From: Alkalibacter rhizosphaerae
GTDB lineage: Bacteria > Bacillota > Clostridia > Eubacteriales > Alkalibacteraceae
Assembly (NCBI RefSeq): GCF_017352215.1
Contig: NZ_CP071444.1
Coordinates: 682,001-746,000, forward strand
DNA length: 64,000 nt
Direction of reading: 5' to 3'
In this document: positions 1-64,000 of the stretch, one piece after another
Numbering within the stretch: the first letter of the stretch is position 1
How the letters are laid out: each line of letters starts with the position of its first letter
Translations under genes and position numbers: made by a program
The notes under the pieces: model-generated
The model's input: only the letters and a program-made list of their open reading frames with translations
The model's database searches: none
What the model was told of the DNA's origin: nothing

Positions 1-1404
1 GTTCATCTGTGCCAGACCAAGTCCCCCTTTTACGTGACGACCAGGTGTTGGATCATACTGGTATGTTCTTGCAAACCCAGGAGCCAGTCGGGGATCATGC
101 ATGGGCAACTCGATGCCGGAAGCCGTCTGCAGGTATTCTTCCCCTTTGCCGAAATGCTTGGCTGCAAATGCGGAACCGTTGAGCAGGACCGCTCCCACGC
201 CTTCGCCGTCGGCCATCTTCTGGGTCAATGCGACGATGGCTTCACCATTTCCCCAAGTCAGATCGATGCCGTCCAGTTCTTCCTTGCTTAAAATACCATT
301 GTTGTAGCATTCCATGGCCCAAGCCACTGTCATGCCGGCGGAAATGGTGTCCATTCCATAGCGATTGCAGATCTCATTGCATTTGAAAATGACATCCATT
401 TCGTCACAGAGAAGCGTGGATCCAAAAGCTGCCGCTGTTTCATATTCCGGTCGTTCCGTTGGTCCAAGCGGCCAGCGCCCGTCGTTTACTTCATATTCTG
501 CCCCGCATCCCAAGGGACAAGTGGAGCATGCGTATTTCTTGGTCTTATATTTTGCATCAAAAGTAGTCGCTGCCACCTTTTCCGCACTTTCTTCACCAAA
601 GTCCACAATACCGACGCCACCCCAGTTTTTAACAGGGGAGTCCCCGTTCAGCGCGGATGCACCAGTTCCAACACCGGTTCCATACGTTCCAAAACCCTGG
701 GCTCCCGGGTTACCTTTCATGCCTTCCGCAAACCTTTTATTGATCGCCGTGATCTTTTCAGGGTCCGCAACGGGAACATTTCCCGTACCGCGTACGGCAA
801 TAGCTTTCAGTTTCTTGGAACCCATGACTGCACCGGTGCCACCGCGGCCTGGAGCTCGATGGCCGTCATTGATGGGACAGGAGATCAGTCCCACTTTTTC
901 ACCGGAAGGTCCGATGGCGCTGATCCGAAGTCGCGGTTCTCCCGTTTCTTCCTTCAGGAGCTCCCAGGTTTCCTTGGCATCCTTGCCCCATAAATGAGCC
1001 GCATCCCGAAGTTCCGCTTTACCGTCATTGATATACAAATAAACGGGTTTTTCAGAAATACCGCTGAAGAATACGCCGTCATATCCCGCTTTTTTCAATT
1101 CCGGGCCAAAATATCCACCGGAGTTTGCATCGTTCCAACCCCCGGTAACAGGTGATTTGTGCACCACCGTATATCTTCCGCCAAAGAAGGCCTTGGTGCC
1201 GTTGGATGGTCCGGTCATAAATCCAAGCATGCTCTCCGGTCCCAAGGGATCCGTTCCTGCCGGCATCCTTTCGTACAAGATCTTGGCACCGATTCCGTAA
1301 CCGCCTACGTACTTGTATGCCAAGTCTTCTGAAACTGATTCTTCCGTCATGGTGCCTTTTGTCAAGTCTACAAAAAGCAATTTCCCTGCATAACCGCCTA
1401 TCAT
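1..1404 (-). CDS. Aldehyde:ferredoxin oxidoreductase family protein (C-terminus beyond window)
   Basis: The frame stays open from an ATG at 1404, preceded by GAGGAGGAAATTGT, to base 1, so 468 codons of a roughly 600-residue protein are present. The start MIGGYAGKLLFVDLT is the classic AOR N-terminus. A CxxCxxxC iron-sulfur motif (CSTCPLGC, about residue 290) and a following YGMDTIS segment match the [4Fe-4S] and pterin-binding parts of the tungsten AOR family. Such enzymes oxidise aldehydes, or reduce acids, with ferredoxin in the cytoplasm. It shares its strand with the upstream lar genes, 125 bp away. Family call is firm; substrate is unknown. Confidence 0.93.
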   Translation of the reverse strand, partial: MIGGYAGKLLFVDLTKGTMTEESVSEDLAYKYVGGYGIGAKILYERMPAGTDPLGPESMLGFMTGPSNGTKAFFGGRYTVVHKSPVTGGWNDANSGGYFGPELKKAGYDGVFFSGISEKPVYLYINDGKAELRDAAHLWGKDAKETWELLKEETGEPRLRISAIGPSGEKVGLISCPINDGHRAPGRGGTGAVMGSKKLKAIAVRGTGNVPVADPEKITAINKRFAEGMKGNPGAQGFGTYGTGVGTGASALNGDSPVKNWGGVGIVDFGEESAEKVAATTFDAKYKTKKYACSTCPLGCGAEYEVNDGRWPLGPTERPEYETAAAFGSTLLCDEMDVIFKCNEICNRYGMDTISAGMTVAWAMECYNNGILSKEELDGIDLTWGNGEAIVALTQKMADGEGVGAVLLNGSAFAAKHFGKGEEYLQTASGIELPMHDPRLAPGFARTYQYDPTPGRHVKGGLGLAQMN

Positions 1405-1529
1405 ACAATTTCCTCCTCTTGATATGAACTTGCTACAATTTGTACTTATGGTTCTCCTTTTCATTTTAAACTCATTCGGTAAGGATGTAAAGGATAACAA
1501 CCGCTTTTTTTAAGAAAGTAAAATTGTGA

Positions 1530-2276
1530 TTACAGCTTGTTGATGATGCTGGCATTGTACGCCGCGCCAAATCCGTTGTCGATATTGACCACGCTGACGC
1601 CGCTGGCGCAGCTGTTTAGCATGGCCAATAGAGCTGCCAGTCCGCCGAAATTGGCACCGTAGCCCACGCTGGTGGGTACGGCTATGACCGGTTTGTCCAC
1701 CATGCCGCCGATGACACTGGCCAATGCCCCTTCCATGCCTGCAATGACCACCACCACCTTGGCACCGCGGATCCGGTCCATTTTTGACATCAGGCGATGG
1801 AGCCCGGCCACTCCCACATCGGTGATTTTTTCCACCTGATTTCCCAAGATCAAGGCTGTTTCATAGGCCTCCTCCACCACCGGAAGATCGGAAGTTCCCG
1901 CTGCTACGATGGCAATGTAGCTTTCCGTCGTTTCCGGTTCATGATTTATTATGGTGATGGTCCTTCCCAGTTCATTGTAATGAGCATGATTGCACACTTC
2001 CCGGACCTTCCGGTACATCTCCTTGCCGGCACGGGTGGCCAGGATGTTGTTTCCTTGACTCATCATGTATTTGACGATGCCCTGGACCTGTTCCGGGGTT
2101 TTCCCTTGGCAATAGATCACCTCCGGGTATCCGTTTCTCAGTTCCCGATGATTGTCGATGGTGGCATATCCCAGTTCTTTGTAAGGAAGGTCTTCCAAAG
2201 CCCGGACCCCTTCTTCCACGCTGGTCTTGCCGGACTGGATCTCCTCCAGCAGCTGCTCCAATCGTTTTTTATCCAT
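1530..2276 (-). CDS. larB: LarB, nickel-pincer cofactor biosynthesis (carboxylase/hydrolase)
   Basis: LarB carboxylates the pyridinium ring of nicotinic acid adenine dinucleotide and hydrolyses its phosphoanhydride, the first step to the nickel-pincer nucleotide cofactor of LarA-type racemases. The protein has a short N-terminal helix region and then an AIR-carboxylase (PurE)-like domain (VVVIAGMEGALASVIGGM, VPTSVGYGANFGG). An in-frame ATG lies at 2294, but GGAAAGGAG precedes the ATG at 2276 at good spacing, so 2276 is chosen (248 aa). It overlaps the larE stop by 8 bp, implying coupled translation. Confidence 0.93.
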   Translation of the reverse strand: MDKKRLEQLLEEIQSGKTSVEEGVRALEDLPYKELGYATIDNHRELRNGYPEVIYCQGKTPEQVQGIVKYMMSQGNNILATRAGKEMYRKVREVCNHAHYNELGRTITIINHEPETTESYIAIVAAGTSDLPVVEEAYETALILGNQVEKITDVGVAGLHRLMSKMDRIRGAKVVVVIAGMEGALASVIGGMVDKPVIAVPTSVGYGANFGGLAALLAMLNSCASGVSVVNIDNGFGAAYNASIINKL

Positions 2277-3096
2277 GGTGAACTCCTTTCCCATCCTGTT
2301 CGTTTTCCGGTCGAAAACTTCCCATTTTATATCCTTCCAGATCTAATGCGACAAAAGAAAATCCCATTTTTTTGATGCCTGCTGCGACCTGGTCCAGCAA
2401 TGCTTCATCAAAGAAACGGCGCCTCTGGTCGGAAGGAACTTCGATGCGGGCCACATCCCCATGGGTGCGGACCCGAATGGCCGGAAATCCCAGTTTCATC
2501 AAAAACACTTCCGCTTTTTCAATCTTGACAAAGTCTTCTTCCTTGAGTTCTGTATTATAAGGGACCCTGGTCAACAAGCATGCATAGGCTGGTTTGTTCC
2601 AGGTTTCCAACTCCATCTCTTTGGAGAGTCTTCGTATTTCATCTTTGGTGATCCCATTGTCCTTCAAGGGACTGACCACCTTCAGCTCTTCCAGGGCCCG
2701 AAGTCCCGGTCGATAATCGGACAGGTCGTCTACGTTGGTGCCGTCCAGCACGTAGGGGATCCCCTTGCTTTTGGCATACTCCAGGATCTTCGAAAAGATG
2801 GCCCGCTTGCACAGGTAACACCGATCCACCGGATTGTATCGAATTTCTTCCACGATCCCCGTATGGATGAACTCATGGTGTATGCCCAGTTTCTCGGTCC
2901 AGGCCTTCGCCTCCTCCACCTCCCATTTGGGAATGTATGGAGAAACGATGGTGACGGCCGTCAATCCTTCTCCCATGGCCTCCTTGGCGGCATGGAGCAA
3001 AAAAGTACTGTCCACACCTCCGGAAAAAGCCACCACCGCCCGTTTCATTTCTTTTAATTCTTGCAATAGCTTCTCATATTTATTTCGTTCGGTCAT
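2269..3096 (-). CDS. larE: LarE, ATP-dependent sacrificial sulfur transferase
   Basis: LarE adenylates the LarB product and inserts sulfur to form the pincer thiocarboxylates. The PP-loop SGGVDS is at residues 25-30. Cysteines are visible at 93 and 96 (CYLC) and 173 (ACLLTR); Cys173 lies where the sacrificial cysteine of characterised LarE sits. The additional CxxC could instead support an iron-sulfur type of LarE, which cannot be settled here. 275 aa is normal. It overlaps larC by 17 bp and larB by 8 bp. Confidence 0.93.
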   Translation of the reverse strand: MTERNKYEKLLQELKEMKRAVVAFSGGVDSTFLLHAAKEAMGEGLTAVTIVSPYIPKWEVEEAKAWTEKLGIHHEFIHTGIVEEIRYNPVDRCYLCKRAIFSKILEYAKSKGIPYVLDGTNVDDLSDYRPGLRALEELKVVSPLKDNGITKDEIRRLSKEMELETWNKPAYACLLTRVPYNTELKEEDFVKIEKAEVFLMKLGFPAIRVRTHGDVARIEVPSDQRRRFFDEALLDQVAAGIKKMGFSFVALDLEGYKMGSFRPENEQDGKGVHHG

Positions 3097-4264
3097 ACTT
3101 CCCCTCCAATTGCTTGTTTACTTCATCGTACACCCGAATCAGATCAAGATTGTTCTCTTTTGCAATGGCGGCGCATTGTTCGTATTCCGGCTTGTGCTTG
3201 ATGGGTTTTCCTTTATAGATCCCTACTTTTACATCCACTCTTCCCCAGATGGTCTCCGCTTGAATCATTTTTCGCTCCATCATGACTTTTCCCACCGGAT
3301 AAGTCCGCACTCCCAGGGTGGTAGTATGGGTGAAGATCAATTCTGTCATGATATCTTTATTGGATGTCTCACATAGGACGCTCAATTTCACTCCCGGCCT
3401 GCCCTTTTTCATGATGATGGGCGTTTTGAACACATCCAAGGCACCGGCATCAAAGAGTCGTTCTTCCACAAAGGAATAATATTCCGGATTCATATCGTCC
3501 AGGTTGGCTTCGATCATCAACTGGGCTTCTTCCTGCACTCCTTCTTCCACTTCTGCCAGATAAACCCGAAGGACGTTGGGAATCTGAAAATCCTTCGTTC
3601 CCAAACCATAACCGACTCCCTTGACATCCATTTGCAAAGAATCTACAAATCGGTCAGCCCCATATGCCAATATGACTGCTCCCGTAGGCGTCGTCGTTTC
3701 TCCATCCACCAGTCCGGATCGTATGGGGATCCCTTCCAGCAAGGCTGCCGTTGCCGGTGCAGGAACCGGCATCAAACCATGGGCGCATTGCACAAAGCCG
3801 CCTCCTACTTGAACCGGGGAAGCCAGCACCTGATCCACATTCCAGTAATCAAAGCAAATGGCCGCTCCAACGATGTCGACGATGGAATCGACGGCTCCCA
3901 CTTCATGGAAATGGATGGCCTCCGGCGTTTTTCCATGGACTTTTCCTTCTGCCTCCGCAAGAAGACGAAACATGCCTTTCGCCGTTTCCCGAACACGTTG
4001 GTTCAGGGTGCTGTCATCAATGATCTCTTCAATGTCCAGCAAATGACGATGGGCGTGTTCGTGCTTGAGTTGATCCACGTGGGCCTTGGTGCCGGTGATG
4101 CCGTGTTTCTGTTGTTTTTCAAACCATACATGAAAAGAGTCCCGAATGGAGAGTTTGTTCAATTCACCTACCAGATATTCTCCATCCATCCCCAGGTCCA
4201 CCATGGCTCCCAGGTTCATGTCACCGCTGATTCCACTAAAACAATCATAATATATTATCCTCAT
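3080..4264 (-). CDS. larC: LarC, nickel insertase for the pincer cofactor
   Basis: LarC inserts nickel into the organic pincer precursor in a CTP-dependent reaction. The N-terminus MRIIYYDCFSGISGDMNLGA and the His-rich stretch HEHAHRHL (about residues 69-76) are family hallmarks. The gene is one uninterrupted 394-residue frame, unlike the larC1/larC2 arrangement of Lactiplantibacillus that depends on frameshifting. GGAGGATGTA precedes the ATG. It is the first lar gene after ppk1, separated by 34 bp. Confidence 0.93.
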   Translation of the reverse strand: MRIIYYDCFSGISGDMNLGAMVDLGMDGEYLVGELNKLSIRDSFHVWFEKQQKHGITGTKAHVDQLKHEHAHRHLLDIEEIIDDSTLNQRVRETAKGMFRLLAEAEGKVHGKTPEAIHFHEVGAVDSIVDIVGAAICFDYWNVDQVLASPVQVGGGFVQCAHGLMPVPAPATAALLEGIPIRSGLVDGETTTPTGAVILAYGADRFVDSLQMDVKGVGYGLGTKDFQIPNVLRVYLAEVEEGVQEEAQLMIEANLDDMNPEYYSFVEERLFDAGALDVFKTPIIMKKGRPGVKLSVLCETSNKDIMTELIFTHTTTLGVRTYPVGKVMMERKMIQAETIWGRVDVKVGIYKGKPIKHKPEYEQCAAIAKENNLDLIRVYDEVNKQLEGKYDRTK

Positions 4265-4298
4265 TACATCCTCCGATCAAACTGATTTCATGGGATAA

Positions 4299-6476
4299 TT
4301 ATAACAGACTCCAGGTCTGTTTCACCCATTTCTTCAAGAGGTGTTTAAAAATCTTCCACTTTGTCACTTTTTTACTTCTTTTTTTTCGAGGACTTTTTCT
4401 CTTTGCTGATGCGGCTTCCTTCATGAAGAAATTCTGGCTGTCCCATGGTTTTTGTACATTATCGGGTCCATTGGGTCTTTTATAGATCCCCGCGCTGTTC
4501 AGTTCACGGCTTTTCACATTGTCCTTGAGTCCCGCCTCCAAAATGTGAACGATCCTTTTTCTGCAATCCGAATCCAATACGGGACAACCGATCTCCACTC
4601 GACGATGCATGTTTCTGGTCATCAGATCTGCCGAAGAGATGTATAGCTTTGCACTTTTCCCCGATCCAAAGCAATAGATCCTGGGATGTTCCAAAAATCG
4701 TCCCACAATGCTTACAACTCGAATGTTTTCTGTTTTGCCGGGGATCCCCGGCAACAAACAGCAAATGCCCCGGATCATCAATATGATCTCCACCCCTGCA
4801 TTGCTTGCTTGGGACAACTTGTCGATGATCTCCCGCTCTGTCAGGGAATTCATTTTGAACAAAATTTTGCCCTGGGATCCCTGTCGTGTTTTTTTGATCT
4901 CCTCATCGATCAATTCCAGCAGCGGTTTTTGAAAATGTTCCGGTGCCACCAGCAAATGTTTGTAGGTCCCACCCAGGTTGGCGATGGACATATTTTTAAA
5001 AAACTCGGCAGCATCTCGCCCGATGCCGGCGTCAGCCGTCAGCAAACTCAGATCCGTATAAAGTTTCGCTGTCTGCTCGTTGTAGTTGCCTGTCCCGATC
5101 TGTGTGATGTGGGATATTTTGCCTTTATCCACCATGGTGATCAAGCATATTTTGGAATGGACCTTGCAGTCGTTGACGCCATAGATGACTTTGCATCCTG
5201 CCTCTTCCAGACGTTCCGCCCATGCGATGTTGTTTTTTTCATCGAATCGAGCCCGCAACTCGATAAGGACCGTTACTTCCTTGCCGTTTTCCGCCGCTTC
5301 CGACAAGTATTCGATGATCCTGGAGTTGGGCGCCAAGCGATAAATGGTGATCTTTATGGATTGGACCTTGCTGGAGTTGACACTTTCTTTCAAAAGATGG
5401 ATGAAAGGCTCCATGCTGTCATAGGGAAAAAACAGCAACATGTCTTTTCTTTGCACCTGAAGCAACATGGACTCCTTCGGCTGGTAGGCCGATGGCATTG
5501 CAGATTCAAAGGACTCGTAGGTCCATTTATCCACCAGACCAGCGGGTAGCTTGTCCTTCCAATCATTGGTCCAATGCATGGATATGGGAGCGTTAAAAGA
5601 ATAGACCTGCTCTTCCGTTATGTCCAATCGCTGCAATAGAAGCTTGCTTTGACGTTTTTCCAGTTTTCCCTCCACTTCCAGGCGAACCGGCGCAAGCTTG
5701 GATCTCTTTTTCAAAATTTGCTTCATGTGATTTCGAAAATCCTGGTCAAAGTCAAATGCTTCATCTTCCGGATGAATGTCCGCGTTTCTGGTGACGGTCA
5801 CGATACAGGCATCCGCCACTTCGTAACCCGGGAAGACCTCTTCCAGGTAATGAAGGATCACCAGTTCCGAGCGAATAAAACAAATTCCTTCCCCCGGCAG
5901 TTCCAGCAATCCCGGTAAAACAGCCGGAACAGGAACGATTCCCATGGTGGGTTCCTGGCCTTTGTATTTCACATTGGCTGTGATGTACAAAGCCTTGTTC
6001 CAAAGATGAGGAAAAGGGTGATGAGCGTCAATGATCTGAGGCGACAGTAGAGGAAGGATGTTTTTTCGAAAAGCTTCGGCCGCTCGTTTCTTTTGGCTTC
6101 CATCCAGTCCTTCCATGGTCATCAGATGGATCCCCTCGTCATGAAAGGATTTTTTGAGCTGCTCATACAATAGATCCCTTTGTTCATACAGGGGGCGCAC
6201 CCCTCGAAAGACCAGCTGGAGCTGTTCCTTTGGCGTCCAGCCAGTTTTGTTGTCATAGGTATCCTTTTTTATGTGGGACAGATCCAACAAGCTTCCGACC
6301 CGGATCATGAAAAACTCATCCAGGTTGCTGTTGAAAATGGCCAAAAATTTGAGCCTTTCCAACAGGGGTACCGTAGGATCCTCCGCTTCTTCCATGACCC
6401 GTTGGTTGAACCGAAGCCAGGACAATTCCCGATTTTGGGTGTAACTGGTATCATAAGTCCATGCATTCTTAGACAT
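4299..6476 (-). CDS. ppk1: Polyphosphate kinase 1
   Basis: Makes polyphosphate reversibly from ATP. Length (725 aa) and domain order match PPK1: an N-terminal domain (TYDTSYTQNRELSWLRFNQRVMEE split motifs), head domain, then two PLD-like catalytic domains. The phosphorylated histidine is expected in the VHSK segment (about residue 440) and the second catalytic His in FLEHPRIY (about 596). The C-terminal 30 residues are unusually rich in lysine and arginine. It overlaps ppx by 8 bp, so polyphosphate synthesis and breakdown genes are translationally coupled. Confidence 0.96.
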   Translation of the reverse strand: MSKNAWTYDTSYTQNRELSWLRFNQRVMEEAEDPTVPLLERLKFLAIFNSNLDEFFMIRVGSLLDLSHIKKDTYDNKTGWTPKEQLQLVFRGVRPLYEQRDLLYEQLKKSFHDEGIHLMTMEGLDGSQKKRAAEAFRKNILPLLSPQIIDAHHPFPHLWNKALYITANVKYKGQEPTMGIVPVPAVLPGLLELPGEGICFIRSELVILHYLEEVFPGYEVADACIVTVTRNADIHPEDEAFDFDQDFRNHMKQILKKRSKLAPVRLEVEGKLEKRQSKLLLQRLDITEEQVYSFNAPISMHWTNDWKDKLPAGLVDKWTYESFESAMPSAYQPKESMLLQVQRKDMLLFFPYDSMEPFIHLLKESVNSSKVQSIKITIYRLAPNSRIIEYLSEAAENGKEVTVLIELRARFDEKNNIAWAERLEEAGCKVIYGVNDCKVHSKICLITMVDKGKISHITQIGTGNYNEQTAKLYTDLSLLTADAGIGRDAAEFFKNMSIANLGGTYKHLLVAPEHFQKPLLELIDEEIKKTRQGSQGKILFKMNSLTEREIIDKLSQASNAGVEIILMIRGICCLLPGIPGKTENIRVVSIVGRFLEHPRIYCFGSGKSAKLYISSADLMTRNMHRRVEIGCPVLDSDCRKRIVHILEAGLKDNVKSRELNSAGIYKRPNGPDNVQKPWDSQNFFMKEAASAKRKSPRKKRSKKVTKWKIFKHLLKKWVKQTWSLL

Positions 6477-7383
6477 CGAGCACCTTCTCCTTCAACACCT
6501 TGTCATACAAATAACCTTCCCGTACTCCGTATTGGCTCACATGAATGTCTTTCGCTTCAAAGCGTTTTGCCACCTCCTTAAGGATCATCATCCCCGGTAT
6601 GATGGTATGGACCCGATCCGGCACCACCTTTAGGATTTGATCCACTGCATCCCGGTCGTCTTTGCCGAGACGCTTGAGTACCTTCTTGATTTTTTTCACT
6701 TCCAACAATCCGTTGGCATCAGGTAGATCGTAGGCGGCATTGTTCAGTTTTCTGGCACCCCGAATGGTTCCGCCCACGCCGCAGATGGAATCATAGGAAT
6801 CGATCATCATGTCCTCCATAAGATCCAATTCCTTGTTGATCTCCCTCTTTATTTTCTTTTGTTCTTCCTTGGTCGGGAGCAACCCCTCCACCCAATGCTT
6901 GTAGAGATTCAACGATCCAATGGGGATGCTTGCTGCATTGATGATCTGCCGTTCCTTGAATGTAACGATCTCCGTACTTCCACCACCGATATCCACTACA
7001 ATGCCGTCGTCCATATCCGTCACTTTGATGGCTCCGATAAAGTCCAGGATGGCCTCATCTTCGCCGGACAATAGGTCGATCTCCAACTCAGTGGCTTTTT
7101 TGATCTGCTTCAATGCAGCGTTGCTGTTGGCGATGTTTCTCAGAGATGCTGTGGCAAACACATAAAGCTGATCCACTTGAAAATTGGAAACGATGCCTTG
7201 AAAAGACCGAAGAACAGAAATAGCCTTGTCGATCCCCTTTTGGCTTAGAACTCCGTAGTCAACATAACCAGCCAATCCAGCCGGTTCCTTGGTTCCGAAC
7301 AATAGATGGATGGTATTGTTTTCGCATTTGTACATATTCATTCGCATGGTATTGGATCCGATATCGATGAGTGCATAGATCAT
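6469..7383 (-). CDS. ppx: Exopolyphosphatase, Ppx/GppA family
   Basis: Ppx/GppA proteins cleave terminal phosphate from polyphosphate or from pppGpp. The N-terminus MIYALIDIGSNTMRMNMY is the actin-like ATPase phosphate-1 motif, and DIGGGSTEIV (about residues 134-143) is the second. A longer frame opens upstream, but AAGGAAGGGGAG sits just before the ATG at 7383, giving 304 aa, the usual size of short single-domain Ppx proteins with no C-terminal HD domain. First gene of the ppx-ppk1 pair. Confidence 0.92.
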   Translation of the reverse strand: MIYALIDIGSNTMRMNMYKCENNTIHLLFGTKEPAGLAGYVDYGVLSQKGIDKAISVLRSFQGIVSNFQVDQLYVFATASLRNIANSNAALKQIKKATELEIDLLSGEDEAILDFIGAIKVTDMDDGIVVDIGGGSTEIVTFKERQIINAASIPIGSLNLYKHWVEGLLPTKEEQKKIKREINKELDLMEDMMIDSYDSICGVGGTIRGARKLNNAAYDLPDANGLLEVKKIKKVLKRLGKDDRDAVDQILKVVPDRVHTIIPGMMILKEVAKRFEAKDIHVSQYGVREGYLYDKVLKEKVLDV

Positions 7384-7456
7384 GGGAAACTCCCCTTCCT
7401 TTCCCATATATATTCCCAACCTGCTCTTTCTAAAACAAAGATCGCCGCTACGAAAA

Positions 7457-7482
7457 AAGGCCTCCCGTCCGGGAGAGCCTTC
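7457..7482 (-). terminator. Intrinsic terminator after the GGDEF gene
   Basis: Inverted repeat AAGGC-CTCCC/GGGAG-GCCTT with a four-base loop, followed on the minus strand by a T-run. It lies at the extreme 3' end of the GGDEF gene and before ppx. Confidence 0.8.
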
Positions 7483-7484
7483 CT

Positions 7485-9631
7485 TCATTGTTGCTTGTCC
7501 TGTTTTTTCCGATACATCTGTTTGTCCGCCATGGACAATATGTCCTGGATGGATTCATCTTCCAATGTTTTGACTCCATATCCGGCGGCCACGGATGCAG
7601 ATTTCCCTTTGATCTCCAATTCATCCACGCCATCCAAGATCCGTTCCACAATGCGTCTTACTTCTTGTTTGGATGTGGAAGGAAGCAAGACGATGAATTC
7701 GTCTCCCCCATGCGACAAATGATATCATCGCTTCTACAAGTCTCTTTGAGCACTTGGGCCACTCCTTTGAGCAGTTCATCGCCGATGAAATGACCATGGA
7801 CATCGTTCATTTCCTTCAGATCATTGACATCCAGCACGATGACGGAAAAAGGCAGGTTTCTGGGTGTATCGAGCCGCTTCAAGGAATCATCCATGTATCG
7901 GCGGTTGTACAGCCCAGTCAAATGGTCGTGAAAACTCAGATATTCCACTTCCTGTTGTCTCTCCAACTTCTCCGTGATGTCTCTGGCCGCAGCATAAAGG
8001 AGACCTCCCGCAGGCTGGCTACGCCATTCCAGGGATCGATAGGTTCCATCGTAACTGCGATATCGATTGACGAAATCCCATACCACATTGTCGTTTTTCA
8101 ACTCTCCCATGGCTGCTTTGGTTTTTTCCACATCCTCCGGATGGACCATCTCCAAAAAAGACCGACCGACCAGATCACTGCTCCCGTAACCCAGGGTCCG
8201 TTCCCAGGCATTATTGACTTGGACGATCCGCCCATCCAAGCTGGCAATGAGGATGAGATCCGGGTTGATGGCAAAGAAATACTCCAAAACCTGATTTTTT
8301 TCCATCAGCTGGTCGTTGATGGTTTTTACATCTGTAATGTCTCTGGCCGTTCCTACATACCCCGCCACATTGTCCCATTCATCCCAAAGAGGAGTAGCCG
8401 TTGTGGTGTACCAATGCCAGGAACCGTCTTTATGGAGAAGTCGATAGTTGTTGTGTTCCTGTCTCGTATTGGATTCCCGGATCCGCCGAAAAAATTCTTC
8501 CACTCCTTCCAGGTCATCCGGATGGACAAAAGGTCGAAAAGAGTTCCCCACCGCTTCCTCAATAGAGTATCCCAACAATTTCGTCCAGGCATTGGACACG
8601 AAGGTGAAAACCCCGTTCAGATCCAGTCGATAGATAATGTCAAAACTGCTATCCACCAAGACCTGATAGTTTTCTTCCTTTTCCCGCAAGGCCTCGGTCG
8701 TTTTCTTGTTTTCCGTAATATCCAAATGGATCCCGAACATTCGAAGTGGTTTCCCGTCGGAATTCCATTCCATCAACTTGCCGCGATTCATGATCCACAC
8801 ATAATGCCCCTTTTTGTGACGCATCCGGTATTCCATGGCGAAAGATTCAGACTCGCTTGCCAAAGCCTGTTTCAATGTTTGTACCGCACGATCTCGATCT
8901 TCCGGGTGGATCATGGAAGTCCACCATTCCAGCGTAGGAGGTTCCCACTCTTTCTCATCGTATCCGAGCATTCTCATCCACTGGAGGCTGACGTCTCCCT
9001 GATCGGCCTGCACATCCCAAACCCAAGCCCCGGCATCGATGGCATCCATGACCAGGTCCAGTTTTTGTTGGTTTTCCTCTCGATGCTTCTCCTCCAGTCG
9101 TTTGCTCAACAGCAGACCGACCTGGCTGGCGTAGAGTTCCAATATTTCAAAGTCGCTCACAAGAGAGTCCTTTTCCATCATGACCGTGAAATCACCAAGC
9201 ATCCGGTTGTTTTTTACAATGGGCACTACCAAAACCGTTCCTATGTCAAAAATAGTTTCCAGGGTTTTGATCAAATGATCAGAGATCACTTCCCCGGTGA
9301 GTTCGTGAAGAGCTTCATAAACGACCACCGACTCCCCAAAAAGACGCTCATATCTCCGCGGATCAAAGGACCAACGCTTTCCAACGATATTGAACCCCAA
9401 AGAGCTTGCCGCCTTCTGCAAGTCCTCATGGAACCCGGAAATGCTCATGGTTTCAAACCCGTCTCCCTCTTCCTCAAAGAGGTTGAAAGCAACATACTTT
9501 GCTCCAGACAGGTCTTTCATCGTATCCGTCAACAATCCATATTCCATGGGCTCCTCGCCCAGATCGAGGAATATTCGAGATACGTGAATGATCTTCAACA
9601 TTTTTTCTTCTCTTCCAGTGATCGCCGCCAA
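7485..9631 (-). pseudogene. GAF/PAS-PAS-PAS-GGDEF diguanylate cyclase-like protein, frameshifted at the GGDEF motif
   Basis: Read with one frame change this is a sensor of about 730 residues: a GAF-like region (about 1-175), three PAS domains (about 185-310, 315-440, 440-570, one with the DISKxxx-type PAC segment), then GGDEF. The first frame reads to CRMG and then ends at 7658. The next frame begins SHGGDEFIVLLP and ends at 7485. The break lies in a run of five G where six would restore MGGDEF. It may be a real pseudogene, phase variation or a sequencing error. The TTG start at 9631 has AAAGGAGAG at good spacing; an ATG at 9601 is the alternative. Confidence 0.8.
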
Positions 9632-9723
9632 TACTCTCTCTCCTTTTACGAATGATCTTCTCTTTTGTGAAAAATCATATCAGAGTTATTACACCACATT
9701 GGTCAAAAAAAATCAAAGAAAAA

Positions 9724-9745
9724 ATGGCATCCTCTCAGATGCCAT
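9724..9745 (-). terminator. Intrinsic terminator after the MFS gene
   Basis: ATGGCATC/GATGCCAT stem with a six-base loop and a following T-run on the minus strand, directly downstream of the MFS stop codon. Confidence 0.85.
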
Positions 9746-9753
9746 CCTCGTTT

Positions 9754-10950
9754 CTATTCTTGGAGTGCTTTTGAAGCTTTTATTGTTTTTATGGCTTCTC
9801 CGTTTGCCAGAATGTAGTTTCCGGTCAAAATCACAAAGGCCAACACGACCAATCCAACGGCGGAAATGAAAAACTTGAATTCCAACACCCCGGGACGCAA
9901 GGATTCCGCAAAGGAATTCATCACAAAGGGAGACATGAACATTCCAATGCTCATGGAGCCATTGGCTAGTGCAATGGCATTGGAGCTTTTCGCAGCAGAT
10001 ACTGCAGAAGAAACATTGAACATCACCGTTGGGATTATGGAAGACATGGCAAACCCGTTGAAGAAGGAGGCCAGGATCACGGCTTCGATGGTACCTACAA
10101 AGTAGATCCCCAGCATGCCAAGTCCCATCAAGCTCATGGCGATCGGCAAAATCTTGTCTTTCAACAGATTCTTGATCCTGCCGAAGAATATTCCAGTGAC
10201 CATTCCGATGCCGGTACCAAAGGAATTGATGAAACCGGCGGTGGATGCATTTCCTAAATGATTGCTGCTGATAAACATGGCAATGTTGGATTGGTAGATA
10301 AAGATCAGCATGGCAAAGAGCATCATGACGATGCAATGAAAATATACGACCGCGTTCATTTTGCCGTCTGCATCCTCTTCCATCATCTCATGTTTTTGAT
10401 TGTCCTTTGGAAGGTATCTCCATACGATCAGAATTACAGGAACAAACAACAAATATACCAGATAGGACATGTTCCATTGTATACCGGCCAATAGTCCGCT
10501 GGCAAACAAAATGGCCATGCTTCCACCATTGACGAAGGCCGACTGAAGTCCCATCATGGCTCCCCGTTCATTACCGCTGAAATAATCGGCGATCAGGGCC
10601 ATGGTCATGGTGGAGTTGATCCCTTGGGAAACGCCGATGAGCACACTGGCAAAGATCAACAGGGCAATGTGGACCGTTCCCAATGTCAGTCCGATCATCC
10701 CTCCGGCAAATCCACTGATCAAGCCAAACAACACCAGTGATTTTTTGGATATTTTCCCGGACAATGGTCCAGACAACAGTGCAAAGAACATGGATAACAG
10801 AGAAGGTACCGCCAGGACCATCTGAACCGTATTCAGGTCCACGTCCGGATAATGGGCAGCGATGTCTGCTAAAATAGCCGATGCAGTCATGGATACCATG
10901 ACGATGGCCGACAGACTCAAAATCGCCAATTTTATGTTTGTTTTTTTCAT
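9754..10950 (-). CDS. Major facilitator superfamily transporter
   Basis: A 398-residue membrane protein with about 12 hydrophobic helices. It carries an MFS-like loop between helices 2 and 3 (GPLSGKISKKSLVLFGL). AAAGGAG precedes the ATG. No residue pattern identifies the substrate, and the flanking genes (GGDEF sensor, acetyltransferase) give no clue. The terminator at 9724-9745 closes the transcript, so it appears monocistronic. Confidence 0.85.
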   Translation of the reverse strand: MKKTNIKLAILSLSAIVMVSMTASAILADIAAHYPDVDLNTVQMVLAVPSLLSMFFALLSGPLSGKISKKSLVLFGLISGFAGGMIGLTLGTVHIALLIFASVLIGVSQGINSTMTMALIADYFSGNERGAMMGLQSAFVNGGSMAILFASGLLAGIQWNMSYLVYLLFVPVILIVWRYLPKDNQKHEMMEEDADGKMNAVVYFHCIVMMLFAMLIFIYQSNIAMFISSNHLGNASTAGFINSFGTGIGMVTGIFFGRIKNLLKDKILPIAMSLMGLGMLGIYFVGTIEAVILASFFNGFAMSSIIPTVMFNVSSAVSAAKSSNAIALANGSMSIGMFMSPFVMNSFAESLRPGVLEFKFFISAVGLVVLAFVILTGNYILANGEAIKTIKASKALQE

Positions 10951-11087
10951 TCTAATGCGCTCCTTTATTTTTGTAACTCATTCAGTATTTAAGCATACTT
11001 AATTTATACGTAAAAAAAATAAACTTGTATATACAGATAGTATCACAACGGATAACAAACTTCAAGAAAAAACGGTCATGGCATATT

Positions 11088-11663
11088 TCACAAACCATAA
11101 CCGTTGCTGTTGGACCCGTAATGGAAGTCCGGTGTTTCTCCTGTGCCGGCAGATAGATCTTTACGCATGAGAAAATCAGTTTCCGTTTTGCTGCCCATTT
11201 GGAAAGGATGCTTTCCAAAAATCCGAAATCCCATATGACGATAAAAATGCTGGGCCCTGACATTGTGCTCCCAGACGCCCAACCAGATATAGCGTTTTTT
11301 CTGCTCCCTGGCTACTTCCATGGCTCTGCTCATGAGCTTGCTCCCCAATTTTCTTCGATGAAATCTTTTGGCAATATAAAATCGCTCGATCTCCAAGGAT
11401 TCCGGATCTTTGATGTCCGACTGAGCTTCGGGCAAATTCAGTTTCATGTATCCCGCCAGCTCTCCATCCCAAAGAGCAAAGAAAAAGAGAGTGTTTGGGT
11501 TTTTTAGCTCATCCATCAGCTTTCTGGTATTGTAAGCTCCATCCAGATATTGCTGCATGTCTTCAATAGTACTGCTTCCTCCAAATGTTTCATAATAGGT
11601 TTGAACCGACATTTCCTGCAACAAAAATACATCTTTACCTTTGCATCTCCTGATATCCCACAT
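11088..11663 (-). CDS. GNAT N-acetyltransferase, PaiA-like
   Basis: The 191 residues align by eye along their whole length with Bacillus PaiA, a spermidine/spermine N-acetyltransferase: ETFGGSSTIEDMQQYLDGAYN near the start (read in parts), SLEIERFYIAK, a GSKLMSRA acetyl-CoA loop, YIWLGVWEHN and the C-terminal HPFQMGSKTETDFLM. It probably acetylates polyamines or related amines in the cytoplasm. AAGGAGGAT precedes the ATG. It is separated from the tat operon by the terminator at 11754-11784. Confidence 0.82.
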   Translation of the reverse strand: MWDIRRCKGKDVFLLQEMSVQTYYETFGGSSTIEDMQQYLDGAYNTRKLMDELKNPNTLFFFALWDGELAGYMKLNLPEAQSDIKDPESLEIERFYIAKRFHRRKLGSKLMSRAMEVAREQKKRYIWLGVWEHNVRAQHFYRHMGFRIFGKHPFQMGSKTETDFLMRKDLSAGTGETPDFHYGSNSNGYGL

Positions 11664-11753
11664 GGCCGATCCTCCTTGCCACGATTATTTGTATTCACTT
11701 TATACCCTCGTTTTTTTTATCGTAACGTGGAAATGCAAATCTATACCACTAAA

Positions 11754-11784
11754 AAAGCAAGTCTCTGCATACGAGACTTGCTTT
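11754..11784 (-). terminator. Intrinsic terminator of the Tat/oxidoreductase operon
   Basis: A 12-bp perfect stem AAAGCAAGTCTC/GAGACTTGCTTT with a seven-base loop and T-rich flank, just after the tatC stop. Confidence 0.88.
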
Positions 11785-11792
11785 CAGATTTG

Positions 11793-12539
11793 TCAGCTGC
11801 TGGATTGTGCCATTCGTTTCCTTTTGCTTCGCTCCGTCAGTTTTGCCAGAAACACGCTGAATTCAAAGAGTACTAGCATGGGACCCACCAGCAAAACCTG
11901 GGAGATCACGTCAGGAGGTGTGATGATCGCCGCCACTACCACGATGCCAAATAATATGTATTTTGTGTTCTTTTGCAAAAATGCCGAAGTCACCAATCCG
12001 AAACGACTGAGCAACAATACAAGCATGGGCATTTCAAAAACCAAACCAAAAGACAACAACGATGTGCTGATGAAACCAATGTAGCTTCCCACAGACATGA
12101 CCGGATCAATGGATTCCATCCGCATGTTGATAAAAAAGCTCAACACCATGGGCAGCACCACGATATAACTGAACACAACGCCGGCGGCGAAGAAAAAGGA
12201 TCCGCCCAATATGGAAACCAATACGTATCTGCGCTCCCTTTTTTCCAGTCCCGGTCTCAAAAACGCGTAAATTTGATACGCGATAATGGGAAAAGAAACC
12301 GTTATGCCGGCAACCAGGGAAAGCTTGACATAGGCCAAAAACAATTCCGGAGGGCTGATGTATATAAAATCGATTTTCCCTCCGGCCAATCCAATGACGT
12401 CTCCGATCAAGTGCTGCACAAAGAAGTAACCGACACCTGTAGCCGTCACCACCACCAGAAAGACAATAAACAGACGTTTACGCAACTCGGCCAGATGATT
12501 TAAAAAAGGTTGTTTTTTTGTTGTATCCACCGAATTCAT
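11793..12539 (-). CDS. tatC: TatC, twin-arginine translocase receptor subunit
   Basis: TatC binds twin-arginine signal peptides at the cytoplasmic membrane. The cytoplasmic N-terminus FLNHLAELRKRL is the conserved TatC motif, followed by six predicted membrane helices; LSFGLVFEMPMLV is the conserved third-loop/helix 4 region. 248 aa is typical. The first ATG is very close to its GAGAGG site, so the GTG three codons later is a possible start. It is the last gene of an operon whose first product carries a Tat signal. Confidence 0.95.
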   Translation of the reverse strand: MNSVDTTKKQPFLNHLAELRKRLFIVFLVVVTATGVGYFFVQHLIGDVIGLAGGKIDFIYISPPELFLAYVKLSLVAGITVSFPIIAYQIYAFLRPGLEKRERRYVLVSILGGSFFFAAGVVFSYIVVLPMVLSFFINMRMESIDPVMSVGSYIGFISTSLLSFGLVFEMPMLVLLLSRFGLVTSAFLQKNTKYILFGIVVVAAIITPPDVISQVLLVGPMLVLFEFSVFLAKLTERSKRKRMAQSSS

Positions 12540-12569
12540 TCCTCTCTGTCAACGTTGATGAACGTCTGA

Positions 12570-12749
12570 CTACTTCTTCTCTTCCAATTCCACTTCCAGA
12601 TCTTTCGATACCTTGTTGGCGTGTCCTTTAAAATTGTTGATGGCTTCTCCCAAGGATCTTCCAACTTCCGGTAATTTCGACGGTCCAAATACCACCAAAG
12701 CGATGGCCAATATCAAAACCAGTTCTCCTACTCCCAATCTTCCAAACAT
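12570..12749 (-). CDS. tatA: TatA/TatE pore-forming subunit
   Basis: A 59-residue protein with one N-terminal membrane helix (GELVLILAIALVVFGPSKLPEVG) followed by an amphipathic helix and an acidic, lysine-rich tail. The FGPSKLPE hinge is diagnostic of TatA/E. AAAGGAGGAAATGAA precedes the ATG at 12749. With tatC it makes a minimal TatAC system. Confidence 0.93.
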   Translation of the reverse strand: MFGRLGVGELVLILAIALVVFGPSKLPEVGRSLGEAINNFKGHANKVSKDLEVELEEKK

Positions 12750-12764
12750 TTCATTTCCTCCTTT

Positions 12765-13490
12765 TCAACTAGCGATCCGCTGTTCATTTAAATATACGAT
12801 GGGATTGTTCGACACGGCTCGGCCGATGATCGTGATCCCCAACTTTTCTGCCAATTCCAACCCGGATGATGTGATGATGCTTCGCGATGCAATGACGGGA
12901 CATTTTACATTGGCCGCTTTCAACACCAGATCCGAAGAAATTCGGCCGGTGGAGAGCAACATGGCATTGCTCATGTCCACTCCCTGCATCAGCGCCTTTC
13001 CGATCGCCTTGTCTGCCGCATTGTGTCGGCCGACATCTTCACATTGTGTCAATATTTCACGATTGTCTGCGATGGCCATGCAATGCATACCGCCAATGGT
13101 TTTGTACATCTCTGCCCTGGCAAACATTTCTGCCATCAATTCCCGTACTTTCCCCAGACTGACGTCAAACCGGGAAGCGATCCGGGCTGTGGACATGGAC
13201 TCTTCATTGAACTTGCTCCCGCTGCCGCAACTGCTGGTCAATACCGTCTCCAGCACCAGACTGTCAAAGTCGATTTCCTTGGACGTTGTTGCATAGATCT
13301 TTCGCATGTCTTTACAAGCTGCCATGGTGTCCAGATCAAAGGGGCTATTGATCATTCCTCTGCTGAACATGTGACCCAAAGCCAATTCCCGCAGATTTTC
13401 CAAGGTGCACATGAAGGTAACGATCTTGTTGCCGTTCAAGTACAGCTCCACTGGTTCTTCCTGGCATATGTTCAACTTACTGATATTCAT
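12765..13490 (-). CDS. fdhD: FdhD-like sulfurtransferase for Mo/W enzymes
   Basis: FdhD carries sulfur from a cysteine desulfurase to the molybdenum cofactor of formate dehydrogenase-type enzymes. Family landmarks are present: LENLRELALGH, GGMHCMAIAD, EDVGRHNAADKAIG and TGRISSDLV. The usual CxxC (Cys121/Cys124 in E. coli) reads SCGSGSK here, so only Cys88 remains. At 241 aa it is slightly short. Its placement after a YdhV-like oxidoreductase suggests it matures that enzyme. It overlaps the upstream gene by 14 bp. Confidence 0.9.
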   Translation of the reverse strand: MNISKLNICQEEPVELYLNGNKIVTFMCTLENLRELALGHMFSRGMINSPFDLDTMAACKDMRKIYATTSKEIDFDSLVLETVLTSSCGSGSKFNEESMSTARIASRFDVSLGKVRELMAEMFARAEMYKTIGGMHCMAIADNREILTQCEDVGRHNAADKAIGKALMQGVDMSNAMLLSTGRISSDLVLKAANVKCPVIASRSIITSSGLELAEKLGITIIGRAVSNNPIVYLNEQRIAS

Positions 13491-14043
13491 ATCGAGTCAC
13501 CTCCTCGTATTCCGTCAAATACTCAGCCCTTGCTTTTACCAGGTGCTTGTCGGAATACAAACAGACTGCACCGTTGGAAGCTTTTGTCTTTTTGATATCC
13601 TGATATGCGTCGTCTTTTTCCATTTGAGCCAACACTGCGTCCAGTTCTTCCGTGGTCAGATGATAGGGTGATCCCAAAAATTTTTTAATATTCGTTGTCT
13701 TCGGGTACCTCTTCGAGTCATCTCTCACCGTATCGGCAATAAGCTGTAAAAAATCTTTCTCTTTGGTTCGCAATAAAAGTGATGCATATTGCTCGTTCAT
13801 TTTTTCCGTGGAATAAAAGTAACGCGTTTCTTTGCCCTGGACTTCTTTGATCTGGATGTAATCCACATTGCTTTTCAATTCTTCCAGTAACAGCTCCATA
13901 TCTTCTTCTTCAAAAGACAATGGTTTCAGGAGGAAATCCTCATAGGTGATGAAGTGACCTTTGGCGGATTCTTCCCGTATGTATTTGGTCAGAAAGTCCA
14001 AATCTTCCAGCAAAGCTTCCTTGTTGTTTTCGTATTTTCCCAT
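13477..14043 (-). CDS. Uncharacterised protein of the YdhV-like oxidoreductase operon
   Basis: A 188-residue soluble, charged, mostly helical protein with no signal peptide and one cysteine. I recognise no family. The internal spacing of LLLEELKSNVDYIQIKEVQ-type and LDAVLAQMEKDDAYQDIKK-type segments suggests two similar helical units ending in a short beta turn, somewhat like winged-helix repeats, but this is weak. It sits between the oxidoreductase and fdhD and overlaps fdhD by 14 bp, so a role in cofactor loading or as an export chaperone is a guess from context. Confidence 0.75.
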   Translation of the reverse strand: MGKYENNKEALLEDLDFLTKYIREESAKGHFITYEDFLLKPLSFEEEDMELLLEELKSNVDYIQIKEVQGKETRYFYSTEKMNEQYASLLLRTKEKDFLQLIADTVRDDSKRYPKTTNIKKFLGSPYHLTTEELDAVLAQMEKDDAYQDIKKTKASNGAVCLYSDKHLVKARAEYLTEYEEVTRYEYQ

Positions 14044-14097
14044 TGGATCTCCTCCTGTAAAATTCTATCATTCACATTCAAGATGCTGTCAAATCAA

Positions 14098-16200
14098 TTA
14101 TGCCGGCAGCAGACCCATGCTTTCCATTTCGTCAGCAACGTATTTCAGGTCCAACCGCTCAAGGGTGGCTCTTGTAGGCGCACCAGTGGTCTCGTCCCAT
14201 CCCATTTCCTTGTAGAACATGGTCAGAGCCAGCTGCATGTCGTCCCGATCCATTTTGACGGTACCTGGCGTAAACGCTTCCTTGTCCGGATCCATGTCGA
14301 AGATCCAGTCCATCATGACATCGTGCTTGCCTCTCATGTCTGTAGTCCCCATCTGTTTTACCGTCAGTGCGCGATGAAGGGTAAAGATCCGTTCACCCAT
14401 GAGGTCCAGTTCTTCTTCGGAGGTCTCCACTCCAGTCACCACAGAGAAATAATGAGATTCCAGTGCAGTGTCTCCCATGTAATCCCGCTCTTTCAGCGGA
14501 GATACGGTCATGGGCCACATCCAGTTGCAAAGGGTCAACGAGTCGTGAAGAACGTTTCGGATGATGCTCCATTTAGCAAACTTTGCCTTGTACTCGTTCA
14601 TGGGGGTGTAATCGGCAGGTGCATCCAAAGCATCTCCGGACCCAACAACTTTTGCAATAGCATTTTTTTGTATTTCGATGGGCAGTCCCGATCCAGCAAG
14701 GTTCATGTGGGAGTGGCATTGGGCGTCCCTATTGAACATGCAGGAGATCAATGCACCGACCTGGCCTGCCGCTTCATTGGAATGGTGTTTCGGATATCCA
14801 AATGGAGACCAGATGCCGCTGTCATAGGAGCTCCAGAAGTCATCCCCGAAGTTCCATCGCTTGGCGACCCAGTAAGTACCATCACCAAGGTGGCTGAATT
14901 CCCCTTCTTTCATGGCGATCCGACGATAATATTCATGGAGGAATGTGATATCTCCCGCTTCCAGCTTGTCCCAGGGGATGCTGTCGTATTCATCTTTCGG
15001 CAACACTTTTTTCAAGATGCCGTTGTCATAGGCGTAGCGCAGATCCCTGGAAGCCATCCCATAGTTGCACCATACACCATAGTCATCAGCAAGCTGGGAT
15101 CCCAGAGCCATTGCCATCAGCGTTCCGTCTCCTTGCTCTACCTGATCCGCTTTTCCCTTGATCATGATCTGTTGCGGGGAGTGGAATCCCATGCAGGTAT
15201 TGGCCACATATTTGGATACACCGAAATCCTCCATTTTGGGGATCTCCATTTGCGCATGACACCGGATCGGACAAGATTGGCATCCGCCCATGCGTACTGT
15301 GTATTTTTCTGCCAAAGGACCGGCATCGAAAGTGGCTTTCATGGTTCGATATCCTACTTTGTTGATATTGCCCGGTTCGTTGATCCCAGTCTCGATATTG
15401 CCTTCCGATGCACCCCAATGCAATCCTTCCCTGGACGTCCATCGGGATCGTTCACTGCTGAACTCCGCCCATGGTTGGGGTGTGCTTGGTACTACGTGCT
15501 GGTTGTTGGCTCCAATGATGTCGCTGAGCATGTACTTGTCCAACTGGATCAAATCGGACTTGTTTCCGCCGATTTTGACGGATCCCGTACCTGTGATGGC
15601 AATAGCCTTCAGTTTCTTGGATCCCAGGATACCGCCGTGACCGCCGGCAGAGTGGGAAGAACCGTTCATGATGACGGACATGTTGACCATGTTTTCACCG
15701 GCTTGTCCAATGCATGCCACTGTTGCTTCTTCTCCCATTTGGGATGCGATCTGGGCAGACGAGTTGTAGATTCCCGTTCCCCAAATATGGGATGCGTCTT
15801 CGATGGATACGGTGCTGTCTTTGACCCGCAACCAAACCGGTCGATCGGATGCTCCCTCAACGATGATGGCATCCCATCCTGCGTATTTCATTACTGCCGC
15901 AAAATTTCCGCCCATGTGGCTGTCTGTTACCAAATGATAAGGATTTGTCGGCAACAGGGATGTGATGTTGGTTCTGGAACTGCAGGGAACGCCGCTGCCT
16001 GTCAATGGGCCGACGGCAAAAACCACTTTGTTCGCTTCGTCATACGCTTTGGTTCCTGCAGGTACTTCATCATTGATCACTTTATATCCAATACCCATAC
16101 CACCAATAAAATCCTGGTATTTGCTGGTGTCTTCTTCTGTAACTTTACCAGTAGTCAGATTGACTCGCATAATCTTACCGGCCCAACCGCCTATAGCCAT
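14098..16200 (-). CDS. AOR-superfamily W/Mo oxidoreductase, YdhV-like
   Basis: The 700-residue length equals E. coli YdhV, an AOR-superfamily enzyme shown to bind a bis-pterin molybdenum cofactor. The N-terminus AIGGWAGKIMRVNLTTG, the iron-sulfur motif CQSCPIRC (about 304-311), the pterin-loop-like DDYGVWCNYG (about 373-382) and a further cysteine region CMFNRDAQC (about 485-493) fit the family. It has no signal peptide, while the gene just upstream encodes a ferredoxin with a Tat signal, so export as a complex is inferred. GGAGGTAATGAGAT precedes the ATG. The substrate is unknown. Confidence 0.92.
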   Translation of the reverse strand: MAIGGWAGKIMRVNLTTGKVTEEDTSKYQDFIGGMGIGYKVINDEVPAGTKAYDEANKVVFAVGPLTGSGVPCSSRTNITSLLPTNPYHLVTDSHMGGNFAAVMKYAGWDAIIVEGASDRPVWLRVKDSTVSIEDASHIWGTGIYNSSAQIASQMGEEATVACIGQAGENMVNMSVIMNGSSHSAGGHGGILGSKKLKAIAITGTGSVKIGGNKSDLIQLDKYMLSDIIGANNQHVVPSTPQPWAEFSSERSRWTSREGLHWGASEGNIETGINEPGNINKVGYRTMKATFDAGPLAEKYTVRMGGCQSCPIRCHAQMEIPKMEDFGVSKYVANTCMGFHSPQQIMIKGKADQVEQGDGTLMAMALGSQLADDYGVWCNYGMASRDLRYAYDNGILKKVLPKDEYDSIPWDKLEAGDITFLHEYYRRIAMKEGEFSHLGDGTYWVAKRWNFGDDFWSSYDSGIWSPFGYPKHHSNEAAGQVGALISCMFNRDAQCHSHMNLAGSGLPIEIQKNAIAKVVGSGDALDAPADYTPMNEYKAKFAKWSIIRNVLHDSLTLCNWMWPMTVSPLKERDYMGDTALESHYFSVVTGVETSEEELDLMGERIFTLHRALTVKQMGTTDMRGKHDVMMDWIFDMDPDKEAFTPGTVKMDRDDMQLALTMFYKEMGWDETTGAPTRATLERLDLKYVADEMESMGLLPA

Positions 16201-16261
16201 ATCTCATTACCTCCAAATTTAATTTTTTTCATCAACTGGTTTGTTGTTATTCGTTTTTTCA

Positions 16262-16924
16262 TCAAGCCAGGTAGCCATATTTTCTCATGGCGTACTTTAC
16301 ATCATCCCATGGAACGATGGCCAATGCCCCCGTAGGACAGTTGTTTGCACACATGCCGCAGGAAATGCACTTGGTCGATTTTTTCGTCTCCGGATCGATG
16401 GTGGGCAAATGCCAGGGACATGCATCGTGGCAGGCACCACATCCGACACATTTTTCCTGGAGCACGATTCGAGCACCGCTGTCGTTGGTGGTGATGGCTC
16501 CCGCAGGACACGCCTTGCCGCAATAAGGTTCCGCACATTGCCGGCACGTTTCCGGTGTCATCAGTTTGTTTCCGAAGGCTCCATCGGCTTTTGCATAATT
16601 CAGCTTGGGCCCGTCTACGCCGAAAAAGTAATTCTTGCCTACTTTCACTCTGGAAATGTACGGCTGCAACTTTCCGTCGTTAACGATGGTGCAGTTGGTC
16701 TCGCATCGCAAACAACCGGTACACTTGTTTCGGTTTGCCACCAAAACACCTGCAGCCAGCGGCCATGCAACTACGTCTTCCGCTTCGTCTTTGGAGCAGC
16801 CCAAAAGATTCAACAGCGACAAGGAGATCGCCATTCCTCCGATGCCTTTACCGGACATCTTCAGAAACTCTCTTCGGGTGGTTTCCCTCTCCAAAATGCT
16901 TTTCTTGGTTTCTTTGTCTGACAC
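16262..16924 (-). CDS. Tat-signal lipoprotein ferredoxin with four [4Fe-4S] motifs, YdhY-like
   Basis: The probable electron-transfer partner of the adjacent YdhV-like enzyme. A twin-arginine signal (TTRREFLKM) is followed by a hydrophobic stretch ending in LNLLGC, which also fits a lipobox, so the mature protein may be lipid-anchored outside. Four cysteine clusters follow: CTGCLRC..C, CRQCAEPYCGKAC, CVGCGACHDAC and CISCGMCANNC. An ATG exists at 16954 without a ribosome site; AAGGGGG precedes the GTG at 16924, which is preferred (220 aa). First gene of the operon. Confidence 0.9.
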   Translation of the reverse strand: MSDKETKKSILERETTRREFLKMSGKGIGGMAISLSLLNLLGCSKDEAEDVVAWPLAAGVLVANRNKCTGCLRCETNCTIVNDGKLQPYISRVKVGKNYFFGVDGPKLNYAKADGAFGNKLMTPETCRQCAEPYCGKACPAGAITTNDSGARIVLQEKCVGCGACHDACPWHLPTIDPETKKSTKCISCGMCANNCPTGALAIVPWDDVKYAMRKYGYLA

Positions 16925-16954
16925 TTCAAATCCCCCTTTTTGTGAGTTATCCAT

Positions 16955-17257
16955 TAAGGATTATGATAAGATCAAATCAACTCCACCGCCGCAGATTTGG
17001 TTTGATACTTAACGAACGAATAGAATGAAAAAAATTAGAAAAATACATGAAGTCAAATGATTGTTATGCAGATCGATATAGATGAATTTGTTCGTTAATT
17101 AATTTACTATCTAAGATTTTACAGATTATTTTCCCATAAGTCAACAACATGAACGCAATAGAGAGAATATTTTTTATTTAATTGAATATATTTGAAAAAA
17201 CTTTCTACATTTAAAATTATATTTTTAACGCTTACGCTTCTTCATTCACAAAAAAAT
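16955..17257. other. AT-rich leader and promoter region of the Tat/oxidoreductase operon
   Basis: No gene is visible here. The region holds the minus-strand promoter at 17116-17144, so the leader is about 185 nt. Within it lies a 9-bp inverted repeat, TTAACGAAC at 17009-17017 and GTTCGTTAA at 17090-17098, 72 bp apart, which could bind a regulator or loop the DNA; this is speculative. Confidence 0.6.
17116..17144 (-). promoter_or_regulatory. Sigma-A promoter for the Tat/oxidoreductase operon
   Basis: On the minus strand the -35 box TTGACT (17139-17144) and -10 box TAAAAT (17116-17121) are separated by 17 bp, pointing into the ferredoxin-oxidoreductase-tat operon. Confidence 0.65.
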
Positions 17258-17292
17258 AAAAATAAACCGTATGTTTATACCGGTTTATTTTT
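17258..17292 (-). terminator. Terminator after the DEAD-box helicase gene
   Basis: A 12-bp inverted repeat AAAAATAAACCG/CGGTTTATTTTT with an 11-base loop and flanking A/T runs, just past the helicase stop codon. Confidence 0.75.
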
Positions 17293-17311
17293 ATCATACT
17301 TTTGCATCATA

Positions 17312-18739
17312 TTATTTTTGAAGAAGTTTCACCGACAAGTTTCGCCCTTTTATCGTCCGTTTCGATAATTCTTTCGCAACCATGGGGGCCTTCCCGTTGA
17401 AGATCTCCACATATGTACAGGTAGCCTGTATGTCGATGATTCCGATATCCTCCACTGCCATTTGGGGGATGGAACCGATAGCACCCATGACGTCTACTGG
17501 CCGGATCTTTATCTTTTTCCCGCCATTGATTCGAATTCGACCAACAGCCTGGCGAATGTGTCTGGATTTATCCAGCTTGGGAGATCGCTGGGTCATGGTC
17601 CCCACTCTTGCATGCTCGGGGATATCCAGGTCCTCTACATGGATGCGTTGGGTAACATCCAGCTCCAATTCTTCCTGGAACGTTTTCCAGCGCGCAACCT
17701 CTGCCGGTCCCACCAAGGTGATGGCCAGACCGGTTTTATCCATACGCCCAGTTCGACCGATCCGGTGGACCAAACTTTCCTTTTCATAAGGGACCTGATA
17801 GTTGATGACGTGGGTCACATCCTCCACATCGATCCCTCTGGCTGCTACGTTGGTGGCTACTAGAAGTGGAATCTCCCCTTTTTTGAACTGATTCATGATG
17901 CGAAACCGCTCTCGTTGGGACAATCCTCCGTGGAGCACTCCAAGCCGATACCGTCTTTTTTCCAGAAATGTGGCCAACACCTCCACATCGTCTCTTGTGT
18001 TGCAAAAGAGGATGCTACTGCCTGCTTTGTCCTTGTAGAGGATCTGGTGGACAATTTGTTCCTTGGCCGCATTTTCCGAATAAATCACTTGATGCAGGAT
18101 CCGGTCTTCCACCCGACTGGTCGAGGTCATCTCCACCATCTTGTGATCCGTTGCGTAGTGTTTATAAAGTTCCAATACTGGTGGCGGCATGGTGGCAGAG
18201 AATAAGTGGATTTTTTTCTCTTTTGGCAAAAGGGAGAGTATCTCATCCACTTGATCGATAAAACCCATACTGAGCATCTCGTCCGCTTCATCCAAAACAA
18301 CTTGACGGATGCGTTGGGTCTGGAGGATCCCTTTTTGGATCAGATCCAACACCCTTCCCGGCGTCCCTACTACTACATGGACCCGCTGGCGTAATTCCTG
18401 CTGCTGAAGATGGACCGGATGTCTGCCATAGACCGCACTGACGCGGACTTTGCGAAACTTTCCGATATTGGCTGTTTCTTGTTTGATCTGTAGAGCCAGT
18501 TCCCTGGTTGGTGCGAGTATGAGGACCTGTGGATCCCGTTCCTCGATATCCAGCATCTGGCAAAGGGGGATAGCAAATGCCGCCGTCTTCCCGCTTCCCG
18601 TTTGTGCACGAGCCAAAACCCGCTCCCCCTGCAACAACAGGGGAATGACCTGTTCCTGCACGGCAGTGGCATCCTTGTAGTTCATCAATTCCAACGCATC
18701 CACAATGGCTGGTTCCAAATGCAACTGGGTAAATTTCAT
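17312..18739 (-). CDS. dbpA: DEAD-box RNA helicase, DbpA/YxiN-like
   Basis: An ATP-dependent RNA helicase acting in ribosome assembly. All core motifs are visible: AQTGSGKT (I), PTRELALQ (Ia), TPGR (Ib), DEAD (II), SAT (III), and HRIGRTGR (VI). The last 75 residues (IGSIPQMAVEDIGIIDI, VKLLQK) match the DbpA RNA-binding domain, which in characterised members targets hairpin 92 of 23S rRNA. AAGGAGAATATC precedes the ATG at 18739, giving 475 aa, close to Bacillus YxiN. The dehydrogenase gene lies 46 bp upstream on the same strand. Confidence 0.93.
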   Translation of the reverse strand: MKFTQLHLEPAIVDALELMNYKDATAVQEQVIPLLLQGERVLARAQTGSGKTAAFAIPLCQMLDIEERDPQVLILAPTRELALQIKQETANIGKFRKVRVSAVYGRHPVHLQQQELRQRVHVVVGTPGRVLDLIQKGILQTQRIRQVVLDEADEMLSMGFIDQVDEILSLLPKEKKIHLFSATMPPPVLELYKHYATDHKMVEMTSTSRVEDRILHQVIYSENAAKEQIVHQILYKDKAGSSILFCNTRDDVEVLATFLEKRRYRLGVLHGGLSQRERFRIMNQFKKGEIPLLVATNVAARGIDVEDVTHVINYQVPYEKESLVHRIGRTGRMDKTGLAITLVGPAEVARWKTFQEELELDVTQRIHVEDLDIPEHARVGTMTQRSPKLDKSRHIRQAVGRIRINGGKKIKIRPVDVMGAIGSIPQMAVEDIGIIDIQATCTYVEIFNGKAPMVAKELSKRTIKGRNLSVKLLQK

Positions 18740-18785
18740 GATATTCTCCTTCATTTGTGTATAGGATACCACGTATTATATCACA

Positions 18786-20015
18786 TCACTCCAGGGAAAA
18801 CTTTGGTACTTGGCCAAGGAGATATTCTTCCGCTTCCCTGGACCAAACTCCTCTGGTGTTTTTTAAGATCCTTCCCAACTGGCTGTTTTCATCCAATGCA
18901 GTGATGTCTGTATACTTCAGATCCTGATGGGTGTACACCAGTTTTTTGCCGCCGCCTAGTTCGGGAAGGTCCTTGGTGACCTGTGCTGCATCTTTCAGTC
19001 CCAATATATGGGTGACGATTTTAGCCACTTCCACCTTTTTTTCTTCGATCAGGAAAATGGCCTTTCTCATGTCCAGGGTATCGCCTCCGCTGGTCCCTAC
19101 ATAGTGATGGGAGTTGTAATGGATGTCATATACGTTGATCGATGCATACAAATCCCTGTCTGATGGTCCTGCAAAGAAATTGAGACACCCATCCACATTC
19201 AAAAGTTTCGAACCCAGCGTCACCAGGAAAGGAACCGGAGCAAATACGAAAATATCGTCATACCCTTTCCCGCCTGTCAGGGATCGGAGTTCTTCTTCGG
19301 GATCCTCCATGTCCCCTGTATAAACAAACAACAGTTCCACGTCACTGGATGAATATAATTCCCGTGCTCTTTGCAGCTTCTTTTCGTCGATATCGGTGAC
19401 AACCACTCTTTTGGGCTTACGATCTCCGTGAATGGCCAGGTCCACCCCCAACAGTCCCATGGGGCCGGTAGCGCCCATCAAGAGAAGGTCGCCTCCTTCC
19501 AGGATCCCCGTTTCGTGTTCATTGGCTCGAACTCCCAAATGGAAATTTGCATCAAATGCAGCGATCAAGCAGGACAAGGGTTCCACCAATGCACCTTCAA
19601 AGTAAGTGTCTCCTTTATAGGGCAGCAAACAGTCCTTTTCCATGACTTCATTGGGTATGATCACATAGGTGGCGTCTCCTCCCACGTGTTCGTAGGAATA
19701 TCCCGGCGTCTCCAATTGATCGGGCATGTTCACCTGCATGACAAATTTTCCGCCTGGATGATATTGTTCTTTCCATTTGGCTCCCACCTCCAGGATCTCT
19801 CCACACATTTCATGGCCAATGATACTGGGGTGTTTCGATAGATCTTTTGTCACTCTTTTATGATGGTTGCCTTGACCGGTCAATTTCGTAGTGGACATGC
19901 AGATGCTGTCCACCACCACCTTGGCCAGGATCTCATCCTCTTTCATGACGGGCAACTCCCAGCTTTCCAGTTTCAGATCTCCAACGCCGTGGATCCGTAC
20001 ACCTGTTGTCTTCAT
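18786..20015 (-). CDS. Medium-chain Zn-type dehydrogenase, L-sorbose-1-phosphate reductase (SorE)-like
   Basis: A 409-residue medium-chain dehydrogenase/reductase resembling SorE over its length: DLKLESWELPVMKEDEILAKVV (in parts), HPSIIGHEMCG, PGYSYEHVGGDATYVIIPNEVMEKDCLLPY and YFEGALVEPLSC. GATGPMGLLGV is the nucleotide-binding loop. It probably interconverts a sugar or polyol phosphate with its keto form. A divergent DeoR-family regulator starts 167 bp away, the usual arrangement for sugar-phosphate-responsive genes. No PTS or kinase gene is present beside it, so the substrate is open. Confidence 0.85.
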   Translation of the reverse strand: MKTTGVRIHGVGDLKLESWELPVMKEDEILAKVVVDSICMSTTKLTGQGNHHKRVTKDLSKHPSIIGHEMCGEILEVGAKWKEQYHPGGKFVMQVNMPDQLETPGYSYEHVGGDATYVIIPNEVMEKDCLLPYKGDTYFEGALVEPLSCLIAAFDANFHLGVRANEHETGILEGGDLLLMGATGPMGLLGVDLAIHGDRKPKRVVVTDIDEKKLQRARELYSSSDVELLFVYTGDMEDPEEELRSLTGGKGYDDIFVFAPVPFLVTLGSKLLNVDGCLNFFAGPSDRDLYASINVYDIHYNSHHYVGTSGGDTLDMRKAIFLIEEKKVEVAKIVTHILGLKDAAQVTKDLPELGGGKKLVYTHQDLKYTDITALDENSQLGRILKNTRGVWSREAEEYLLGQVPKFSLE

Positions 20016-20182
20016 AGTAAATCGCCTCCTGTTTTACTCTTGTTGACAAATAGACAAATTTTGTCCATTACATCTTCTTTCCTTCCCTTTTCGTTTCCAT
20101 TCTATCCCTTTCTATTGACTTTGCAAATATTTGGCGTTAGAATTGATTATTAATCATTTTCAATCACTACCAGGAGGTTTTT

Positions 20183-20944
20183 ATGATTGCTTTTGATCGA
20201 AAACAACAGATTTTGGAACTGCTTCAAAAGAAAAAGACGCTAAAAGTGGATGTTCTTGCAAGGCTATTGCATTCCAGTCCCGCTACCATTCGAAGGGATC
20301 TTCAACAACTGTCCGAGGAAGGTCTGATCCGGCGGGTCCGGGGTGGAGCATCCTACAAGGAAGACAGGGCCACCGATTTTCCCCTTGATTTTCGAAAAGT
20401 CCACGAAGGCGAAAAAAAAAGGAAGATCGCAGAGTTGGCGGCAGATTTTTTACAGAATGACCAGCTCCTATTCATGGATTCCAGCACTACGGTCATGGCC
20501 ATGATCCCATACTTTAAAGGATATCGCGGAATCCACGTATTGACCAACGGCTTGCTCGCCGCCCATCTGCTTTCCCAAAACACCAATGTTCACGTGACCA
20601 TTGTGGGTGGTCATGTCCATGACAAAAGCTCTTCCGTCAATGGATATACTGCAGCAGCATTCATTTCCAATTATCGTGCTGACGTGGCATTCCTATCCGG
20701 AAAATCCCTGAATTCAGATGGTGCCATGGAGATCACGGAGGAGGAAGCTGCGGTACGGCGTTCTTTTATAAAACAGGCAAAAGAAAAGGTGCTGTTGATC
20801 GACAGCACCAAATTTGACATTTCCTGTTTTTTTCAAAGCATTAAAATGAATGAACTGGACTACATCCTCACCGACAAGCAATTGCCGGAATCCATAGGAA
20901 ACAGCGCAGAGATCCATGGTGTGGAATCCATTTCTTTTGAATGA
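20183..20944 (+). CDS. DeoR/GlpR-family transcriptional regulator
   Basis: A 253-residue repressor. The N-terminal helix-turn-helix (VDVLARLLHSSPATIRRDL, about residues 20-38, then RRVRGGA) is typical of DeoR. The C-terminal DeoRC sensor domain has FMDSSTTVMAM and the closing LLIDSTKF motif that contacts phosphosugars. CAGGAGGTTTTT precedes the ATG. It is divergent from the SorE-like dehydrogenase, its likely target. Confidence 0.93.
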   Translation: MIAFDRKQQILELLQKKKTLKVDVLARLLHSSPATIRRDLQQLSEEGLIRRVRGGASYKEDRATDFPLDFRKVHEGEKKRKIAELAADFLQNDQLLFMDSSTTVMAMIPYFKGYRGIHVLTNGLLAAHLLSQNTNVHVTIVGGHVHDKSSSVNGYTAAAFISNYRADVAFLSGKSLNSDGAMEITEEEAAVRRSFIKQAKEKVLLIDSTKFDISCFFQSIKMNELDYILTDKQLPESIGNSAEIHGVESISFE

Positions 20945-20974
20945 GGGTCCCGTTCCAAATGGGTCGTCAACAAA

Positions 20975-21220
20975 TCACTTCGTCAGTGCGTTGACAATGG
21001 TCAACAGGATCATTGCACCAACTACGGCAACAAACATGCTCCAAATGTTGAATCCGGTAACACCGGCAAAACCCAGTTGTTCAAACAAAAATCCACCGAC
21101 ATTTGCACCGATGATGCCAACGATGATGTTGCGAAGCAAGCCACCTTTTCGATCTTTTCTCAAAAGTGTGGTGATCCAGCCTGCCAATCCACCAAAAATG
21201 ATCCAACCAATAAAACCCAT
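20975..21220 (-). CDS. GlsB/YeaQ/YmgE-family stress membrane protein
   Basis: An 81-residue protein with three hydrophobic segments. GWIIFGGLAGWITTLLRK and NIIVGIIGANVGG are the glycine-rich repeats of the transglycosylase-associated family, small inner-membrane proteins linked to general stress. GGAGGAGTTTTT precedes the ATG. It lies directly downstream of another small membrane protein gene and converges with the DeoR gene. Confidence 0.9.
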   Translation of the reverse strand: MGFIGWIIFGGLAGWITTLLRKDRKGGLLRNIIVGIIGANVGGFLFEQLGFAGVTGFNIWSMFVAVVGAMILLTIVNALTK

Positions 21221-21233
21221 AAAAACTCCTCCT

Positions 21234-21347
21234 TTACATACTTAATACGTACAATAACCCAAAAAATGCGAAGATGCCGATCATGACCAAGACGATCCGA
21301 ATCGCAAATGCTTTACGAAAGTTATTTCCACTGTTGTTTATGACCAT
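21234..21347 (-). CDS. Small single-pass membrane protein (37 aa)
   Basis: The frame encodes a polar, basic N-terminus (about 15 residues) and one membrane helix (IVLVMIGIFAFFGLLYVL). GGAGGTG precedes the ATG but only two or three bases away, so an ATG three codons upstream is possible. It ends 13 bp before the GlsB-like gene, suggesting cotranscription. No family recognised. Confidence 0.5.
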   Translation of the reverse strand: MVINNSGNNFRKAFAIRIVLVMIGIFAFFGLLYVLSM

Positions 21348-21488
21348 CACCTCCATCCCTATTGACTTTCTCTCCATCATTCTAATACAAAGGACCCTGA
21401 TCCCACAAGGAAAGAATACTCCTTTATGGCGAACATATGTTTGCTTTTTGCTTCCCGCCATGATATATTTATGAGGGAGGTGTATCCA

Positions 21489-22724
21489 TTGAAAGAGGAT
21501 CTTTATGAACGGCTCATGGTCTTGGCGGATAGCGCAAAATATGATGTTTCCTGTTCCTCCAGCGGTGTTGACCGAAAAAGCAACAAGCAGGGGTTGGGAA
21601 GTGCCAAATCCTATGGCATCTGTCATACTTGGGCAGCAGACGGTCGCTGCATCTCCCTGATGAAAGTCTTGTTGACCAACAACTGCATCTACAATTGCGC
21701 CTACTGTGTCAACCGGGTCACCAATGATGTGGAAAGAGCCAGCTTGACCCCGGAGGAAACCGCACTTTTGACCATGGAATTCTATCGGAGAAATTATATT
21801 GAAGGTCTTTTTCTCAGCTCCGCCATTGAAAAAAACGCCGACGACACCATGGAAAAAATGTACCAGGTGTTACTTCTGCTTCGCAAGATCCATCATTTCA
21901 ACGGCTATATTCACATCAAAGTCATACCCGGGGCCCAGGATACCCTTGTGCAGCAATGCGGCATGTTGGCCGATCGTATGAGCGTCAACATGGAACTCCC
22001 CTCCAGAGAATCTCTATCTTTGCTGGCTCCACAAAAGGATCCGGAAAAAATTCTCCTTCCCATGAAGCAGATCCACCATCAAATCATCGACAACAAGGAT
22101 GCCAGAAAATACTTGAGGCACGCACCCAGCTTCGTGCCGGCCGGCCAATCCACCCAGGTGATCATTGGCGCCACTCCGGATACGGACCGGAGGATCCTCT
22201 CCGTCAGCGAACAACTCTACACCCGGTATCAATTAAAACGGGTCTATTACTCCGCCTACGTCCCGGTCAATGAAGGGCCTAATCTACCTTCACTTTGGAC
22301 CAAACCACCCATGCTCCGGGAGCATCGGCTGTACCAGGCTGACTGGCTGCTGCGGTATTATGGTTTCACCGTATCGGAACTCTTCTCCAAAAATACGGAA
22401 AACATGGATACGGAAATGGATCCAAAACTGGCCTGGGCATTGGCTCATCTGGATTCCTTCCCCGTGGAGATCAACACCGCCACCTATTCCACACTGATTC
22501 GAGTTCCCGGTATCGGTGACATTTCCGCCCGCAGGATCCTGAAAGAACGTAGGATCCGACCTTTGGATTTTGACGGCCTCAAAAGAACGGGTTGTGTATT
22601 AAAGAAAGCAAAACACTTTATATTGGCCAAGGGCAGGTACTACGGTGAAAAATTGGAATTCGATACCATCAAAAACAATCTGGTGGAACGTCCCTTGGTT
22701 CAGCAAATCAGCATTTGGGGGTGA
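21489..22724 (+). CDS. Radical SAM protein, putative DNA modification/repair (UDG-linked type)
   Basis: A 411-residue radical SAM enzyme. The cluster motif is CIYNCAYC (CxxxCxxC), and a helix-hairpin-helix DNA-binding motif (VPGIGDISARRIL) lies near the C-terminus. The leading AKYDVSCSSSG is typical of the family annotated as putative DNA modification/repair radical SAM protein. GGGAGGTG sits seven bases before a TTG at 21489, preferred over ATG codons upstream. The partner gene follows after 4 bp, a conserved pairing. Confidence 0.88.
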   Translation: MKEDLYERLMVLADSAKYDVSCSSSGVDRKSNKQGLGSAKSYGICHTWAADGRCISLMKVLLTNNCIYNCAYCVNRVTNDVERASLTPEETALLTMEFYRRNYIEGLFLSSAIEKNADDTMEKMYQVLLLLRKIHHFNGYIHIKVIPGAQDTLVQQCGMLADRMSVNMELPSRESLSLLAPQKDPEKILLPMKQIHHQIIDNKDARKYLRHAPSFVPAGQSTQVIIGATPDTDRRILSVSEQLYTRYQLKRVYYSAYVPVNEGPNLPSLWTKPPMLREHRLYQADWLLRYYGFTVSELFSKNTENMDTEMDPKLAWALAHLDSFPVEINTATYSTLIRVPGIGDISARRILKERRIRPLDFDGLKRTGCVLKKAKHFILAKGRYYGEKLEFDTIKNNLVERPLVQQISIWG

Positions 22725-22728
22725 GAAT

Positions 22729-23508
22729 TTGGCCGAATATCTTTACGATGGTACTTATGATGGATTTCTAACATGTCTCTATCGGCATTTTGCCCAGGAA
22801 CCCGCCACCAATATTGCCATTTCCAACGCATATCAACTGAGTTTTTCCAGCGTTCCCGTTCCTGTGGAAACCAGAAAAAAAGAGGCTTCCTACATGTACG
22901 AAATACTGATTCGCCATCTGGGTCAACAAAGCTCAAAAGACATCTATTACGGATTTCTATCTCAAGTACATGGTTGGGAAAAAGTGACTTTGTCATTCAT
23001 CGACCTGTGTTTCAAGGAAGGTTCCCGGTTCAAGGACGCCCATTCCCACGACCGGGTCTTCCCTTTCGATTCTCTTGTTCGCAAAGTCAAAATGGAAGTC
23101 CATCGGTATCAAGGGTTTGTCCGCTTCCGATCTTGGGGCGACTGCCTCTATGCCAAGATCCACCCCGATCATTTCATCCTGCCTGCCATCAAGAATCACT
23201 TTGCGGATCGGTATGCAAACGAAAAAATCATCATCCATGACGATAACCGGGATCTGGCCTTGATCGCTCAAGACGGCAAATCCATTTTGGTGCCATTTTC
23301 CGGAGACCTGCTGTCGGAGGAGGTTCCGGAAGATCCCTTCATCCATTTATGGCAGCAATACGTGAAGACCATCGCCATTGAATCCCGGATCAATCCAAAA
23401 CTCCAGCGACAATTTGTTCCTCTGAAATATCGGCAAGACCTGGTAGAAATGGATCCTCCTACAGATTTTCATCCTCCTTCAAGAGATCCAAAAAAATCGA
23501 GCCTATAA
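22729..23508 (+). CDS. DNA metabolism protein paired with the radical SAM gene (DUF4130-like)
   Basis: A 259-residue protein starting LAEYLYDGTYDGFLTCLYRHF, the hallmark of the family found next to, or fused with, the radical SAM/uracil-DNA-glycosylase-linked proteins. It includes HRYQGFVRFR and FADRYANEKIIIHDDNRDLALI. Its biochemical role is unknown. GGGGGTGA precedes the TTG at 22729, four bases after the upstream stop. Its 3' end overlaps the convergent HD-GYP gene by 50 bp. Confidence 0.85.
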   Translation: MAEYLYDGTYDGFLTCLYRHFAQEPATNIAISNAYQLSFSSVPVPVETRKKEASYMYEILIRHLGQQSSKDIYYGFLSQVHGWEKVTLSFIDLCFKEGSRFKDAHSHDRVFPFDSLVRKVKMEVHRYQGFVRFRSWGDCLYAKIHPDHFILPAIKNHFADRYANEKIIIHDDNRDLALIAQDGKSILVPFSGDLLSEEVPEDPFIHLWQQYVKTIAIESRINPKLQRQFVPLKYRQDLVEMDPPTDFHPPSRDPKKSSL

Positions 23509-25471
23509 AAGGATCAAACTGGGTGCCCAGGTTGCGTCGGATCTCCTGTGCCGCCTCTTCCCGGCTCATGGCTTTCCGGTAGATCCGGTCCTCTGTCATG
23601 GCGTCATAAGCGTCTGCCACGGAAAGGATCCTGGACAAGAGGGGGATCCCTTCCCCTGCCAATCCTCTGGGATAACCTCCCCCATCCCATCGTTCGTGGT
23701 GGGTCAATACATACTGGGCAATAGGCTCCAGATTGGAGGTGGACATGGTGATCCGAAATCCGATGTCGGGATGCTTCTTCATGTCCGTCCATTCTTCCAA
23801 TGTCAATCTCCCTGGTTTATTCAGGATCCTGCTGTCGATGGCGATCTTTCCTACATCGTGGAGCATGGAGAACAACTCCAGCTTGTCTTGTTCCATTTCA
23901 CTCAAGTTCAATCGTTCTCCGATCTTTCGGCAAACCATGGCCAGTCGTTTTGCATGTGATTCCGTTTCATGGCTTCTTTCTGCCAACGTCACCATCATGG
24001 TGGAGACCAGGTTGTTTCGACTGCTGTGGTGACTGAGCAATCGTTTGTTTTCTACGATGTCCTCTGCCGTCTTCAACACTTCATCCAAGGTCTGATCCGT
24101 GGTCGTCCTCGTACTCGAACCAATGGACAAATCCCAGTGGATCCCATCTTTCGTGTCTTCAAAAGGCAACACCAACGACTTGTCCGTCATCTCCCGTACC
24201 AACATCCCGGATCTATTTTCATCCACATGGGGGAGAAGCACCCAAAATTCGTCTCCGGAAACCCGGAAGATCCATTCCGTTTCAGAAAACACTTCTTTCA
24301 ACTGTCTTGCTGTTTCCTGTATGCAGCGGTCACCCACTTCTTTTCCAAATCCGCTGTTGATCAGTCGCAGACCATTGATATTGACAAGAACTACTGATAA
24401 AGGAATAACTGTTTCCCTGTCCATCTCCATCTTTTGATGATTGTAGGATCGACGATTGTACAATCCCGTCAGACTGTCGTGGGTATAAAGGTACTGGATC
24501 TGTTCTTCCTGAACTTTTTTGTCTGTGATATCTTGCACCGTTGTTACAGTATACAGAGGTTCTCCCCCAGCATCCCGGATCATGGCCACTGACAAATCCG
24601 CATACACGGTATGTCCATCTTTTGCAATATAACGTTTTTCCAGTGTGAACCGAGAAATTTCACCCAGAAACAGTTTTTGCAACACCTCTTCCGTTAACCC
24701 AAGGTCGTCGATATGGGTCAAATCTTCAAAGGTCATCACAGACAGTTCTTCTTTGGAATACCCCATTATTTCTATAAATCTTTTATTAGAATCCGTGATC
24801 TTTCCATGAAGGTCCGTGTTGCAAACCCCGATCCCGGCAGAGTGGAACATGGCACGATACTTTTCCTCCGATTTGATCAGATCCGACTGCATTTGGCGAT
24901 ATTTTTTTTGACGGAGCAACAGCATAGTCAACAGTGTGGAGACTGCCGGATAAATCAGCATGACCGGCAAGGCGATCTGACGGATCACCAGAAAATTTTG
25001 AGGAGAAGGAATAAAAAGCTGGCACAGAAGCATGACAACATGAACGACAAGACTCATGAAATACACGTTGACCCATACGTTTTTAGTTTTTTCAGGATCA
25101 AAGTTACGACGCCATATAAGGCCGACCATTCCGCTGGTGATGATGGTCAGCACTCCCGCGATCATTCCTGCACCTCCGGCAGACAATCGGATGATAGTGG
25201 CGACGGCCATGACGACAATGGAGGGGATCAATCCGAAAATGAGAGATGTTATGCTGATAATAATGGTCCTGGTATCGAAGACGACTCCGGTATAGAGAAC
25301 AAAAGGAGTGCTCATGACGGCAAAACAAATGACAGCAATAAAAAGGCTGCTGACACCCTGCCGCAAGCGTTGCTTCGAATCCGGTATCAGGTACGTGGCT
25401 TCGAACACGGCAAACAATCCCAGCAGCAACACGGCATTTCTGGTCAGTGTGATCCACATCACATCCATCAT
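23459..25471 (-). CDS. Membrane 5TM-PAS-GGDEF-HD-GYP cyclic-di-GMP protein
   Basis: A 670-residue signalling protein. The N-terminal 190 residues contain about five or six membrane helices of the 5TMR-LYT sensor type (VVFDTRTIIISITSLIFGLIPSIV, in parts). A PAS domain (about 205-320), a GGDEF domain whose motif reads SGDEF (about 404-408), and an HD-GYP domain follow, with HDVGK (about 537) and HHERWDGGGYP (about 590). The HD-GYP residues look intact, so c-di-GMP breakdown is likely; SGDEF may retain cyclase activity. Monocistronic, convergent with the DNA repair pair. Confidence 0.92.
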   Translation of the reverse strand: MMDVMWITLTRNAVLLLGLFAVFEATYLIPDSKQRLRQGVSSLFIAVICFAVMSTPFVLYTGVVFDTRTIIISITSLIFGLIPSIVVMAVATIIRLSAGGAGMIAGVLTIITSGMVGLIWRRNFDPEKTKNVWVNVYFMSLVVHVVMLLCQLFIPSPQNFLVIRQIALPVMLIYPAVSTLLTMLLLRQKKYRQMQSDLIKSEEKYRAMFHSAGIGVCNTDLHGKITDSNKRFIEIMGYSKEELSVMTFEDLTHIDDLGLTEEVLQKLFLGEISRFTLEKRYIAKDGHTVYADLSVAMIRDAGGEPLYTVTTVQDITDKKVQEEQIQYLYTHDSLTGLYNRRSYNHQKMEMDRETVIPLSVVLVNINGLRLINSGFGKEVGDRCIQETARQLKEVFSETEWIFRVSGDEFWVLLPHVDENRSGMLVREMTDKSLVLPFEDTKDGIHWDLSIGSSTRTTTDQTLDEVLKTAEDIVENKRLLSHHSSRNNLVSTMMVTLAERSHETESHAKRLAMVCRKIGERLNLSEMEQDKLELFSMLHDVGKIAIDSRILNKPGRLTLEEWTDMKKHPDIGFRITMSTSNLEPIAQYVLTHHERWDGGGYPRGLAGEGIPLLSRILSVADAYDAMTEDRIYRKAMSREEAAQEIRRNLGTQFDPFIGSIFLDLLKEDENL

Positions 25472-25520
25472 GGCGACCTCCTCGACTCTAGGAAAATTTC
25501 AACAAAATCTTTCTTCTAAA

Positions 25521-27395
25521 CTACCCCACCGTAACCCGGTCAAACATTTTGCTACCCTCCAAGAAAGTCCTGTGCCACAACATGAACATGAGCACCGTCC
25601 AAATGCGACGGCCAAAATCAATTTCGCCCTTGCGATGGGATTCCAACATCCGCTCCACTTCGGCTTTGATCAAATACTCGTCCGTCTGGCTTTCTCTGAT
25701 AAGGTCTTTTGCCCAATCGTGCATTTCGTCTCTCAACCAGTGGGAAATTGGTACCGGAAACCCCAACTTCTTTCTCATGGTCACGTGAGGAGGAAGAATA
25801 TCCTTGAATGCTTCCCTCAATGCATGTTTGGTGACCTTGCCATTCACCTTGTCCTCAGTCTTCAATGTTGCCGCTACTTTGAATACTTCCTTGTCTAGGA
25901 ACGGAACCCGCAATTCCAAAGAATTGGCCATGGACATTCGATCCGCTTTGTGGAGGATATCCCCTTTCAGCCAGGTATTGATGTCGATGTATTGCATCTT
26001 CGTGATTTTGTCGTAAGTCGCCGCTTCTTCATAAAAAACTTTTGTGATTGCTTCATTGTATAATTCTTCATCGAAATTTCGCAGGATCTTGCTCTTCACC
26101 TGCTGCGAGAATATGTTGGCATTTCCCACATATCGCCTCTCCATGGGAGTAGTCCCCCGGTACAAAAAGCTTTTCCCCCGAAGCCCCTCCGGCAACTTAT
26201 GGGAAAGCTGATTAAGAGCGCCTTTTGTCCATTCCGGAATCTTGTCGAATATGCGCAGGGAATTTGGCTCCCTGTAAATGTTGTAGCCACCAAAAAACTC
26301 GTCGGATCCCTCTCCGGAGAGGACGACTTTCACATGCTTTTTTGCTTCTCTGGACACGAAATACAAGGGGATGGCCGCCGGATCCGCCAACGGTTCATCC
26401 ATGTGCCAGACGATGCGGGGCAACTCCTTCATAAATTCTTCGGAAGTGATCACCTTGGTATAATGATCTACCTTTAAAAACTCCGCCGTTTCCCTGGCCA
26501 GGGAGATCTCGCTGAATCCCTTGTGCTCGAATCCTACACTGAAGGCTTTCACACCGGGGTGAACGGCTTTCGCCAAAGCAACAATGATGGTGGAGTCGAT
26601 GCCGCCGGACAAAAAGCATCCCACAGGTACATCACTTCTCATATGGATCCCTACAGAGTCTTCCATGACACGTCGAATATTTTTCACCTTCTCGGAAAAC
26701 GATTCCATAGTTGGTGCAAATTCGGGTCTCCAATAAGATTTCATCCTGGCGGGTGCACCAGCTTTTTTTAACAGAGTACATCCTGCATCCAGGATATGCA
26801 CCCCCTGTAACATGGTTTTTGGTTCAGGGACATATTGAAATGTAAGATAATGCTGCAAGGAATCCTGATCCAATTCCCACTTGGTATCCAAACACTCCAA
26901 CAGGCTCTTTTTTTCGGAGCCGAATATCAATGTTTCCAAGGATTGCACGTAATAGAACGGTTTGATCCCGAAGGGATCTCGGGCACAGAAGAGAACTTCC
27001 TCCTGTTGATCCCAGATGGCAAATGCGAACATACCCCGCAAGCGGGTCACAGCACCTTCCCCGTATCGATGATAAAGAGCCAATACCACCTCCGTGTCGG
27101 AATGGGTGGAAAAACGGTATCCTTCTTCCGCCAATTCTTCTCGCAGTTCGATATAATTGTAGATCTCTCCATTCAAAACGATCTGGAATCGTCCGTTGTC
27201 ATAAGACAGCGGCTGGCTGCCTTTTTCCAGGTCAATGATGCTCAAACGTTTAAATCCAAGACACAAGCGACTTCCACAAAAATAGCCTTCATCATCCGGA
27301 CCTCTGGACTCGAGGATTTGGTTCATTCTTTTGATTTGCTCCATATCTCCACGATCAATGCCTGCGTCCTTCCACATTCCTACAAACCCGCACAT
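25521..27395 (-). CDS. asnB: Asparagine synthase (glutamine-hydrolysing)
   Basis: Makes asparagine from aspartate, glutamine and ATP. The N-terminal class II glutaminase domain begins MCGFVG with the nucleophilic Cys2; RGPDDEG and VLNGEIYNY follow. The synthetase domain has the PP-loop SGGIDST (about 262-268) and SGEGSDEFFGGY. 624 aa is normal. AAAGGAGCG precedes the ATG. It is transcribed alone, with a 184-bp AT-rich gap upstream. Confidence 0.95.
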   Translation of the reverse strand: MCGFVGMWKDAGIDRGDMEQIKRMNQILESRGPDDEGYFCGSRLCLGFKRLSIIDLEKGSQPLSYDNGRFQIVLNGEIYNYIELREELAEEGYRFSTHSDTEVVLALYHRYGEGAVTRLRGMFAFAIWDQQEEVLFCARDPFGIKPFYYVQSLETLIFGSEKKSLLECLDTKWELDQDSLQHYLTFQYVPEPKTMLQGVHILDAGCTLLKKAGAPARMKSYWRPEFAPTMESFSEKVKNIRRVMEDSVGIHMRSDVPVGCFLSGGIDSTIIVALAKAVHPGVKAFSVGFEHKGFSEISLARETAEFLKVDHYTKVITSEEFMKELPRIVWHMDEPLADPAAIPLYFVSREAKKHVKVVLSGEGSDEFFGGYNIYREPNSLRIFDKIPEWTKGALNQLSHKLPEGLRGKSFLYRGTTPMERRYVGNANIFSQQVKSKILRNFDEELYNEAITKVFYEEAATYDKITKMQYIDINTWLKGDILHKADRMSMANSLELRVPFLDKEVFKVAATLKTEDKVNGKVTKHALREAFKDILPPHVTMRKKLGFPVPISHWLRDEMHDWAKDLIRESQTDEYLIKAEVERMLESHRKGEIDFGRRIWTVLMFMLWHRTFLEGSKMFDRVTVG

Positions 27396-27579
27396 TTAAA
27401 ACGCTCCTTTGCCTCCGTCTATTGTTGATGCAAAATGATTCAGCTTGTGCGTATATTTTTTTCATATTGTTTTCAAAAAATACTAAATACTTAGTTTTCC
27501 TATATACTTACGCACAGGGAGCATTATATCAAAAGGTTATAGAATATTTTCTGCCGGACGGTAAATTTTTAGTAACGAG

Positions 27580-28092
27580 TCACATGGTGAGTGCCTCAAT
27601 GATTTGGTTCACCACCTGGCCTTTATGCAGGCCCCGTTGGAAAGCGATCCGCATTTCCTTTTGTTCCTTTTCATCTTGTTTTTTTTCTTGTTCCTTCAAA
27701 AAATCAGGAGTTTCATAAAATATGATCTTCCAATCATCTTCCTGCAACCATATCACCATGGGAATGCGGGCCTCTTCTTCCAGTTCCTTCATCAGATCTT
27801 CATATTTCTCCTGCAAGGCCAAACCCATTTTCAAACCGGGGCTATGTTTTTCCATGTTGTGAAGGGTGGCAGTCACGATCCTGCAATCCGGGCATTGAGG
27901 ATCACAGAATACCAGGAGTCTGGCATTTAAGGATGCAGAACGGATCCGCTTTTGTTCCTCATCGTTCATTTCCATCTTTTGCAGGTAGTGAAGATGCTTG
28001 TCCCGATCTTCGCCTTCAGACAGGTCTACGTATTCTTCGTAAGTGATGGCATCTTCAAAAATCTCCATCAATTGCTTCGTCATATTTGTCAT
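27580..28092 (-). CDS. Thioredoxin-family protein (CPDC)
   Basis: A 170-residue cytoplasmic protein with a thioredoxin-like core: LLVFCDPQCPDCRIV holds the CPDC redox motif, and ARIPMVIWLQ gives the expected cis-proline strand. The N-terminal 55 residues are helical and acidic; the C-terminus is rich in Glu and Lys. Similar proteins are annotated as thioredoxin family in Clostridia. GGAGGAGGATAAAAA precedes the ATG. Confidence 0.75.
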   Translation of the reverse strand: MTNMTKQLMEIFEDAITYEEYVDLSEGEDRDKHLHYLQKMEMNDEEQKRIRSASLNARLLVFCDPQCPDCRIVTATLHNMEKHSPGLKMGLALQEKYEDLMKELEEEARIPMVIWLQEDDWKIIFYETPDFLKEQEKKQDEKEQKEMRIAFQRGLHKGQVVNQIIEALTM

Positions 28093-28144
28093 TTTTTATC
28101 CTCCTCCAATTTGCATATATATTATTTCATACCCAAAATCCTCA

Positions 28145-28173
28145 TTGACAAAAGAACCCTTTTCCCATATAAT
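28145..28173 (+). promoter_or_regulatory. Perfect consensus sigma-A promoter of the orphan cobalamin riboswitch
   Basis: TTGACA (28145-28150), a 17-bp spacer and TATAAT (28168-28173) match the consensus exactly. Transcription should begin near 28180, just before the riboswitch. Confidence 0.85.
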
Positions 28174-28194
28174 CAGTTTAAATTACATAGTGTG

Positions 28195-28350
28195 TTCTTT
28201 GGTTCGATCAGGCGATCGATGAAAAGGGAAGCCGGGTGTAAATCCCGCACGGTCCCGCCGCTGTAACAGAAGAGTTGCGATCCACATGCCACCATTCGTT
28301 GGGAAGGCGGTCGCAATGACGACGCTGGAGTCAGAAGACCTGCCAAAGAA
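28195..28350 (+). ncRNA. Cobalamin (B12) riboswitch
   Basis: The P1 stem pairs TTCTTTGG (28195-28202) with CCAAAGAA (28343-28350). The conserved core is present in order: AAAAGGGAAGCCGGGTG, AAATCCCGC, GGTCCCGCCGCTGTAA, GGGAAGGCGG, and GGAGTCAGAAGACCTGCC. It senses adenosyl- or methylcobalamin and should control the terminator that follows. No B12 transport or synthesis gene lies downstream. Confidence 0.95.
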
Positions 28351-28361
28351 AGATGTTTTTG

Positions 28362-28436
28362 TTCTACGAGAGATGGAACGGACACGCAATCGAAATGATT
28401 TCGGGTCGTCTTCTCTTTGTAGAAGGCGATTTTTGT
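28362..28436 (+). terminator. Riboswitch expression platform: antiterminator and terminator
   Basis: The terminator stem is TCGTCTTCT (28406-28414) with AGAAGGCGA (28421-28429), followed by TTTTT. The segment 28362-28373 (TTCTACGAGAGA) can instead pair with 28412-28424 with one bulge, which would break the terminator. The two folds are mutually exclusive, as expected of a transcriptional riboswitch. Confidence 0.7.
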
Positions 28437-28474
28437 TTGACATTTACTTCCTCAAAGTAATGCAATAAAAGAAG

Positions 28475-28517
28475 ACTCTCTTTTTCCAGCCACTGGACCG
28501 GGTGTGAAAAAGGGAGT
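28475..28517 (+). terminator. Second strong hairpin downstream of the riboswitch
   Basis: A 12-bp stem ACTCTCTTTTTC/GAAAAAGGGAGT with one G-U pair and a T-rich tail. It lies between the riboswitch terminator and the PNPOx-like gene with no ORF in between, so read-through RNA would probably end here. Confidence 0.65.
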
Positions 28518-28582
28518 TTTCCTTTTCATTATCCACTTTTTATTGTAAAATAATATTAAAATATGATTTATAGGAGGATGTT

Positions 28583-28987
28583 ATGAGCGCAGTACAGGAA
28601 ATCTTTGATTATTTGAAAGCATCAAAACTGTTCTACCTGGCCACTGTGGAAGGTGACCAACCCAGGGTTCGACCCATGGGAGCAATCGATGTTTTTGAAG
28701 ACAGACTTTATTTTCAAACAGGAAACATCAAAAATGTTTTCCAACAAATGAAAGCCAACCCAAAGGTAGAGATCTGTACCATGGGACCGGAAGGCACTTG
28801 GATCCGAATTCAAGCCAATGCCATTCAGGACGATCGTCTGGAAGCAAGGGAACACATGATGGATGCCAATCCGGGATTGAAAAATCGTTATGCTGCAGAC
28901 GACGGGATCTGCGAAGTCCTCTACTTGGAAAATGCCAAAGCTGTTATCGCTTCCTTTACCGCCGAGCCAAAAGTGATTGAATTTTAA
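28583..28987 (+). CDS. Pyridoxamine 5'-phosphate oxidase-like flavoprotein
   Basis: A 134-residue split-barrel protein: FYLATVEGDQPRVRPMG, LYFQTGNIKNVFQQM and KVEICTMGPEGTWIRI match the PNPOx-like FMN-binding family common in Clostridia, mostly of unknown substrate. TAGGAGGATGTT precedes the ATG. It lies downstream of the cobalamin riboswitch but behind two hairpins, so its own promoter in the AT-rich 28530-28570 stretch is likely. Confidence 0.85.
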   Translation: MSAVQEIFDYLKASKLFYLATVEGDQPRVRPMGAIDVFEDRLYFQTGNIKNVFQQMKANPKVEICTMGPEGTWIRIQANAIQDDRLEAREHMMDANPGLKNRYAADDGICEVLYLENAKAVIASFTAEPKVIEF

Positions 28988-29002
28988 TCTGTGAATGTGT
29001 GA

Positions 29003-29044
29003 ATGGGGACGGTGACTTTTTTGCAAAAAAGTCACCGTCCCCAT
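29003..29044. terminator. Bidirectional terminator between convergent genes
   Basis: A 20-bp perfect inverted repeat (ATGGGGACGGTGAC with T6/A6) with a two-base loop, between the PNPOx-like gene and the GH3 gene. It serves both strands. Confidence 0.92.
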
Positions 29045-29058
29045 TTTTTCTTTTTTTA

Positions 29059-31533
29059 CTAGTCCCTTTTTCTTCTTGCTGCAATGAGCAAGGTCCTCAA
29101 TCCCTCCAGATACTCCTTGTTTGCCAACTGGACCAACCCTCGTATGGTCAGCAGGGATACGTCCCCTTTACTGGCCATGTTCAGCGTTCGTATGGGAGAT
29201 TCCTTCACCATGGCATCCAGTGCGTTTTGCATCCCTTCGTTCAGTTCCCCTTCCGGCATTTTCAAACTTTCTCTCTTTACTTTCCACAAAATGGCTTTCC
29301 CGATCAAGGTATGTTGCATGTCGTCCATGGTAGAGTTCAATGTAAATTCTTCCACTTTTTCCTTTTTAGTGGCAGAAACCGGGGACCCGTATATTGCCTG
29401 AAATGCAGCATCACTGACCCGAAAAGGTTCATTTTTCAAGTGGTGATATTCGGAAGCCGTCTCCAGATCGTAAGGAACGGGCGCATCCGGTTCAGAACTT
29501 TCCACATACACTCTTCCTTGTAGCCTCATATCCCTGGATGAGGCACCGATCAGGATCTCAAAAAAACCGGATTCCACGTGCCAGTTGTCAAGGGCTGTGT
29601 TGTAATAGGCAAAAGCCCGAAAATCCAACACAAATTCCAGTTCTTTGGCTTCTCCCGGATCCAAGTGCACTTTTTCAAAGCCCTTCAATTCCTTTTCCGG
29701 GCGAAAGACAGTGGTGTCAGTATCCCTCACGTACACTTGCACTACTTCTTTGCCGGGTCGATCCCCGATATTTCGAACGGTCATCCGAACCACCAATCGT
29801 TCATTGTCTTTCATTTTATCGCACGACAATCTCAAATTTTCATAGGAAAATTTCGTATAACTCAACCCGTGCCCAAAAGGAAACAAAACCTCCTTACTTG
29901 CGGTATCGTAAAATCGGTATCCCACGTAGACGCTCTCCCGGTATTGAACGATCTTAGGATCGATGCATACGAAATAGTTGTAGGTAGGATTGTCTTTCAA
30001 TGCCACAGGATAGGTTTCCGCCAACTTGCCGCAAGGGTTTGCCTTTCCACAAAGAATTTCCAACATGGCAGAAGCTCCCGCCTGTCCCCCGAGATAACCG
30101 TTGACCACCGCCTTTACTTCATTGATCCATGGCATTTCCACAGGCGCACCACCTGCAAGGACCACTACCGTGTTGGGATTTGCTTTGGCAACTTCTTGAA
30201 TGAGCCGTTGGTGGGATGCAGGCATCTTCATGTGTTTTCGATCCAGATTTTCCGCTTCATATTTTTCCGGAAGGCCTACAAATACAACGGCTGCCTCACA
30301 GCCAGCGGCAAGTGTACTTGCTTCTTTGATTTTTTCCTCTTCCACTTCATCCGAGTTCCATGTATAACCAGGAGCAAATGACACGTTCCAGCCTTGCTTT
30401 TCCATTTCATCCAAGGTGTTCTCCAAAAAGGTAGGATGAAGCATGGAACTGCCCAAACCCTGGTATCTAGGATTTTTCGCCATATCTCCAATGATCGCCG
30501 TAGATCTACCAGTATCCAGAGGCAGGAGATCTTCATCATTTTTCAGGAGGACATAAGATTCTCTGGCCGCTTTCCTCGCTAACCTATGATGAGTCTCCTT
30601 GTCGTAGGTCGCATTTTCGTCAGCATTGTTTTTGGCTTTTATCAAAATATCTACGATCCGCTCCGCAGTTTCATTCAGCGTATTTTCTAAAACCCTTCCC
30701 TTTTTCACACCCCGGTAGATCCTTCGATCCTGCTCCCCATAGGTTGAAGGCATCTCCACATCCAAACCTGCATTCAACGCCCGGATCCGATGGTCCGTGG
30801 CACCCCAGTCGCTGACGATGATGCCGGAAAACCCCCATTTTTCTCGAAGCACTTCTGTCATCAAGTATCGATTCTCGCAGCAATATGTGCCATTGACCTT
30901 ATTGTAGGCAGCCATGACCACCCAAGGCTGTCCTTCATTCAAGGCCATTTCGAAACCGGTCAGATAGATCTCTTGGAGAGCTCTCTGATCCACGATGGAA
31001 TCACTGACCAAACGAAACCCTTCTTTATTGTTGGCCACAAAGTGCTTCATGGTGGCTCCGATCCCCATGGATTGGATGCCACGAATCATGCCGGCCGCCA
31101 TTTTACCCGTCAGATAAGGGTCTTCGGATATGTATTCAAAGTTCCTCCCGCATAAGGGAGAACGCTTTATGTTCATGCCCGGGCCCAAGAGGATGGAAAC
31201 CCCCTCGCTTTTACACTCCGATCCGATGGCCTTGCCGATCTCCTCCAATAAGTGTGGATCCCAAGAACAAGCCGTCGTGACCGATGTTGGAAAACAGGTA
31301 GATGGTAGACTGGCCGTCACACCGATGTGATCCGTTCCCTTGATCGTCTTGCGCAGTCCATGGGGGCCATCTGTTGCCATGATGGAAGGCAGACCTGCTT
31401 TTTCCACCCCTTGAAGGCGCCAAAAGTCCTGTCCGGAGCATAAGGAGGCCTTTTCTTTCAATGTCATCCTATTCACGATTTCTTTTGCTTTTTCCACTTC
31501 TGGAGCCCCCTTTTCTTTCCCTTCAACCGGCAC
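29059..31533 (-). CDS. Glycoside hydrolase family 3 (beta-glucosidase-like)
   Basis: Hydrolyses beta-linked glycosides with retention. The N-terminal TIM-barrel domain (MTLKEKASLCSGQDFW) carries the nucleophile Asp in IVSDWGA (about residue 239). The alpha/beta sandwich domain follows, then a fibronectin III-like domain (GKEVVQVYVRD, about 595-605) and a helical tail. No signal peptide, so it acts on imported oligosaccharides. The start is uncertain: a weak GTG at 31533, or GTG at 31497 behind AAAAGGGGG. Confidence 0.93.
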   Translation of the reverse strand: MPVEGKEKGAPEVEKAKEIVNRMTLKEKASLCSGQDFWRLQGVEKAGLPSIMATDGPHGLRKTIKGTDHIGVTASLPSTCFPTSVTTACSWDPHLLEEIGKAIGSECKSEGVSILLGPGMNIKRSPLCGRNFEYISEDPYLTGKMAAGMIRGIQSMGIGATMKHFVANNKEGFRLVSDSIVDQRALQEIYLTGFEMALNEGQPWVVMAAYNKVNGTYCCENRYLMTEVLREKWGFSGIIVSDWGATDHRIRALNAGLDVEMPSTYGEQDRRIYRGVKKGRVLENTLNETAERIVDILIKAKNNADENATYDKETHHRLARKAARESYVLLKNDEDLLPLDTGRSTAIIGDMAKNPRYQGLGSSMLHPTFLENTLDEMEKQGWNVSFAPGYTWNSDEVEEEKIKEASTLAAGCEAAVVFVGLPEKYEAENLDRKHMKMPASHQRLIQEVAKANPNTVVVLAGGAPVEMPWINEVKAVVNGYLGGQAGASAMLEILCGKANPCGKLAETYPVALKDNPTYNYFVCIDPKIVQYRESVYVGYRFYDTASKEVLFPFGHGLSYTKFSYENLRLSCDKMKDNERLVVRMTVRNIGDRPGKEVVQVYVRDTDTTVFRPEKELKGFEKVHLDPGEAKELEFVLDFRAFAYYNTALDNWHVESGFFEILIGASSRDMRLQGRVYVESSEPDAPVPYDLETASEYHHLKNEPFRVSDAAFQAIYGSPVSATKKEKVEEFTLNSTMDDMQHTLIGKAILWKVKRESLKMPEGELNEGMQNALDAMVKESPIRTLNMASKGDVSLLTIRGLVQLANKEYLEGLRTLLIAARRKRD

Positions 31534-31620
31534 AGACTTCTTGACACGGGTATTCGTATCTTATATCATATGGTGTAGGGTTTTTCTGCCTTACTCATAA
31601 AATATGGAAGATGGTGAATC

Positions 31621-32346
31621 ATGGATTCTATACTTAATTTTTTTGGAATGGTCCTCTTATCGGTTTATAATGTTTTTCAACCTTTTGCACTGACCATCGT
31701 GATGTACGCGGTTCTAATACGCATTCTGTTTATCGTTGTTTTCACCAAATATTTCGCCAACATCAAACTGGGTCCTGCTTTGCAACCGGAAATCGACAAG
31801 ATGAACAAAAAATTCAAGAACAATCCGGAAAGAAGAAATCAGGAACTACCGGCCTTATTGATTTCCAAAGGATATTCTCTAGTGGGAAACATCGTCAACT
31901 TTGTGATCCATGCTTTATTTGGTCTTGGTTTGAGTCTGACCTTGTTGCAGGCAGACAAATTCCTGACCATTTCTTCTGAGACGATCCCCATGATGCTTTT
32001 CAATCTGCCATTGAATCTCTCTCCGGCTGATGTCATGTTTTCCGGTGTATATCCAAGCAATTATTTCCTTTATGCTGCGGTATTTTTTCTGACTGCTACA
32101 GGACTGCACGCTTACATCGATAAAATCATGGAAAAGAGGTCCCTGCTTGACACAAAAAAACCGGACACGGTCATCCTGCTCTTGGTCACCATCGGTTGTT
32201 TCGTCCTTCCTTTAGGATTCTCCATCTTCTGGTTTATTGTCAAGACATTGGACCTGGTTCATATCATGTTGGTGGACAAATTTTACAAAGTGAACTTGGA
32301 TAAGATCAACAAGCTTAAAGCTCCGATCCGAAAAAAAGCAAAATAA
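31621..32346 (+). CDS. Divergent YidC/Oxa1-like membrane protein
   Basis: A 241-residue protein with about five membrane helices and a charged cytoplasmic loop, LQPEIDKMNKKFKNNPERRNQELPALL (in parts), corresponding to the LQPE-xxxIQEKYKNDP loop of YidC insertases. KGYSLVGNIVNFVI matches the following YidC segment with its PLGG replaced by SLVG. Helices and the basic C-terminus KLKAPIRKKAK also fit. There is no lipoprotein signal and the usual rnpA/jag neighbours are absent, so it is a second, non-housekeeping family member of unknown clients. Confidence 0.7.
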   Translation: MDSILNFFGMVLLSVYNVFQPFALTIVMYAVLIRILFIVVFTKYFANIKLGPALQPEIDKMNKKFKNNPERRNQELPALLISKGYSLVGNIVNFVIHALFGLGLSLTLLQADKFLTISSETIPMMLFNLPLNLSPADVMFSGVYPSNYFLYAAVFFLTATGLHAYIDKIMEKRSLLDTKKPDTVILLLVTIGCFVLPLGFSIFWFIVKTLDLVHIMLVDKFYKVNLDKINKLKAPIRKKAK

Positions 32347-32350
32347 ACAC

Positions 32351-32384
32351 AAAAAGGGTTTGCCGTCAGAGCAACCCCTTTTTA
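32351..32384. terminator. Terminator between convergent genes
   Basis: AAAAAGGG and CCCCTTTTT arms with a GC-containing inner stem, bounded by A and T runs on both sides. Probably serves both the YidC-like gene and the convergent membrane gene. Confidence 0.75.
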
Positions 32385-32389
32385 TTGTC

Positions 32390-33766
32390 TTATGCCAAAT
32401 GAAAAAGGATCCTGCTCTGATAAGTGACACCACCTGTTTCCCAATTGAATGCAATGACCCCGTGTTCCCCGGGCCAATCCTTTTCCAATAAAACCAAACA
32501 CCCGATCCCTTTTTCTCCTTCTTTGCACTCCAGCATTTTCAATCGAAGTCCTGGAAGCGTTGTGGAAAGATAGACCAACAATCCACCACTGGCAACCTCG
32601 CAAATCTTCCACAGACCATCTTCCGATTGTTTTTCCACCCATCCTCTCAAATACTGCTGTTCAGGACCCTTGCGTATGGTGTCTCCAAAATCCTTCTCTA
32701 TAGCCAGTCGATAAACACCGATTTCATTGCCTGATTGTTCTTCCGATTCTTGAGGGTTTGCACGGGAGGAAAAAACGGTAGCCGTAGCCGCTGCTGCTGC
32801 CAAACTAGCCAGCACACCCACTATGATGACTCTGCTTAAGGAAACATTTATCCACTCCGTCGTATCAAAAGCAAAAACGACTTCAGATCTCAGCAAGATA
32901 AAAATTCCAAAAAACAAATAGGTGTATTTGTTTTGGATCTTTTGGGCCAATTTGCTTTTGCCCAGGATCAAGCCCAGCGCCAGCAAGGGCAACCCCAAAA
33001 GATATCCAGTTTTTCCTCCGATATACAAACTGGCAGGAACTGCCGCAAGAAACCCTGCAGCCATGCCCAATCCCATGCTCCATCCTTGGCGCAAGTCCCT
33101 CTCCCGCCAGAAAGATCGAACCAGGGAAGAAAAATATCCTTTTTCATTGCCCATGGCCTTCAACAGACCTGCAGCTGCTAGAAGACCTATGACGCTATTA
33201 TTCACGTTGTTGTCCCAGGTAAAAAAGTTGAAAAGGATCCAGCTGAGTCCCAGGCCTGCCATGGCCGCGCCGAAACTCCATCTGCCCTTCCATTTTTTAT
33301 ATTCCCATTTCCCATCCTTTGATATGAGTCGGAACAAACTTCCAGCATATACCCCTTTGCCTACGATACCGCCCATCGCACCAATAAATCCACCTTTTAA
33401 CCCTGCAGTCGAAAAACTCAACCAGGTTATGCCGTGTTGAAATGGGAAGGATATTTGTTTTACCGCTAAAATCGCCAAAATCACCCAAGCCGCTCCCAAA
33501 AGATAACCGGGCATGAGCCGGTATGGTGCCAACAAACCGCGAAAAAATCCCCATAGATACTTCCCTGCACCACCGATCAATACAGGGATCAAACCGGGTC
33601 CTTTCCCCGGAACAAATCTGGTTTCGCTTTCCAGGATCCTGTTTCTGTTTTCAAAGGGAAAGGTCATCACTCCAGGAGCTTGGATGGCGATGTAATCATA
33701 TTCCATTGTATGCAACGGCTTCCCGCAAACGGGACAAACCTGATCGATCCGTTTCTTGGATGTCAT
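32390..33766 (-). CDS. Unknown multi-pass membrane protein with N-terminal CPVC knuckle
   Basis: A 458-residue protein. The first 60 residues hold a CPVCGKPL knuckle (half of a zinc ribbon), then about eight to ten glycine-rich hydrophobic helices (GGFIGAMGGIVGKGVYAG, LGLPLLALGLILG), then a soluble C-terminal domain of about 120 residues. No family recognised. Its ATG directly abuts the stop of the upstream SDR gene (TAAATG), so translation is coupled and a joint function is plausible. Confidence 0.7.
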   Translation of the reverse strand: MTSKKRIDQVCPVCGKPLHTMEYDYIAIQAPGVMTFPFENRNRILESETRFVPGKGPGLIPVLIGGAGKYLWGFFRGLLAPYRLMPGYLLGAAWVILAILAVKQISFPFQHGITWLSFSTAGLKGGFIGAMGGIVGKGVYAGSLFRLISKDGKWEYKKWKGRWSFGAAMAGLGLSWILFNFFTWDNNVNNSVIGLLAAAGLLKAMGNEKGYFSSLVRSFWRERDLRQGWSMGLGMAAGFLAAVPASLYIGGKTGYLLGLPLLALGLILGKSKLAQKIQNKYTYLFFGIFILLRSEVVFAFDTTEWINVSLSRVIIVGVLASLAAAAATATVFSSRANPQESEEQSGNEIGVYRLAIEKDFGDTIRKGPEQQYLRGWVEKQSEDGLWKICEVASGGLLVYLSTTLPGLRLKMLECKEGEKGIGCLVLLEKDWPGEHGVIAFNWETGGVTYQSRILFHLA

Positions 33767-34510
33767 TTATAAAGATTCTCCTCCGTCTACGATCAATTCT
33801 GTTCCTGTAATAAAAGAAGAATCATCACAAGCCAGAAACAAAATTCCTCGTGCGATCTCTTCCGACGATGCAATTCGTCCCAAAGGAATGGTTTTAACGA
33901 TTTCTTTGATGAAATCTTCATTTCCTTCATTGATTTCCGTATCTGTCAATCCTGGAACAATGGCATTGACCCGAATTCCGTCTCCAGCGTACTCCAAAGC
34001 CAAGGATTTGGTCAATCGGATGATAGCCGCCTTGGACATGGTGTAAGCCAGATGGGACGGCATGGGAGTGATCCCCCCAACAGAGGAAGTATTGACAATA
34101 ACTCCGCACTTTTGTTGAACCATCACCGGGATCACTTCTTTTAATACCCTTAAATAGCTTTTGACATTCACATCCATGGTCACATCGAAATTTTTTTCCA
34201 GATCCATTTCCAGCAAAGGTCCCGGCAAGGATACCCCGACATTGTTGACAAGAACATCAATTTTTCCTTCTTTCGCGATGACTGTCGCCACCAATTCTTT
34301 TACCTGCTCGTCTACCGTACCATCACATGGAATAAAAAACGCTGAACCGCCTTTTTCCTGCCATTCCTTTTCAATGGCCGCTCCTCGCTCTAAACGGCGT
34401 CCGCAAAAATACACAATGGCCCCTTCCTGGACAAAAAGATCCACTGTCGCCTTCCCGATTCCTGAAGTAGCACCAAAAACCAACGCTACTTGATCTTTTA
34501 ATTTACCCAT
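33767..34510 (-). CDS. Short-chain dehydrogenase/reductase
   Basis: A 247-residue classical SDR. GATSGIGKA is the nucleotide-binding motif (TGxxxGIG type), NNVG follows, with catalytic Ser in NTSSVGG and YTMSK as YxxxK; the C-terminus ITGTELIVDGGES is typical. FabG-like, substrate unknown. AGGAGGTTTCAT precedes the ATG at 34510, preferred to upstream in-frame codons. Confidence 0.92.
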   Translation of the reverse strand: MGKLKDQVALVFGATSGIGKATVDLFVQEGAIVYFCGRRLERGAAIEKEWQEKGGSAFFIPCDGTVDEQVKELVATVIAKEGKIDVLVNNVGVSLPGPLLEMDLEKNFDVTMDVNVKSYLRVLKEVIPVMVQQKCGVIVNTSSVGGITPMPSHLAYTMSKAAIIRLTKSLALEYAGDGIRVNAIVPGLTDTEINEGNEDFIKEIVKTIPLGRIASSEEIARGILFLACDDSSFITGTELIVDGGESL

Positions 34511-34668
34511 ATGAAACCTCCTAGAACATTTTGGCCTTTTCATCCATTGTATCATGCCATATTGTAAAATGTTCAACGTAATTAAATTTGATATGATTAA
34601 TAATTTTATCCGTGGGTAGAAAAAACAAGAGCGATCATCGCATCGTGAAATTTAAGGGAGGTATGAAC

Positions 34669-35112
34669 ATGGAAAAAATAATGATTCCTATCGACGGATC
34701 CGAGTATTCTGACAGAGCGCTTGAAGTGGGCAAAGATCTAGCAGCTGGTTACGGTGCACAAGTAGTATTGTTGCACGTAGTCAGTATAGATATTCCCAAC
34801 TATGTTGATTTTACAAATGCCGCAGCAGTAGGGGCAACCTTGGACAGTGTCCGGGAAACAGCAGCAGAGCAGGCAAAAGTTATTTTAGAAAAAGGCAAGG
34901 AATTTTTGGGAGATCTTTGCTGCGTAGCTACGTTGGAGACCTCCGGCGGCAAGCCGGCTGACGCCATCGTTCGTACGGCAGAGGCAGAAGGCGTAGACAT
35001 GATCATCATGGGTTCTGCGGGCAGCGGCAGCGCTGCAAAAGGCATCCTGATGGGCAGCGTCACCAACCGAGTTTTGCACAACACTAAAATTCCAGTGCTG
35101 GTCGTTAAATAA
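34669..35112 (+). CDS. Universal stress protein, UspA family
   Basis: A 147-residue cytoplasmic protein with the Usp fold: MEKIMIPIDGSEYSDRAL at the start and GSAGSGSAAKGILMGSVTNRVL, the ATP-binding G-2x-G-9x-G-S/T motif, at the end. GGGAGG lies at good spacing before the ATG at 34669. Divergent from the SDR gene and followed by a strong terminator. Confidence 0.94.
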   Translation: MEKIMIPIDGSEYSDRALEVGKDLAAGYGAQVVLLHVVSIDIPNYVDFTNAAAVGATLDSVRETAAEQAKVILEKGKEFLGDLCCVATLETSGGKPADAIVRTAEAEGVDMIIMGSAGSGSAAKGILMGSVTNRVLHNTKIPVLVVK

Positions 35113-35132
35113 CAACGAAAAGATTTGTATAG

Positions 35133-35168
35133 AAAAGGGGAAAGCCGTTTGTTCGGTTTTCCCCTTTT
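35133..35168 (+). terminator. Terminator of the universal stress protein gene
   Basis: Arms AAAAGGGGAAA-GCCG and CGG-TTTTCCCCTTTT with a short loop and T-run. Confidence 0.85.
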
Positions 35169-35428
35169 AAATTCTATCGGGATGGTTCCCACTAAAGATG
35201 ACATTTTCAAAGTAGTTGATTTGATCCATGGTCGCCAAGGAACAGGCGGCGGTAGGCTGTCCCTTGGTCATGACATGGATCGAAAAACACACATTTCAAC
35301 CATCCGACAGCATGGATGCTACTCTTTGCAGGGTTTGAGAGGTAGCAGTGTCGCAAGGCCAAAAGTTTTCATTGCCCGTGCAATTGTGCAAAAAAAGAGC
35401 AACGTTTCCGTTGCCAGGTTTGACGTGC
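35167..35428 (-). pseudogene. Possible ORF interrupted by one in-frame TGA
   Basis: On the minus strand an ATG at 35428 opens a frame of 43 codons, one TGA (35296-35298), then 42 codons to a TAA at 35167. Both halves use plausible codons and are Cys-containing (NCTGNENFWPCDTAT, then CVFSIHVMTKGQPTAACS). There is no ribosome site, and a terminator-like hairpin lies at 35399-35414 inside the first codons. I recognise no family. It may be a decayed gene, a recoded UGA gene or chance. Confidence 0.25.
35399..35414 (-). terminator. Terminator-like hairpin with GNRA loop
   Basis: On the minus strand GCAACG-GAAA-CGTTGC is followed by TCTTTTTTT. It could end the molybdopterin oxidoreductase transcript, whose stop is 200 bp upstream. 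Confidence 0.6.
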
Positions 35429-35616
35429 ATCAATATTGAATAAAAAATTCAATTAAAGATAGCATTTCCATCCTTTCCAAGCACGGGTGGCATCATCGTT
35501 TCCTTTGACACCAATAGGTTGTTGCACCATGGACACGTCTTTAGGTTGCAACAACTCGGATGTAAATATGAACTTCCACCCCAATAATATCAATTTTCAT
35601 ATTCCCTGTCAATGCG
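35429..35616. other. Non-coding stretch with inverted repeat
   Basis: No gene with a start signal is visible. A repeat GTTGTTGCA near 35514-35522 pairs with TGCAACAAC near 35544-35553. A minus-strand frame from about 35553 to 35453 (VSMVQQPIGVKGNDDATRAW) looks coding-like but has no clear start, so it may be gene debris. Confidence 0.35.
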
Positions 35617-37482
35617 TTATTCTTTTATTTTCATAACGCTAACAAGGGTTTCATAGTAGGCTGCCTGGTCCCCCTCGTCAGAGTATGCATCTGTGGTGAT
35701 GGAATTTACGATTCCGCTGTGACTCCAGTATCCTTCATAGATATAGACCAATCCGGATTGCAAATTTTCATCCAGCTTCACCTTGCACCGCAACCTCCCC
35801 TGATCGGAAGCCACGACTACCATGTCTCCGCTTTCAAATCCAGGCTCGTTCATGTAAACAAGGGGCAGCTCCGTCACGGTGCGAAATCCCTGTGAATGAA
35901 GAGACTCTTTGGCATGAGGCGTGATCAGCCGATACTTGCCTTTGCTCCCAGGGTTTTCCGTCTTTGTCTCGATCATGGCAAATACATCAAGAGAGCCCTC
36001 CAACCATTGCAACTTTCGGTTTTTTTCTTTCTCCGATTCCGGGTCCATCCATCCCGTCGTCTTGAGATCCTCCCATGTCACTCCCTGTGCTTCCAATACC
36101 GGCTTAACATGTTGGAATAGAAATTCCTCCAAGCCGACTTTGGGGAAATCATCCAGCCCCAGGGCACCCGCCAACCGCTGAAATAGATCATACTCCGATA
36201 CCACTTCAGGTGGTGGTGGGACGCATTCCTCTGTAAACTGGAGATAAGGGGAAAACATGGACGTGATCACTACATCCTGGCATTCGAAAACACTGGGTGC
36301 CGGAAACACCAGGTCCATTTCTTTCATGGTATCTGTCATAAACAAATCGATGCCCACTTTGAACGGGATCTTCTTTATAGCCTCTTGGACCGCTTTTGTA
36401 TTTGGCAATTGGACCACCGGATTGGACTTGTCCACCAACAATACAGACCAGTCATCTCTGCTCGACACATAAGTCCCGAATGTGGATTTGACAAAGGTAA
36501 GATTTTCACGGACCACATCGTAAGGCTTTGCCAAGGATTTTGATACCCGTTTGTCGGAGAAATGAAAGCCGGTTCCCGGTTTGTTCACGTTGCCTGTCAA
36601 ATAATGGAGTGCTATAATGGCCTCTACCGCTTTGGCACCATTGGTGTAACGCTGCAATCCATAACCGATATAGGTGATGATCCTTTTATCGCCCGCAAAA
36701 TGAGTGGACAGACGTTCCAGCTGGGTCACAGACAAGCCTGTCTTTTCTACCAACATATCCATGGAGTAAGACGCCACCATGGCTTCATCTTTTGGAGCCA
36801 AATACAGGTTACCCTGTTGGCTCAGGATCTTCACAACAGCGAGGGCAAGTTCCAAATCACTGTTGGGTTTGATGCAGTAATACTCCTCCGCTTCTTTTGC
36901 TGTGGCTGTAACTATGGGATCGATGTAGATCATCGGTTTTCCCGCTTTTTTGATCTGCATGTACAAATGAAGATTGGTATCCTTGGCATTTCTTCCCCAA
37001 AGAACGATGGCGTCCGCATCGGGAATTTGAGTATGCCGCACTCCGGCATGGATCCCCAGGCTCTTTTTCAACGCAAAGTTACCTGCATCCCAGCAAAGGG
37101 AACCCCGATGGGTGGTGATGGGACCCAAATGTTGAAAAAACAGGGATGCAGCGGTTTTACTCAGTCCATTGTGGCCAGAATCCGTAAAATACAAGATGCT
37201 TTTCGTGTCCACGCCTCCAAGCTTTTCCGCCAGCATTTTCACCCCTTCCTCCACGGTCAGGGGCAACCACCTTTCGCCCTGCCGCAGCAGGGGCGTTTTC
37301 AATCGATCCTGGTCTCTGTGACGAACAAGATGGTCCATTCCTTTTTTGCACAACACCCCACAAGTCAGGGGATGCTCCTTCGCACCAGCGATTTTCTGTA
37401 TTTCTCCGTCCACTACCGTTACATCCATGAGACACAGGTCAAAACAGTCCAGTGGACAAGTGGCTTTATAACTGCTCTCCAT
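35617..37482 (-). CDS. Molybdopterin-dependent oxidoreductase, DMSO reductase family
   Basis: A 621-residue cytoplasmic enzyme. The N-terminus holds a [4Fe-4S] motif, CPLDCFDLC then C near residue 41 in CGVLCKKGMDH. GSLCWDAGNF, LWGRNAKDTNLHLY and PITVTATAKEAE-like pterin-binding stretches follow, and a C-terminal molydopterin-dinucleotide domain (NEPGFESGDMVVVASDQGRLRC). No Tat signal. GGGAGGATAAC precedes the ATG at 37482. It follows an MFS transporter by 26 bp, so it may act on an imported compound. Substrate unknown. Confidence 0.9.
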   Translation of the reverse strand: MESSYKATCPLDCFDLCLMDVTVVDGEIQKIAGAKEHPLTCGVLCKKGMDHLVRHRDQDRLKTPLLRQGERWLPLTVEEGVKMLAEKLGGVDTKSILYFTDSGHNGLSKTAASLFFQHLGPITTHRGSLCWDAGNFALKKSLGIHAGVRHTQIPDADAIVLWGRNAKDTNLHLYMQIKKAGKPMIYIDPIVTATAKEAEEYYCIKPNSDLELALAVVKILSQQGNLYLAPKDEAMVASYSMDMLVEKTGLSVTQLERLSTHFAGDKRIITYIGYGLQRYTNGAKAVEAIIALHYLTGNVNKPGTGFHFSDKRVSKSLAKPYDVVRENLTFVKSTFGTYVSSRDDWSVLLVDKSNPVVQLPNTKAVQEAIKKIPFKVGIDLFMTDTMKEMDLVFPAPSVFECQDVVITSMFSPYLQFTEECVPPPPEVVSEYDLFQRLAGALGLDDFPKVGLEEFLFQHVKPVLEAQGVTWEDLKTTGWMDPESEKEKNRKLQWLEGSLDVFAMIETKTENPGSKGKYRLITPHAKESLHSQGFRTVTELPLVYMNEPGFESGDMVVVASDQGRLRCKVKLDENLQSGLVYIYEGYWSHSGIVNSITTDAYSDEGDQAAYYETLVSVMKIKE

Positions 37483-37508
37483 GTTATCCTCCCAGCTCCA
37501 TTTGGTTG

Positions 37509-38789
37509 TCAATCGTCCACATCAAAGTGTTCCAATGCAGATTTCTTCGGCTTCGGTTTGGCATCTCCGTGTTTTACCATCAGCATGGTGCAAAAACTAA
37601 AAATGGAAAAGACCACCGCATATGGAAACAAGGTCCGGTAGGATATGTTTTCCAGCAGGAATCCGGAAAAAATCGGTGTGAAGATCTGTGCTGCCATGGA
37701 AAAAGTATAATAAAGTCCTGTATATTTTCCCACATCGGCACTTTTGCTCATTTCCACCACCATGGGATAGGAGTTGACGTTGATGGAAGCCCAACCTACT
37801 CCAGTAAAGACAAAAACCAGATTGATCAGCGGAGAATATTCTACAAAGAAAAATCCTGCAAAATAGGATAATGTCATCAAGGTGATCCCAACAAGAATCA
37901 TTTTCTTTCTGCCGATTTTGGTAGAAATGATTCCCACCGGCAAAAAACTGATGATGGCTGCTCCCATAGCGACCATAAGGGCATTTGCGAAGCTTCCCCC
38001 CTGCAAGTCCCACACGGTAGTTGCATAGCGAGAAAATGCAGTAGTGACCGCATTATAGGCAGTAAACCACAAAAAGATGGAAGCCAAAATGAAATATAAA
38101 CTTCGCTTCACTTCCGGAGCCATGTCCCCTCCGTTTGGTTCCTTGGATCCCACCTCTTCCTCTTCTTCCTGGTCAACAGACTGGTTCTCTTCTCTCATTT
38201 CGTTTTCCCGGATGGTGACTAGAAGCATGACCACTGCAAAAACCATCAAGCCAGCCACGGTGGCGTACACTAGGGTATAATTGGGACTTTCCACTTTCGG
38301 AATGAGCAGGCTGATCATTGCCAGGGCGTAGATGGAGCCTACCGCTCCCATGAGATTGATGATGGCATTGGCTTTGCTTCTAAGCGGTTTCGGCGTTAGA
38401 TCCGGCATCAAGGCCACAGCTGGAGACCGGTATGTTCCCATGGCGATCAGAGCGGCTCCCAATGCAACAAAGAACAACACAAAATTTTTGGATTGGTTGG
38501 CCAAAGGTATGATCATCATGATCACGACGGCAAATCCGGTGCCCACCACAATGAAAGGGGTCCGTTTCCCTCTCTTTGTATGGACCTTGTCCGACAAGGC
38601 TCCAAAAATGGGCAACAAGAATAACGCCAGCACGTTGTCCAAAGCCATAACGGTTCCGGTCAAGGTATCCCCCAAACCAAACGTGTTCTTCAACATCAGT
38701 GGGATCAGGTTGTCATACAGCTGCCAAAATGCACTGATGGATAAAAAAGCCAAGCCTACAAAAAAGGTCCTCTTGTAATTCAATTTCAT
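37509..38789 (-). CDS. MFS transporter, GPH/sugar-cation-symporter-like
   Basis: A 426-residue, 12-helix transporter. LSDKVHTKRGKRTPFIVVG matches the helix 2-3 loop of GPH and SLC45-type transporters, and the central loop is very acidic (QSVDQEEEEEVG). GTYRSPAVALMPDLTP also fits this group. GGAGGAAGACCC precedes the ATG at 38789. It is upstream of and cotranscribed with the molybdopterin oxidoreductase, so it may import that enzyme's substrate. Confidence 0.85.
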   Translation of the reverse strand: MKLNYKRTFFVGLAFLSISAFWQLYDNLIPLMLKNTFGLGDTLTGTVMALDNVLALFLLPIFGALSDKVHTKRGKRTPFIVVGTGFAVVIMMIIPLANQSKNFVLFFVALGAALIAMGTYRSPAVALMPDLTPKPLRSKANAIINLMGAVGSIYALAMISLLIPKVESPNYTLVYATVAGLMVFAVVMLLVTIRENEMREENQSVDQEEEEEVGSKEPNGGDMAPEVKRSLYFILASIFLWFTAYNAVTTAFSRYATTVWDLQGGSFANALMVAMGAAIISFLPVGIISTKIGRKKMILVGITLMTLSYFAGFFFVEYSPLINLVFVFTGVGWASINVNSYPMVVEMSKSADVGKYTGLYYTFSMAAQIFTPIFSGFLLENISYRTLFPYAVVFSIFSFCTMLMVKHGDAKPKPKKSALEHFDVDD

Positions 38790-38875
38790 GGGTCTTCCTC
38801 CTCTTTTTCCCTTCGTCGTCTTAAAAACCATCTATATTCATAGTACCATCAGTCCCCTTTTTTTACCATGAAAAA

Positions 38876-38895
38876 GAACCCCTTCTCAGAGGTTC
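38876..38895 (-). terminator. Terminator at the end of the small membrane protein gene
   Basis: GAACCTCT-GAGA-AGGGGTTC followed by T5 on the minus strand; the stop codon of the small ORF lies within the stem. Confidence 0.7.
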
Positions 38896-39035
38896 CAGTG
38901 AACGATTTGGATGGATGGAAAAAAAACCAGCAAGCGAAGGATCAAATAGACGAAGGTCACCGAAAAAGCCAGTCCAATGATCCCCAGCAATACCACACAT
39001 CGATTCTTTTTGCACCAGTTTTTAAGTTTTTCCAT
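38886..39035 (-). CDS. Small single-pass membrane protein (49 aa)
   Basis: A basic start (MEKLKNWCKKNRC) and one hydrophobic helix (VVLLGIIGLAFSVTFVYLILRLLVFF) then a short tail. The ribosome site is weak (GCGAGG immediately before ATG, AGGAAAAG further off). Its 3' end coincides with a terminator. Located between GDPD and the MFS gene on the same strand. No family recognised. Confidence 0.5.
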   Translation of the reverse strand: MEKLKNWCKKNRCVVLLGIIGLAFSVTFVYLILRLLVFFPSIQIVHWNL

Positions 39036-39129
39036 CCTCGCAACCCGCTTTCTTTTCCTGTTGGATACAGTTTACCCCTTCCATGTTAAAAGCAAGCGAG
39101 AATTTTCTTAAGATCTTCTTAAAAATCCA

Positions 39130-39987
39130 TTAGAAAACCAGCGTGACGTCATCTACGATCAAATTGTCGCACAGATCCTTTACCTCCAGGTATTCGATCC
39201 GGTTCTTCACCGTCCAGCCCAGGAGAGGAACCCCTAGTTTCTGGATCTTGATCAGACGGGCATGTTCCGTGTCCTGGATCTCATAGGCTATAAAATTTGG
39301 CCTGGAAAGAAAGTTGAACATCAGATTTTTCAACAGAAACTTTTGATATACGGGCAACTCCTCCGCTCCCTGGTATGCTTTTTCGTATTCATTGATTTGG
39401 AAATTCCCGGAAAGCTGGCCCCGGACCACTTCTCCGGCATGATCGTGAAACCATTTTACGGAAAAGGGATTGAAGGATTGAATGGCATAAGCTCCTTTAT
39501 AGTGCTTCAAAAGATCATAAAGTCGTTTTTCCAGGGGACCTATGGCACCATGACTTTTGATTTCAACAAGGATAGGTACCTTTCCATCCACAAGTTCCAA
39601 CACCTCCCGAAAAAGGGGCACACGCTGATCCGACCCAAGTATTGTTTTATCCTTGAAATCCGAAAAATTCAAATCCTGCACTTCTTCATCATATCCCAGA
39701 AGTCTTTTCAACTTTTTGTCATGGATCACTACTACTTTTTTGTCCCTTGTCAATCGAACGTCCAATTCAATGGGGTAGTTTTTTTCCACTGCCTTTTGAA
39801 ATGCAGCCAGGGTGTTCTCCGGGGCGTTCCCTCCATTATTGTGGATCCCTCTATGGGCAATGATTTTCTCCGTCAGCCATCGGGTCTTTTCATCCGACAA
39901 CTTCTCCGGCTTGCGCAATTGTTTTCGTCCAAGCACTGCCGATGCACCCAAGCCAAGAAGGCCCATGCCGATGGTACTTTTCTTCAT
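39130..39987 (-). CDS. Glycerophosphodiester phosphodiesterase, membrane-anchored
   Basis: Releases glycerol-3-phosphate from glycerophosphodiesters. A short hydrophobic N-terminus may anchor the protein. IIAHRGIHNNGGNAPENTLAAF carries the catalytic HRG and ENT motifs; IELDVRLTRDKKVVVIHD gives the ExD metal ligands and second His. SHG, WTV and NLIVDD at the C-terminus also fit. 285 aa. AAAGGAG precedes the ATG at 39987. Confidence 0.92.
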   Translation of the reverse strand: MKKSTIGMGLLGLGASAVLGRKQLRKPEKLSDEKTRWLTEKIIAHRGIHNNGGNAPENTLAAFQKAVEKNYPIELDVRLTRDKKVVVIHDKKLKRLLGYDEEVQDLNFSDFKDKTILGSDQRVPLFREVLELVDGKVPILVEIKSHGAIGPLEKRLYDLLKHYKGAYAIQSFNPFSVKWFHDHAGEVVRGQLSGNFQINEYEKAYQGAEELPVYQKFLLKNLMFNFLSRPNFIAYEIQDTEHARLIKIQKLGVPLLGWTVKNRIEYLEVKDLCDNLIVDDVTLVF

Positions 39988-40043
39988 ATCAAGCAACTCC
40001 TTTCTATTAAAACCAACCTTCTATTCTATATTAATACACGAAA

Positions 40044-40069
40044 AAAGTGGCATTGCAACATGCCACTTT
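40044..40069 (-). terminator. Terminator after the MerR/TipA gene
   Basis: AAAGTGGCA/TGCCACTTT with an eight-base loop and T-run on the minus strand. Confidence 0.85.
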
Positions 40070-40079
40070 AAATTAACTC

Positions 40080-40838
40080 TTATCTTGCGTGTTCCACGAT
40101 GACATCTCTTAAAAGTTCTGCTACGTCCATCCCGGCTTTTTCCTGATAATATGCTGCAAAACGCTGGTCTGCCACATACATTTCCGCCAGCCCTACATGG
40201 GCTTGGGGCTGGTAGGTGGGCCAGCTGAAGCACAGCCATTCCCGATGCAGCTCATATGCTTTTTTTGCAGCATCGGACTTGATGTCCTTGGTTTCCGACA
40301 ATTCTCGAAGCAATTCGATCAGATCGACTTCCAACTTGTTCATTTTCTCCATGTCTTCCTGGGTCAAGTTCATGAACTTCTTGTTGGATTCGGCCACCGT
40401 TTTGTCGCCGTATTTTTCCCGGATCTCTTTTCCGTATTTTTGCTCATTCTCTACCAGTTTTTGCTTTTTGAATCCTTCAAATTTTTGTTTGTCGCTCATG
40501 ATACTCTCTCCTTTGTGATGTGATATGGTCAATTCTACGGTGGCGATCAATCGCTCGATCTCATCCCGTTTCTCCAGCAAATTTTTTCGATGCTCTACCA
40601 AGGCCCCCTCAAAGTCAAAAGCATCGCTATAGAGGAGCTTTTGGATCTCTTCCAGGGGCATGTCCATGGATCGATAAAAAAGGATCTGTTGGAGCAGATC
40701 TACTTCTTTTTTCCCGTAGATCCGATAACCGGACGAACTGGATCGACAGGGTTTCAGTAGCCCTATCTCATCGTAATACCGCAGTGTTCTGGGTGTTACC
40801 CCTGCCAACTTTGCCAATTTCTGTATGGTATATTCCAT
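40080..40838 (-). CDS. MerR-family regulator with TipAS ligand-binding domain
   Basis: A 252-residue activator. The MerR helix-turn-helix (YTIQKLAKLAGVTPRTLRYYDEIGLL) is followed by a coiled-coil dimer helix and a C-terminal TipAS domain (about 130-250; HREWLCFSWPTYQPQAHVGLAEMYVADQRFAAYY), which in TipA and Mta binds antibiotics and drugs. GGAGGGGAAAG precedes the ATG at 40838. No efflux gene is adjacent. Confidence 0.92.
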   Translation of the reverse strand: MEYTIQKLAKLAGVTPRTLRYYDEIGLLKPCRSSSSGYRIYGKKEVDLLQQILFYRSMDMPLEEIQKLLYSDAFDFEGALVEHRKNLLEKRDEIERLIATVELTISHHKGESIMSDKQKFEGFKKQKLVENEQKYGKEIREKYGDKTVAESNKKFMNLTQEDMEKMNKLEVDLIELLRELSETKDIKSDAAKKAYELHREWLCFSWPTYQPQAHVGLAEMYVADQRFAAYYQEKAGMDVAELLRDVIVEHAR

Positions 40839-40897
40839 CTTTCCCCTCCTGACTACTTCAATATAAACCATGACGCTACGTCAATGTCAAGAAAAAA

Positions 40898-40915
40898 CCC
40901 TGAAAAATTTCAGGG
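40898..40915. terminator. Bidirectional terminator after rsgI
   Basis: CCCTGAAA/TTTCAGGG with a two-base loop, flanked by A6 and T5, between rsgI and the MerR gene. Confidence 0.88.
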
Positions 40916-40933
40916 TTTTTATCATTAAAATAA

Positions 40934-41929
40934 TTATAGTTCATCGGGAGCCGGTGTCGATTCCGGAGCTAGAGGGGCATCGTTGGATTCACCATTGGCG
41001 TTGTTTTCCTGGTTTTGCTGTTCATCCAACAGACCGTTTTGTTCCTGTTCCTGATTTTGTTCCTGTTCCATGTCACCTTGCGGATCCATGATTTGCTCTC
41101 GATTTTGGTCTTGATTTTGTTGTTGCTCCTGTTCAATGACTGGTGGGGTTTTTGCTGGAGGTCCGTTGCCGGGTGTTGTTTCCGGTTTTCCCGTTGTCTT
41201 CTCCGGTTTGTTTTGGCCAGGTGCATCTGCAGAATTTCCCCGATCCTTGTACTTGCTCATCAGCTCTTTGATGGAAGAATCCATGTTTTCCTGGCTCGGT
41301 TCCTGTCCCAGAACATTGACGATGATATTGAGTTTGCCTGGTGTGATTCCCAGTTCTCTGGCTTTTTGGACCATGTCATACCCCAATAATCCTGCAGAAA
41401 CTTCCGCCTTTACGCCATTTTCTTCCACTTCTTCTTCTACGGCGTTTTCCAATTTACCGGACAAACGGGCTGCTTTTTCTTCATCCTTGGACAATGTAGC
41501 CAGATAGATCATTTCATTTTCTCCAAAATAACCTTCTTCGTTGATCTTTTCCACAGTCATCCGGATCGCTTCATCCGCACTTTTGTTTTTTAGTTTCAGT
41601 TGTTGGAGCACCATGTCTCCATCGTCGTTTTGCCCTTCGAATCCGATGACCCGTTCAAAGCGGTTGACTTCAAATACGATTCCTGGATTGACATCCAAAC
41701 TGACATAATAAGCCGGCGTGGTATACACTTTCGCACCGACGCCGAATACCAACAACAACATGGCAGCGGCGGAGACCAGCGCCCCTTTCCATCCAAATCC
41801 TTTACTTGTTGATTTCATATCCATCACATCCCCTACTTGATATTTGTCGCCTGCCACATGGGCAAAAGTGCCGTCATCCTTCAACACTACGACCTGATTT
41901 TTTTTCTTCTCTACGACGACCGCTTTCAT
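40934..41929 (-). CDS. rsgI: RsgI-type membrane anti-sigma factor
   Basis: Binds and inhibits SigI. The N-terminal 50-residue RsgI anti-sigma domain (VVVEKKKNQVVVLKDDGTF) is followed by one membrane helix (about 52-70) and an extracellular domain starting YYVSLDVNPGIVFEVNRFERVIGFEGQN (in parts), the RsgI-conserved region. The tail (about 235-331) is low-complexity Pro/Gln/Asn/Glu. There is no carbohydrate-binding module such as those in cellulolytic Clostridia. It overlaps sigI by 4 bp. Confidence 0.92.
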   Translation of the reverse strand: MKAVVVEKKKNQVVVLKDDGTFAHVAGDKYQVGDVMDMKSTSKGFGWKGALVSAAAMLLLVFGVGAKVYTTPAYYVSLDVNPGIVFEVNRFERVIGFEGQNDDGDMVLQQLKLKNKSADEAIRMTVEKINEEGYFGENEMIYLATLSKDEEKAARLSGKLENAVEEEVEENGVKAEVSAGLLGYDMVQKARELGITPGKLNIIVNVLGQEPSQENMDSSIKELMSKYKDRGNSADAPGQNKPEKTTGKPETTPGNGPPAKTPPVIEQEQQQNQDQNREQIMDPQGDMEQEQNQEQEQNGLLDEQQNQENNANGESNDAPLAPESTPAPDEL

Positions 41930-42600
41930 TGTCCCTCTCCTCCATCCCTCGGGATATAGGCTGCCAGATACGGATAATCCCCGGTAAGGATCTCCATTGC
42001 AGCTATCAAATATTTACGATGTCTTTCGATGGTTTTTCGGGGTACCCCCGTATTTTTTTCAATTTCTTTCAAGGGTAAAAGTTTGCTGTCCTTGATCAAC
42101 TCCGTTAATTCCGGATGACTCGTCAAAAAAAACAGGATCTTCTTGCATGCCTTGACCGTTTTATCCGATTTGGGGGATGCTTTGGCCAAATCAGCAAAAT
42201 CCAGTCCGTACAGCTGAAGTACTTGTGTCAAAGCATCGATCTCATCCCTCAGATCTCTGGACGTTGGATCCGGCTTGTACACCCGAAGACGGTCCAGACT
42301 TTCCAATGGCAATTCTGATCCTGATCTTCCTTGTTTTCGAAAATGATCCACCAACCGGTGGTGGATCATTCTCCGGGCAAATGGAAGAAAGGCACCTTTA
42401 TCCATGTCGTATCGCTGAACCGCTTCCATAAATGCTTCCAGGGCGACAGACCATTCTTCATCTTGTTTGCTCACATATTTTTTGGAAACGCGAACTGCTG
42501 ATTTCAAAATAAAAAATTCCCACTCCCGAATCAACTGCTCCAGTTTCTCCTTGTTTTTTTCCTCTGCAATGCTCTTGATCCGTTGATCCAATTCTCTCAT
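41926..42600 (-). CDS. sigI: RNA polymerase sigma factor SigI
   Basis: A 224-residue sigma-70-related factor. The region-2 stretch DEEWSVALEAFMEAVQRYDMDKGAFLPFARRMIHHRLVDHFRK (in parts) and the C-terminal helix-turn-helix LPLKEIEKNTGVPRKTIERHRKYLIA are diagnostic of SigI. AAAGGAGCATTTC precedes the ATG. Paired with its anti-sigma gene rsgI by an ATGA overlap. Controls heat, envelope or polysaccharide responses in relatives. Confidence 0.94.
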   Translation of the reverse strand: MRELDQRIKSIAEEKNKEKLEQLIREWEFFILKSAVRVSKKYVSKQDEEWSVALEAFMEAVQRYDMDKGAFLPFARRMIHHRLVDHFRKQGRSGSELPLESLDRLRVYKPDPTSRDLRDEIDALTQVLQLYGLDFADLAKASPKSDKTVKACKKILFFLTSHPELTELIKDSKLLPLKEIEKNTGVPRKTIERHRKYLIAAMEILTGDYPYLAAYIPRDGGEGQ

Positions 42601-42655
42601 GAAATGCTCCTTTGTCTTCCTTTGCTCATTGATCGGTTAGCACGATACCATAAAA

Positions 42656-42684
42656 TACGTTTTTCCTCATTGTTTTTTTGGGGT
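42656..42684 (-). promoter_or_regulatory. Candidate SigI-dependent autoregulatory promoter
   Basis: On the minus strand ACCCC followed by an A-run (42680-42684 and on) and CGTA (42656-42659) resemble the ACCCCC and CGAA boxes of SigI promoters, located between the nitroreductase terminator and sigI. The spacing, about 20 bp, is slightly long. Confidence 0.35.
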
Positions 42685-42694
42685 GCTTCAAAAA

Positions 42695-42718
42695 AAGACC
42701 CCCGAGACTGGGAGTCTT
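42695..42718 (-). terminator. Terminator of the nitroreductase gene
   Basis: AAGACTCCC/GGGGGTCTT with a six-base loop and T7 on the minus strand. Confidence 0.85.
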
Positions 42719-42724
42719 GACGCA

Positions 42725-43270
42725 TCAATCCACATAGTTTATATTGTTCAATTCCCCACGATCTCTGCCAAAGCGGTCTCCTGCCTTGTATCCGATCAGA
42801 ACTCCCACGATGGGTTCAAATCCATCCGGCAACCCCGCTTGCTTGCGAAAGGTCTCTCTTCCAATGACCATGGTAGGGGACATGACGTAGCAGCTACCCA
42901 GTCCAAGCCCAGTGGCAGCCGTGATCATATTCATGGCGGAACAGGCTCCATTGGCCCCATTGCCACGTGCCCCTTCCGGCCCGGATACCACGATCAACAC
43001 CGGAGCATCGTACAAAGGCTCATATCCCGGCAAGGCGATCCGGCTTTTCATGAACTCGTTATCGGAGTTGCGCATCATGTCTGCTACGGTATCATTGATC
43101 TTCTTCAATAATTGCGGATTGCGGATCACCGTCAAATGGATCTCTCCGGAAATGGGTGCTTTATTCCCAAATTTCACGATTTGATCCAATTTTTCCTGTT
43201 CTACTGGTCGATCCTCATACCATCGGACACTCCTTCTTTTTTCCAGTGCTTCCAAAACGTTCAAATCCAT
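42725..43270 (-). CDS. Nitroreductase-family flavoprotein
   Basis: A 181-residue FMN-dependent NAD(P)H oxidoreductase: LEKRRSVRWYEDRPVEQEKL is the N-terminal FMN-phosphate motif, NGACSAMNMITAATGLGLGSCYV is the central dimer helix, and VGVLIGYKAGD the end. Substrate unknown. The start is uncertain, because GGGAGGG lies directly against the ATG at 43270; a TTG two codons downstream has better spacing. Confidence 0.88.
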   Translation of the reverse strand: MDLNVLEALEKRRSVRWYEDRPVEQEKLDQIVKFGNKAPISGEIHLTVIRNPQLLKKINDTVADMMRNSDNEFMKSRIALPGYEPLYDAPVLIVVSGPEGARGNGANGACSAMNMITAATGLGLGSCYVMSPTMVIGRETFRKQAGLPDGFEPIVGVLIGYKAGDRFGRDRGELNNINYVD

Positions 43271-43339
43271 CCCTCCCAAATTTGATCATTCGCTACTATC
43301 CTTCTATTACCCTTTTTCCTGGTTATTACACACGTTTCG

Positions 43340-43861
43340 TCAGTCTGTCAAACCCCACAAGCCCTCTCCATCGGATTTTGCCCGGTTTTCCGCATCCCGC
43401 AGCCTTGCTTCAAAGGCTACATCCGGAGGGAACACCACGTGTCTGGCATAGCCTTCTTCCAACAGCTTTTCATTGACAAAAGTTCCGTCGGCTAAATAAA
43501 TGTAACGCAGCAGACGGTCGAACCGGTCTGTATCTGAAACATCCACATCCATGTACACCGTTTTGCCTTCCAACAATTCCTTGACATATGCCGACGCCTC
43601 CGGCCCATATGGCTCCGGAAGGGTATCCGGCTTTACAGATTCCGGGGCATCGATGCCGATGAGTCGCACCCGCTCATCATTGCCGGTGATAAACGTATCT
43701 CCATCGACCACTCTTTTTACGTAAGCTTCCTCCATTCCCGCCAGAGAAGGATCCCGTTGCCCGTCGCAACCGGCCCAACCCATGGCAATGGAGATCACCA
43801 TCAGGACCAGCATCATCCATAAGGGCAGTTTTCGTTTGTTGAGGTTTACATATTTTGTCAT
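43340..43861 (-). CDS. Thermonuclease-like lipoprotein (SNase domain)
   Basis: A 173-residue secreted nuclease. The N-terminal hydrophobic stretch ends in MGWAGC, a likely lipobox. The staphylococcal nuclease fold follows: VVDGDTF, ERVRLIGIDAPES with catalytic Arg and Asp, EVTDTDRFDRLLRYIYL-like segment with Asp/Arg, and EEGYARH. It cuts DNA or RNA outside the cell with calcium. Its ATG overlaps the PucR stop by 4 bp. Confidence 0.9.
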   Translation of the reverse strand: MTKYVNLNKRKLPLWMMLVLMVISIAMGWAGCDGQRDPSLAGMEEAYVKRVVDGDTFITGNDERVRLIGIDAPESVKPDTLPEPYGPEASAYVKELLEGKTVYMDVDVSDTDRFDRLLRYIYLADGTFVNEKLLEEGYARHVVFPPDVAFEARLRDAENRAKSDGEGLWGLTD

Positions 43862-45414
43862 GATGAACCCTCCAAAAGACGATAGGACATGATAAGAAAA
43901 AGCCTGATATCCGCTTGTTCCAAATCGATTCCCGTCATTTTTATTATTTTTTCCAACCGATAAGGCAGTGTGCTGCGATGGATCTGAAGCAACTGGGAAG
44001 TCAGGGTGGCGTTCCTCTCCTGCTTCAGATACACTTTCAAGGTCTCAAACAAGCTGCTGTGATGGATCCGGTCGTATTCTTTCAACGTAAATAGTGCAGG
44101 ATCTGCCAGTGTTTTTTTTGAAAACTCTCCCATTCCATGGTGGAGCCAATAAGCAAGGGCATGATCTTTGAATTCATGATACCAACTGGTAAAATCTCCA
44201 TTTTGTCCAAACTCCAATGCGACCCTGGCTTGTTTGAAATAAACCTCCGCATCAAAAATATCGCAAAAAGGATTGGACAACCCCACGTATAAGATCCCCT
44301 CCCGTATGATGGTGGAAAGGTGCTTTCTCAAATCGTATTTATCGATCTGACCTACGGTCATGTTGACGATCATGTAGATCTTGTTGTCGTGATAAAAGCT
44401 GTAGCTGCCCGGCACCTGGTGCTCAATGCCGTTGCATATGCCGTAAATGGACATTTTCGTCACTTCTTCTTCCGCAAAGGAAAACAAGCCGCAAATATAT
44501 TGATGATGCACTTCCCATCCAAGCGTTGCGATGGCCGTTTGCAGTGCTTCCACTTCCATCTTGTTTCCTGACAGCATGTCCATGACCATGTTGTTGAAAG
44601 GGTGTTCTCCCCTGGAATGGATCCGATCCCTGCGGATCATCAACAGGCTGGCCAGCTCAGCAAAATAGCCTAGTTCATTCAGCTGGCTCTCCTTTATAAC
44701 CTTGGTCAGCTCGTTGACGACGATCCGACCTCGAAATCTTCCATCGTTCCAGATGTTTGCATAAATGGTACGAAAGTCTGTCAATCCCGACAACCATTCA
44801 TGACCCCCGCGTGTCACCAATGTTTCCTTGTATTCATCGCTGGTTCGGAAATAATTGATGGAATCCATGTCCTGCATGAATTTCCCCGTCTGCTGGTTGT
44901 AGGTGAACATGCTCATTCCCTCTACCCACTTTGGGCAGGCCAGGATGTTGAAATACTCGTCGTGGATAAAAAGGGGATTGCCAAAGTGATCCAACAATAC
45001 TTGACTGAGATCTTCCACTTTTCCGTCATTGTATAGGATCTGATTGATTTTTCGTTCCAGTGTCAGATAGGTGGAAAAAATTTTTTGAAGTCCATTGGCT
45101 GCTTCGGCCAGAGAATAGGACTCCTGGATCACCAGCAAGGATCCTTTGTTTTTCACCGCTTCCGGAAGATCCCGTCCCACGACAACCAGGGTTTCAAACC
45201 CACGCATCCAGGCTTCCAACAGTTGATCACTGGTGCAAAGATAAACCAGATCCTCCTGTTGCTCCCCGTACCCGTCATAAAGTCGGAACCCAACCAAATC
45301 AACGAAAGACTTCTTACGAAACAAGATGTTTTCCAAACCGTATTCCGACAAACGATCTGCCAGGGTTTGCATGGTGATCTTCAATTTTGGCAAATGGTTT
45401 TCTTGAACGCTCAT
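43858..45414 (-). CDS. PucR/CdaR-family transcriptional regulator
   Basis: A 518-residue regulator with an N-terminal purine-catabolism-regulator-type sensor (VYLCTSDQLLEAW, LVVVGRDLP), a GAF-like middle, and the PucR C-terminal helix-turn-helix (LKVYLKQERNATLTSQLLQIHRSTLPYRLEKI, in parts). AAAGGAAGATTTC precedes the ATG. It lies just downstream of a methyltransferase-like gene and may regulate it. The terminator-like hairpin at 45434-45456 sits in its leader. Confidence 0.88.
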   Translation of the reverse strand: MSVQENHLPKLKITMQTLADRLSEYGLENILFRKKSFVDLVGFRLYDGYGEQQEDLVYLCTSDQLLEAWMRGFETLVVVGRDLPEAVKNKGSLLVIQESYSLAEAANGLQKIFSTYLTLERKINQILYNDGKVEDLSQVLLDHFGNPLFIHDEYFNILACPKWVEGMSMFTYNQQTGKFMQDMDSINYFRTSDEYKETLVTRGGHEWLSGLTDFRTIYANIWNDGRFRGRIVVNELTKVIKESQLNELGYFAELASLLMIRRDRIHSRGEHPFNNMVMDMLSGNKMEVEALQTAIATLGWEVHHQYICGLFSFAEEEVTKMSIYGICNGIEHQVPGSYSFYHDNKIYMIVNMTVGQIDKYDLRKHLSTIIREGILYVGLSNPFCDIFDAEVYFKQARVALEFGQNGDFTSWYHEFKDHALAYWLHHGMGEFSKKTLADPALFTLKEYDRIHHSSLFETLKVYLKQERNATLTSQLLQIHRSTLPYRLEKIIKMTGIDLEQADIRLFLIMSYRLLEGSS

Positions 45415-45433
45415 GAAATCTTCCTTTCAAAAA

Positions 45434-45456
45434 AGAACTGCCTTGACGGCAGTTCT
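45434..45456 (-). terminator. Terminator between the UROD-like gene and the PucR gene
   Basis: AGAACTGCC/GGCAGTTCT with a five-base loop and T6 on the minus strand. It ends only 19 bp before the PucR start codon, so it may also act as an attenuator. Confidence 0.85.
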
Positions 45457-45542
45457 CATGTTGCATATGATTTGGATCGACCTGCATTGTCTCTTTAACT
45501 ATACCACGGGACGCAAACATCGTCCACGTCCGAAAGCAAGAT

Positions 45543-46532
45543 TTAGAACAACTCTGCGCTGGCTTTGTTGATGGCTTCCGTCACGGCTTCATACACGCCT
45601 TCATAAATGCTGTTTGCTCCGCCCATGGTGGTCCCTGGAATGAAATAGAGTTTTCCACATGCCTTGCAAACTTCCAGAGTCACTTCGTCAATGTGTTCTT
45701 GTGTCCAGTCTTCCCGATCCACGATCCCATTGTCGATGCCGCCCATAAAGCTGATCTGGCCGCCGTATTTTTGGATCAACTCGGGAATATTGTTGGTACT
45801 CATGGCCCCCTGCCAAATGTCGATGCCCATTTCGATCATGCCCGGCACCAGGTTGGCTGCATAGGAATCACTATGATGTACGATCAATTCCACACCATGC
45901 TCCTTGTAGTATCCATAGACTTTTTTATAGGCCGGCACGTAAAACTCTTCAAACATTTCCGGGGAAATAAAAGATGCTTTTTGGCTGCCCCAGTCGTCGT
46001 GATGGAACAATGCGGTCGGTTTCAAGTATTTGCAGATCTGTTCTGCATATTGAACTTCCCAATCGGCAATAAAGTCGATCAGTTCATGCATCAGTTCCGG
46101 TTCTTCGTAGAAGTTCAGCAAGGTCCGCTGCATTTCCATCAAATAGTGGCATTGCTCGAAGATCCCTGGCGCAACAAAAGCTGTGGCAAAATATTCGTCC
46201 CTGTCGATGGCCATGGCCTGCTCCACGTAGGGTGCCCAGTCTTCTTCCGGGAAGAGGACGCTGGGTGCCTTCACGGTTTCTTTCCATTTGGTGATGTCTT
46301 TTACGACAATGTGCTCAAAGTCATGCACTGGAAAAGGTCCTGGCGTGTTGTCCGGAAAAGATCGGGTGACCCCCCATTTGTTGACCACATTCAATTCCCC
46401 TTTTTTCGGATTGGAATTGGAAGCGGAAAACGGATTTACCGCCATCATGGCAAATGCTTCATAGGAGTTCACAAACCGGTCCGGGTTTCCTCCACGAATG
46501 GTTTCCAATAGATTTTGCTTCTTTGACAACAT
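45543..46532 (-). CDS. UROD-superfamily methyltransferase-like protein 1
   Basis: A 329-residue member of the uroporphyrinogen decarboxylase superfamily, which includes corrinoid methyltransferases such as MtaA/MtbA and CmuA. MLSKKQNLLETIRGGNPDRFVN is typical of the methyltransferase branch, as are FHHDDWGSQ, ISPEMFEEFYVPAYKKVYGYY and VELIVHHSDSYAANLVP. The HxC zinc ligand pair of MtaA reads HHSDS, and the Cys found in the paralogues near residue 300 is replaced by IPGTTMGG. It stands alone, without an adjacent corrinoid protein. Confidence 0.85.
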   Translation of the reverse strand: MLSKKQNLLETIRGGNPDRFVNSYEAFAMMAVNPFSASNSNPKKGELNVVNKWGVTRSFPDNTPGPFPVHDFEHIVVKDITKWKETVKAPSVLFPEEDWAPYVEQAMAIDRDEYFATAFVAPGIFEQCHYLMEMQRTLLNFYEEPELMHELIDFIADWEVQYAEQICKYLKPTALFHHDDWGSQKASFISPEMFEEFYVPAYKKVYGYYKEHGVELIVHHSDSYAANLVPGMIEMGIDIWQGAMSTNNIPELIQKYGGQISFMGGIDNGIVDREDWTQEHIDEVTLEVCKACGKLYFIPGTTMGGANSIYEGVYEAVTEAINKASAELF

Positions 46533-46574
46533 ACATTTACGACCCCTTTCTTTGTAAAATTGATTTCTTTTATT

Positions 46575-46603
46575 ATTATATCCGTTATGTCGGGCCGAAA
46601 CAA
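46575..46603 (-). promoter_or_regulatory. Promoter of UROD-like gene 1
   Basis: TTGTTT (46598-46603) and a perfect TATAAT (46575-46580) with 17-bp spacing on the minus strand, about 35 bp before the start codon. Confidence 0.6.
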
Positions 46604-46970
46604 TTATGCAAAGATGCGTAGTTTTTGTACTGCAATTCTACAAAGTGTCGAATAGGGATGGAATGCTCTTATTTTCTCCCGTATTTCTTGTTATAATACT
46701 TCAATGAATAGGAATACAGCTCATCTCTGGCAATTTTTTCTTGCTCCTTATTGAAATTTTCTGTCATGATCCAACACATGACTTGACCAGTATCTCCATA
46801 TTTATCAACAAAATCGCGAATGGCTTGGCGAACTTCTTCTTCTCTTTATTTTCAATGAATTTGCTAAAATATTTTTGGGAAACTCGCTTGCCAACTTTCT
46901 TACATCTTTTCCCCAAACTTCCAAAATTACAGGTTATAATATTGCTATAAACCACAAGGGAGGTTTTCAC
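46604..46970. other. Divergent intergenic region
   Basis: AT-rich DNA upstream of UROD-like gene 1 and the flavin reductase-like gene. A TATAAT (46935-46940) on the plus strand probably serves the flavin reductase gene, although no good -35 box is seen. Short frames here lack ribosome sites and I reject them as genes. Confidence 0.5.
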
Positions 46971-47663
46971 ATGTACTATGAAACAGAAAAAGACGACCAC
47001 CATTTGCCAATGAGTCCTTTCAAGTCCTGTGTCGTACCAAGAGCCATCGGCTGGATCTCCACACAAAGCCCCGACGGCGTAGACAATCTGGCTCCTTACA
47101 GCCAGTTTCAAAACCTGACATTCGACCCGCCTTACGTAATGATCGCCATCAACCAAACTCGGGATGGAAAACGAAAAGACACCACCAACAACATCGAGGC
47201 AACAGGAGAGTTCGTCTACAACATGGTTACCTACGATTTGAGGGAACAGATGAACAAAACAGCAACCGGCTTTGAACCGGAGGTGGATGAATTTGAAAAA
47301 GCTGGCTTGACCAAGTCTCCTTCCAAGCTGGTAAAACCCTTCCGCGTCGCCGAGTCCCCCATCCAGATGGAGTGTGTCTATCATTCCACCATACGGCTTC
47401 CCGGTAGAGGAGACATGGGAACGGTGGATGTGTTGATCGGTAAAGTTGTGGCGGTCCACATCCAAGACGACGTCATCGGCTCTGATGGCAAAATCGATAT
47501 CGTAAAGATCAAACCTTTGGCCAGACTTGGCTACGGAGATTACACCACCGTCGATCACAGCTTTACCATGCTGATCGAACCGGAACGGGAGGACATCACC
47601 CCGGAAGAAATGTTTTACGGACTCAGCGGGGCATCTGTCATTAACAGTCGAAAAAAAGAATGA
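46971..47663 (+). CDS. Flavin reductase-like FMN-binding protein
   Basis: A 230-residue split-barrel flavoprotein of the DIM6/NTAB (flavin reductase-like) family: SPFKSCVVPRAIGWISTQ, DNLAPYSQFQNLTFDPPYVMIAI and DTTNNIEATGEFVYNM are characteristic. It may reduce flavin or use bound FMN for electron transfer. GGGAGGTTTTCAC precedes the ATG. Lying within the methyltransferase region it could supply electrons there, but this is only positional. Confidence 0.88.
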   Translation: MYYETEKDDHHLPMSPFKSCVVPRAIGWISTQSPDGVDNLAPYSQFQNLTFDPPYVMIAINQTRDGKRKDTTNNIEATGEFVYNMVTYDLREQMNKTATGFEPEVDEFEKAGLTKSPSKLVKPFRVAESPIQMECVYHSTIRLPGRGDMGTVDVLIGKVVAVHIQDDVIGSDGKIDIVKIKPLARLGYGDYTTVDHSFTMLIEPEREDITPEEMFYGLSGASVINSRKKE

Positions 47664-48043
47664 GATGAGAACAAAAAATTCTTAAGGGATAGGATCTAAA
47701 ATGCTTGACCGCTACCCCTTAAGAATTTGATTCATTAGTCATGTAAACTTCCTTTCTATGGCTAATGATTTTAACAAAGCAGATCTTGTTTTGGAATTCC
47801 CCTTTGAAACTTTGATACTGTGTTGCTTTGGTACTTCTTTCACTTTTGCGTACGATTTTTGGTCGTACTTGGGCAATTCGTAAAATGGTGCTTCAACAAC
47901 GTTTCTCTTTCATCTCAAACTACTACAAACCAATGTTTCACATTCATTCTTTCAAACGCTCGTGAAGATTAAATCTGAAGCTTTTGGGATCTTCCTAACG
48001 CCATCTTTCTTTGTTGTTTTTTAGATACCCGGCAATAAATGAC
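47664..48043. other. Gene-free stretch with a 13-bp inverted repeat
   Basis: AAATTCTTAAGGG (47676-47688) and CCCTTAAGAATTT (47716-47728) form a perfect hairpin that probably terminates the flavin reductase gene. On the minus strand, GAAAGGAAG and an ATG precede it with only seven codons, perhaps a gene remnant. The rest (47740-48030) has no open frame and no recognised element. Confidence 0.6.
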
Positions 48044-48790
48044 TTAAACACCCAAATCCGATTTTTTTTGAAAAATTTCGTAAAGGCTCCTTGTGGATTC
48101 CGGATCTTTTAGATTGAAAATCACGATTTGCCCATCCATTCTCACAAAAACATACGGCGCTTTCTCTGTATCAACGAACAGCTTTATTGTTCCGTATTCC
48201 GACGTTCGAAAATTTCCTTTTAGCATCGATCCCCACTCGGAACCGTTGGTCCTTTTTTCAATGATGGGCAATTTTTCCAAAAGAGCCACTTCTTCCACAC
48301 TAGACCAGGAATACGCAGATCCGTAGATCCCCGATATCTCAAATCCATTGGCTCCAGTGTCCACCTGGATCGGTTTGGAAGTCAATTGAAAAACCAACAA
48401 CACAAACAATGCAGAAACAACCAGGATGGCGTAGACCAGTTTCATCTCTCTTTTTCCCTTTCCCGTCCACTTACCCTTCTTGTCCACCATGTTTCCATCA
48501 TATCTTTGGGCCTTGATCAATAAATAAGCCGTTGAAAGGAACATGAACGCCACCCAAATGGTAATGACATGATCCACGCCCAATTCACCAAGGATACCTG
48601 CCAAGATCATCAAGAGACCGTTGCTGTACATGTACAATCCCATCAACTTTCCCAGTTTTTCCACGTCCACGTTCTTTTTCTTTTCTTTTGACATGGTATT
48701 GTAGCCGGATATGAGAAAATGCCATTTCATGATATGAATGCCAAATCCGAGGATCAGAAATAAAACTCCTCCTGCAATAAAAAAGACCAT
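48044..48790 (-). CDS. DUF3784 membrane protein with PH-like C-terminal domain
   Basis: A 248-residue protein. The first 100 residues contain three membrane helices with the SGYNTMSKEKKKNVDVEKLGKLMG (in parts) signature of DUF3784; a fourth helix (LVYAILVVSALFVLLVFQL) precedes a beta-rich domain (about 145-250) like the small PH-type domains following such helices. Function unknown. GGAGGGG precedes the ATG at 48790. Confidence 0.8.
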   Translation of the reverse strand: MVFFIAGGVLFLILGFGIHIMKWHFLISGYNTMSKEKKKNVDVEKLGKLMGLYMYSNGLLMILAGILGELGVDHVITIWVAFMFLSTAYLLIKAQRYDGNMVDKKGKWTGKGKREMKLVYAILVVSALFVLLVFQLTSKPIQVDTGANGFEISGIYGSAYSWSSVEEVALLEKLPIIEKRTNGSEWGSMLKGNFRTSEYGTIKLFVDTEKAPYVFVRMDGQIVIFNLKDPESTRSLYEIFQKKSDLGV

Positions 48791-48842
48791 GATCACCCCT
48801 CCTGGGATTATTTTACGGTAATTTTAACTAAATGAAAAGCAA

Positions 48843-48870
48843 AATCCCTCCGGCTTCTGCAGGAGGGATT
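48843..48870 (-). terminator. Terminator of corrinoid unit B
   Basis: AATCCCTCC/GGAGGGATT with a ten-base loop and flanking T-runs, after UROD-like gene 2. Confidence 0.8.
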
Positions 48871-48928
48871 TTTTTCGCCCAGGGTGAGTGGGACTTTGGC
48901 ATATAAAAGTGGTTCTTTTATATCGGAT

Positions 48929-49906
48929 TTAGAACAGTTCCTTGCTCATGCGGTCGATCTCTTTCGTTACAGCATCGTAGACACCTTCGAAAGATGACAT
49001 GGGCAGACCGGAAGTCAGACAAGGAATGAAGTAGTGCTTGCCATTGGTTTTGCAGGTCTCTTCCACAAACTCGGCTGCAATTTCCGGGGTCCATTCCGGG
49101 AAATCGATCTGGCCGCTGTGCAAGCCACCCATGAAAGTGATCTTTCCGCCGTATTCCTTGATCAATTTCGGAATGTCATTGGTGTTCATGACTCCCTGCC
49201 AGATATCGATCCCCATGTCGATCATAAAGGGAACCAGGTTGGCTGCAAAACTGTCGCTGTGATGAACGATCAATTCCACACCGTTTTCCTTATAGTAACT
49301 GTACACTTTCTTGTATGCCGGCAAGTAGAACTCTTCGAACATTTCCGGCGACAAGAAGCTGTTGATCTGGCTGCCCCAGTCATCGTGATGGAACATGGCA
49401 TCCGGCTTCACGTGCTCAACCACGGCTTTTGCAAAATCCAATTCTCTTTCCACAATAGCATCGATCAGGTCCTTCATGGCTTCCGGCTCTTCGTAGAGCG
49501 CCATTAACGCATTTTCGATGCCCATCAAGTGATGGCATTGTTCAAAGATCCCCGGAGCATAAAAAGGTGCTACATACATTTCGTTTCGGTCGATTCGGTC
49601 TGCGTGCTCTTTTGCTGCAGCCCAGGATGCGGCATCCATGGGGATCGGCGGAACGGTTACTTGCTCTCTCCACTTGGTGATGTCTTTGATGACGATGTGC
49701 TCGTCGTCATGGACCGGGAATTGTCCCAACTGTCCTTCTGGCCATTGCCAGGTGATCCCCCATTGGTCCTTCCAAGTTTCGCCGTAACGAAACTCTACGC
49801 CCAACGGCATTTCCATGATGATCTCCAAAAATTCGTATTGATTTACAAAGCGGTCCGGGTTTCCTCCGGTCATTACTTCTTTCAGGTTTTGTCTTTTCGT
49901 TAACAT
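48929..49906 (-). CDS. UROD-superfamily methyltransferase-like protein 2 (unit B)
   Basis: A 325-residue paralogue of the proteins at 45543 and 50773, closest to the latter by eye. NLKEVMTGGNPDRFVNQYEFLEII, FHHDDWGSQINSFLSPEMFEEFYLPAYKK (in parts), VELIVHHSDSFAANLVPF and HYFIPCLTSGLP are conserved. Methyltransferases of this superfamily move methyl groups to or from a corrinoid protein; the corrinoid protein is encoded 58 bp upstream. The HxC zinc pair reads HHSDS; Cys in IPCL is kept. Substrate unknown. Confidence 0.86.
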   Translation of the reverse strand: MLTKRQNLKEVMTGGNPDRFVNQYEFLEIIMEMPLGVEFRYGETWKDQWGITWQWPEGQLGQFPVHDDEHIVIKDITKWREQVTVPPIPMDAASWAAAKEHADRIDRNEMYVAPFYAPGIFEQCHHLMGIENALMALYEEPEAMKDLIDAIVERELDFAKAVVEHVKPDAMFHHDDWGSQINSFLSPEMFEEFYLPAYKKVYSYYKENGVELIVHHSDSFAANLVPFMIDMGIDIWQGVMNTNDIPKLIKEYGGKITFMGGLHSGQIDFPEWTPEIAAEFVEETCKTNGKHYFIPCLTSGLPMSSFEGVYDAVTKEIDRMSKELF

Positions 49907-49964
49907 GTGGCGCCTCCTCTAAGTGATTCGATTCGTTTTCATGATGCGAGTTTGCCGATGATCG

Positions 49965-50582
49965 TTACTTCACCAATTCTTTCGCCTTTGTTACTGCACT
50001 ACCAGCGTCGGGAGCGTATCCGTCTGCCTTGATCTCTGTTGCATATGCCTGGGTTACAGGTGCGCCACCGACGATGACGGTGAATCCGGCATCTTTCAGT
50101 GCCAAAGATGTTTCTTTCAATGCAGGCATGGTGGTAGTCAACAAACCAGATGCAGCAACGATGACGGCATTATTCTCTTTCGCAACTTCAACGAATTTAT
50201 TTGCAGGTACATCCACGCCAAGGTCGATCATGGTGAATCCGGCGCTTTCCAACATCATGCTTACCAGGTTTTTCCCGATATCATGAAGGTCTCCCGCTAC
50301 GGTACCGATTACACAGGTTCCCAAAGATGTGGATGCGTCTCCGGCCAACAACGGCTTGAGTACGTCTACACCCTTGCTCATGGCTTTTGCGGCGATCAGC
50401 ATTTCCGGTACGAAGATCTCTCCGGCGGAGAATTTGTCTCCTACAACGCCCATGGACTCGATCATGGCGTCCAAAATCTCTTTCGGCTGTGATCCACCAT
50501 CCAAGGCTTCCTGGACCAATCCTGCGATCAGCTTGGTTTTACCCTTTGCTACCATTTCTTGAATTTCTGCAACTTTTGACAT
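49965..50582 (-). CDS. Corrinoid (B12-binding) methyl-carrier protein B
   Basis: A 205-residue methyl carrier of the MtaC/MtbC type. The helical N-terminal cap (EALDGGSQPKEILDAMIESMGVVGDKFSAGEIFVPEML, in parts) precedes a Rossmann domain with DLHDIGKNLV, where His is the lower cobalt ligand, and GGAPVTQAYA. It is over 90 percent identical by eye to carrier A at 51775. TAGGAGGAAGTACCC precedes the ATG. Promoter and operator box lie just upstream. Confidence 0.95.
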   Translation of the reverse strand: MSKVAEIQEMVAKGKTKLIAGLVQEALDGGSQPKEILDAMIESMGVVGDKFSAGEIFVPEMLIAAKAMSKGVDVLKPLLAGDASTSLGTCVIGTVAGDLHDIGKNLVSMMLESAGFTMIDLGVDVPANKFVEVAKENNAVIVAASGLLTTTMPALKETSLALKDAGFTVIVGGAPVTQAYATEIKADGYAPDAGSAVTKAKELVK

Positions 50583-50610
50583 GGGTACTTCCTCCTAGTG
50601 ATTTATTGTA

Positions 50611-50636
50611 TGTACAACTTGTGTGTACATGTACAA
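50611..50636 (-). promoter_or_regulatory. Operator-like box of unit B
   Basis: A 22-bp element (50611-50632) made of TGTACAACTTGTGTG, one variable base (T) and ACATGT, extending into TGTACAA. It differs from the box at 52424-52445 in one base. It lies just after the transcription start, a good repressor position; TTGTACA-type half sites fit GntR/HutC regulators. Confidence 0.65.
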
Positions 50637-50640
50637 ATTT

Positions 50641-50669
50641 ATCTTAGCTTAAAATTTGATGTTTGTCAA
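50641..50669 (-). promoter_or_regulatory. Sigma-A promoter of unit B
   Basis: TTGACA (50664-50669), 17-bp spacer, TAAGAT (50641-50646) on the minus strand. Confidence 0.75.
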
Positions 50670-50699
50670 TAATTAAAAATTTGTAAAACCATCAAAAAA

Positions 50700-50725
50700 A
50701 CGCCCCGACAGGCAGATCGGGGCGT
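50700..50725 (-). terminator. Terminator of corrinoid unit A
   Basis: ACGCCCCGA/TCGGGGCGT with an eight-base loop and T7 on the minus strand; separates units A and B. Confidence 0.9.
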
Positions 50726-50772
50726 TGTCCGGTCTATACCGGACAAAATTTTCAAGAAATTGGCATTGTCAT

Positions 50773-51750
50773 TTAAAACATTTTTTCGCTCATCTCACCG
50801 ATGGCTTTGTCGACCTCTTCATAGACTCCCGGGAAGGAGCTGATGTTAAGGCCCTGGGACAAACATGGAATGAAATGAAGTTTCCCACAACGTTTCACGG
50901 ATTTTTCCACTTCTTCTCGAACGATCTCCGGCGTCCAGCCAGGGAAGTCCACGATCCCACTGTCCACGTCACCCATGAAGGTGATCTTGTCGCCGTATTT
51001 TTCGATCAATGCTGGAATATCGTTGGTGGACATGGCGCCCTGCCAAATATCGATACCCATGTCGATCATGAAAGGAACCAGGTTGGCACTGTAGGAATCG
51101 TTGTGATGAACGATCAGTTCCACGCCGTTTTCTTTCCAGAATCCATAGATCTTCTTGTAGGGTGCCAGGAAGAATTCTTCAAACATCTCCGGAGATACAA
51201 AAGATGCTTTTTGGCTGCCCCAGTCATCGTGATGGAACAGTGCATCCGGCTTGATGTATTTTACAGCCAGTCTTGCAAACTCCAACTCCCGCTCCACCAG
51301 TGCGTCGATCAATTCGTGCATGGCTTCCGGTTCTTCATACAGAGCCATCAATGCATTTTCCATGCTCATTAGGTGATGGGTCATCTCAAAGAGTCCTGGT
51401 GCATAGAATGGAGCTACATATTTTTGCGTGCGATCCACATTATTTGCGTGCTCTACTGCAGCAGCCCAAGAAGCTTCATCCGATGGAAATGACGGAATGG
51501 TCACTTGCTCTTTCCATTTTGTGACATCCTTAAGAACGATGTGTTCCTCGTCATGGACCGGGAACTGACCCAGTTGACCTTCCGGCCATTGCCAGGTGAT
51601 CCCCCAGTTGTCCTTCCAAGTTTCTCCATATCGGAATTCTACGCCCAAGGGACATTCCATGATGATATCCAAAAATTCATATTGCTTTACATAACGATCC
51701 GGATTCCCACCGGTCATGACTTCCTTTAAATTTTCTCGAATGGTTAACAT
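50773..51750 (-). CDS. UROD-superfamily methyltransferase-like protein 3 (unit A)
   Basis: A 325-residue protein paired with corrinoid carrier A, 24 bp upstream. NLKEVMTGGNPDRYVKQYEFLDIIME, FHHDDWGSQKASFVSPEMFEEFFLAPYKK (in parts), VELIVHHNDSYSANLVPF and HFIPCLSQGLN show common descent with protein 2. It is a likely substrate:corrinoid or corrinoid:acceptor methyltransferase. The MtaA-type HxC is replaced by HHNDS. ATAGGAGGTAAATT precedes the ATG. Confidence 0.86.
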   Translation of the reverse strand: MLTIRENLKEVMTGGNPDRYVKQYEFLDIIMECPLGVEFRYGETWKDNWGITWQWPEGQLGQFPVHDEEHIVLKDVTKWKEQVTIPSFPSDEASWAAAVEHANNVDRTQKYVAPFYAPGLFEMTHHLMSMENALMALYEEPEAMHELIDALVERELEFARLAVKYIKPDALFHHDDWGSQKASFVSPEMFEEFFLAPYKKIYGFWKENGVELIVHHNDSYSANLVPFMIDMGIDIWQGAMSTNDIPALIEKYGDKITFMGDVDSGIVDFPGWTPEIVREEVEKSVKRCGKLHFIPCLSQGLNISSFPGVYEEVDKAIGEMSEKMF

Positions 51751-51774
51751 AATTTACCTCCTATTTGATTATTA

Positions 51775-52395
51775 TTATTTCTTGACCAATTCTTTTGCTT
51801 TAGTAACGGCACTACCAGCGTCCGGAGCATATCCGTCCGCCTTGATCTCGTCTGCATAAGCTTGGGTAACTGGCGCTCCACCAACGATGACGGTGAATCC
51901 GGCATCTTTCAGCGCCAAAGAAGTTTCCTTCAATGCAGGCATGGTGGTAGTAAGCAATCCGGAAGCGGCAACGATGACGGCCTTGTTTTCTTTTGCCGTT
52001 TCAACGAACTTTGCAGCAGGCACGTCTACACCCAGGTCGATCATGGTGAATCCGGCGCTCTCCAGCATCATGCTGACCAGGTTTTTGCCGATATCGTGAA
52101 GGTCTCCAGCTACCGTTCCGATAACGCAGGTTCCCAACGATGTGGAAGCGTCTCCGGCCAATAACGGCTTGAGCACGTCTACACCCTTGCTCATGGCTTT
52201 TGCGGAGATCAGCATTTCCGGTACGAAAATCTCTCCGGCGGAGAATTTGTCTCCTACAACGCCCATGGACTCGATCATGGCATCCAAGATCTCTTTCGGC
52301 TGTGCGCCGCCGTCCAATGCCTCCTGGACCAATCCTGCTACTACTTTGGTTTTACCCTTTGCTACCATTTCTTGAATTTCTTGAATCTTAGACAT
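51775..52395 (-). CDS. Corrinoid (B12-binding) methyl-carrier protein A
   Basis: A 206-residue carrier nearly identical to carrier B: same cap, DLHDIGKNLVSMMLESAGF with the cobalt-ligand His, and GGAPVTQAYA. An upstream in-frame ATG exists, but GGAGGAAGTGGA precedes the ATG at 52395. First gene of unit A, with its own promoter and operator box. Confidence 0.95.
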   Translation of the reverse strand: MSKIQEIQEMVAKGKTKVVAGLVQEALDGGAQPKEILDAMIESMGVVGDKFSAGEIFVPEMLISAKAMSKGVDVLKPLLAGDASTSLGTCVIGTVAGDLHDIGKNLVSMMLESAGFTMIDLGVDVPAAKFVETAKENKAVIVAASGLLTTTMPALKETSLALKDAGFTVIVGGAPVTQAYADEIKADGYAPDAGSAVTKAKELVKK

Positions 52396-52423
52396 TCCAC
52401 TTCCTCCTATTCGATCTTTCTTT

Positions 52424-52445
52424 TGTACAACTTGTGTGCACATGT
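52424..52445 (-). promoter_or_regulatory. Operator-like box of unit A
   Basis: TGTACAACTTGTGTG, a C, then ACATGT: 21 of 22 bases match the unit B box. It lies between the promoter and the ribosome site. Confidence 0.65.
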
Positions 52446-52455
52446 TCACTTTTAT

Positions 52456-52482
52456 ATTATATCAATTTATTAATTTTGTCAA
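52456..52482 (-). promoter_or_regulatory. Sigma-A promoter of unit A
   Basis: TTGACA at 52477-52482 with TATAAT at 52456-52461 (15-bp spacer), or TAATAT at 52454-52459 with 17-bp spacing, on the minus strand. Confidence 0.6.
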
Positions 52483-52519
52483 TAATTATAATATTGACAA
52501 AATTGCTACAAACAAAAAA

Positions 52520-52538
52520 CGAACTCACATGGAGTCCG
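52520..52538 (-). terminator. Terminator of the GntR operon
   Basis: CGGACTC/GAGTTCG with a five-base loop and a T-run on the minus strand, after the gene at 52552. Confidence 0.7.
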
Positions 52539-52551
52539 CTTTCTCATTTCC

Positions 52552-53607
52552 CTATTGTTTTTTGCAGAAAAAATCATACACGCTTTTTACATTTTCCACT
52601 TTGGTATCATCGCCAGACAGCAGCACCTTGTTGGTGGCAAAAACGAAATTATCAGTTTCTCCCAAAGTCTCCTTCATTAGGCGTGCCGCATCCAGGCACT
52701 CTTCCATTCCCGCATACCGCAACAGATGGGTTGGATAGAATCCGGAAAATCTGGTTTTTTCCCCTTTCAACTTCTCCACACATTGTTTCAAGTCGGTGGA
52801 CTCAAAATGTAAAAGCAGATCCGGGTGGTCCGTTTCGGTCATCAGATCTATAAAACGATCCACATTCCCCTCCACCATGACCAGAACACGGTAACCACCC
52901 TCCAGCAATCCTTCCAACAACAGTTGGTAGGTCGGATGGTAATAATTCAAGTAATCCTTTCTTCCGAGCAAGGTCGGCAGATGCAGGGGAAGCAACACGT
53001 CCTTCATGCCAAAATATCTTTTATAGACTTCCACTTGCCGAAAGGTCAGCTCCACCATAACCTGGCAGGCTTCCATCACCCAGTGGGGATCGCTGTGAAG
53101 ATCGGTCAACAATCCTTTGGTCCCCCGCAAAAAGTCCGCCAGCATATCCAAGGGAGCACCGATCAGAACCAAATTGCGGACATCGTATCCCATTTTCCCC
53201 AGTTCAACAAAGCTTCGATTTTCTTCCAGGATGCTTTGGTAATATACTTTTGCCTTTTCTCGAACCAACGCATCATTCAAGGGTGTTTCATAAAGTCTAG
53301 GCACTGCCGTCTTTTCGATGAATCTTGCCGGATCATCCAAAAACAGGGGATATTCTTCCCGGTCCATGATGGAAACGCTTTTTCTCGTAGCTACCCCTTT
53401 TGCCGTAGCCTGCCATGCCTTGTTGCCCAGATCTTTCAAAATTGTATGCTGAAGACCAGCCACATCGATGGAAAATGCGCAGGGAAAATCATCCAACACC
53501 TGACGAAAGTTGTCCAGTTTGGTACCATTCTCCGTGTTGTTTTTTTCTTTGCAGTAGTCTTCGATCCAACGATAATTGGAGATCAAAAAAGAGTCGTAGA
53601 CGGCCAT
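52552..53607 (-). CDS. Divergent UROD-superfamily protein 4
   Basis: A 351-residue protein distantly related to the other three UROD-like proteins. It keeps the general layout: GVATRKSVSIMDREEYPLFLDDPARFI (in parts), a central KRYFGMKDVLLPLHLPTLLG and GGYRVLVMVEGNVDRFIDLM. The His of the VELIVHH segment is replaced by VMVEGN, so metal binding looks lost or altered. It is cotranscribed with a GntR regulator and a corrinoid protein. It may be a methyltransferase for another substrate or an accessory protein. Confidence 0.75.
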   Translation of the reverse strand: MAVYDSFLISNYRWIEDYCKEKNNTENGTKLDNFRQVLDDFPCAFSIDVAGLQHTILKDLGNKAWQATAKGVATRKSVSIMDREEYPLFLDDPARFIEKTAVPRLYETPLNDALVREKAKVYYQSILEENRSFVELGKMGYDVRNLVLIGAPLDMLADFLRGTKGLLTDLHSDPHWVMEACQVMVELTFRQVEVYKRYFGMKDVLLPLHLPTLLGRKDYLNYYHPTYQLLLEGLLEGGYRVLVMVEGNVDRFIDLMTETDHPDLLLHFESTDLKQCVEKLKGEKTRFSGFYPTHLLRYAGMEECLDAARLMKETLGETDNFVFATNKVLLSGDDTKVENVKSVYDFFCKKQ

Positions 53608-53622
53608 TTTATCCCTCCCGGT

Positions 53623-54327
53623 CTAAAGATCTGTTTCGCCATTGAGCTGAATCACGTCGGTGCGTATGTAAAACTCGTTATAGCTGATTGGTTTGGTCTT
53701 GTCTGCAGAAAATATCTCTTGAGAGACAAGAAACAGGGATTCTTCCGGATCCACATCCAAAAACTCTTCCAAGGTCTTGTTTGCCTGGACTACTTGGATA
53801 TTCAAGGATTTGGTGACTTGAAAATGCATGTTCCTCTTTTCCATCACATTGTAAAAATTCGCGAAATTGATCACGTCTTCCACAATGGGACTCCCCTTTT
53901 CGTAGGGTAGATAGATCACGACGAATTCCACTTTTCGTCCACCGGCCTGGAATACCTTGCGGACGCGAATGACTTTGTCCTGGTGGGAAATTTTCAATTT
54001 GTCCATCAATTGTTTTCTCGGTTCGATGACTTTGACATCGATCAGATGGATGTCTTCCAGCTCCAGGTTGAGGCTTTCCACTTCGTCAAAATCCAGCTGA
54101 TATTTTTTTCTCGCCGGTCGACATACGTAGTTTCCTTTTCCCGGAATGGTGTAAATGTAGCCCTCACTGACCAATAAGGCCAAACTCTTCCGAAGAGTGG
54201 TTCTACTCACACCGTATTTCTCCGAAAGTTCGTATTCCGGCAATATGACGTCTCCCGGTCCCAACAGACCATTTTGTATTTGACTTTTGATATCGTTGAC
54301 AATATCGATATAGATGACGTTTCCCAT
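53623..54327 (-). CDS. GntR-family regulator (HutC/UTRA type)
   Basis: A 234-residue repressor. The N-terminal winged helix has DIVNDIKSQIQNGLLGPGDVILPEYELSEKYGVSRTTLRKSLALL (in parts); the C-terminal UTRA sensor domain runs from about 85 to 234 (RVRKVFQAGGRKVEFVVIYLP). Its ATG follows the upstream corrinoid gene stop directly, with a weak ribosome site, so translation is coupled. It is the best candidate to bind the two boxes at 50611 and 52424. Confidence 0.92.
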   Translation of the reverse strand: MGNVIYIDIVNDIKSQIQNGLLGPGDVILPEYELSEKYGVSRTTLRKSLALLVSEGYIYTIPGKGNYVCRPARKKYQLDFDEVESLNLELEDIHLIDVKVIEPRKQLMDKLKISHQDKVIRVRKVFQAGGRKVEFVVIYLPYEKGSPIVEDVINFANFYNVMEKRNMHFQVTKSLNIQVVQANKTLEEFLDVDPEESLFLVSQEIFSADKTKPISYNEFYIRTDVIQLNGETDL

Positions 54328-54975
54328 TTATTTACCCGCCTGTCTCTTGGCCTTCATCCACTCCAGGCAGATCTTTACCCCTTCCACTGCATCTTGGGAA
54401 TAAGCATCTGCTTCCAACCTCTCAAAGAGCTTCTCATTGACGGTGCCCCCGCCAACAATAACGTAGAGTCCATCCCGAAGGCCTGCCTGGCGCACTGCTT
54501 CCATGACTTCCACCAAATTTTCGCCAATGGTGGTCAACACGCCGCTGATCCCCAAAATATCCGGTTTTTCCTGTTGGATCGCCTCTACAAAACGACGGGC
54601 AGATACATCCACCCCCAGGTCGATGGTTCGAAATCCCGCAGACTGGAGCATGCTGACAAAAATGTCCTTGCCCACGTCGTGTATATCTTCAAACACCGTT
54701 CCCACCAACACCGTTCCCGAAGCAGGTCCTTTGGTTTTGATGGAAAAGGCCATACCTTTCAAATTCATGATCTGTTTCACCAATTCTCCGGCGACGATCA
54801 AATCTGCGATATAGTATTCCCCTTGTTCATAACGATACCCAACCTTTTGGAGGCCCATATTTACTTTATTCTGGATCTCCAATACGTCCTGCCCGGATGC
54901 AAGATAACTGCGAACCAGTTCCAATGCCTTTTTTTCATTCAATTCTTCTACAGCCAGTACCAGCAAATCTTCCAT
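54328..54975 (-). CDS. Corrinoid (B12-binding) methyl-carrier protein C
   Basis: A 215-residue corrinoid protein, clearly more distant than carriers A and B. The helical cap (ELVRSYLASGQDVLEIQNKVNMGLQKVGYRYEQGEYYIADLIVAGEL, in parts) precedes VFEDIHDVGKDIF, with the cobalt-ligand His, and VGGGTVNEKLF. GGGAGAG precedes the ATGs at 54981 and 54975; the latter is better spaced. First gene of the carrier C-gntR-UROD4 operon. Confidence 0.9.
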   Translation of the reverse strand: MEDLLVLAVEELNEKKALELVRSYLASGQDVLEIQNKVNMGLQKVGYRYEQGEYYIADLIVAGELVKQIMNLKGMAFSIKTKGPASGTVLVGTVFEDIHDVGKDIFVSMLQSAGFRTIDLGVDVSARRFVEAIQQEKPDILGISGVLTTIGENLVEVMEAVRQAGLRDGLYVIVGGGTVNEKLFERLEADAYSQDAVEGVKICLEWMKAKRQAGK

Positions 54976-55060
54976 GACCATCTCTCCCGCTCCCTGGTTT
55001 TGTTGGATTCTTTTGTTTTTATTGTACCATAGATCACAATGGGTTAGTTGATGGTAGTGC

Positions 55061-55089
55061 TTGATTTTTTGACTGTATTGCGTTATAAC
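55061..55089 (+). promoter_or_regulatory. Promoter of the small ferredoxin gene
   Basis: TTGATT (55061-55066), 17-bp spacer, TATAAC (55084-55089), 27 bp before the start codon. Confidence 0.6.
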
Positions 55090-55115
55090 AGAAGGGTAAT
55101 GAAAGGACTGATCAA

Positions 55116-55358
55116 ATGGCAAGAAAATGGTATCCGGTCATAGACTGGATGAAATGTACCGAATGTGGCGCCTGCATCGAACGATGCATGAACGGCGTTT
55201 ACAAACAAGGAACGAAGAGGCCTTTAGTGCTTCACCCGGAAAACTGCACCGCCTGCATGGCTTGCCAGCGGGTTTGCCCGGAAAACGCCATCACTTACGA
55301 AGGAGACACCATCGGTGATGTGGGGTGTGGTTGTTCCCGCCTTCCAAAAACAAGCTGA
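55116..55358 (+). CDS. Two-cluster [4Fe-4S] ferredoxin-like protein
   Basis: An 80-residue protein with two CxxCxxCxxxC sets, CTECGACIERC and CTACMACQRVC, each followed by a Pro/Asn turn, and a final CGCS. Electron carrier or small adapter. AAAGGACTGATCAA precedes the ATG. It is divergent from the carrier C operon and has its own promoter and terminator. Proteins starting WYPVIDWMKCTECGAC occur beside metal- or redox-related genes, but no exact role is known. Confidence 0.88.
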   Translation: MARKWYPVIDWMKCTECGACIERCMNGVYKQGTKRPLVLHPENCTACMACQRVCPENAITYEGDTIGDVGCGCSRLPKTS

Positions 55359-55370
55359 ATCTTATGAAGT

Positions 55371-55405
55371 AAAGAACCGTTTTCCTTCGCCGGAAAGGGT
55401 TCTTT
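55371..55405 (+). terminator. Terminator of the ferredoxin gene
   Basis: AAAGAACC-TTTTCC/GGAAA-GGTTCTTT followed by T7. Confidence 0.85.
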
Positions 55406-55465
55406 TTTTATAAAAGGAAACGATTCTATGATACAATGATTCCATCTGATCACGAGGTGAACAAA

Positions 55466-56653
55466 ATGAAACTGACGAACAAACAAACGAAAAACTTATG
55501 GGATATTGTAATACTGGCCGTTATCGCCGGTGCGATCTTTTTCATGCGTCACGATATCAGTGGGATCATTCCGCCCTTTATTTACGCATTGGTCTTGTCC
55601 TACTTTTTGAATCCATTGATCAAGATGTTGGAAAAAAGAAAAATAAAGCGCGTTTATGCCATTCTGCTTGTTTTTGTAGGGATATTTCTATTGATTTATT
55701 TGCTGTTCCTGTCTTTCGTTCCTACATTGGTTCGAGAAGTCAGAGATCTGGCCAACGAGGTGCCAAATATCATCGATTTCATCCAACAATTCTTTCAGGA
55801 ATCCCAATTGGCAGACTTCAAGCTTCCCGCTTTTTTACCGGATGGTTTCTTTGATTTTCTGGATATCGACTCCCAACTGGGAAAACTATCGGATATTCTG
55901 ACCCAATACATATCCAGCTTGCCTTCCGCAATCTTCGGCGCCATGAAAAGTTTGCTAAATCTGATCATGACCCCTTTGATCACCTTTTACTACCTGAAAG
56001 ACAAGGAACGCTTCTCCGAGGCCTTGCTGTTTTTCTTTAATAAGGAAGGAAAAGAAAAGGTCAAAGAAGGCGCTCGCCGGATCGATGAAGTGCTGGGTGG
56101 ATTCATTCGCGGGCAGCTGCTGGTTGCCGCTTTTGTTGGAACCCTAACAGGCTTGGGAAGCTGGATCATCGGCATTCCCAATGCCACCATCGTAGGTCTG
56201 GTTTCCGGCCTCACCAACATCATCCCTTATTTTGGACCTTTTCTCGGCGGGATCCTCCCTGTTATCCTGGGGTTGATGAACGAACCCATCATGGCTTTGT
56301 GGGTCCTTATCCTGATCGTCGTCATCCAGCAGATCGAGGGCAGCTTCCTATCGCCCCAGATCATGAGCCACAGCGTAGGACTTCATCCTTTGGCGGTCAT
56401 GTTTTCCGTCTTGCTGTTCGGCAGTGCTTTCGGTGTAGCCGGAATGATTTTGGGAGTCCCCATCGCCGGGACCATCAAAGTACTGTTCTCTTACGCTTTG
56501 GAATACCGTCAAAAGATACGGGAGGAAAATATCTCCATGGACCTGGACGAAGATCCCACCATAAATACCGTGGACAAAAATGCACCGGAACATACCGAAA
56601 AACCAAAAGAAGAACCGGAAAAAGAATCGAAACGACCGGAGAAAAAAGTCTAG
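55466..56653 (+). CDS. AI-2E-family (PerM-like) membrane permease
   Basis: A 395-residue protein with about eight membrane helices. PPFIYALVLSYFLNPLIKMLEKR, TPLITFYYLKDKERF, and IPNATIVGLVSGLTNIIPYFGPFLGGILP, with VVIQQIEGSFLSPQIMSHSVGLHP, are AI-2E transporter family signatures (in parts). Characterised members export autoinducer or exchange sodium and protons; the role here is open. The tail (about 355-395) is rich in Lys, Glu and Pro. GAGGTGAACAAA precedes the ATG. Confidence 0.92.
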   Translation: MKLTNKQTKNLWDIVILAVIAGAIFFMRHDISGIIPPFIYALVLSYFLNPLIKMLEKRKIKRVYAILLVFVGIFLLIYLLFLSFVPTLVREVRDLANEVPNIIDFIQQFFQESQLADFKLPAFLPDGFFDFLDIDSQLGKLSDILTQYISSLPSAIFGAMKSLLNLIMTPLITFYYLKDKERFSEALLFFFNKEGKEKVKEGARRIDEVLGGFIRGQLLVAAFVGTLTGLGSWIIGIPNATIVGLVSGLTNIIPYFGPFLGGILPVILGLMNEPIMALWVLILIVVIQQIEGSFLSPQIMSHSVGLHPLAVMFSVLLFGSAFGVAGMILGVPIAGTIKVLFSYALEYRQKIREENISMDLDEDPTINTVDKNAPEHTEKPKEEPEKESKRPEKKV

Positions 56654-56655
56654 GA

Positions 56656-56680
56656 CGATGCAGCCGCATCGCCCTTTTTT
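56656..56680 (+). terminator. Terminator of the permease gene
   Basis: CGATGC/GCATCG with an AGCC loop, then CCC and T6. Confidence 0.7.
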
Positions 56681-56889
56681 CATTTTTTGATCCAGTCTTC
56701 CTCTTCAATTTTCAGTTTTGCCATTCTCACCTGCTGGCTTTCCGCCACCATCCGAAAGGACTCCATCTTCTCTAAACAAAGATTCTGGTCCCCAAAAACA
56801 GTTGCTTTTGCGATGATCCCCCACTCCACCTGATCCTCCTTTAAAAAACGCGCATAACCCTTCCCGCTTTTTACGACAAACATATCCAT
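56680..56889 (-). CDS. Small protein of the cobalamin-riboswitch operon (69 aa)
   Basis: A 69-residue soluble protein starting MDMFVVKSGKGYARFLKEDQ, with mixed beta and helical character and a Lys/Glu-rich end. I recognise no family. AAAGGAACG lies upstream of the ATG at 56889, which overlaps the end of the TrpD-like gene. It is the third gene under the B12 riboswitch. Confidence 0.6.
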   Translation of the reverse strand: MDMFVVKSGKGYARFLKEDQVEWGIIAKATVFGDQNLCLEKMESFRMVAESQQVRMAKLKIEEEDWIKK

Positions 56890-58007
56890 TATCCGACGTT
56901 CCTTTCCAATGATAGCAACTGCTTCAGTCCTTTTCCTTCCATGCTTTGGTGCCGTACCCAAGACACCAGTTTTTCGTATGCCGCACCCGAATCGATCAAT
57001 GCACCAGCCATTGCCACACCCTCTTGAATGGTTTTTGCGCTACCGGCCACGTAAAAGAGCAATCCACTGTTCAAACAAACCGCATCCCTTGCACCTTCTT
57101 GATCGGATCCTTTTAAAATTCTCAGGATCCGCATAGCCTCCTGAGTTCGATCATTCATGGGCATGATCTCCTCCGGTCTTGCCTTTTTCAAACCCAATTC
57201 TTCCGGTCGCAATGTTGTACGTTGAATGGATCCATCTTCATGTACGGAACAAATCTGTGTGGTGCCGCATATGGATGCCTCATCCATTCCCAATTCACTT
57301 CCATCCACTTGACCATAGACCACCATGATCTTTTCATATCCTATGCTTTTCATCAATTTGGCCACCGGTTCCAGCATGTCCTGGCGATACACACCACGCA
57401 ATCCCCATTTTGGCAAGGCAGGATTGGCTAGGGAGGCAGAGATGTTCAACGTGGTGCCGAATGCGATTTGGGACAATATTCTTCCAAGGGCCTTGGGATG
57501 GACCATGGAACTGGTCCCATTGAAGATCCCGATCCCTGTTTTCATGATGCTCTCCACCGCCAATTCTGGAGAATCTTCGACTCCGACACCAAGGATCTCC
57601 AAGAGGTCGATGGTACCGCATGATGAGGTGATGGCTCGAGAACCGTGTTTGCCCATTTTCAAACCTCCTGCCGCAGCAATGATGGCTGCTGCCGTGCTGA
57701 TGTTGAAGGTTTTGAAGGTATCCATTCCCGTTCCGGAATTATCCATCAGTGTCAATCCGCGGAGAGCTTCCGGCTTGATGGTGTCCACATGGTATATGGC
57801 TTTCCAGCAGGCAGTCATTTCTTCTATGGTCTCTCCTTTCGCCGTCAATGCAGATAAAAATGCTCCTTGCTGCATGGGTGTCTGCTCGTCAGCCAGCAGG
57901 GATAAAAATGCCTTTTCCGATTCTTCCGTGCTCAGATCCTCTCTTCGCACCAGCTTGCCGATCAATGCCCCAAATTCTTTCATTCCCAATGTTTGATCCT
58001 TCATCAT
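56889..58007 (-). CDS. Divergent anthranilate phosphoribosyltransferase (TrpD)-like protein
   Basis: A 372-residue class IV phosphoribosyltransferase. The helical N-domain (GMKEFGALIGKLVRREDLSTEE) and catalytic motifs are recognisable but altered: GTGMD for GTGGD, TFNIST kept, KHGSRAITSSCGTID for the KHGN-SS-GSAD region, and IAFGTTLNISASLANPA for the RTIFNLLGPLTNPA region. No other trp gene is near. It is cotranscribed with a Zn dehydrogenase behind a cobalamin riboswitch, so its acceptor may not be anthranilate. AAGGAGAGACGA precedes ATGATG at 58007. Confidence 0.8.
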   Translation of the reverse strand: MMKDQTLGMKEFGALIGKLVRREDLSTEESEKAFLSLLADEQTPMQQGAFLSALTAKGETIEEMTACWKAIYHVDTIKPEALRGLTLMDNSGTGMDTFKTFNISTAAAIIAAAGGLKMGKHGSRAITSSCGTIDLLEILGVGVEDSPELAVESIMKTGIGIFNGTSSMVHPKALGRILSQIAFGTTLNISASLANPALPKWGLRGVYRQDMLEPVAKLMKSIGYEKIMVVYGQVDGSELGMDEASICGTTQICSVHEDGSIQRTTLRPEELGLKKARPEEIMPMNDRTQEAMRILRILKGSDQEGARDAVCLNSGLLFYVAGSAKTIQEGVAMAGALIDSGAAYEKLVSWVRHQSMEGKGLKQLLSLERNVG

Positions 58008-58018
58008 TCGTCTCTCCT

Positions 58019-59038
58019 TTAATTGTGTTTTTTCAAATCTATGACAGCCCAGTGCAACTCCTTGGACGACAACAAGGTCATTGCCTTTTCTGTTTTCTGC
58101 AACGCAAATGTTCCACAAGACATGCTTTCCTCAGACACCAAGCCTGCCGCCAATAATTGCAACGCTTCCTGATTTCCCTTTCGTGTGCATCCATAGGAAC
58201 CTGCAACATGCAACTCTTTGTAATGGATCTCATTCAATACCTTTGTCGGCATGGTATCCGGCAGCAATCCACTGAAATAACCGATGCTTCCCCCTTTTTC
58301 ACAGATTTGGATTGCCTTGGCGAATGCTTCCATGGATGGAGTACATAAGATCACCTGACTCGGTTTGTTGGGTGACGTTACATTTTCGGTTTCCGGATCG
58401 TTCCAGTTCCAGGTTTTTTGAAAGACTGGATTTTTCAATCTTCCCGGATCCACGTCTGCCACTACGATATCCTTCCATCCCGTTCTTTGGGCCAATAAAT
58501 ACTGCAGGATCCCCAATCGACCGGCTCCAACGATCAGCAACCGATCTGTTTCTCCCTTTATCAATTTCTGCTGCATCTGGATACAACACGCCAACGGTTC
58601 TGCCAATGTCGCCAGTTTTGAGGACATTCCTTCCGGTATGGGAAGAAGCATTCGATCGCCGTCCTCCGGAGCCAACCAACATTTTTCCGACAAGCCTCCG
58701 TCCAAGTGAAAGCCTAAAATTCTCATGGAATCACAAAGATTTTCTCGTTCGGAAAGACAATACTTACATTGTCCGCAATAAGACCCCGGGAAAACTTGTA
58801 CTCGATCGCCTACTTGCCATATGCCGGTGTAACCTTGCGGGAGCCTCTCGATCATCCCAGTGATCTCATGGCCCAGTACCCTGGGATACACAAGATCCCG
58901 ATGACCCCTAATGTGACTTTTTACATCTGCACCACAAATCCCGCAATAATGCACTTCGATGACAAAACCATCTACGGCGACGTCTTTTTCCTTTTTTAAA
59001 ATAAGGGATCCCGGTTTTTCCAATATCATTTTTTTCAT
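58019..59038 (-). CDS. Zn-dependent medium-chain dehydrogenase (threonine/sorbitol dehydrogenase-like)
   Basis: A 339-residue MDR enzyme. HYCGICGADVKSH with GHE gives catalytic zinc ligands; CGQCKYCLSERENLC gives the four structural zinc cysteines; VGAGRLGIL is the NAD(P) loop. Oxidises an alcohol or polyol; substrate unknown. AGGCAGGTGTTTT precedes the ATG at 59038. First gene downstream of the B12 riboswitch and its terminator; the TrpD-like gene starts 11 bp after its stop. Confidence 0.9.
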   Translation of the reverse strand: MKKMILEKPGSLILKKEKDVAVDGFVIEVHYCGICGADVKSHIRGHRDLVYPRVLGHEITGMIERLPQGYTGIWQVGDRVQVFPGSYCGQCKYCLSERENLCDSMRILGFHLDGGLSEKCWLAPEDGDRMLLPIPEGMSSKLATLAEPLACCIQMQQKLIKGETDRLLIVGAGRLGILQYLLAQRTGWKDIVVADVDPGRLKNPVFQKTWNWNDPETENVTSPNKPSQVILCTPSMEAFAKAIQICEKGGSIGYFSGLLPDTMPTKVLNEIHYKELHVAGSYGCTRKGNQEALQLLAAGLVSEESMSCGTFALQKTEKAMTLLSSKELHWAVIDLKKHN

Positions 59039-59066
59039 AAAACACCTGCCTTTCCAAAAAAAATAG

Positions 59067-59088
59067 CCCGCACAATTAAGTGCGGACT
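59067..59088 (-). terminator. Riboswitch-controlled terminator
   Basis: GTCCGCAC/GTGCGGGC with a six-base loop, then TATTTTTTTT on the minus strand, between the riboswitch and the dehydrogenase start codon. Confidence 0.85.
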
Positions 59089-59137
59089 TTCCAGCATCCT
59101 CACGAACTCCTTTCATGTCGCGTGAAAGGTCATTCCA

Positions 59138-59287
59138 TTTCAGGCAGGTCTCCTGACTCAAAGTTTTCACCAACCATCCCTTCCCCATTAATATGAGTGG
59201 ATACGACGGCTGGAACCTTCTTACAGTGGCGGGCCCGTTCGGGTCTTTCACCCGATTCCCTATTCTCTTCTTTCGAAGCACCTGAAA
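59138..59287 (-). ncRNA. Cobalamin (B12) riboswitch
   Basis: On the minus strand P1 pairs TTTCAGG (59281-59287) with CCTGAAA (59138-59144). Core elements occur in order: ATAGGGAATCGGGTGAAA, GACCCGAACGGGCCCGCC, ACTGTAA, GGGGAAGG, and GAGTCAGGAGACCTGCC. With the terminator at 59067-59088 it should switch off the dehydrogenase/TrpD-like operon when cobalamin is plentiful. Confidence 0.95.
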
Positions 59288-59366
59288 CATGATATTCAAT
59301 TTTGTATACCTCAATTATACGAAGCAACAAACTTCCTGTCAAGAGAGTTCATTTCTCGTCTGAAAC

Positions 59367-59708
59367 TTATGCAAAATTCTCCCTGCGCAATATTCTCTCC
59401 AGAACTCCAACAAAACTTTCTTCCGCCCCCCATGAGAATCGCAAAAATACACCTTGCCCGCCACCGGCACCAATGGCATCCACCTGGATCTGATCTTGCC
59501 GGCAGGTCAAAACAACGGTCAAACTGGCGCGATTGGAGGATCGCATGAAATATTTCTCGAATACCATGATGTAGATGGTCACATCCCCTACCTGCCGGGT
59601 CACCGAATCCACCAGTTCCACACTCATGCCGCTTTCTCCGATCTCCATGGCGATCTGATTCGCCAATTCTTCTCCGTTTCCTCTTCCTTCCATGGACAAA
59701 CGTGCCAT
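59367..59708 (-). CDS. DUF6054-like small protein
   Basis: A 113-residue cytoplasmic protein. DVTIYIMVFEKYFMRSSNRASLTVVLT followed by IDAIGAGGGQG resembles a family of unknown function (DUF6054) common in Clostridia; the number is from memory. GAAGGAGTGATGGA precedes the ATG. Its 3' end faces the riboswitch promoter region. Confidence 0.6.
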   Translation of the reverse strand: MARLSMEGRGNGEELANQIAMEIGESGMSVELVDSVTRQVGDVTIYIMVFEKYFMRSSNRASLTVVLTCRQDQIQVDAIGAGGGQGVFLRFSWGAEESFVGVLERILRRENFA

Positions 59709-59830
59709 TCCATCACTCCTTCATCTTTTTCTCCTATGATTCTATCATATTTTTCATACTCAAAAGCTCCTGAACTTCAGAAACAACATCCATCGGTCCT
59801 CTTCCTTGTGTGATCAAAACACCTATAGCG

Positions 59831-59865
59831 AAAAGACATCCCTCCACAATGAAAGGATGTCTTTT
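59831..59865. terminator. Bidirectional terminator after the MTH865-like gene
   Basis: AAAAGACATCC/GGATGTCTTTT with a 13-base loop. Confidence 0.85.
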
Positions 59866-59906
59866 TAAACTAGGATCCAGCACATGTCAAATATGTTGCT
59901 ATACTC

Positions 59907-60146
59907 TTACAGTCCTGCTTTGTTTACAATAGTTTCTGCCACATGCTCGGCGCTGTTGAAGGGAAAATCGTCCATGGACAGCAACTTGCCTGCTTCACCG
60001 GCAGTTACTTTCAAATCCCCTGCCTGACAGGTGGTGTCTGCTCCATTTGGAAATGCACCCAACAAGTCCTCCGGAGTAAGGATCGGAAATGCTGCGTCTG
60101 CCAATGCGCTTTCGATTTGGCCTTTGATGGTTTCTCGTACGTTCAT
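59907..60146 (-). CDS. MTH865-like family protein
   Basis: A 79-residue helical protein matching the MTH865-like family over its whole length: IKGQIESALADAAFPI, TPEDLLGAFPNGADTTCQAG and LKVTAGEAGKLLSMDDFPF. Members are EF-hand-like folds of unknown function found in methanogens and anaerobes. AAAGGAGGCAACAAAC precedes the ATG at 60146. Confidence 0.88.
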   Translation of the reverse strand: MNVRETIKGQIESALADAAFPILTPEDLLGAFPNGADTTCQAGDLKVTAGEAGKLLSMDDFPFNSAEHVAETIVNKAGL

Positions 60147-60254
60147 GTTTGTTGCCTCCTTTTTTCTTATTTCTGTCTTCATATTACGACAATTGGAGGT
60201 GGTTTTCTGTATACCAGTTTACAAAACACAAACTTTTACGATCCATTCCATTTT

Positions 60255-60398
60255 TTAAAAAGTATTGGTCGATCTTCCATTGTGTTTTTCCAGGTCCTGG
60301 ATGATCTCGAAGAGTAGAAGACGGGCGGATTCCAAATCTGCAGCCAACACTTTCCAAACCTCTATTATTTCCTCTACTGGATCGGCCGATCGATACAT
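60255..60398 (-). CDS. Possible small amphipathic protein (47 aa)
   Basis: A short frame beginning MYRSADPVEEIIEVWKVLAADL with an amphipathic helical pattern and coding-like composition. Its start overlaps the end of the Crp/Fnr gene by 25 bp and the ribosome site (AGGA) is weak. May be a downstream cistron or chance. Confidence 0.3.
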   Translation of the reverse strand: MYRSADPVEEIIEVWKVLAADLESARLLLFEIIQDLEKHNGRSTNTF

Positions 60399-61063
60399 GA
60401 TTCGTCATTCCTGTCTTTCAAATAGAAATGGTGTTTCGAGTGATGGATCACCCCTTCTTCCTTCAGCACCGCAAGAGTTCTGGTGACCATGACCCGAGAG
60501 GCATTGACCAGGTTCGCCAGATCCTGATGGTTCAAAACCACGTCAATGCGTACACCATTATTGGTCGCTTTTCCGTATTCCCTGGCCAATCGCTGCAATG
60601 TTCCCAAGACCCGTCCCTTCACATCCTGAAAGGCCATGGCAGCGATCTGATCCGTATAGGTGTTCAATTTTTCTCCCAATGCGCGAATGATCTTGACAGA
60701 AATGTTTGGATTGGACAATAGTGCCGGCAGATTGGCGTTGGAACAGGTGCAAACAAAAGTGTCTTCCAGGGCTTTCGCATTCATTGTATGAAGCAAGTTG
60801 TCAAAAATGGTGTTCTCCCCAAAGAAGTCGTCTTCCTGCAATAGATCCAAACTGATCTCCTTCCCTTCTTCCGAGATCTTGTACAGCAGGATCTTCCCCT
60901 TGCGTATTAAGTAGACCGTATCCGCAGGGTCTCCTTCCAGGAATACCGTTTCTCCTTTTTTAATGGTCCTTGCTTCTGCAATAGTTGGGATCTGTGCTTT
61001 CTCTTCTTCATTCAATGCAGAAAATATGGATAGATCTTTCATGCATTTGATTTGATCGTACAT
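60374..61063 (-). CDS. Crp/Fnr-family transcriptional regulator
   Basis: A 229-residue regulator. The cyclic nucleotide-binding fold (KKGETVFLEGDPADTVYLIRKGKILLYK; FFGENTIFD) is followed by a dimer helix and a winged helix-turn-helix (LNHQDLANLVNASRVMVTRTLAVLKEEGVI). There is no N-terminal Fnr cysteine cluster; two cysteines occur near CTCSNA, so a redox or haem sensor is possible. CGAGGTGATGAAAG precedes the ATG. Divergent from the SHOCT gene. Confidence 0.92.
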   Translation of the reverse strand: MYDQIKCMKDLSIFSALNEEEKAQIPTIAEARTIKKGETVFLEGDPADTVYLIRKGKILLYKISEEGKEISLDLLQEDDFFGENTIFDNLLHTMNAKALEDTFVCTCSNANLPALLSNPNISVKIIRALGEKLNTYTDQIAAMAFQDVKGRVLGTLQRLAREYGKATNNGVRIDVVLNHQDLANLVNASRVMVTRTLAVLKEEGVIHHSKHHFYLKDRNDESCIDRPIQ

Positions 61064-61246
61064 CTTTCATCACCTCGTTGATCATATATTTCCATGATAC
61101 CACAATCCAGCTGCAACGAATGTATACTGGTTTACAACTTTCCATTCAAAAAATCCATCGGATATTTTTTTGAAGCATCGATGACACACAAATGACACAA
61201 AAGAATATTATTATTAATATATGAATTATAAGGAAGGAGTTTTATC

Positions 61247-61579
61247 ATGATGAGATACTTTTCAAACAATAGGTTCCCCCGCAGCGGTGGGGACGGCTTT
61301 AATGGTTTTCAAGATTTCTGTGGCGGCATCGCCAACAATTTGTATCCTTGGGGAGGGATTATTTTGATGTTTATAGGTTTGGCAGTGATCGGCTTGTTGA
61401 TCTATCTGATCGTCAAGGGAAACAAATCCGTTTCCAGTAGCAGTGATACAACAGCTGCACCGGAACAAAAGAAGGACACGGATTACTTTGTCCGCATCCT
61501 GAAAGAAAGTTATGCAAAAGGACAGATCAGCGATGAAGAATTCGAACGTAAAGTTCGGATCCTGCGAGAAAACGAGTAA
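61247..61579 (+). CDS. SHOCT-domain membrane protein
   Basis: A 110-residue protein with a Gly/Phe-rich N-terminus, one membrane helix (GGIILMFIGLAVIGLLIYLIVKG), a Ser/Thr linker, and a C-terminal SHOCT motif (ILKESYAKGQISDEEFERKVRIL). Such proteins are small envelope-linked modules of unknown function. GGAAGGAGTTTTATC precedes the ATG. Confidence 0.88.
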   Translation: MMRYFSNNRFPRSGGDGFNGFQDFCGGIANNLYPWGGIILMFIGLAVIGLLIYLIVKGNKSVSSSSDTTAAPEQKKDTDYFVRILKESYAKGQISDEEFERKVRILRENE

Positions 61580-61583
61580 TTCA

Positions 61584-61610
61584 AAAAAGGCATCCTCGGG
61601 GTGCCTTTTT
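61584..61610 (+). terminator. Terminator of the SHOCT gene
   Basis: AAAAAGGCA/TGCCTTTTT with a nine-base loop. Confidence 0.85.
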
Positions 61611-61696
61611 CTGTGTTCTGCTTCTTAATATCTTTGTTTCCACAGATGATTATCGGGTATACAACTTAGAGTGAATCCCTTTAGGAGGTGATGCAA

Positions 61697-62029
61697 ATGA
61701 CGAAAGTGCACGTACAACCTGGAGCCTGTGGTTTGAATTCCACCATTACAGTGACCAGATTGGACAACGATGAAGATGACTATATGGTAGACATCCACAT
61801 CGAAACGGAATCCGACAACATCAAACGATTGGCCAAAGTGTTGACAAAAGTCAATGGGATGGAACAGTCCTTCAAGAATTTCATGACCTCAAAGATCTAT
61901 GAACTGGGTGCCCAGCAAGGCCTTCATCTGGCTTGTCCAGTGCCCACCGCCATCATCAAGGCCATTGAAGTGGAATGCGGATTAAATGTCCCCAGAAACG
62001 TAGAGATCATTTTTTTGGACGAAGAATAG
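61697..62029 (+). CDS. Conserved protein, DUF6951-like
   Basis: A 110-residue soluble protein. VHVQPGACGLNSTITVTR, DIHIETESDNIKRLAKVL and CPVPTAIIKAIEVECGLNVPRNVEI are conserved features of a small anaerobe-associated family of unknown function; the DUF number is from memory. Three cysteines (PGACG, LACPVP, VECG) could bind a metal. TAGGAGGTGATGCAA precedes the ATG at 61697. Confidence 0.7.
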   Translation: MTKVHVQPGACGLNSTITVTRLDNDEDDYMVDIHIETESDNIKRLAKVLTKVNGMEQSFKNFMTSKIYELGAQQGLHLACPVPTAIIKAIEVECGLNVPRNVEIIFLDEE

Positions 62030-62035
62030 AAAAAA

Positions 62036-62064
62036 CCCATACCGGCGATCAAAGCCGGCATGGG
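62036..62064. terminator. Bidirectional terminator between convergent genes
   Basis: CCCAT-CCGGC/GCCGG-ATGGG with a seven-base loop; minus strand ends in T6, closing the flavin reductase operon. Confidence 0.85.
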
Positions 62065-62078
62065 CATAGGGGGCTAAA

Positions 62079-63536
62079 TTATTCTGCTAAAGATGCAGCG
62101 TTGGAACCTGCAACACGTCCAAAAGTCAGACACATCTGAATGGATGTACCACTTGCTGGATATACTTTGTTGTAGAAGTTTCCATTTGCCACTTCACCTG
62201 CCGCATACAGACCTTTGATCGGTTCTCCTGCAGCATCCAAAACTTCAGCATCCAGATTTGTTTCGATTCCTGTCATGGTTCCCAAAATGGCGGGAATCAC
62301 TTTTACAGCGTAAAAATCTCCCTTGGCAATGGCCGGATGACCGGTCACATTTTTACCAAATTGGGTGTCTTCGCCGTTGGCGATCATTTCATTATAATTG
62401 TCTACAGTTGCTTGAAATTGTTCTGCATCGATTCCTGCAGCTACCGCTAATTCTTCCAACGTGGCGGCTTTAAATGCCGAACCTTTTTCCACTGCTTTAT
62501 CCAATGCTTCCATGTATGTATTTCCATCAAATATCAAATATCCGACTTGTTCCGGTTGCTTGATCAGTTCCTCGTAAAAAATCGGGTAGTCGATGCTTTC
62601 ATTCACAAATCGATTTCCATCCTTGTTCACATAAAGGTAAGGCATCCACATCAACATGCACACATCGGTGGTATATGCCACTTCCCCTTCAACCGCTCTA
62701 AAACCGATGACACCGCCGTTGGATAAAACATTTGCTCCCATCTCTTTGGCCATGAGCAAACCGTCTCCTTCATTTCCTTGACCTGCAAAACTCAAATGTC
62801 CATCCGCTTGCGGCGCATATTCCTTGACCAATTCAACGCTTCGATCAAATCCTCCTGTTGCGATGACTACTGCTTTAGATTCAACGATTAGTTCGTTTCC
62901 GTCCTTGTCTACCGCTTTCACACCGGAGACCGCTCCATTTTCATCCTTTAACAGTTCTGTCGCCTCTGTTTGCAGTAATATTTCTACATTCTTGGATTTT
63001 GCGTATTCTTCCATAGGTCTGATAATGCCACCACCATGTTCCGGCGATGTCACTGCTCTGGCAACGGGGCTGATCCCTGTAGGAGCAGGCGCACCGAATT
63101 CAACACCCATATCCACCAACCAGTCGATGGTTTCACCGGATCGCTCCGCTACAAATTGAAGGTAGGCCGGATCGTTTTTACCATCAGCTCTCTCCGTCCA
63201 ATAGCTGACCAGATCGTCTACACTATCTTCCACGCCGGCTGCTTCATGAAGCTTGGATCCTGTTCCATACACGATCCCTCCGGACAAAATGGTGCTCCCA
63301 CCGGTAACCGGCAATTTTTCCAGCAAGGCAACACTTGCTCCACCTTCTGCTGCCTCAATGGCGGCAGCCAGTCCTGCTGCACCTGCTCCCAAAACGACCA
63401 CGTCATATTGTTTCGTCGTGATATTTCCATTATCTTCTCCATCATTGCCGGCATTGTCGGCACATCCGAAAAGTAATCCAGTAATCATGAATATGGCAAT
63501 AAGTAAGGCTACGCTTTTCATTCTTCTCATGTTCAT
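62079..63536 (-). CDS. Lipoprotein FAD-dependent fumarate reductase-like flavoprotein
   Basis: A 485-residue enzyme of the FrdA/flavocytochrome c FAD_binding_2 family. The signal peptide ends in LLFGC (lipobox), then an acidic linker. YDVVVLGAGAAGLAAAIEAAE is the FAD Rossmann motif; EKLPVTGGSTILSGGIV and the end LYAAGEVANGNFYNKVYPASG match. It lacks a fused FMN domain, which is encoded separately 21 bp upstream. Probably reduces an alkene-type acceptor such as fumarate or urocanate at the outer surface. GGAGGATCCCA precedes the ATG. Confidence 0.92.
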   Translation of the reverse strand: MNMRRMKSVALLIAIFMITGLLFGCADNAGNDGEDNGNITTKQYDVVVLGAGAAGLAAAIEAAEGGASVALLEKLPVTGGSTILSGGIVYGTGSKLHEAAGVEDSVDDLVSYWTERADGKNDPAYLQFVAERSGETIDWLVDMGVEFGAPAPTGISPVARAVTSPEHGGGIIRPMEEYAKSKNVEILLQTEATELLKDENGAVSGVKAVDKDGNELIVESKAVVIATGGFDRSVELVKEYAPQADGHLSFAGQGNEGDGLLMAKEMGANVLSNGGVIGFRAVEGEVAYTTDVCMLMWMPYLYVNKDGNRFVNESIDYPIFYEELIKQPEQVGYLIFDGNTYMEALDKAVEKGSAFKAATLEELAVAAGIDAEQFQATVDNYNEMIANGEDTQFGKNVTGHPAIAKGDFYAVKVIPAILGTMTGIETNLDAEVLDAAGEPIKGLYAAGEVANGNFYNKVYPASGTSIQMCLTFGRVAGSNAASLAE

Positions 63537-63557
63537 TGGGATCCTCCTGTTTTATAA

Positions 63558-63899
63558 TTATTCCGCTTTGCTCAATGCATCGGATACTGCTTGCATGATG
63601 CCGTCGGATGTATACGTCACTCCTGCAACCACATCCACTTCTGCGCTTTGGTTTTCAACGATGATTTCGGGGATCTGTTCCAGTGCAGGTTCTGAAACGC
63701 CTGGTGATTCACGGTGTTCCACCACTTCCACAGCAGCTATTTTCCCATCTTCTATTGAAACGGAAACGGTGATATCGTCCTGAAGCCCTTCCCCGACCCC
63801 TGTATAGGTACCGTCCTGCCATTTGGGTCCGCCGGCACATCCGAATGCAAAAGCAACCATCAACGTCAATAAAGCAAATAAAAGCAACTTCTTCTTCAT
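63558..63899 (-). CDS. FMN-binding-domain lipoprotein (flavinylated electron carrier)
   Basis: A 113-residue protein with a signal peptide ending in FAFGC (lipobox) and an FMN_bind domain: WQDGTYTGVGEG at the start and VVAGVTYTSDGI near the end, where the Thr/Ser is the usual covalent FMN site added by ApbE. It likely delivers electrons to the adjacent lipoprotein reductase. GGAGGTTAAAG precedes the ATG. No apbE gene is in the window. Confidence 0.92.
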   Translation of the reverse strand: MKKKLLLFALLTLMVAFAFGCAGGPKWQDGTYTGVGEGLQDDITVSVSIEDGKIAAVEVVEHRESPGVSEPALEQIPEIIVENQSAEVDVVAGVTYTSDGIMQAVSDALSKAE

Positions 63900-64000
63900 C
63901 TTTAACCTCCATTTTCATTCGTTATTTAACAAACGATATGCTGGAAAAAAAATGATATGTCATCATAAGGAAAACGGACTTCTCGCATTTTAGATCCCGG

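Follow-up and report, generated by a model that had tools for sequence, protein, structure and literature searches.

We have identified a locus that appears, with good support from its sequence, to encode a stand-alone RNA headed by a cobalamin (B12) riboswitch. A fuller reading, which we hold at even confidence, is that this RNA is a riboswitch-gated antisense sRNA that spares B12 by repressing the mRNAs of corrinoid proteins. The locus lies in a 64,000-nucleotide stretch of DNA (the window) from a single-contig genome of 2.45 Mb, which may resemble the Alkalibacter group, in the same order as Acetobacterium and Eubacterium. This reading draws on features present in the sequence, namely a promoter, an aptamer, two terminators, conservation in a sister species despite a different downstream gene, and preferential complementarity to corrinoid protein start sites; from these we infer the targets of the sRNA, the OFF direction of the switch, accumulation of the RNA, pairing in the cell and translational repression. 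In the scheme that we propose, the strong promoter would start the RNA and, with B12 bound, transcription would stop at terminator 1 (at about 28434), leaving an RNA of about 250 nt that lacks the active part. Without B12 an antiterminator would form and read-through to terminator 2 (at about 28524) would yield an RNA of about 350 nt carrying a conserved core. The open CCUCA loop of this core and its flanks would then pair with the Shine-Dalgarno sequence and AUG of mRNAs for corrinoid methyltransferase proteins, and the resulting block of corrinoid protein translation would spare B12 when it is scarce.

A preliminary description of this locus had proposed a consensus promoter, a complete B12 riboswitch with mutually exclusive terminator and antiterminator, and a second strong hairpin with no gene in between, and closer analysis bore out each of these elements. 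The sigma-70 promoter (TTGACA-N17-TATAAT, 28145-28173, plus strand) agrees with the consensus at 12/12 positions, as does that of the sister species (the congener G001). The full-length aptamer (28183-28361, plus strand) matches the cobalamin riboswitch family RF00174 at 108.9 bits (E 2.3e-26), the gathering score being 31.5 bits, and the aptamer of the sister species (on L021) scores 111.5 bits. It is followed by a conserved 17-nt segment, UUCUACGAGAGAUGGAA (28362-28378, plus strand), the 5' strand of the antiterminator; since a similar motif is also found 3' of other B12 aptamers in the family, UUCUACGAGAGAUGGAA belongs to the switch. Folding pairs UUCUACGAGAGA with UCUCUUUGUAGAA in an antiterminator helix of -15.8 kcal/mol, which was matched by 7/500 shuffles in the window and 13/500 in the sister species. 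Terminator 1, the predicted B12-bound state (28403-28434, plus strand; stem 28403-28432, -12.5 kcal/mol), keeps its fold in the sister species with a changed sequence, and on these folds terminator 1 and the antiterminator would form a mutually exclusive expression platform. A reading frame, LESE[D/H]LP..LREME, begins inside the aptamer in both species (window 28316; L021:1638) and is probably shared owing to conservation of the aptamer sequence; it may be compared with the uORFs in mycobacterial B12 riboswitches (PMC11260477).

The second hairpin (terminator 2, 28471-28524, plus strand) would supply the 3' end of the RNA. It spans approximately 28471-28521 at -26.9 kcal/mol, with UUUUCCUUUU as its U-tract, and the stretch that contains it has a z of -4.8 with no equally good shuffles; a simple terminator scan listed terminator 1 and missed this hairpin. 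In the sister species 13 nt of the 5' arm (28472-28484) are identical, and the 3' arm differs with pairing retained. In the interval from the aptamer to the second hairpin we found no ORF with a plausible start that is common to both species.

The suggestion that the riboswitch drives a regulatory RNA and not the PNPOx-like gene gains support from the sister species, where the hairpins and a 32-nt block precede a different gene. The order of promoter, aptamer, UUCUACGAGAGAUGGAA, terminator 1, 32-nt block and terminator 2 is preserved there, and the gene right after the RNA is a ZIP transporter (PF02535) as against PNPOx plus GH3 here. The downstream hairpins, whose non-conservation had been named as a finding that would speak against a regulatory RNA, are kept. 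Synteny with the sister species takes in genes for a helicase, a dehydrogenase and DeoR on one flank; the opposite flank contributes a formate-dehydrogenase-like gene, a phosphodiesterase and further genes. Divergently from the RNA lies a thioredoxin-like gene (27580-28092, minus strand). Of the family's five other genomes, only that of the sister species has a relative of this gene (33% identity), and there too the B12 riboswitch on L021 starts divergently from the relative. Neighbouring genes in the window and the sister species are only 33-68% identical. In the region from 60 nt past the aptamer onwards, the longest stretch shared by the two species is 32 nt at this locus vs 8-11 nt in the four ordinary B12 leaders common to both genomes (those of cbiM, btuF, cobT and an alcohol-dehydrogenase-like gene). 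The 32-nt block is present in one copy in each of these two genomes. The RNA is missing from the third congener and from 64 other genomes of the order, and a search for the block in 67 genomes of the order gave just two matches outside the genus, both with mismatches (G012 and G051), the one in G012 resembling protein-coding DNA when judged by eye. The block was absent from viral contigs (exact search) and from plasmids, and the segment downstream of the aptamer gave only chance-level Rfam matches, far below gathering scores.

This block, UUUUGUUUGACAUUUACUUCCUCAAAGUAAUG (28431-28462, plus strand), is the 32-nt core that we propose as the pairing region, and it is identical in the sister species. 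Because the core sits behind terminator 1, it is expected to be transcribed only upon read-through, that is, at low B12; read-through at low B12 is expected in turn because cobalamin riboswitches are typically OFF switches (PMC11477304). The core hairpin is weak in both species, and its CCUCA loop (28450-28454, plus strand), the proposed anti-Shine-Dalgarno seed, has a folding-derived unpaired probability of 1.0 in both. The reverse complement of the core, CUUU-GAGG-AAGUAA-AUG-UCAAAC, resembles a Shine-Dalgarno sequence, a spacer and a start codon. The locus combines a promoter and a terminator of its own with a conserved, accessible pairing region and the lack of a conserved ORF, and so has the features of a base-pairing sRNA. 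Two other roles for the region were considered and rejected. The palindromic core could have been a DNA operator, but it is single-copy in each genome and occurs nowhere else nearby, which is atypical of a regulator site; an antisense role against an overlapping gene was discarded for want of conservation in the minus-strand frame (MSNK..).

The hypothesis that B12-dependent genes are silenced was fixed before targets were scored. An abundance of B12 proteins also favours the reading: B12-binding domains number 18 and 27 in the two genomes and occur mostly in small corrinoid proteins. RNAduplex scoring covered about 930 gene start regions, 509 from the window's genome and 425 from the sister species, the background being sampled stretches, not the full annotation, with starts picked by Shine-Dalgarno strength. 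Corrinoid starts outpaired this background with both a 50-nt core (Mann-Whitney p 9e-5 and 1e-4) and the 32-nt core (p 2e-5 and 4e-6), the tests in the two genomes being not fully independent because the corrinoid genes are paralogues common to both. When the flanks of the core were shuffled and CUUCCUC was kept, most of the corrinoid preference was lost: it fell from the observed -5.2 and -4.4 kcal/mol to -1.6 +/- 0.9 and -1.5 +/- 0.7 kcal/mol, and 0/120 shuffled cores were as selective in either genome. A stricter control used anti-start pseudo-cores, the reverse complements of 160 random real start regions, of which 0 and 1 were as selective in the two genomes and none in both.

The best corrinoid pairings were with MSKIQE-type proteins, and the window holds two genes of this type. 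The predicted target at the start of one such corrinoid gene (49965-50582) is GAGGAAGUACCCAUGUCAAA (50575-50594, minus strand; about -24 to -26 kcal/mol), where 8 + 9 pairs would flank a small internal loop at the start at 50582. At the start of a second corrinoid gene (51775-52395) the predicted target is GGAGGAAGUGGAAUGUCU (52390-52407, minus strand; -21 kcal/mol), with 15 predicted base pairs and one bulge at the start at 52395. Both genes adjoin URO-D-type methyltransferases. More broadly, 45543-52449 (minus strand) holds a cluster of URO-D-type methyltransferase and corrinoid protein genes that is likely a methyl-group transfer system.

A B12-gated base-pairing sRNA could also act on other mRNAs, or on many, through a generic anti-Shine-Dalgarno loop, and we consider this unlikely while giving it real weight. 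The core does look like a generic anti-start sequence, and some non-corrinoid starts score equal to or above the corrinoid starts, among them those of unrelated genes such as L127 MSNKK.. (-31 kcal/mol) and, in the sister species, an ABC ATPase (-28.6 kcal/mol). When the comparison was confined to background genes likewise beginning with AUGUC, corrinoid starts had only a weak advantage (p 0.08 and 0.02). No near-perfect long target was found in either genome, counts in a reversed-pattern control being similar. A loop acting generically nevertheless fits poorly with a corrinoid preference that exceeds that of the 160 pseudo-cores in both genomes as well as that of the flank-shuffled cores, and it is on this preference that we favor corrinoid mRNAs as the targets.

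Improbable, in our judgement, is that the locus is an unusual cis leader whose tandem terminators control the downstream gene. As the preliminary description had stated, the next gene is PNPOx-like (PF01243, 28583-28987, plus strand) and lies behind the second hairpin; it starts approximately 60 nt past terminator 2 on the same strand, an arrangement that would suit cis control, and a weak promoter-like site (9/12) is found 3' of terminator 2. We nonetheless regard the gene as a neighbour outside the system, and comparison between genomes leads us to reject cis control of PNPOx. Our reasoning for this is that: (i) the RNA's orthologue in the sister species sits before a ZIP transporter; (ii) four further genomes of the family encode relatives of PNPOx (35-58% identity), and no such relative has a B12 riboswitch beside it, though these genomes carry 4 to 12, and therefore the switch is not tied to PNPOx; (iii) Rfam likewise revealed no B12 riboswitch around more distant PNPOx relatives and (iv) cis control would leave the 32-nt block without a role.

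Somewhat less probable still is that read-through yields an mRNA for a small peptide under B12 control, for example one starting at TTG and reading MFDIYFLKVM... In both species that frame runs uninterrupted through the block and meets a stop within a few codons, but no good ribosome site is found in both, and longer frames diverge or, in the sister species, end before the block. Identity at every codon position is also unlike coding constraint, given that neighbouring proteins are 33-68% identical.

It had also been suggested that the RNA might resemble Rli55 of Listeria and EutX of Enterococcus in titrating a regulator. The likeness holds for the gating logic and fails for the titration, and we consider a sponge for an ANTAR antiterminator very improbable. 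The ANTAR target consists of two hairpins with six-base loops that have A at position 1 and G at position 4 (PMC3369931). A scan for such hexaloops gave one in the window, inside the 3' arm of terminator 2, and none in the sister species, so that there is no A1/G4 pair; EutB was absent from all three congeners. The genome does have an ANTAR protein, as a sponge would need, but the search for such regulators proposed earlier returned this one alone (L013:8176-8745). It carries a response-regulator domain and is encoded one gene from a glutamine synthetase-like gene (glnA), which leaves titration unsupported. Just as improbable is a relic, a riboswitch remaining after the loss of its gene: no gene lies between the terminators, but promoter, aptamer, block and terminator 2 are strongly conserved across two diverged species.

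There is precedent for the physiological logic of a corrinoid-directed sRNA. When a cofactor is scarce, sRNAs of the RyhB/FsrA type shut down the proteins that need it; in those systems a repressor protein senses the metal, whereas the sRNA proposed here would have the sensor built in. Precedent for the gating comes from Rli55 and EutX, in which a B12 riboswitch also precedes a non-coding RNA that is made at full length only without B12, and which prevents B12-dependent metabolism from running in the absence of its cofactor (PMC8079631). These RNAs sequester the ANTAR protein EutV, as described for Rli55 (PMC8079631), whereas our locus has no ANTAR loop pair, its genome has no eutB, and its conserved part is anti-start-like. 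AspocR of Listeria is likewise a B12-gated non-coding RNA, full length without B12, which acts on the adjacent pocR apparently by base pairing (PMC8079631). It is, however, a 1,400-nt antisense of that gene, whereas the RNA described here would be about 350 nt with distant proposed targets, no gene lies opposite its conserved part, and in both species the genes that follow it share its strand. Pairing with an mRNA in trans, as we propose here, is known for SreA, a SAM riboswitch RNA of Listeria that acts on prfA (PMC8079631). In that case the short, ligand-terminated RNA is active and a normal operon lies downstream, whereas in our scheme the activity would reside in the read-through form, and our locus lacks an operon.

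The gating is thus already known, and the novelty lies in the effector mechanism and the class of targets that we propose; we found no B12-gated RNA acting on corrinoid protein start sites in the open-access literature. We suggest, with somewhat less than even confidence, that this would be the first case of a B12 riboswitch gating a base-pairing sRNA that acts in trans and spares B12 by silencing a whole family of corrinoid proteins at their start codons, with sensor and effector in one RNA. Riboswitches are almost always taken to control the next gene in cis, and the known riboswitch-gated regulatory RNAs (Rli55, EutX and AspocR) work by protein sequestration or on an adjacent gene. If our proposal is true, pairing with many start sites would tie the sensing of a cofactor to an entire set of proteins that use it, and would do so in anaerobes that rely on B12 methyltransferases for their energy metabolism. 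It would be worthwhile to check riboswitches filed as orphans, or misassigned to the next gene, for conserved sequence past the terminator.

Other riboswitches were seen in the course of this work. A Moco/tungsten riboswitch (RF01055, 35573-35454, minus strand) in the region 35130-35612 has no evident gene of its own and no counterpart at the syntenic position in the sister species. It has a TTGACA-N17-TATTAT promoter (11/12) and a terminator-like hairpin (35415-35398), after which nothing convincing as a gene precedes a convergent UspA-like gene; its transcript could end at a GGGGAAA..TTTCCCC hairpin near 35165-35130. A B12 riboswitch in the sister species lies directly before a gene for a MATE-type-like transporter, as judged by eye (L014:1292-2920). 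The window also holds a second B12 riboswitch (59300-59126, minus strand; region 58019-59300) with a 12/12 promoter, which precedes an alcohol-dehydrogenase-like gene (PF08240), a pairing of switch and gene that is kept in the sister species.
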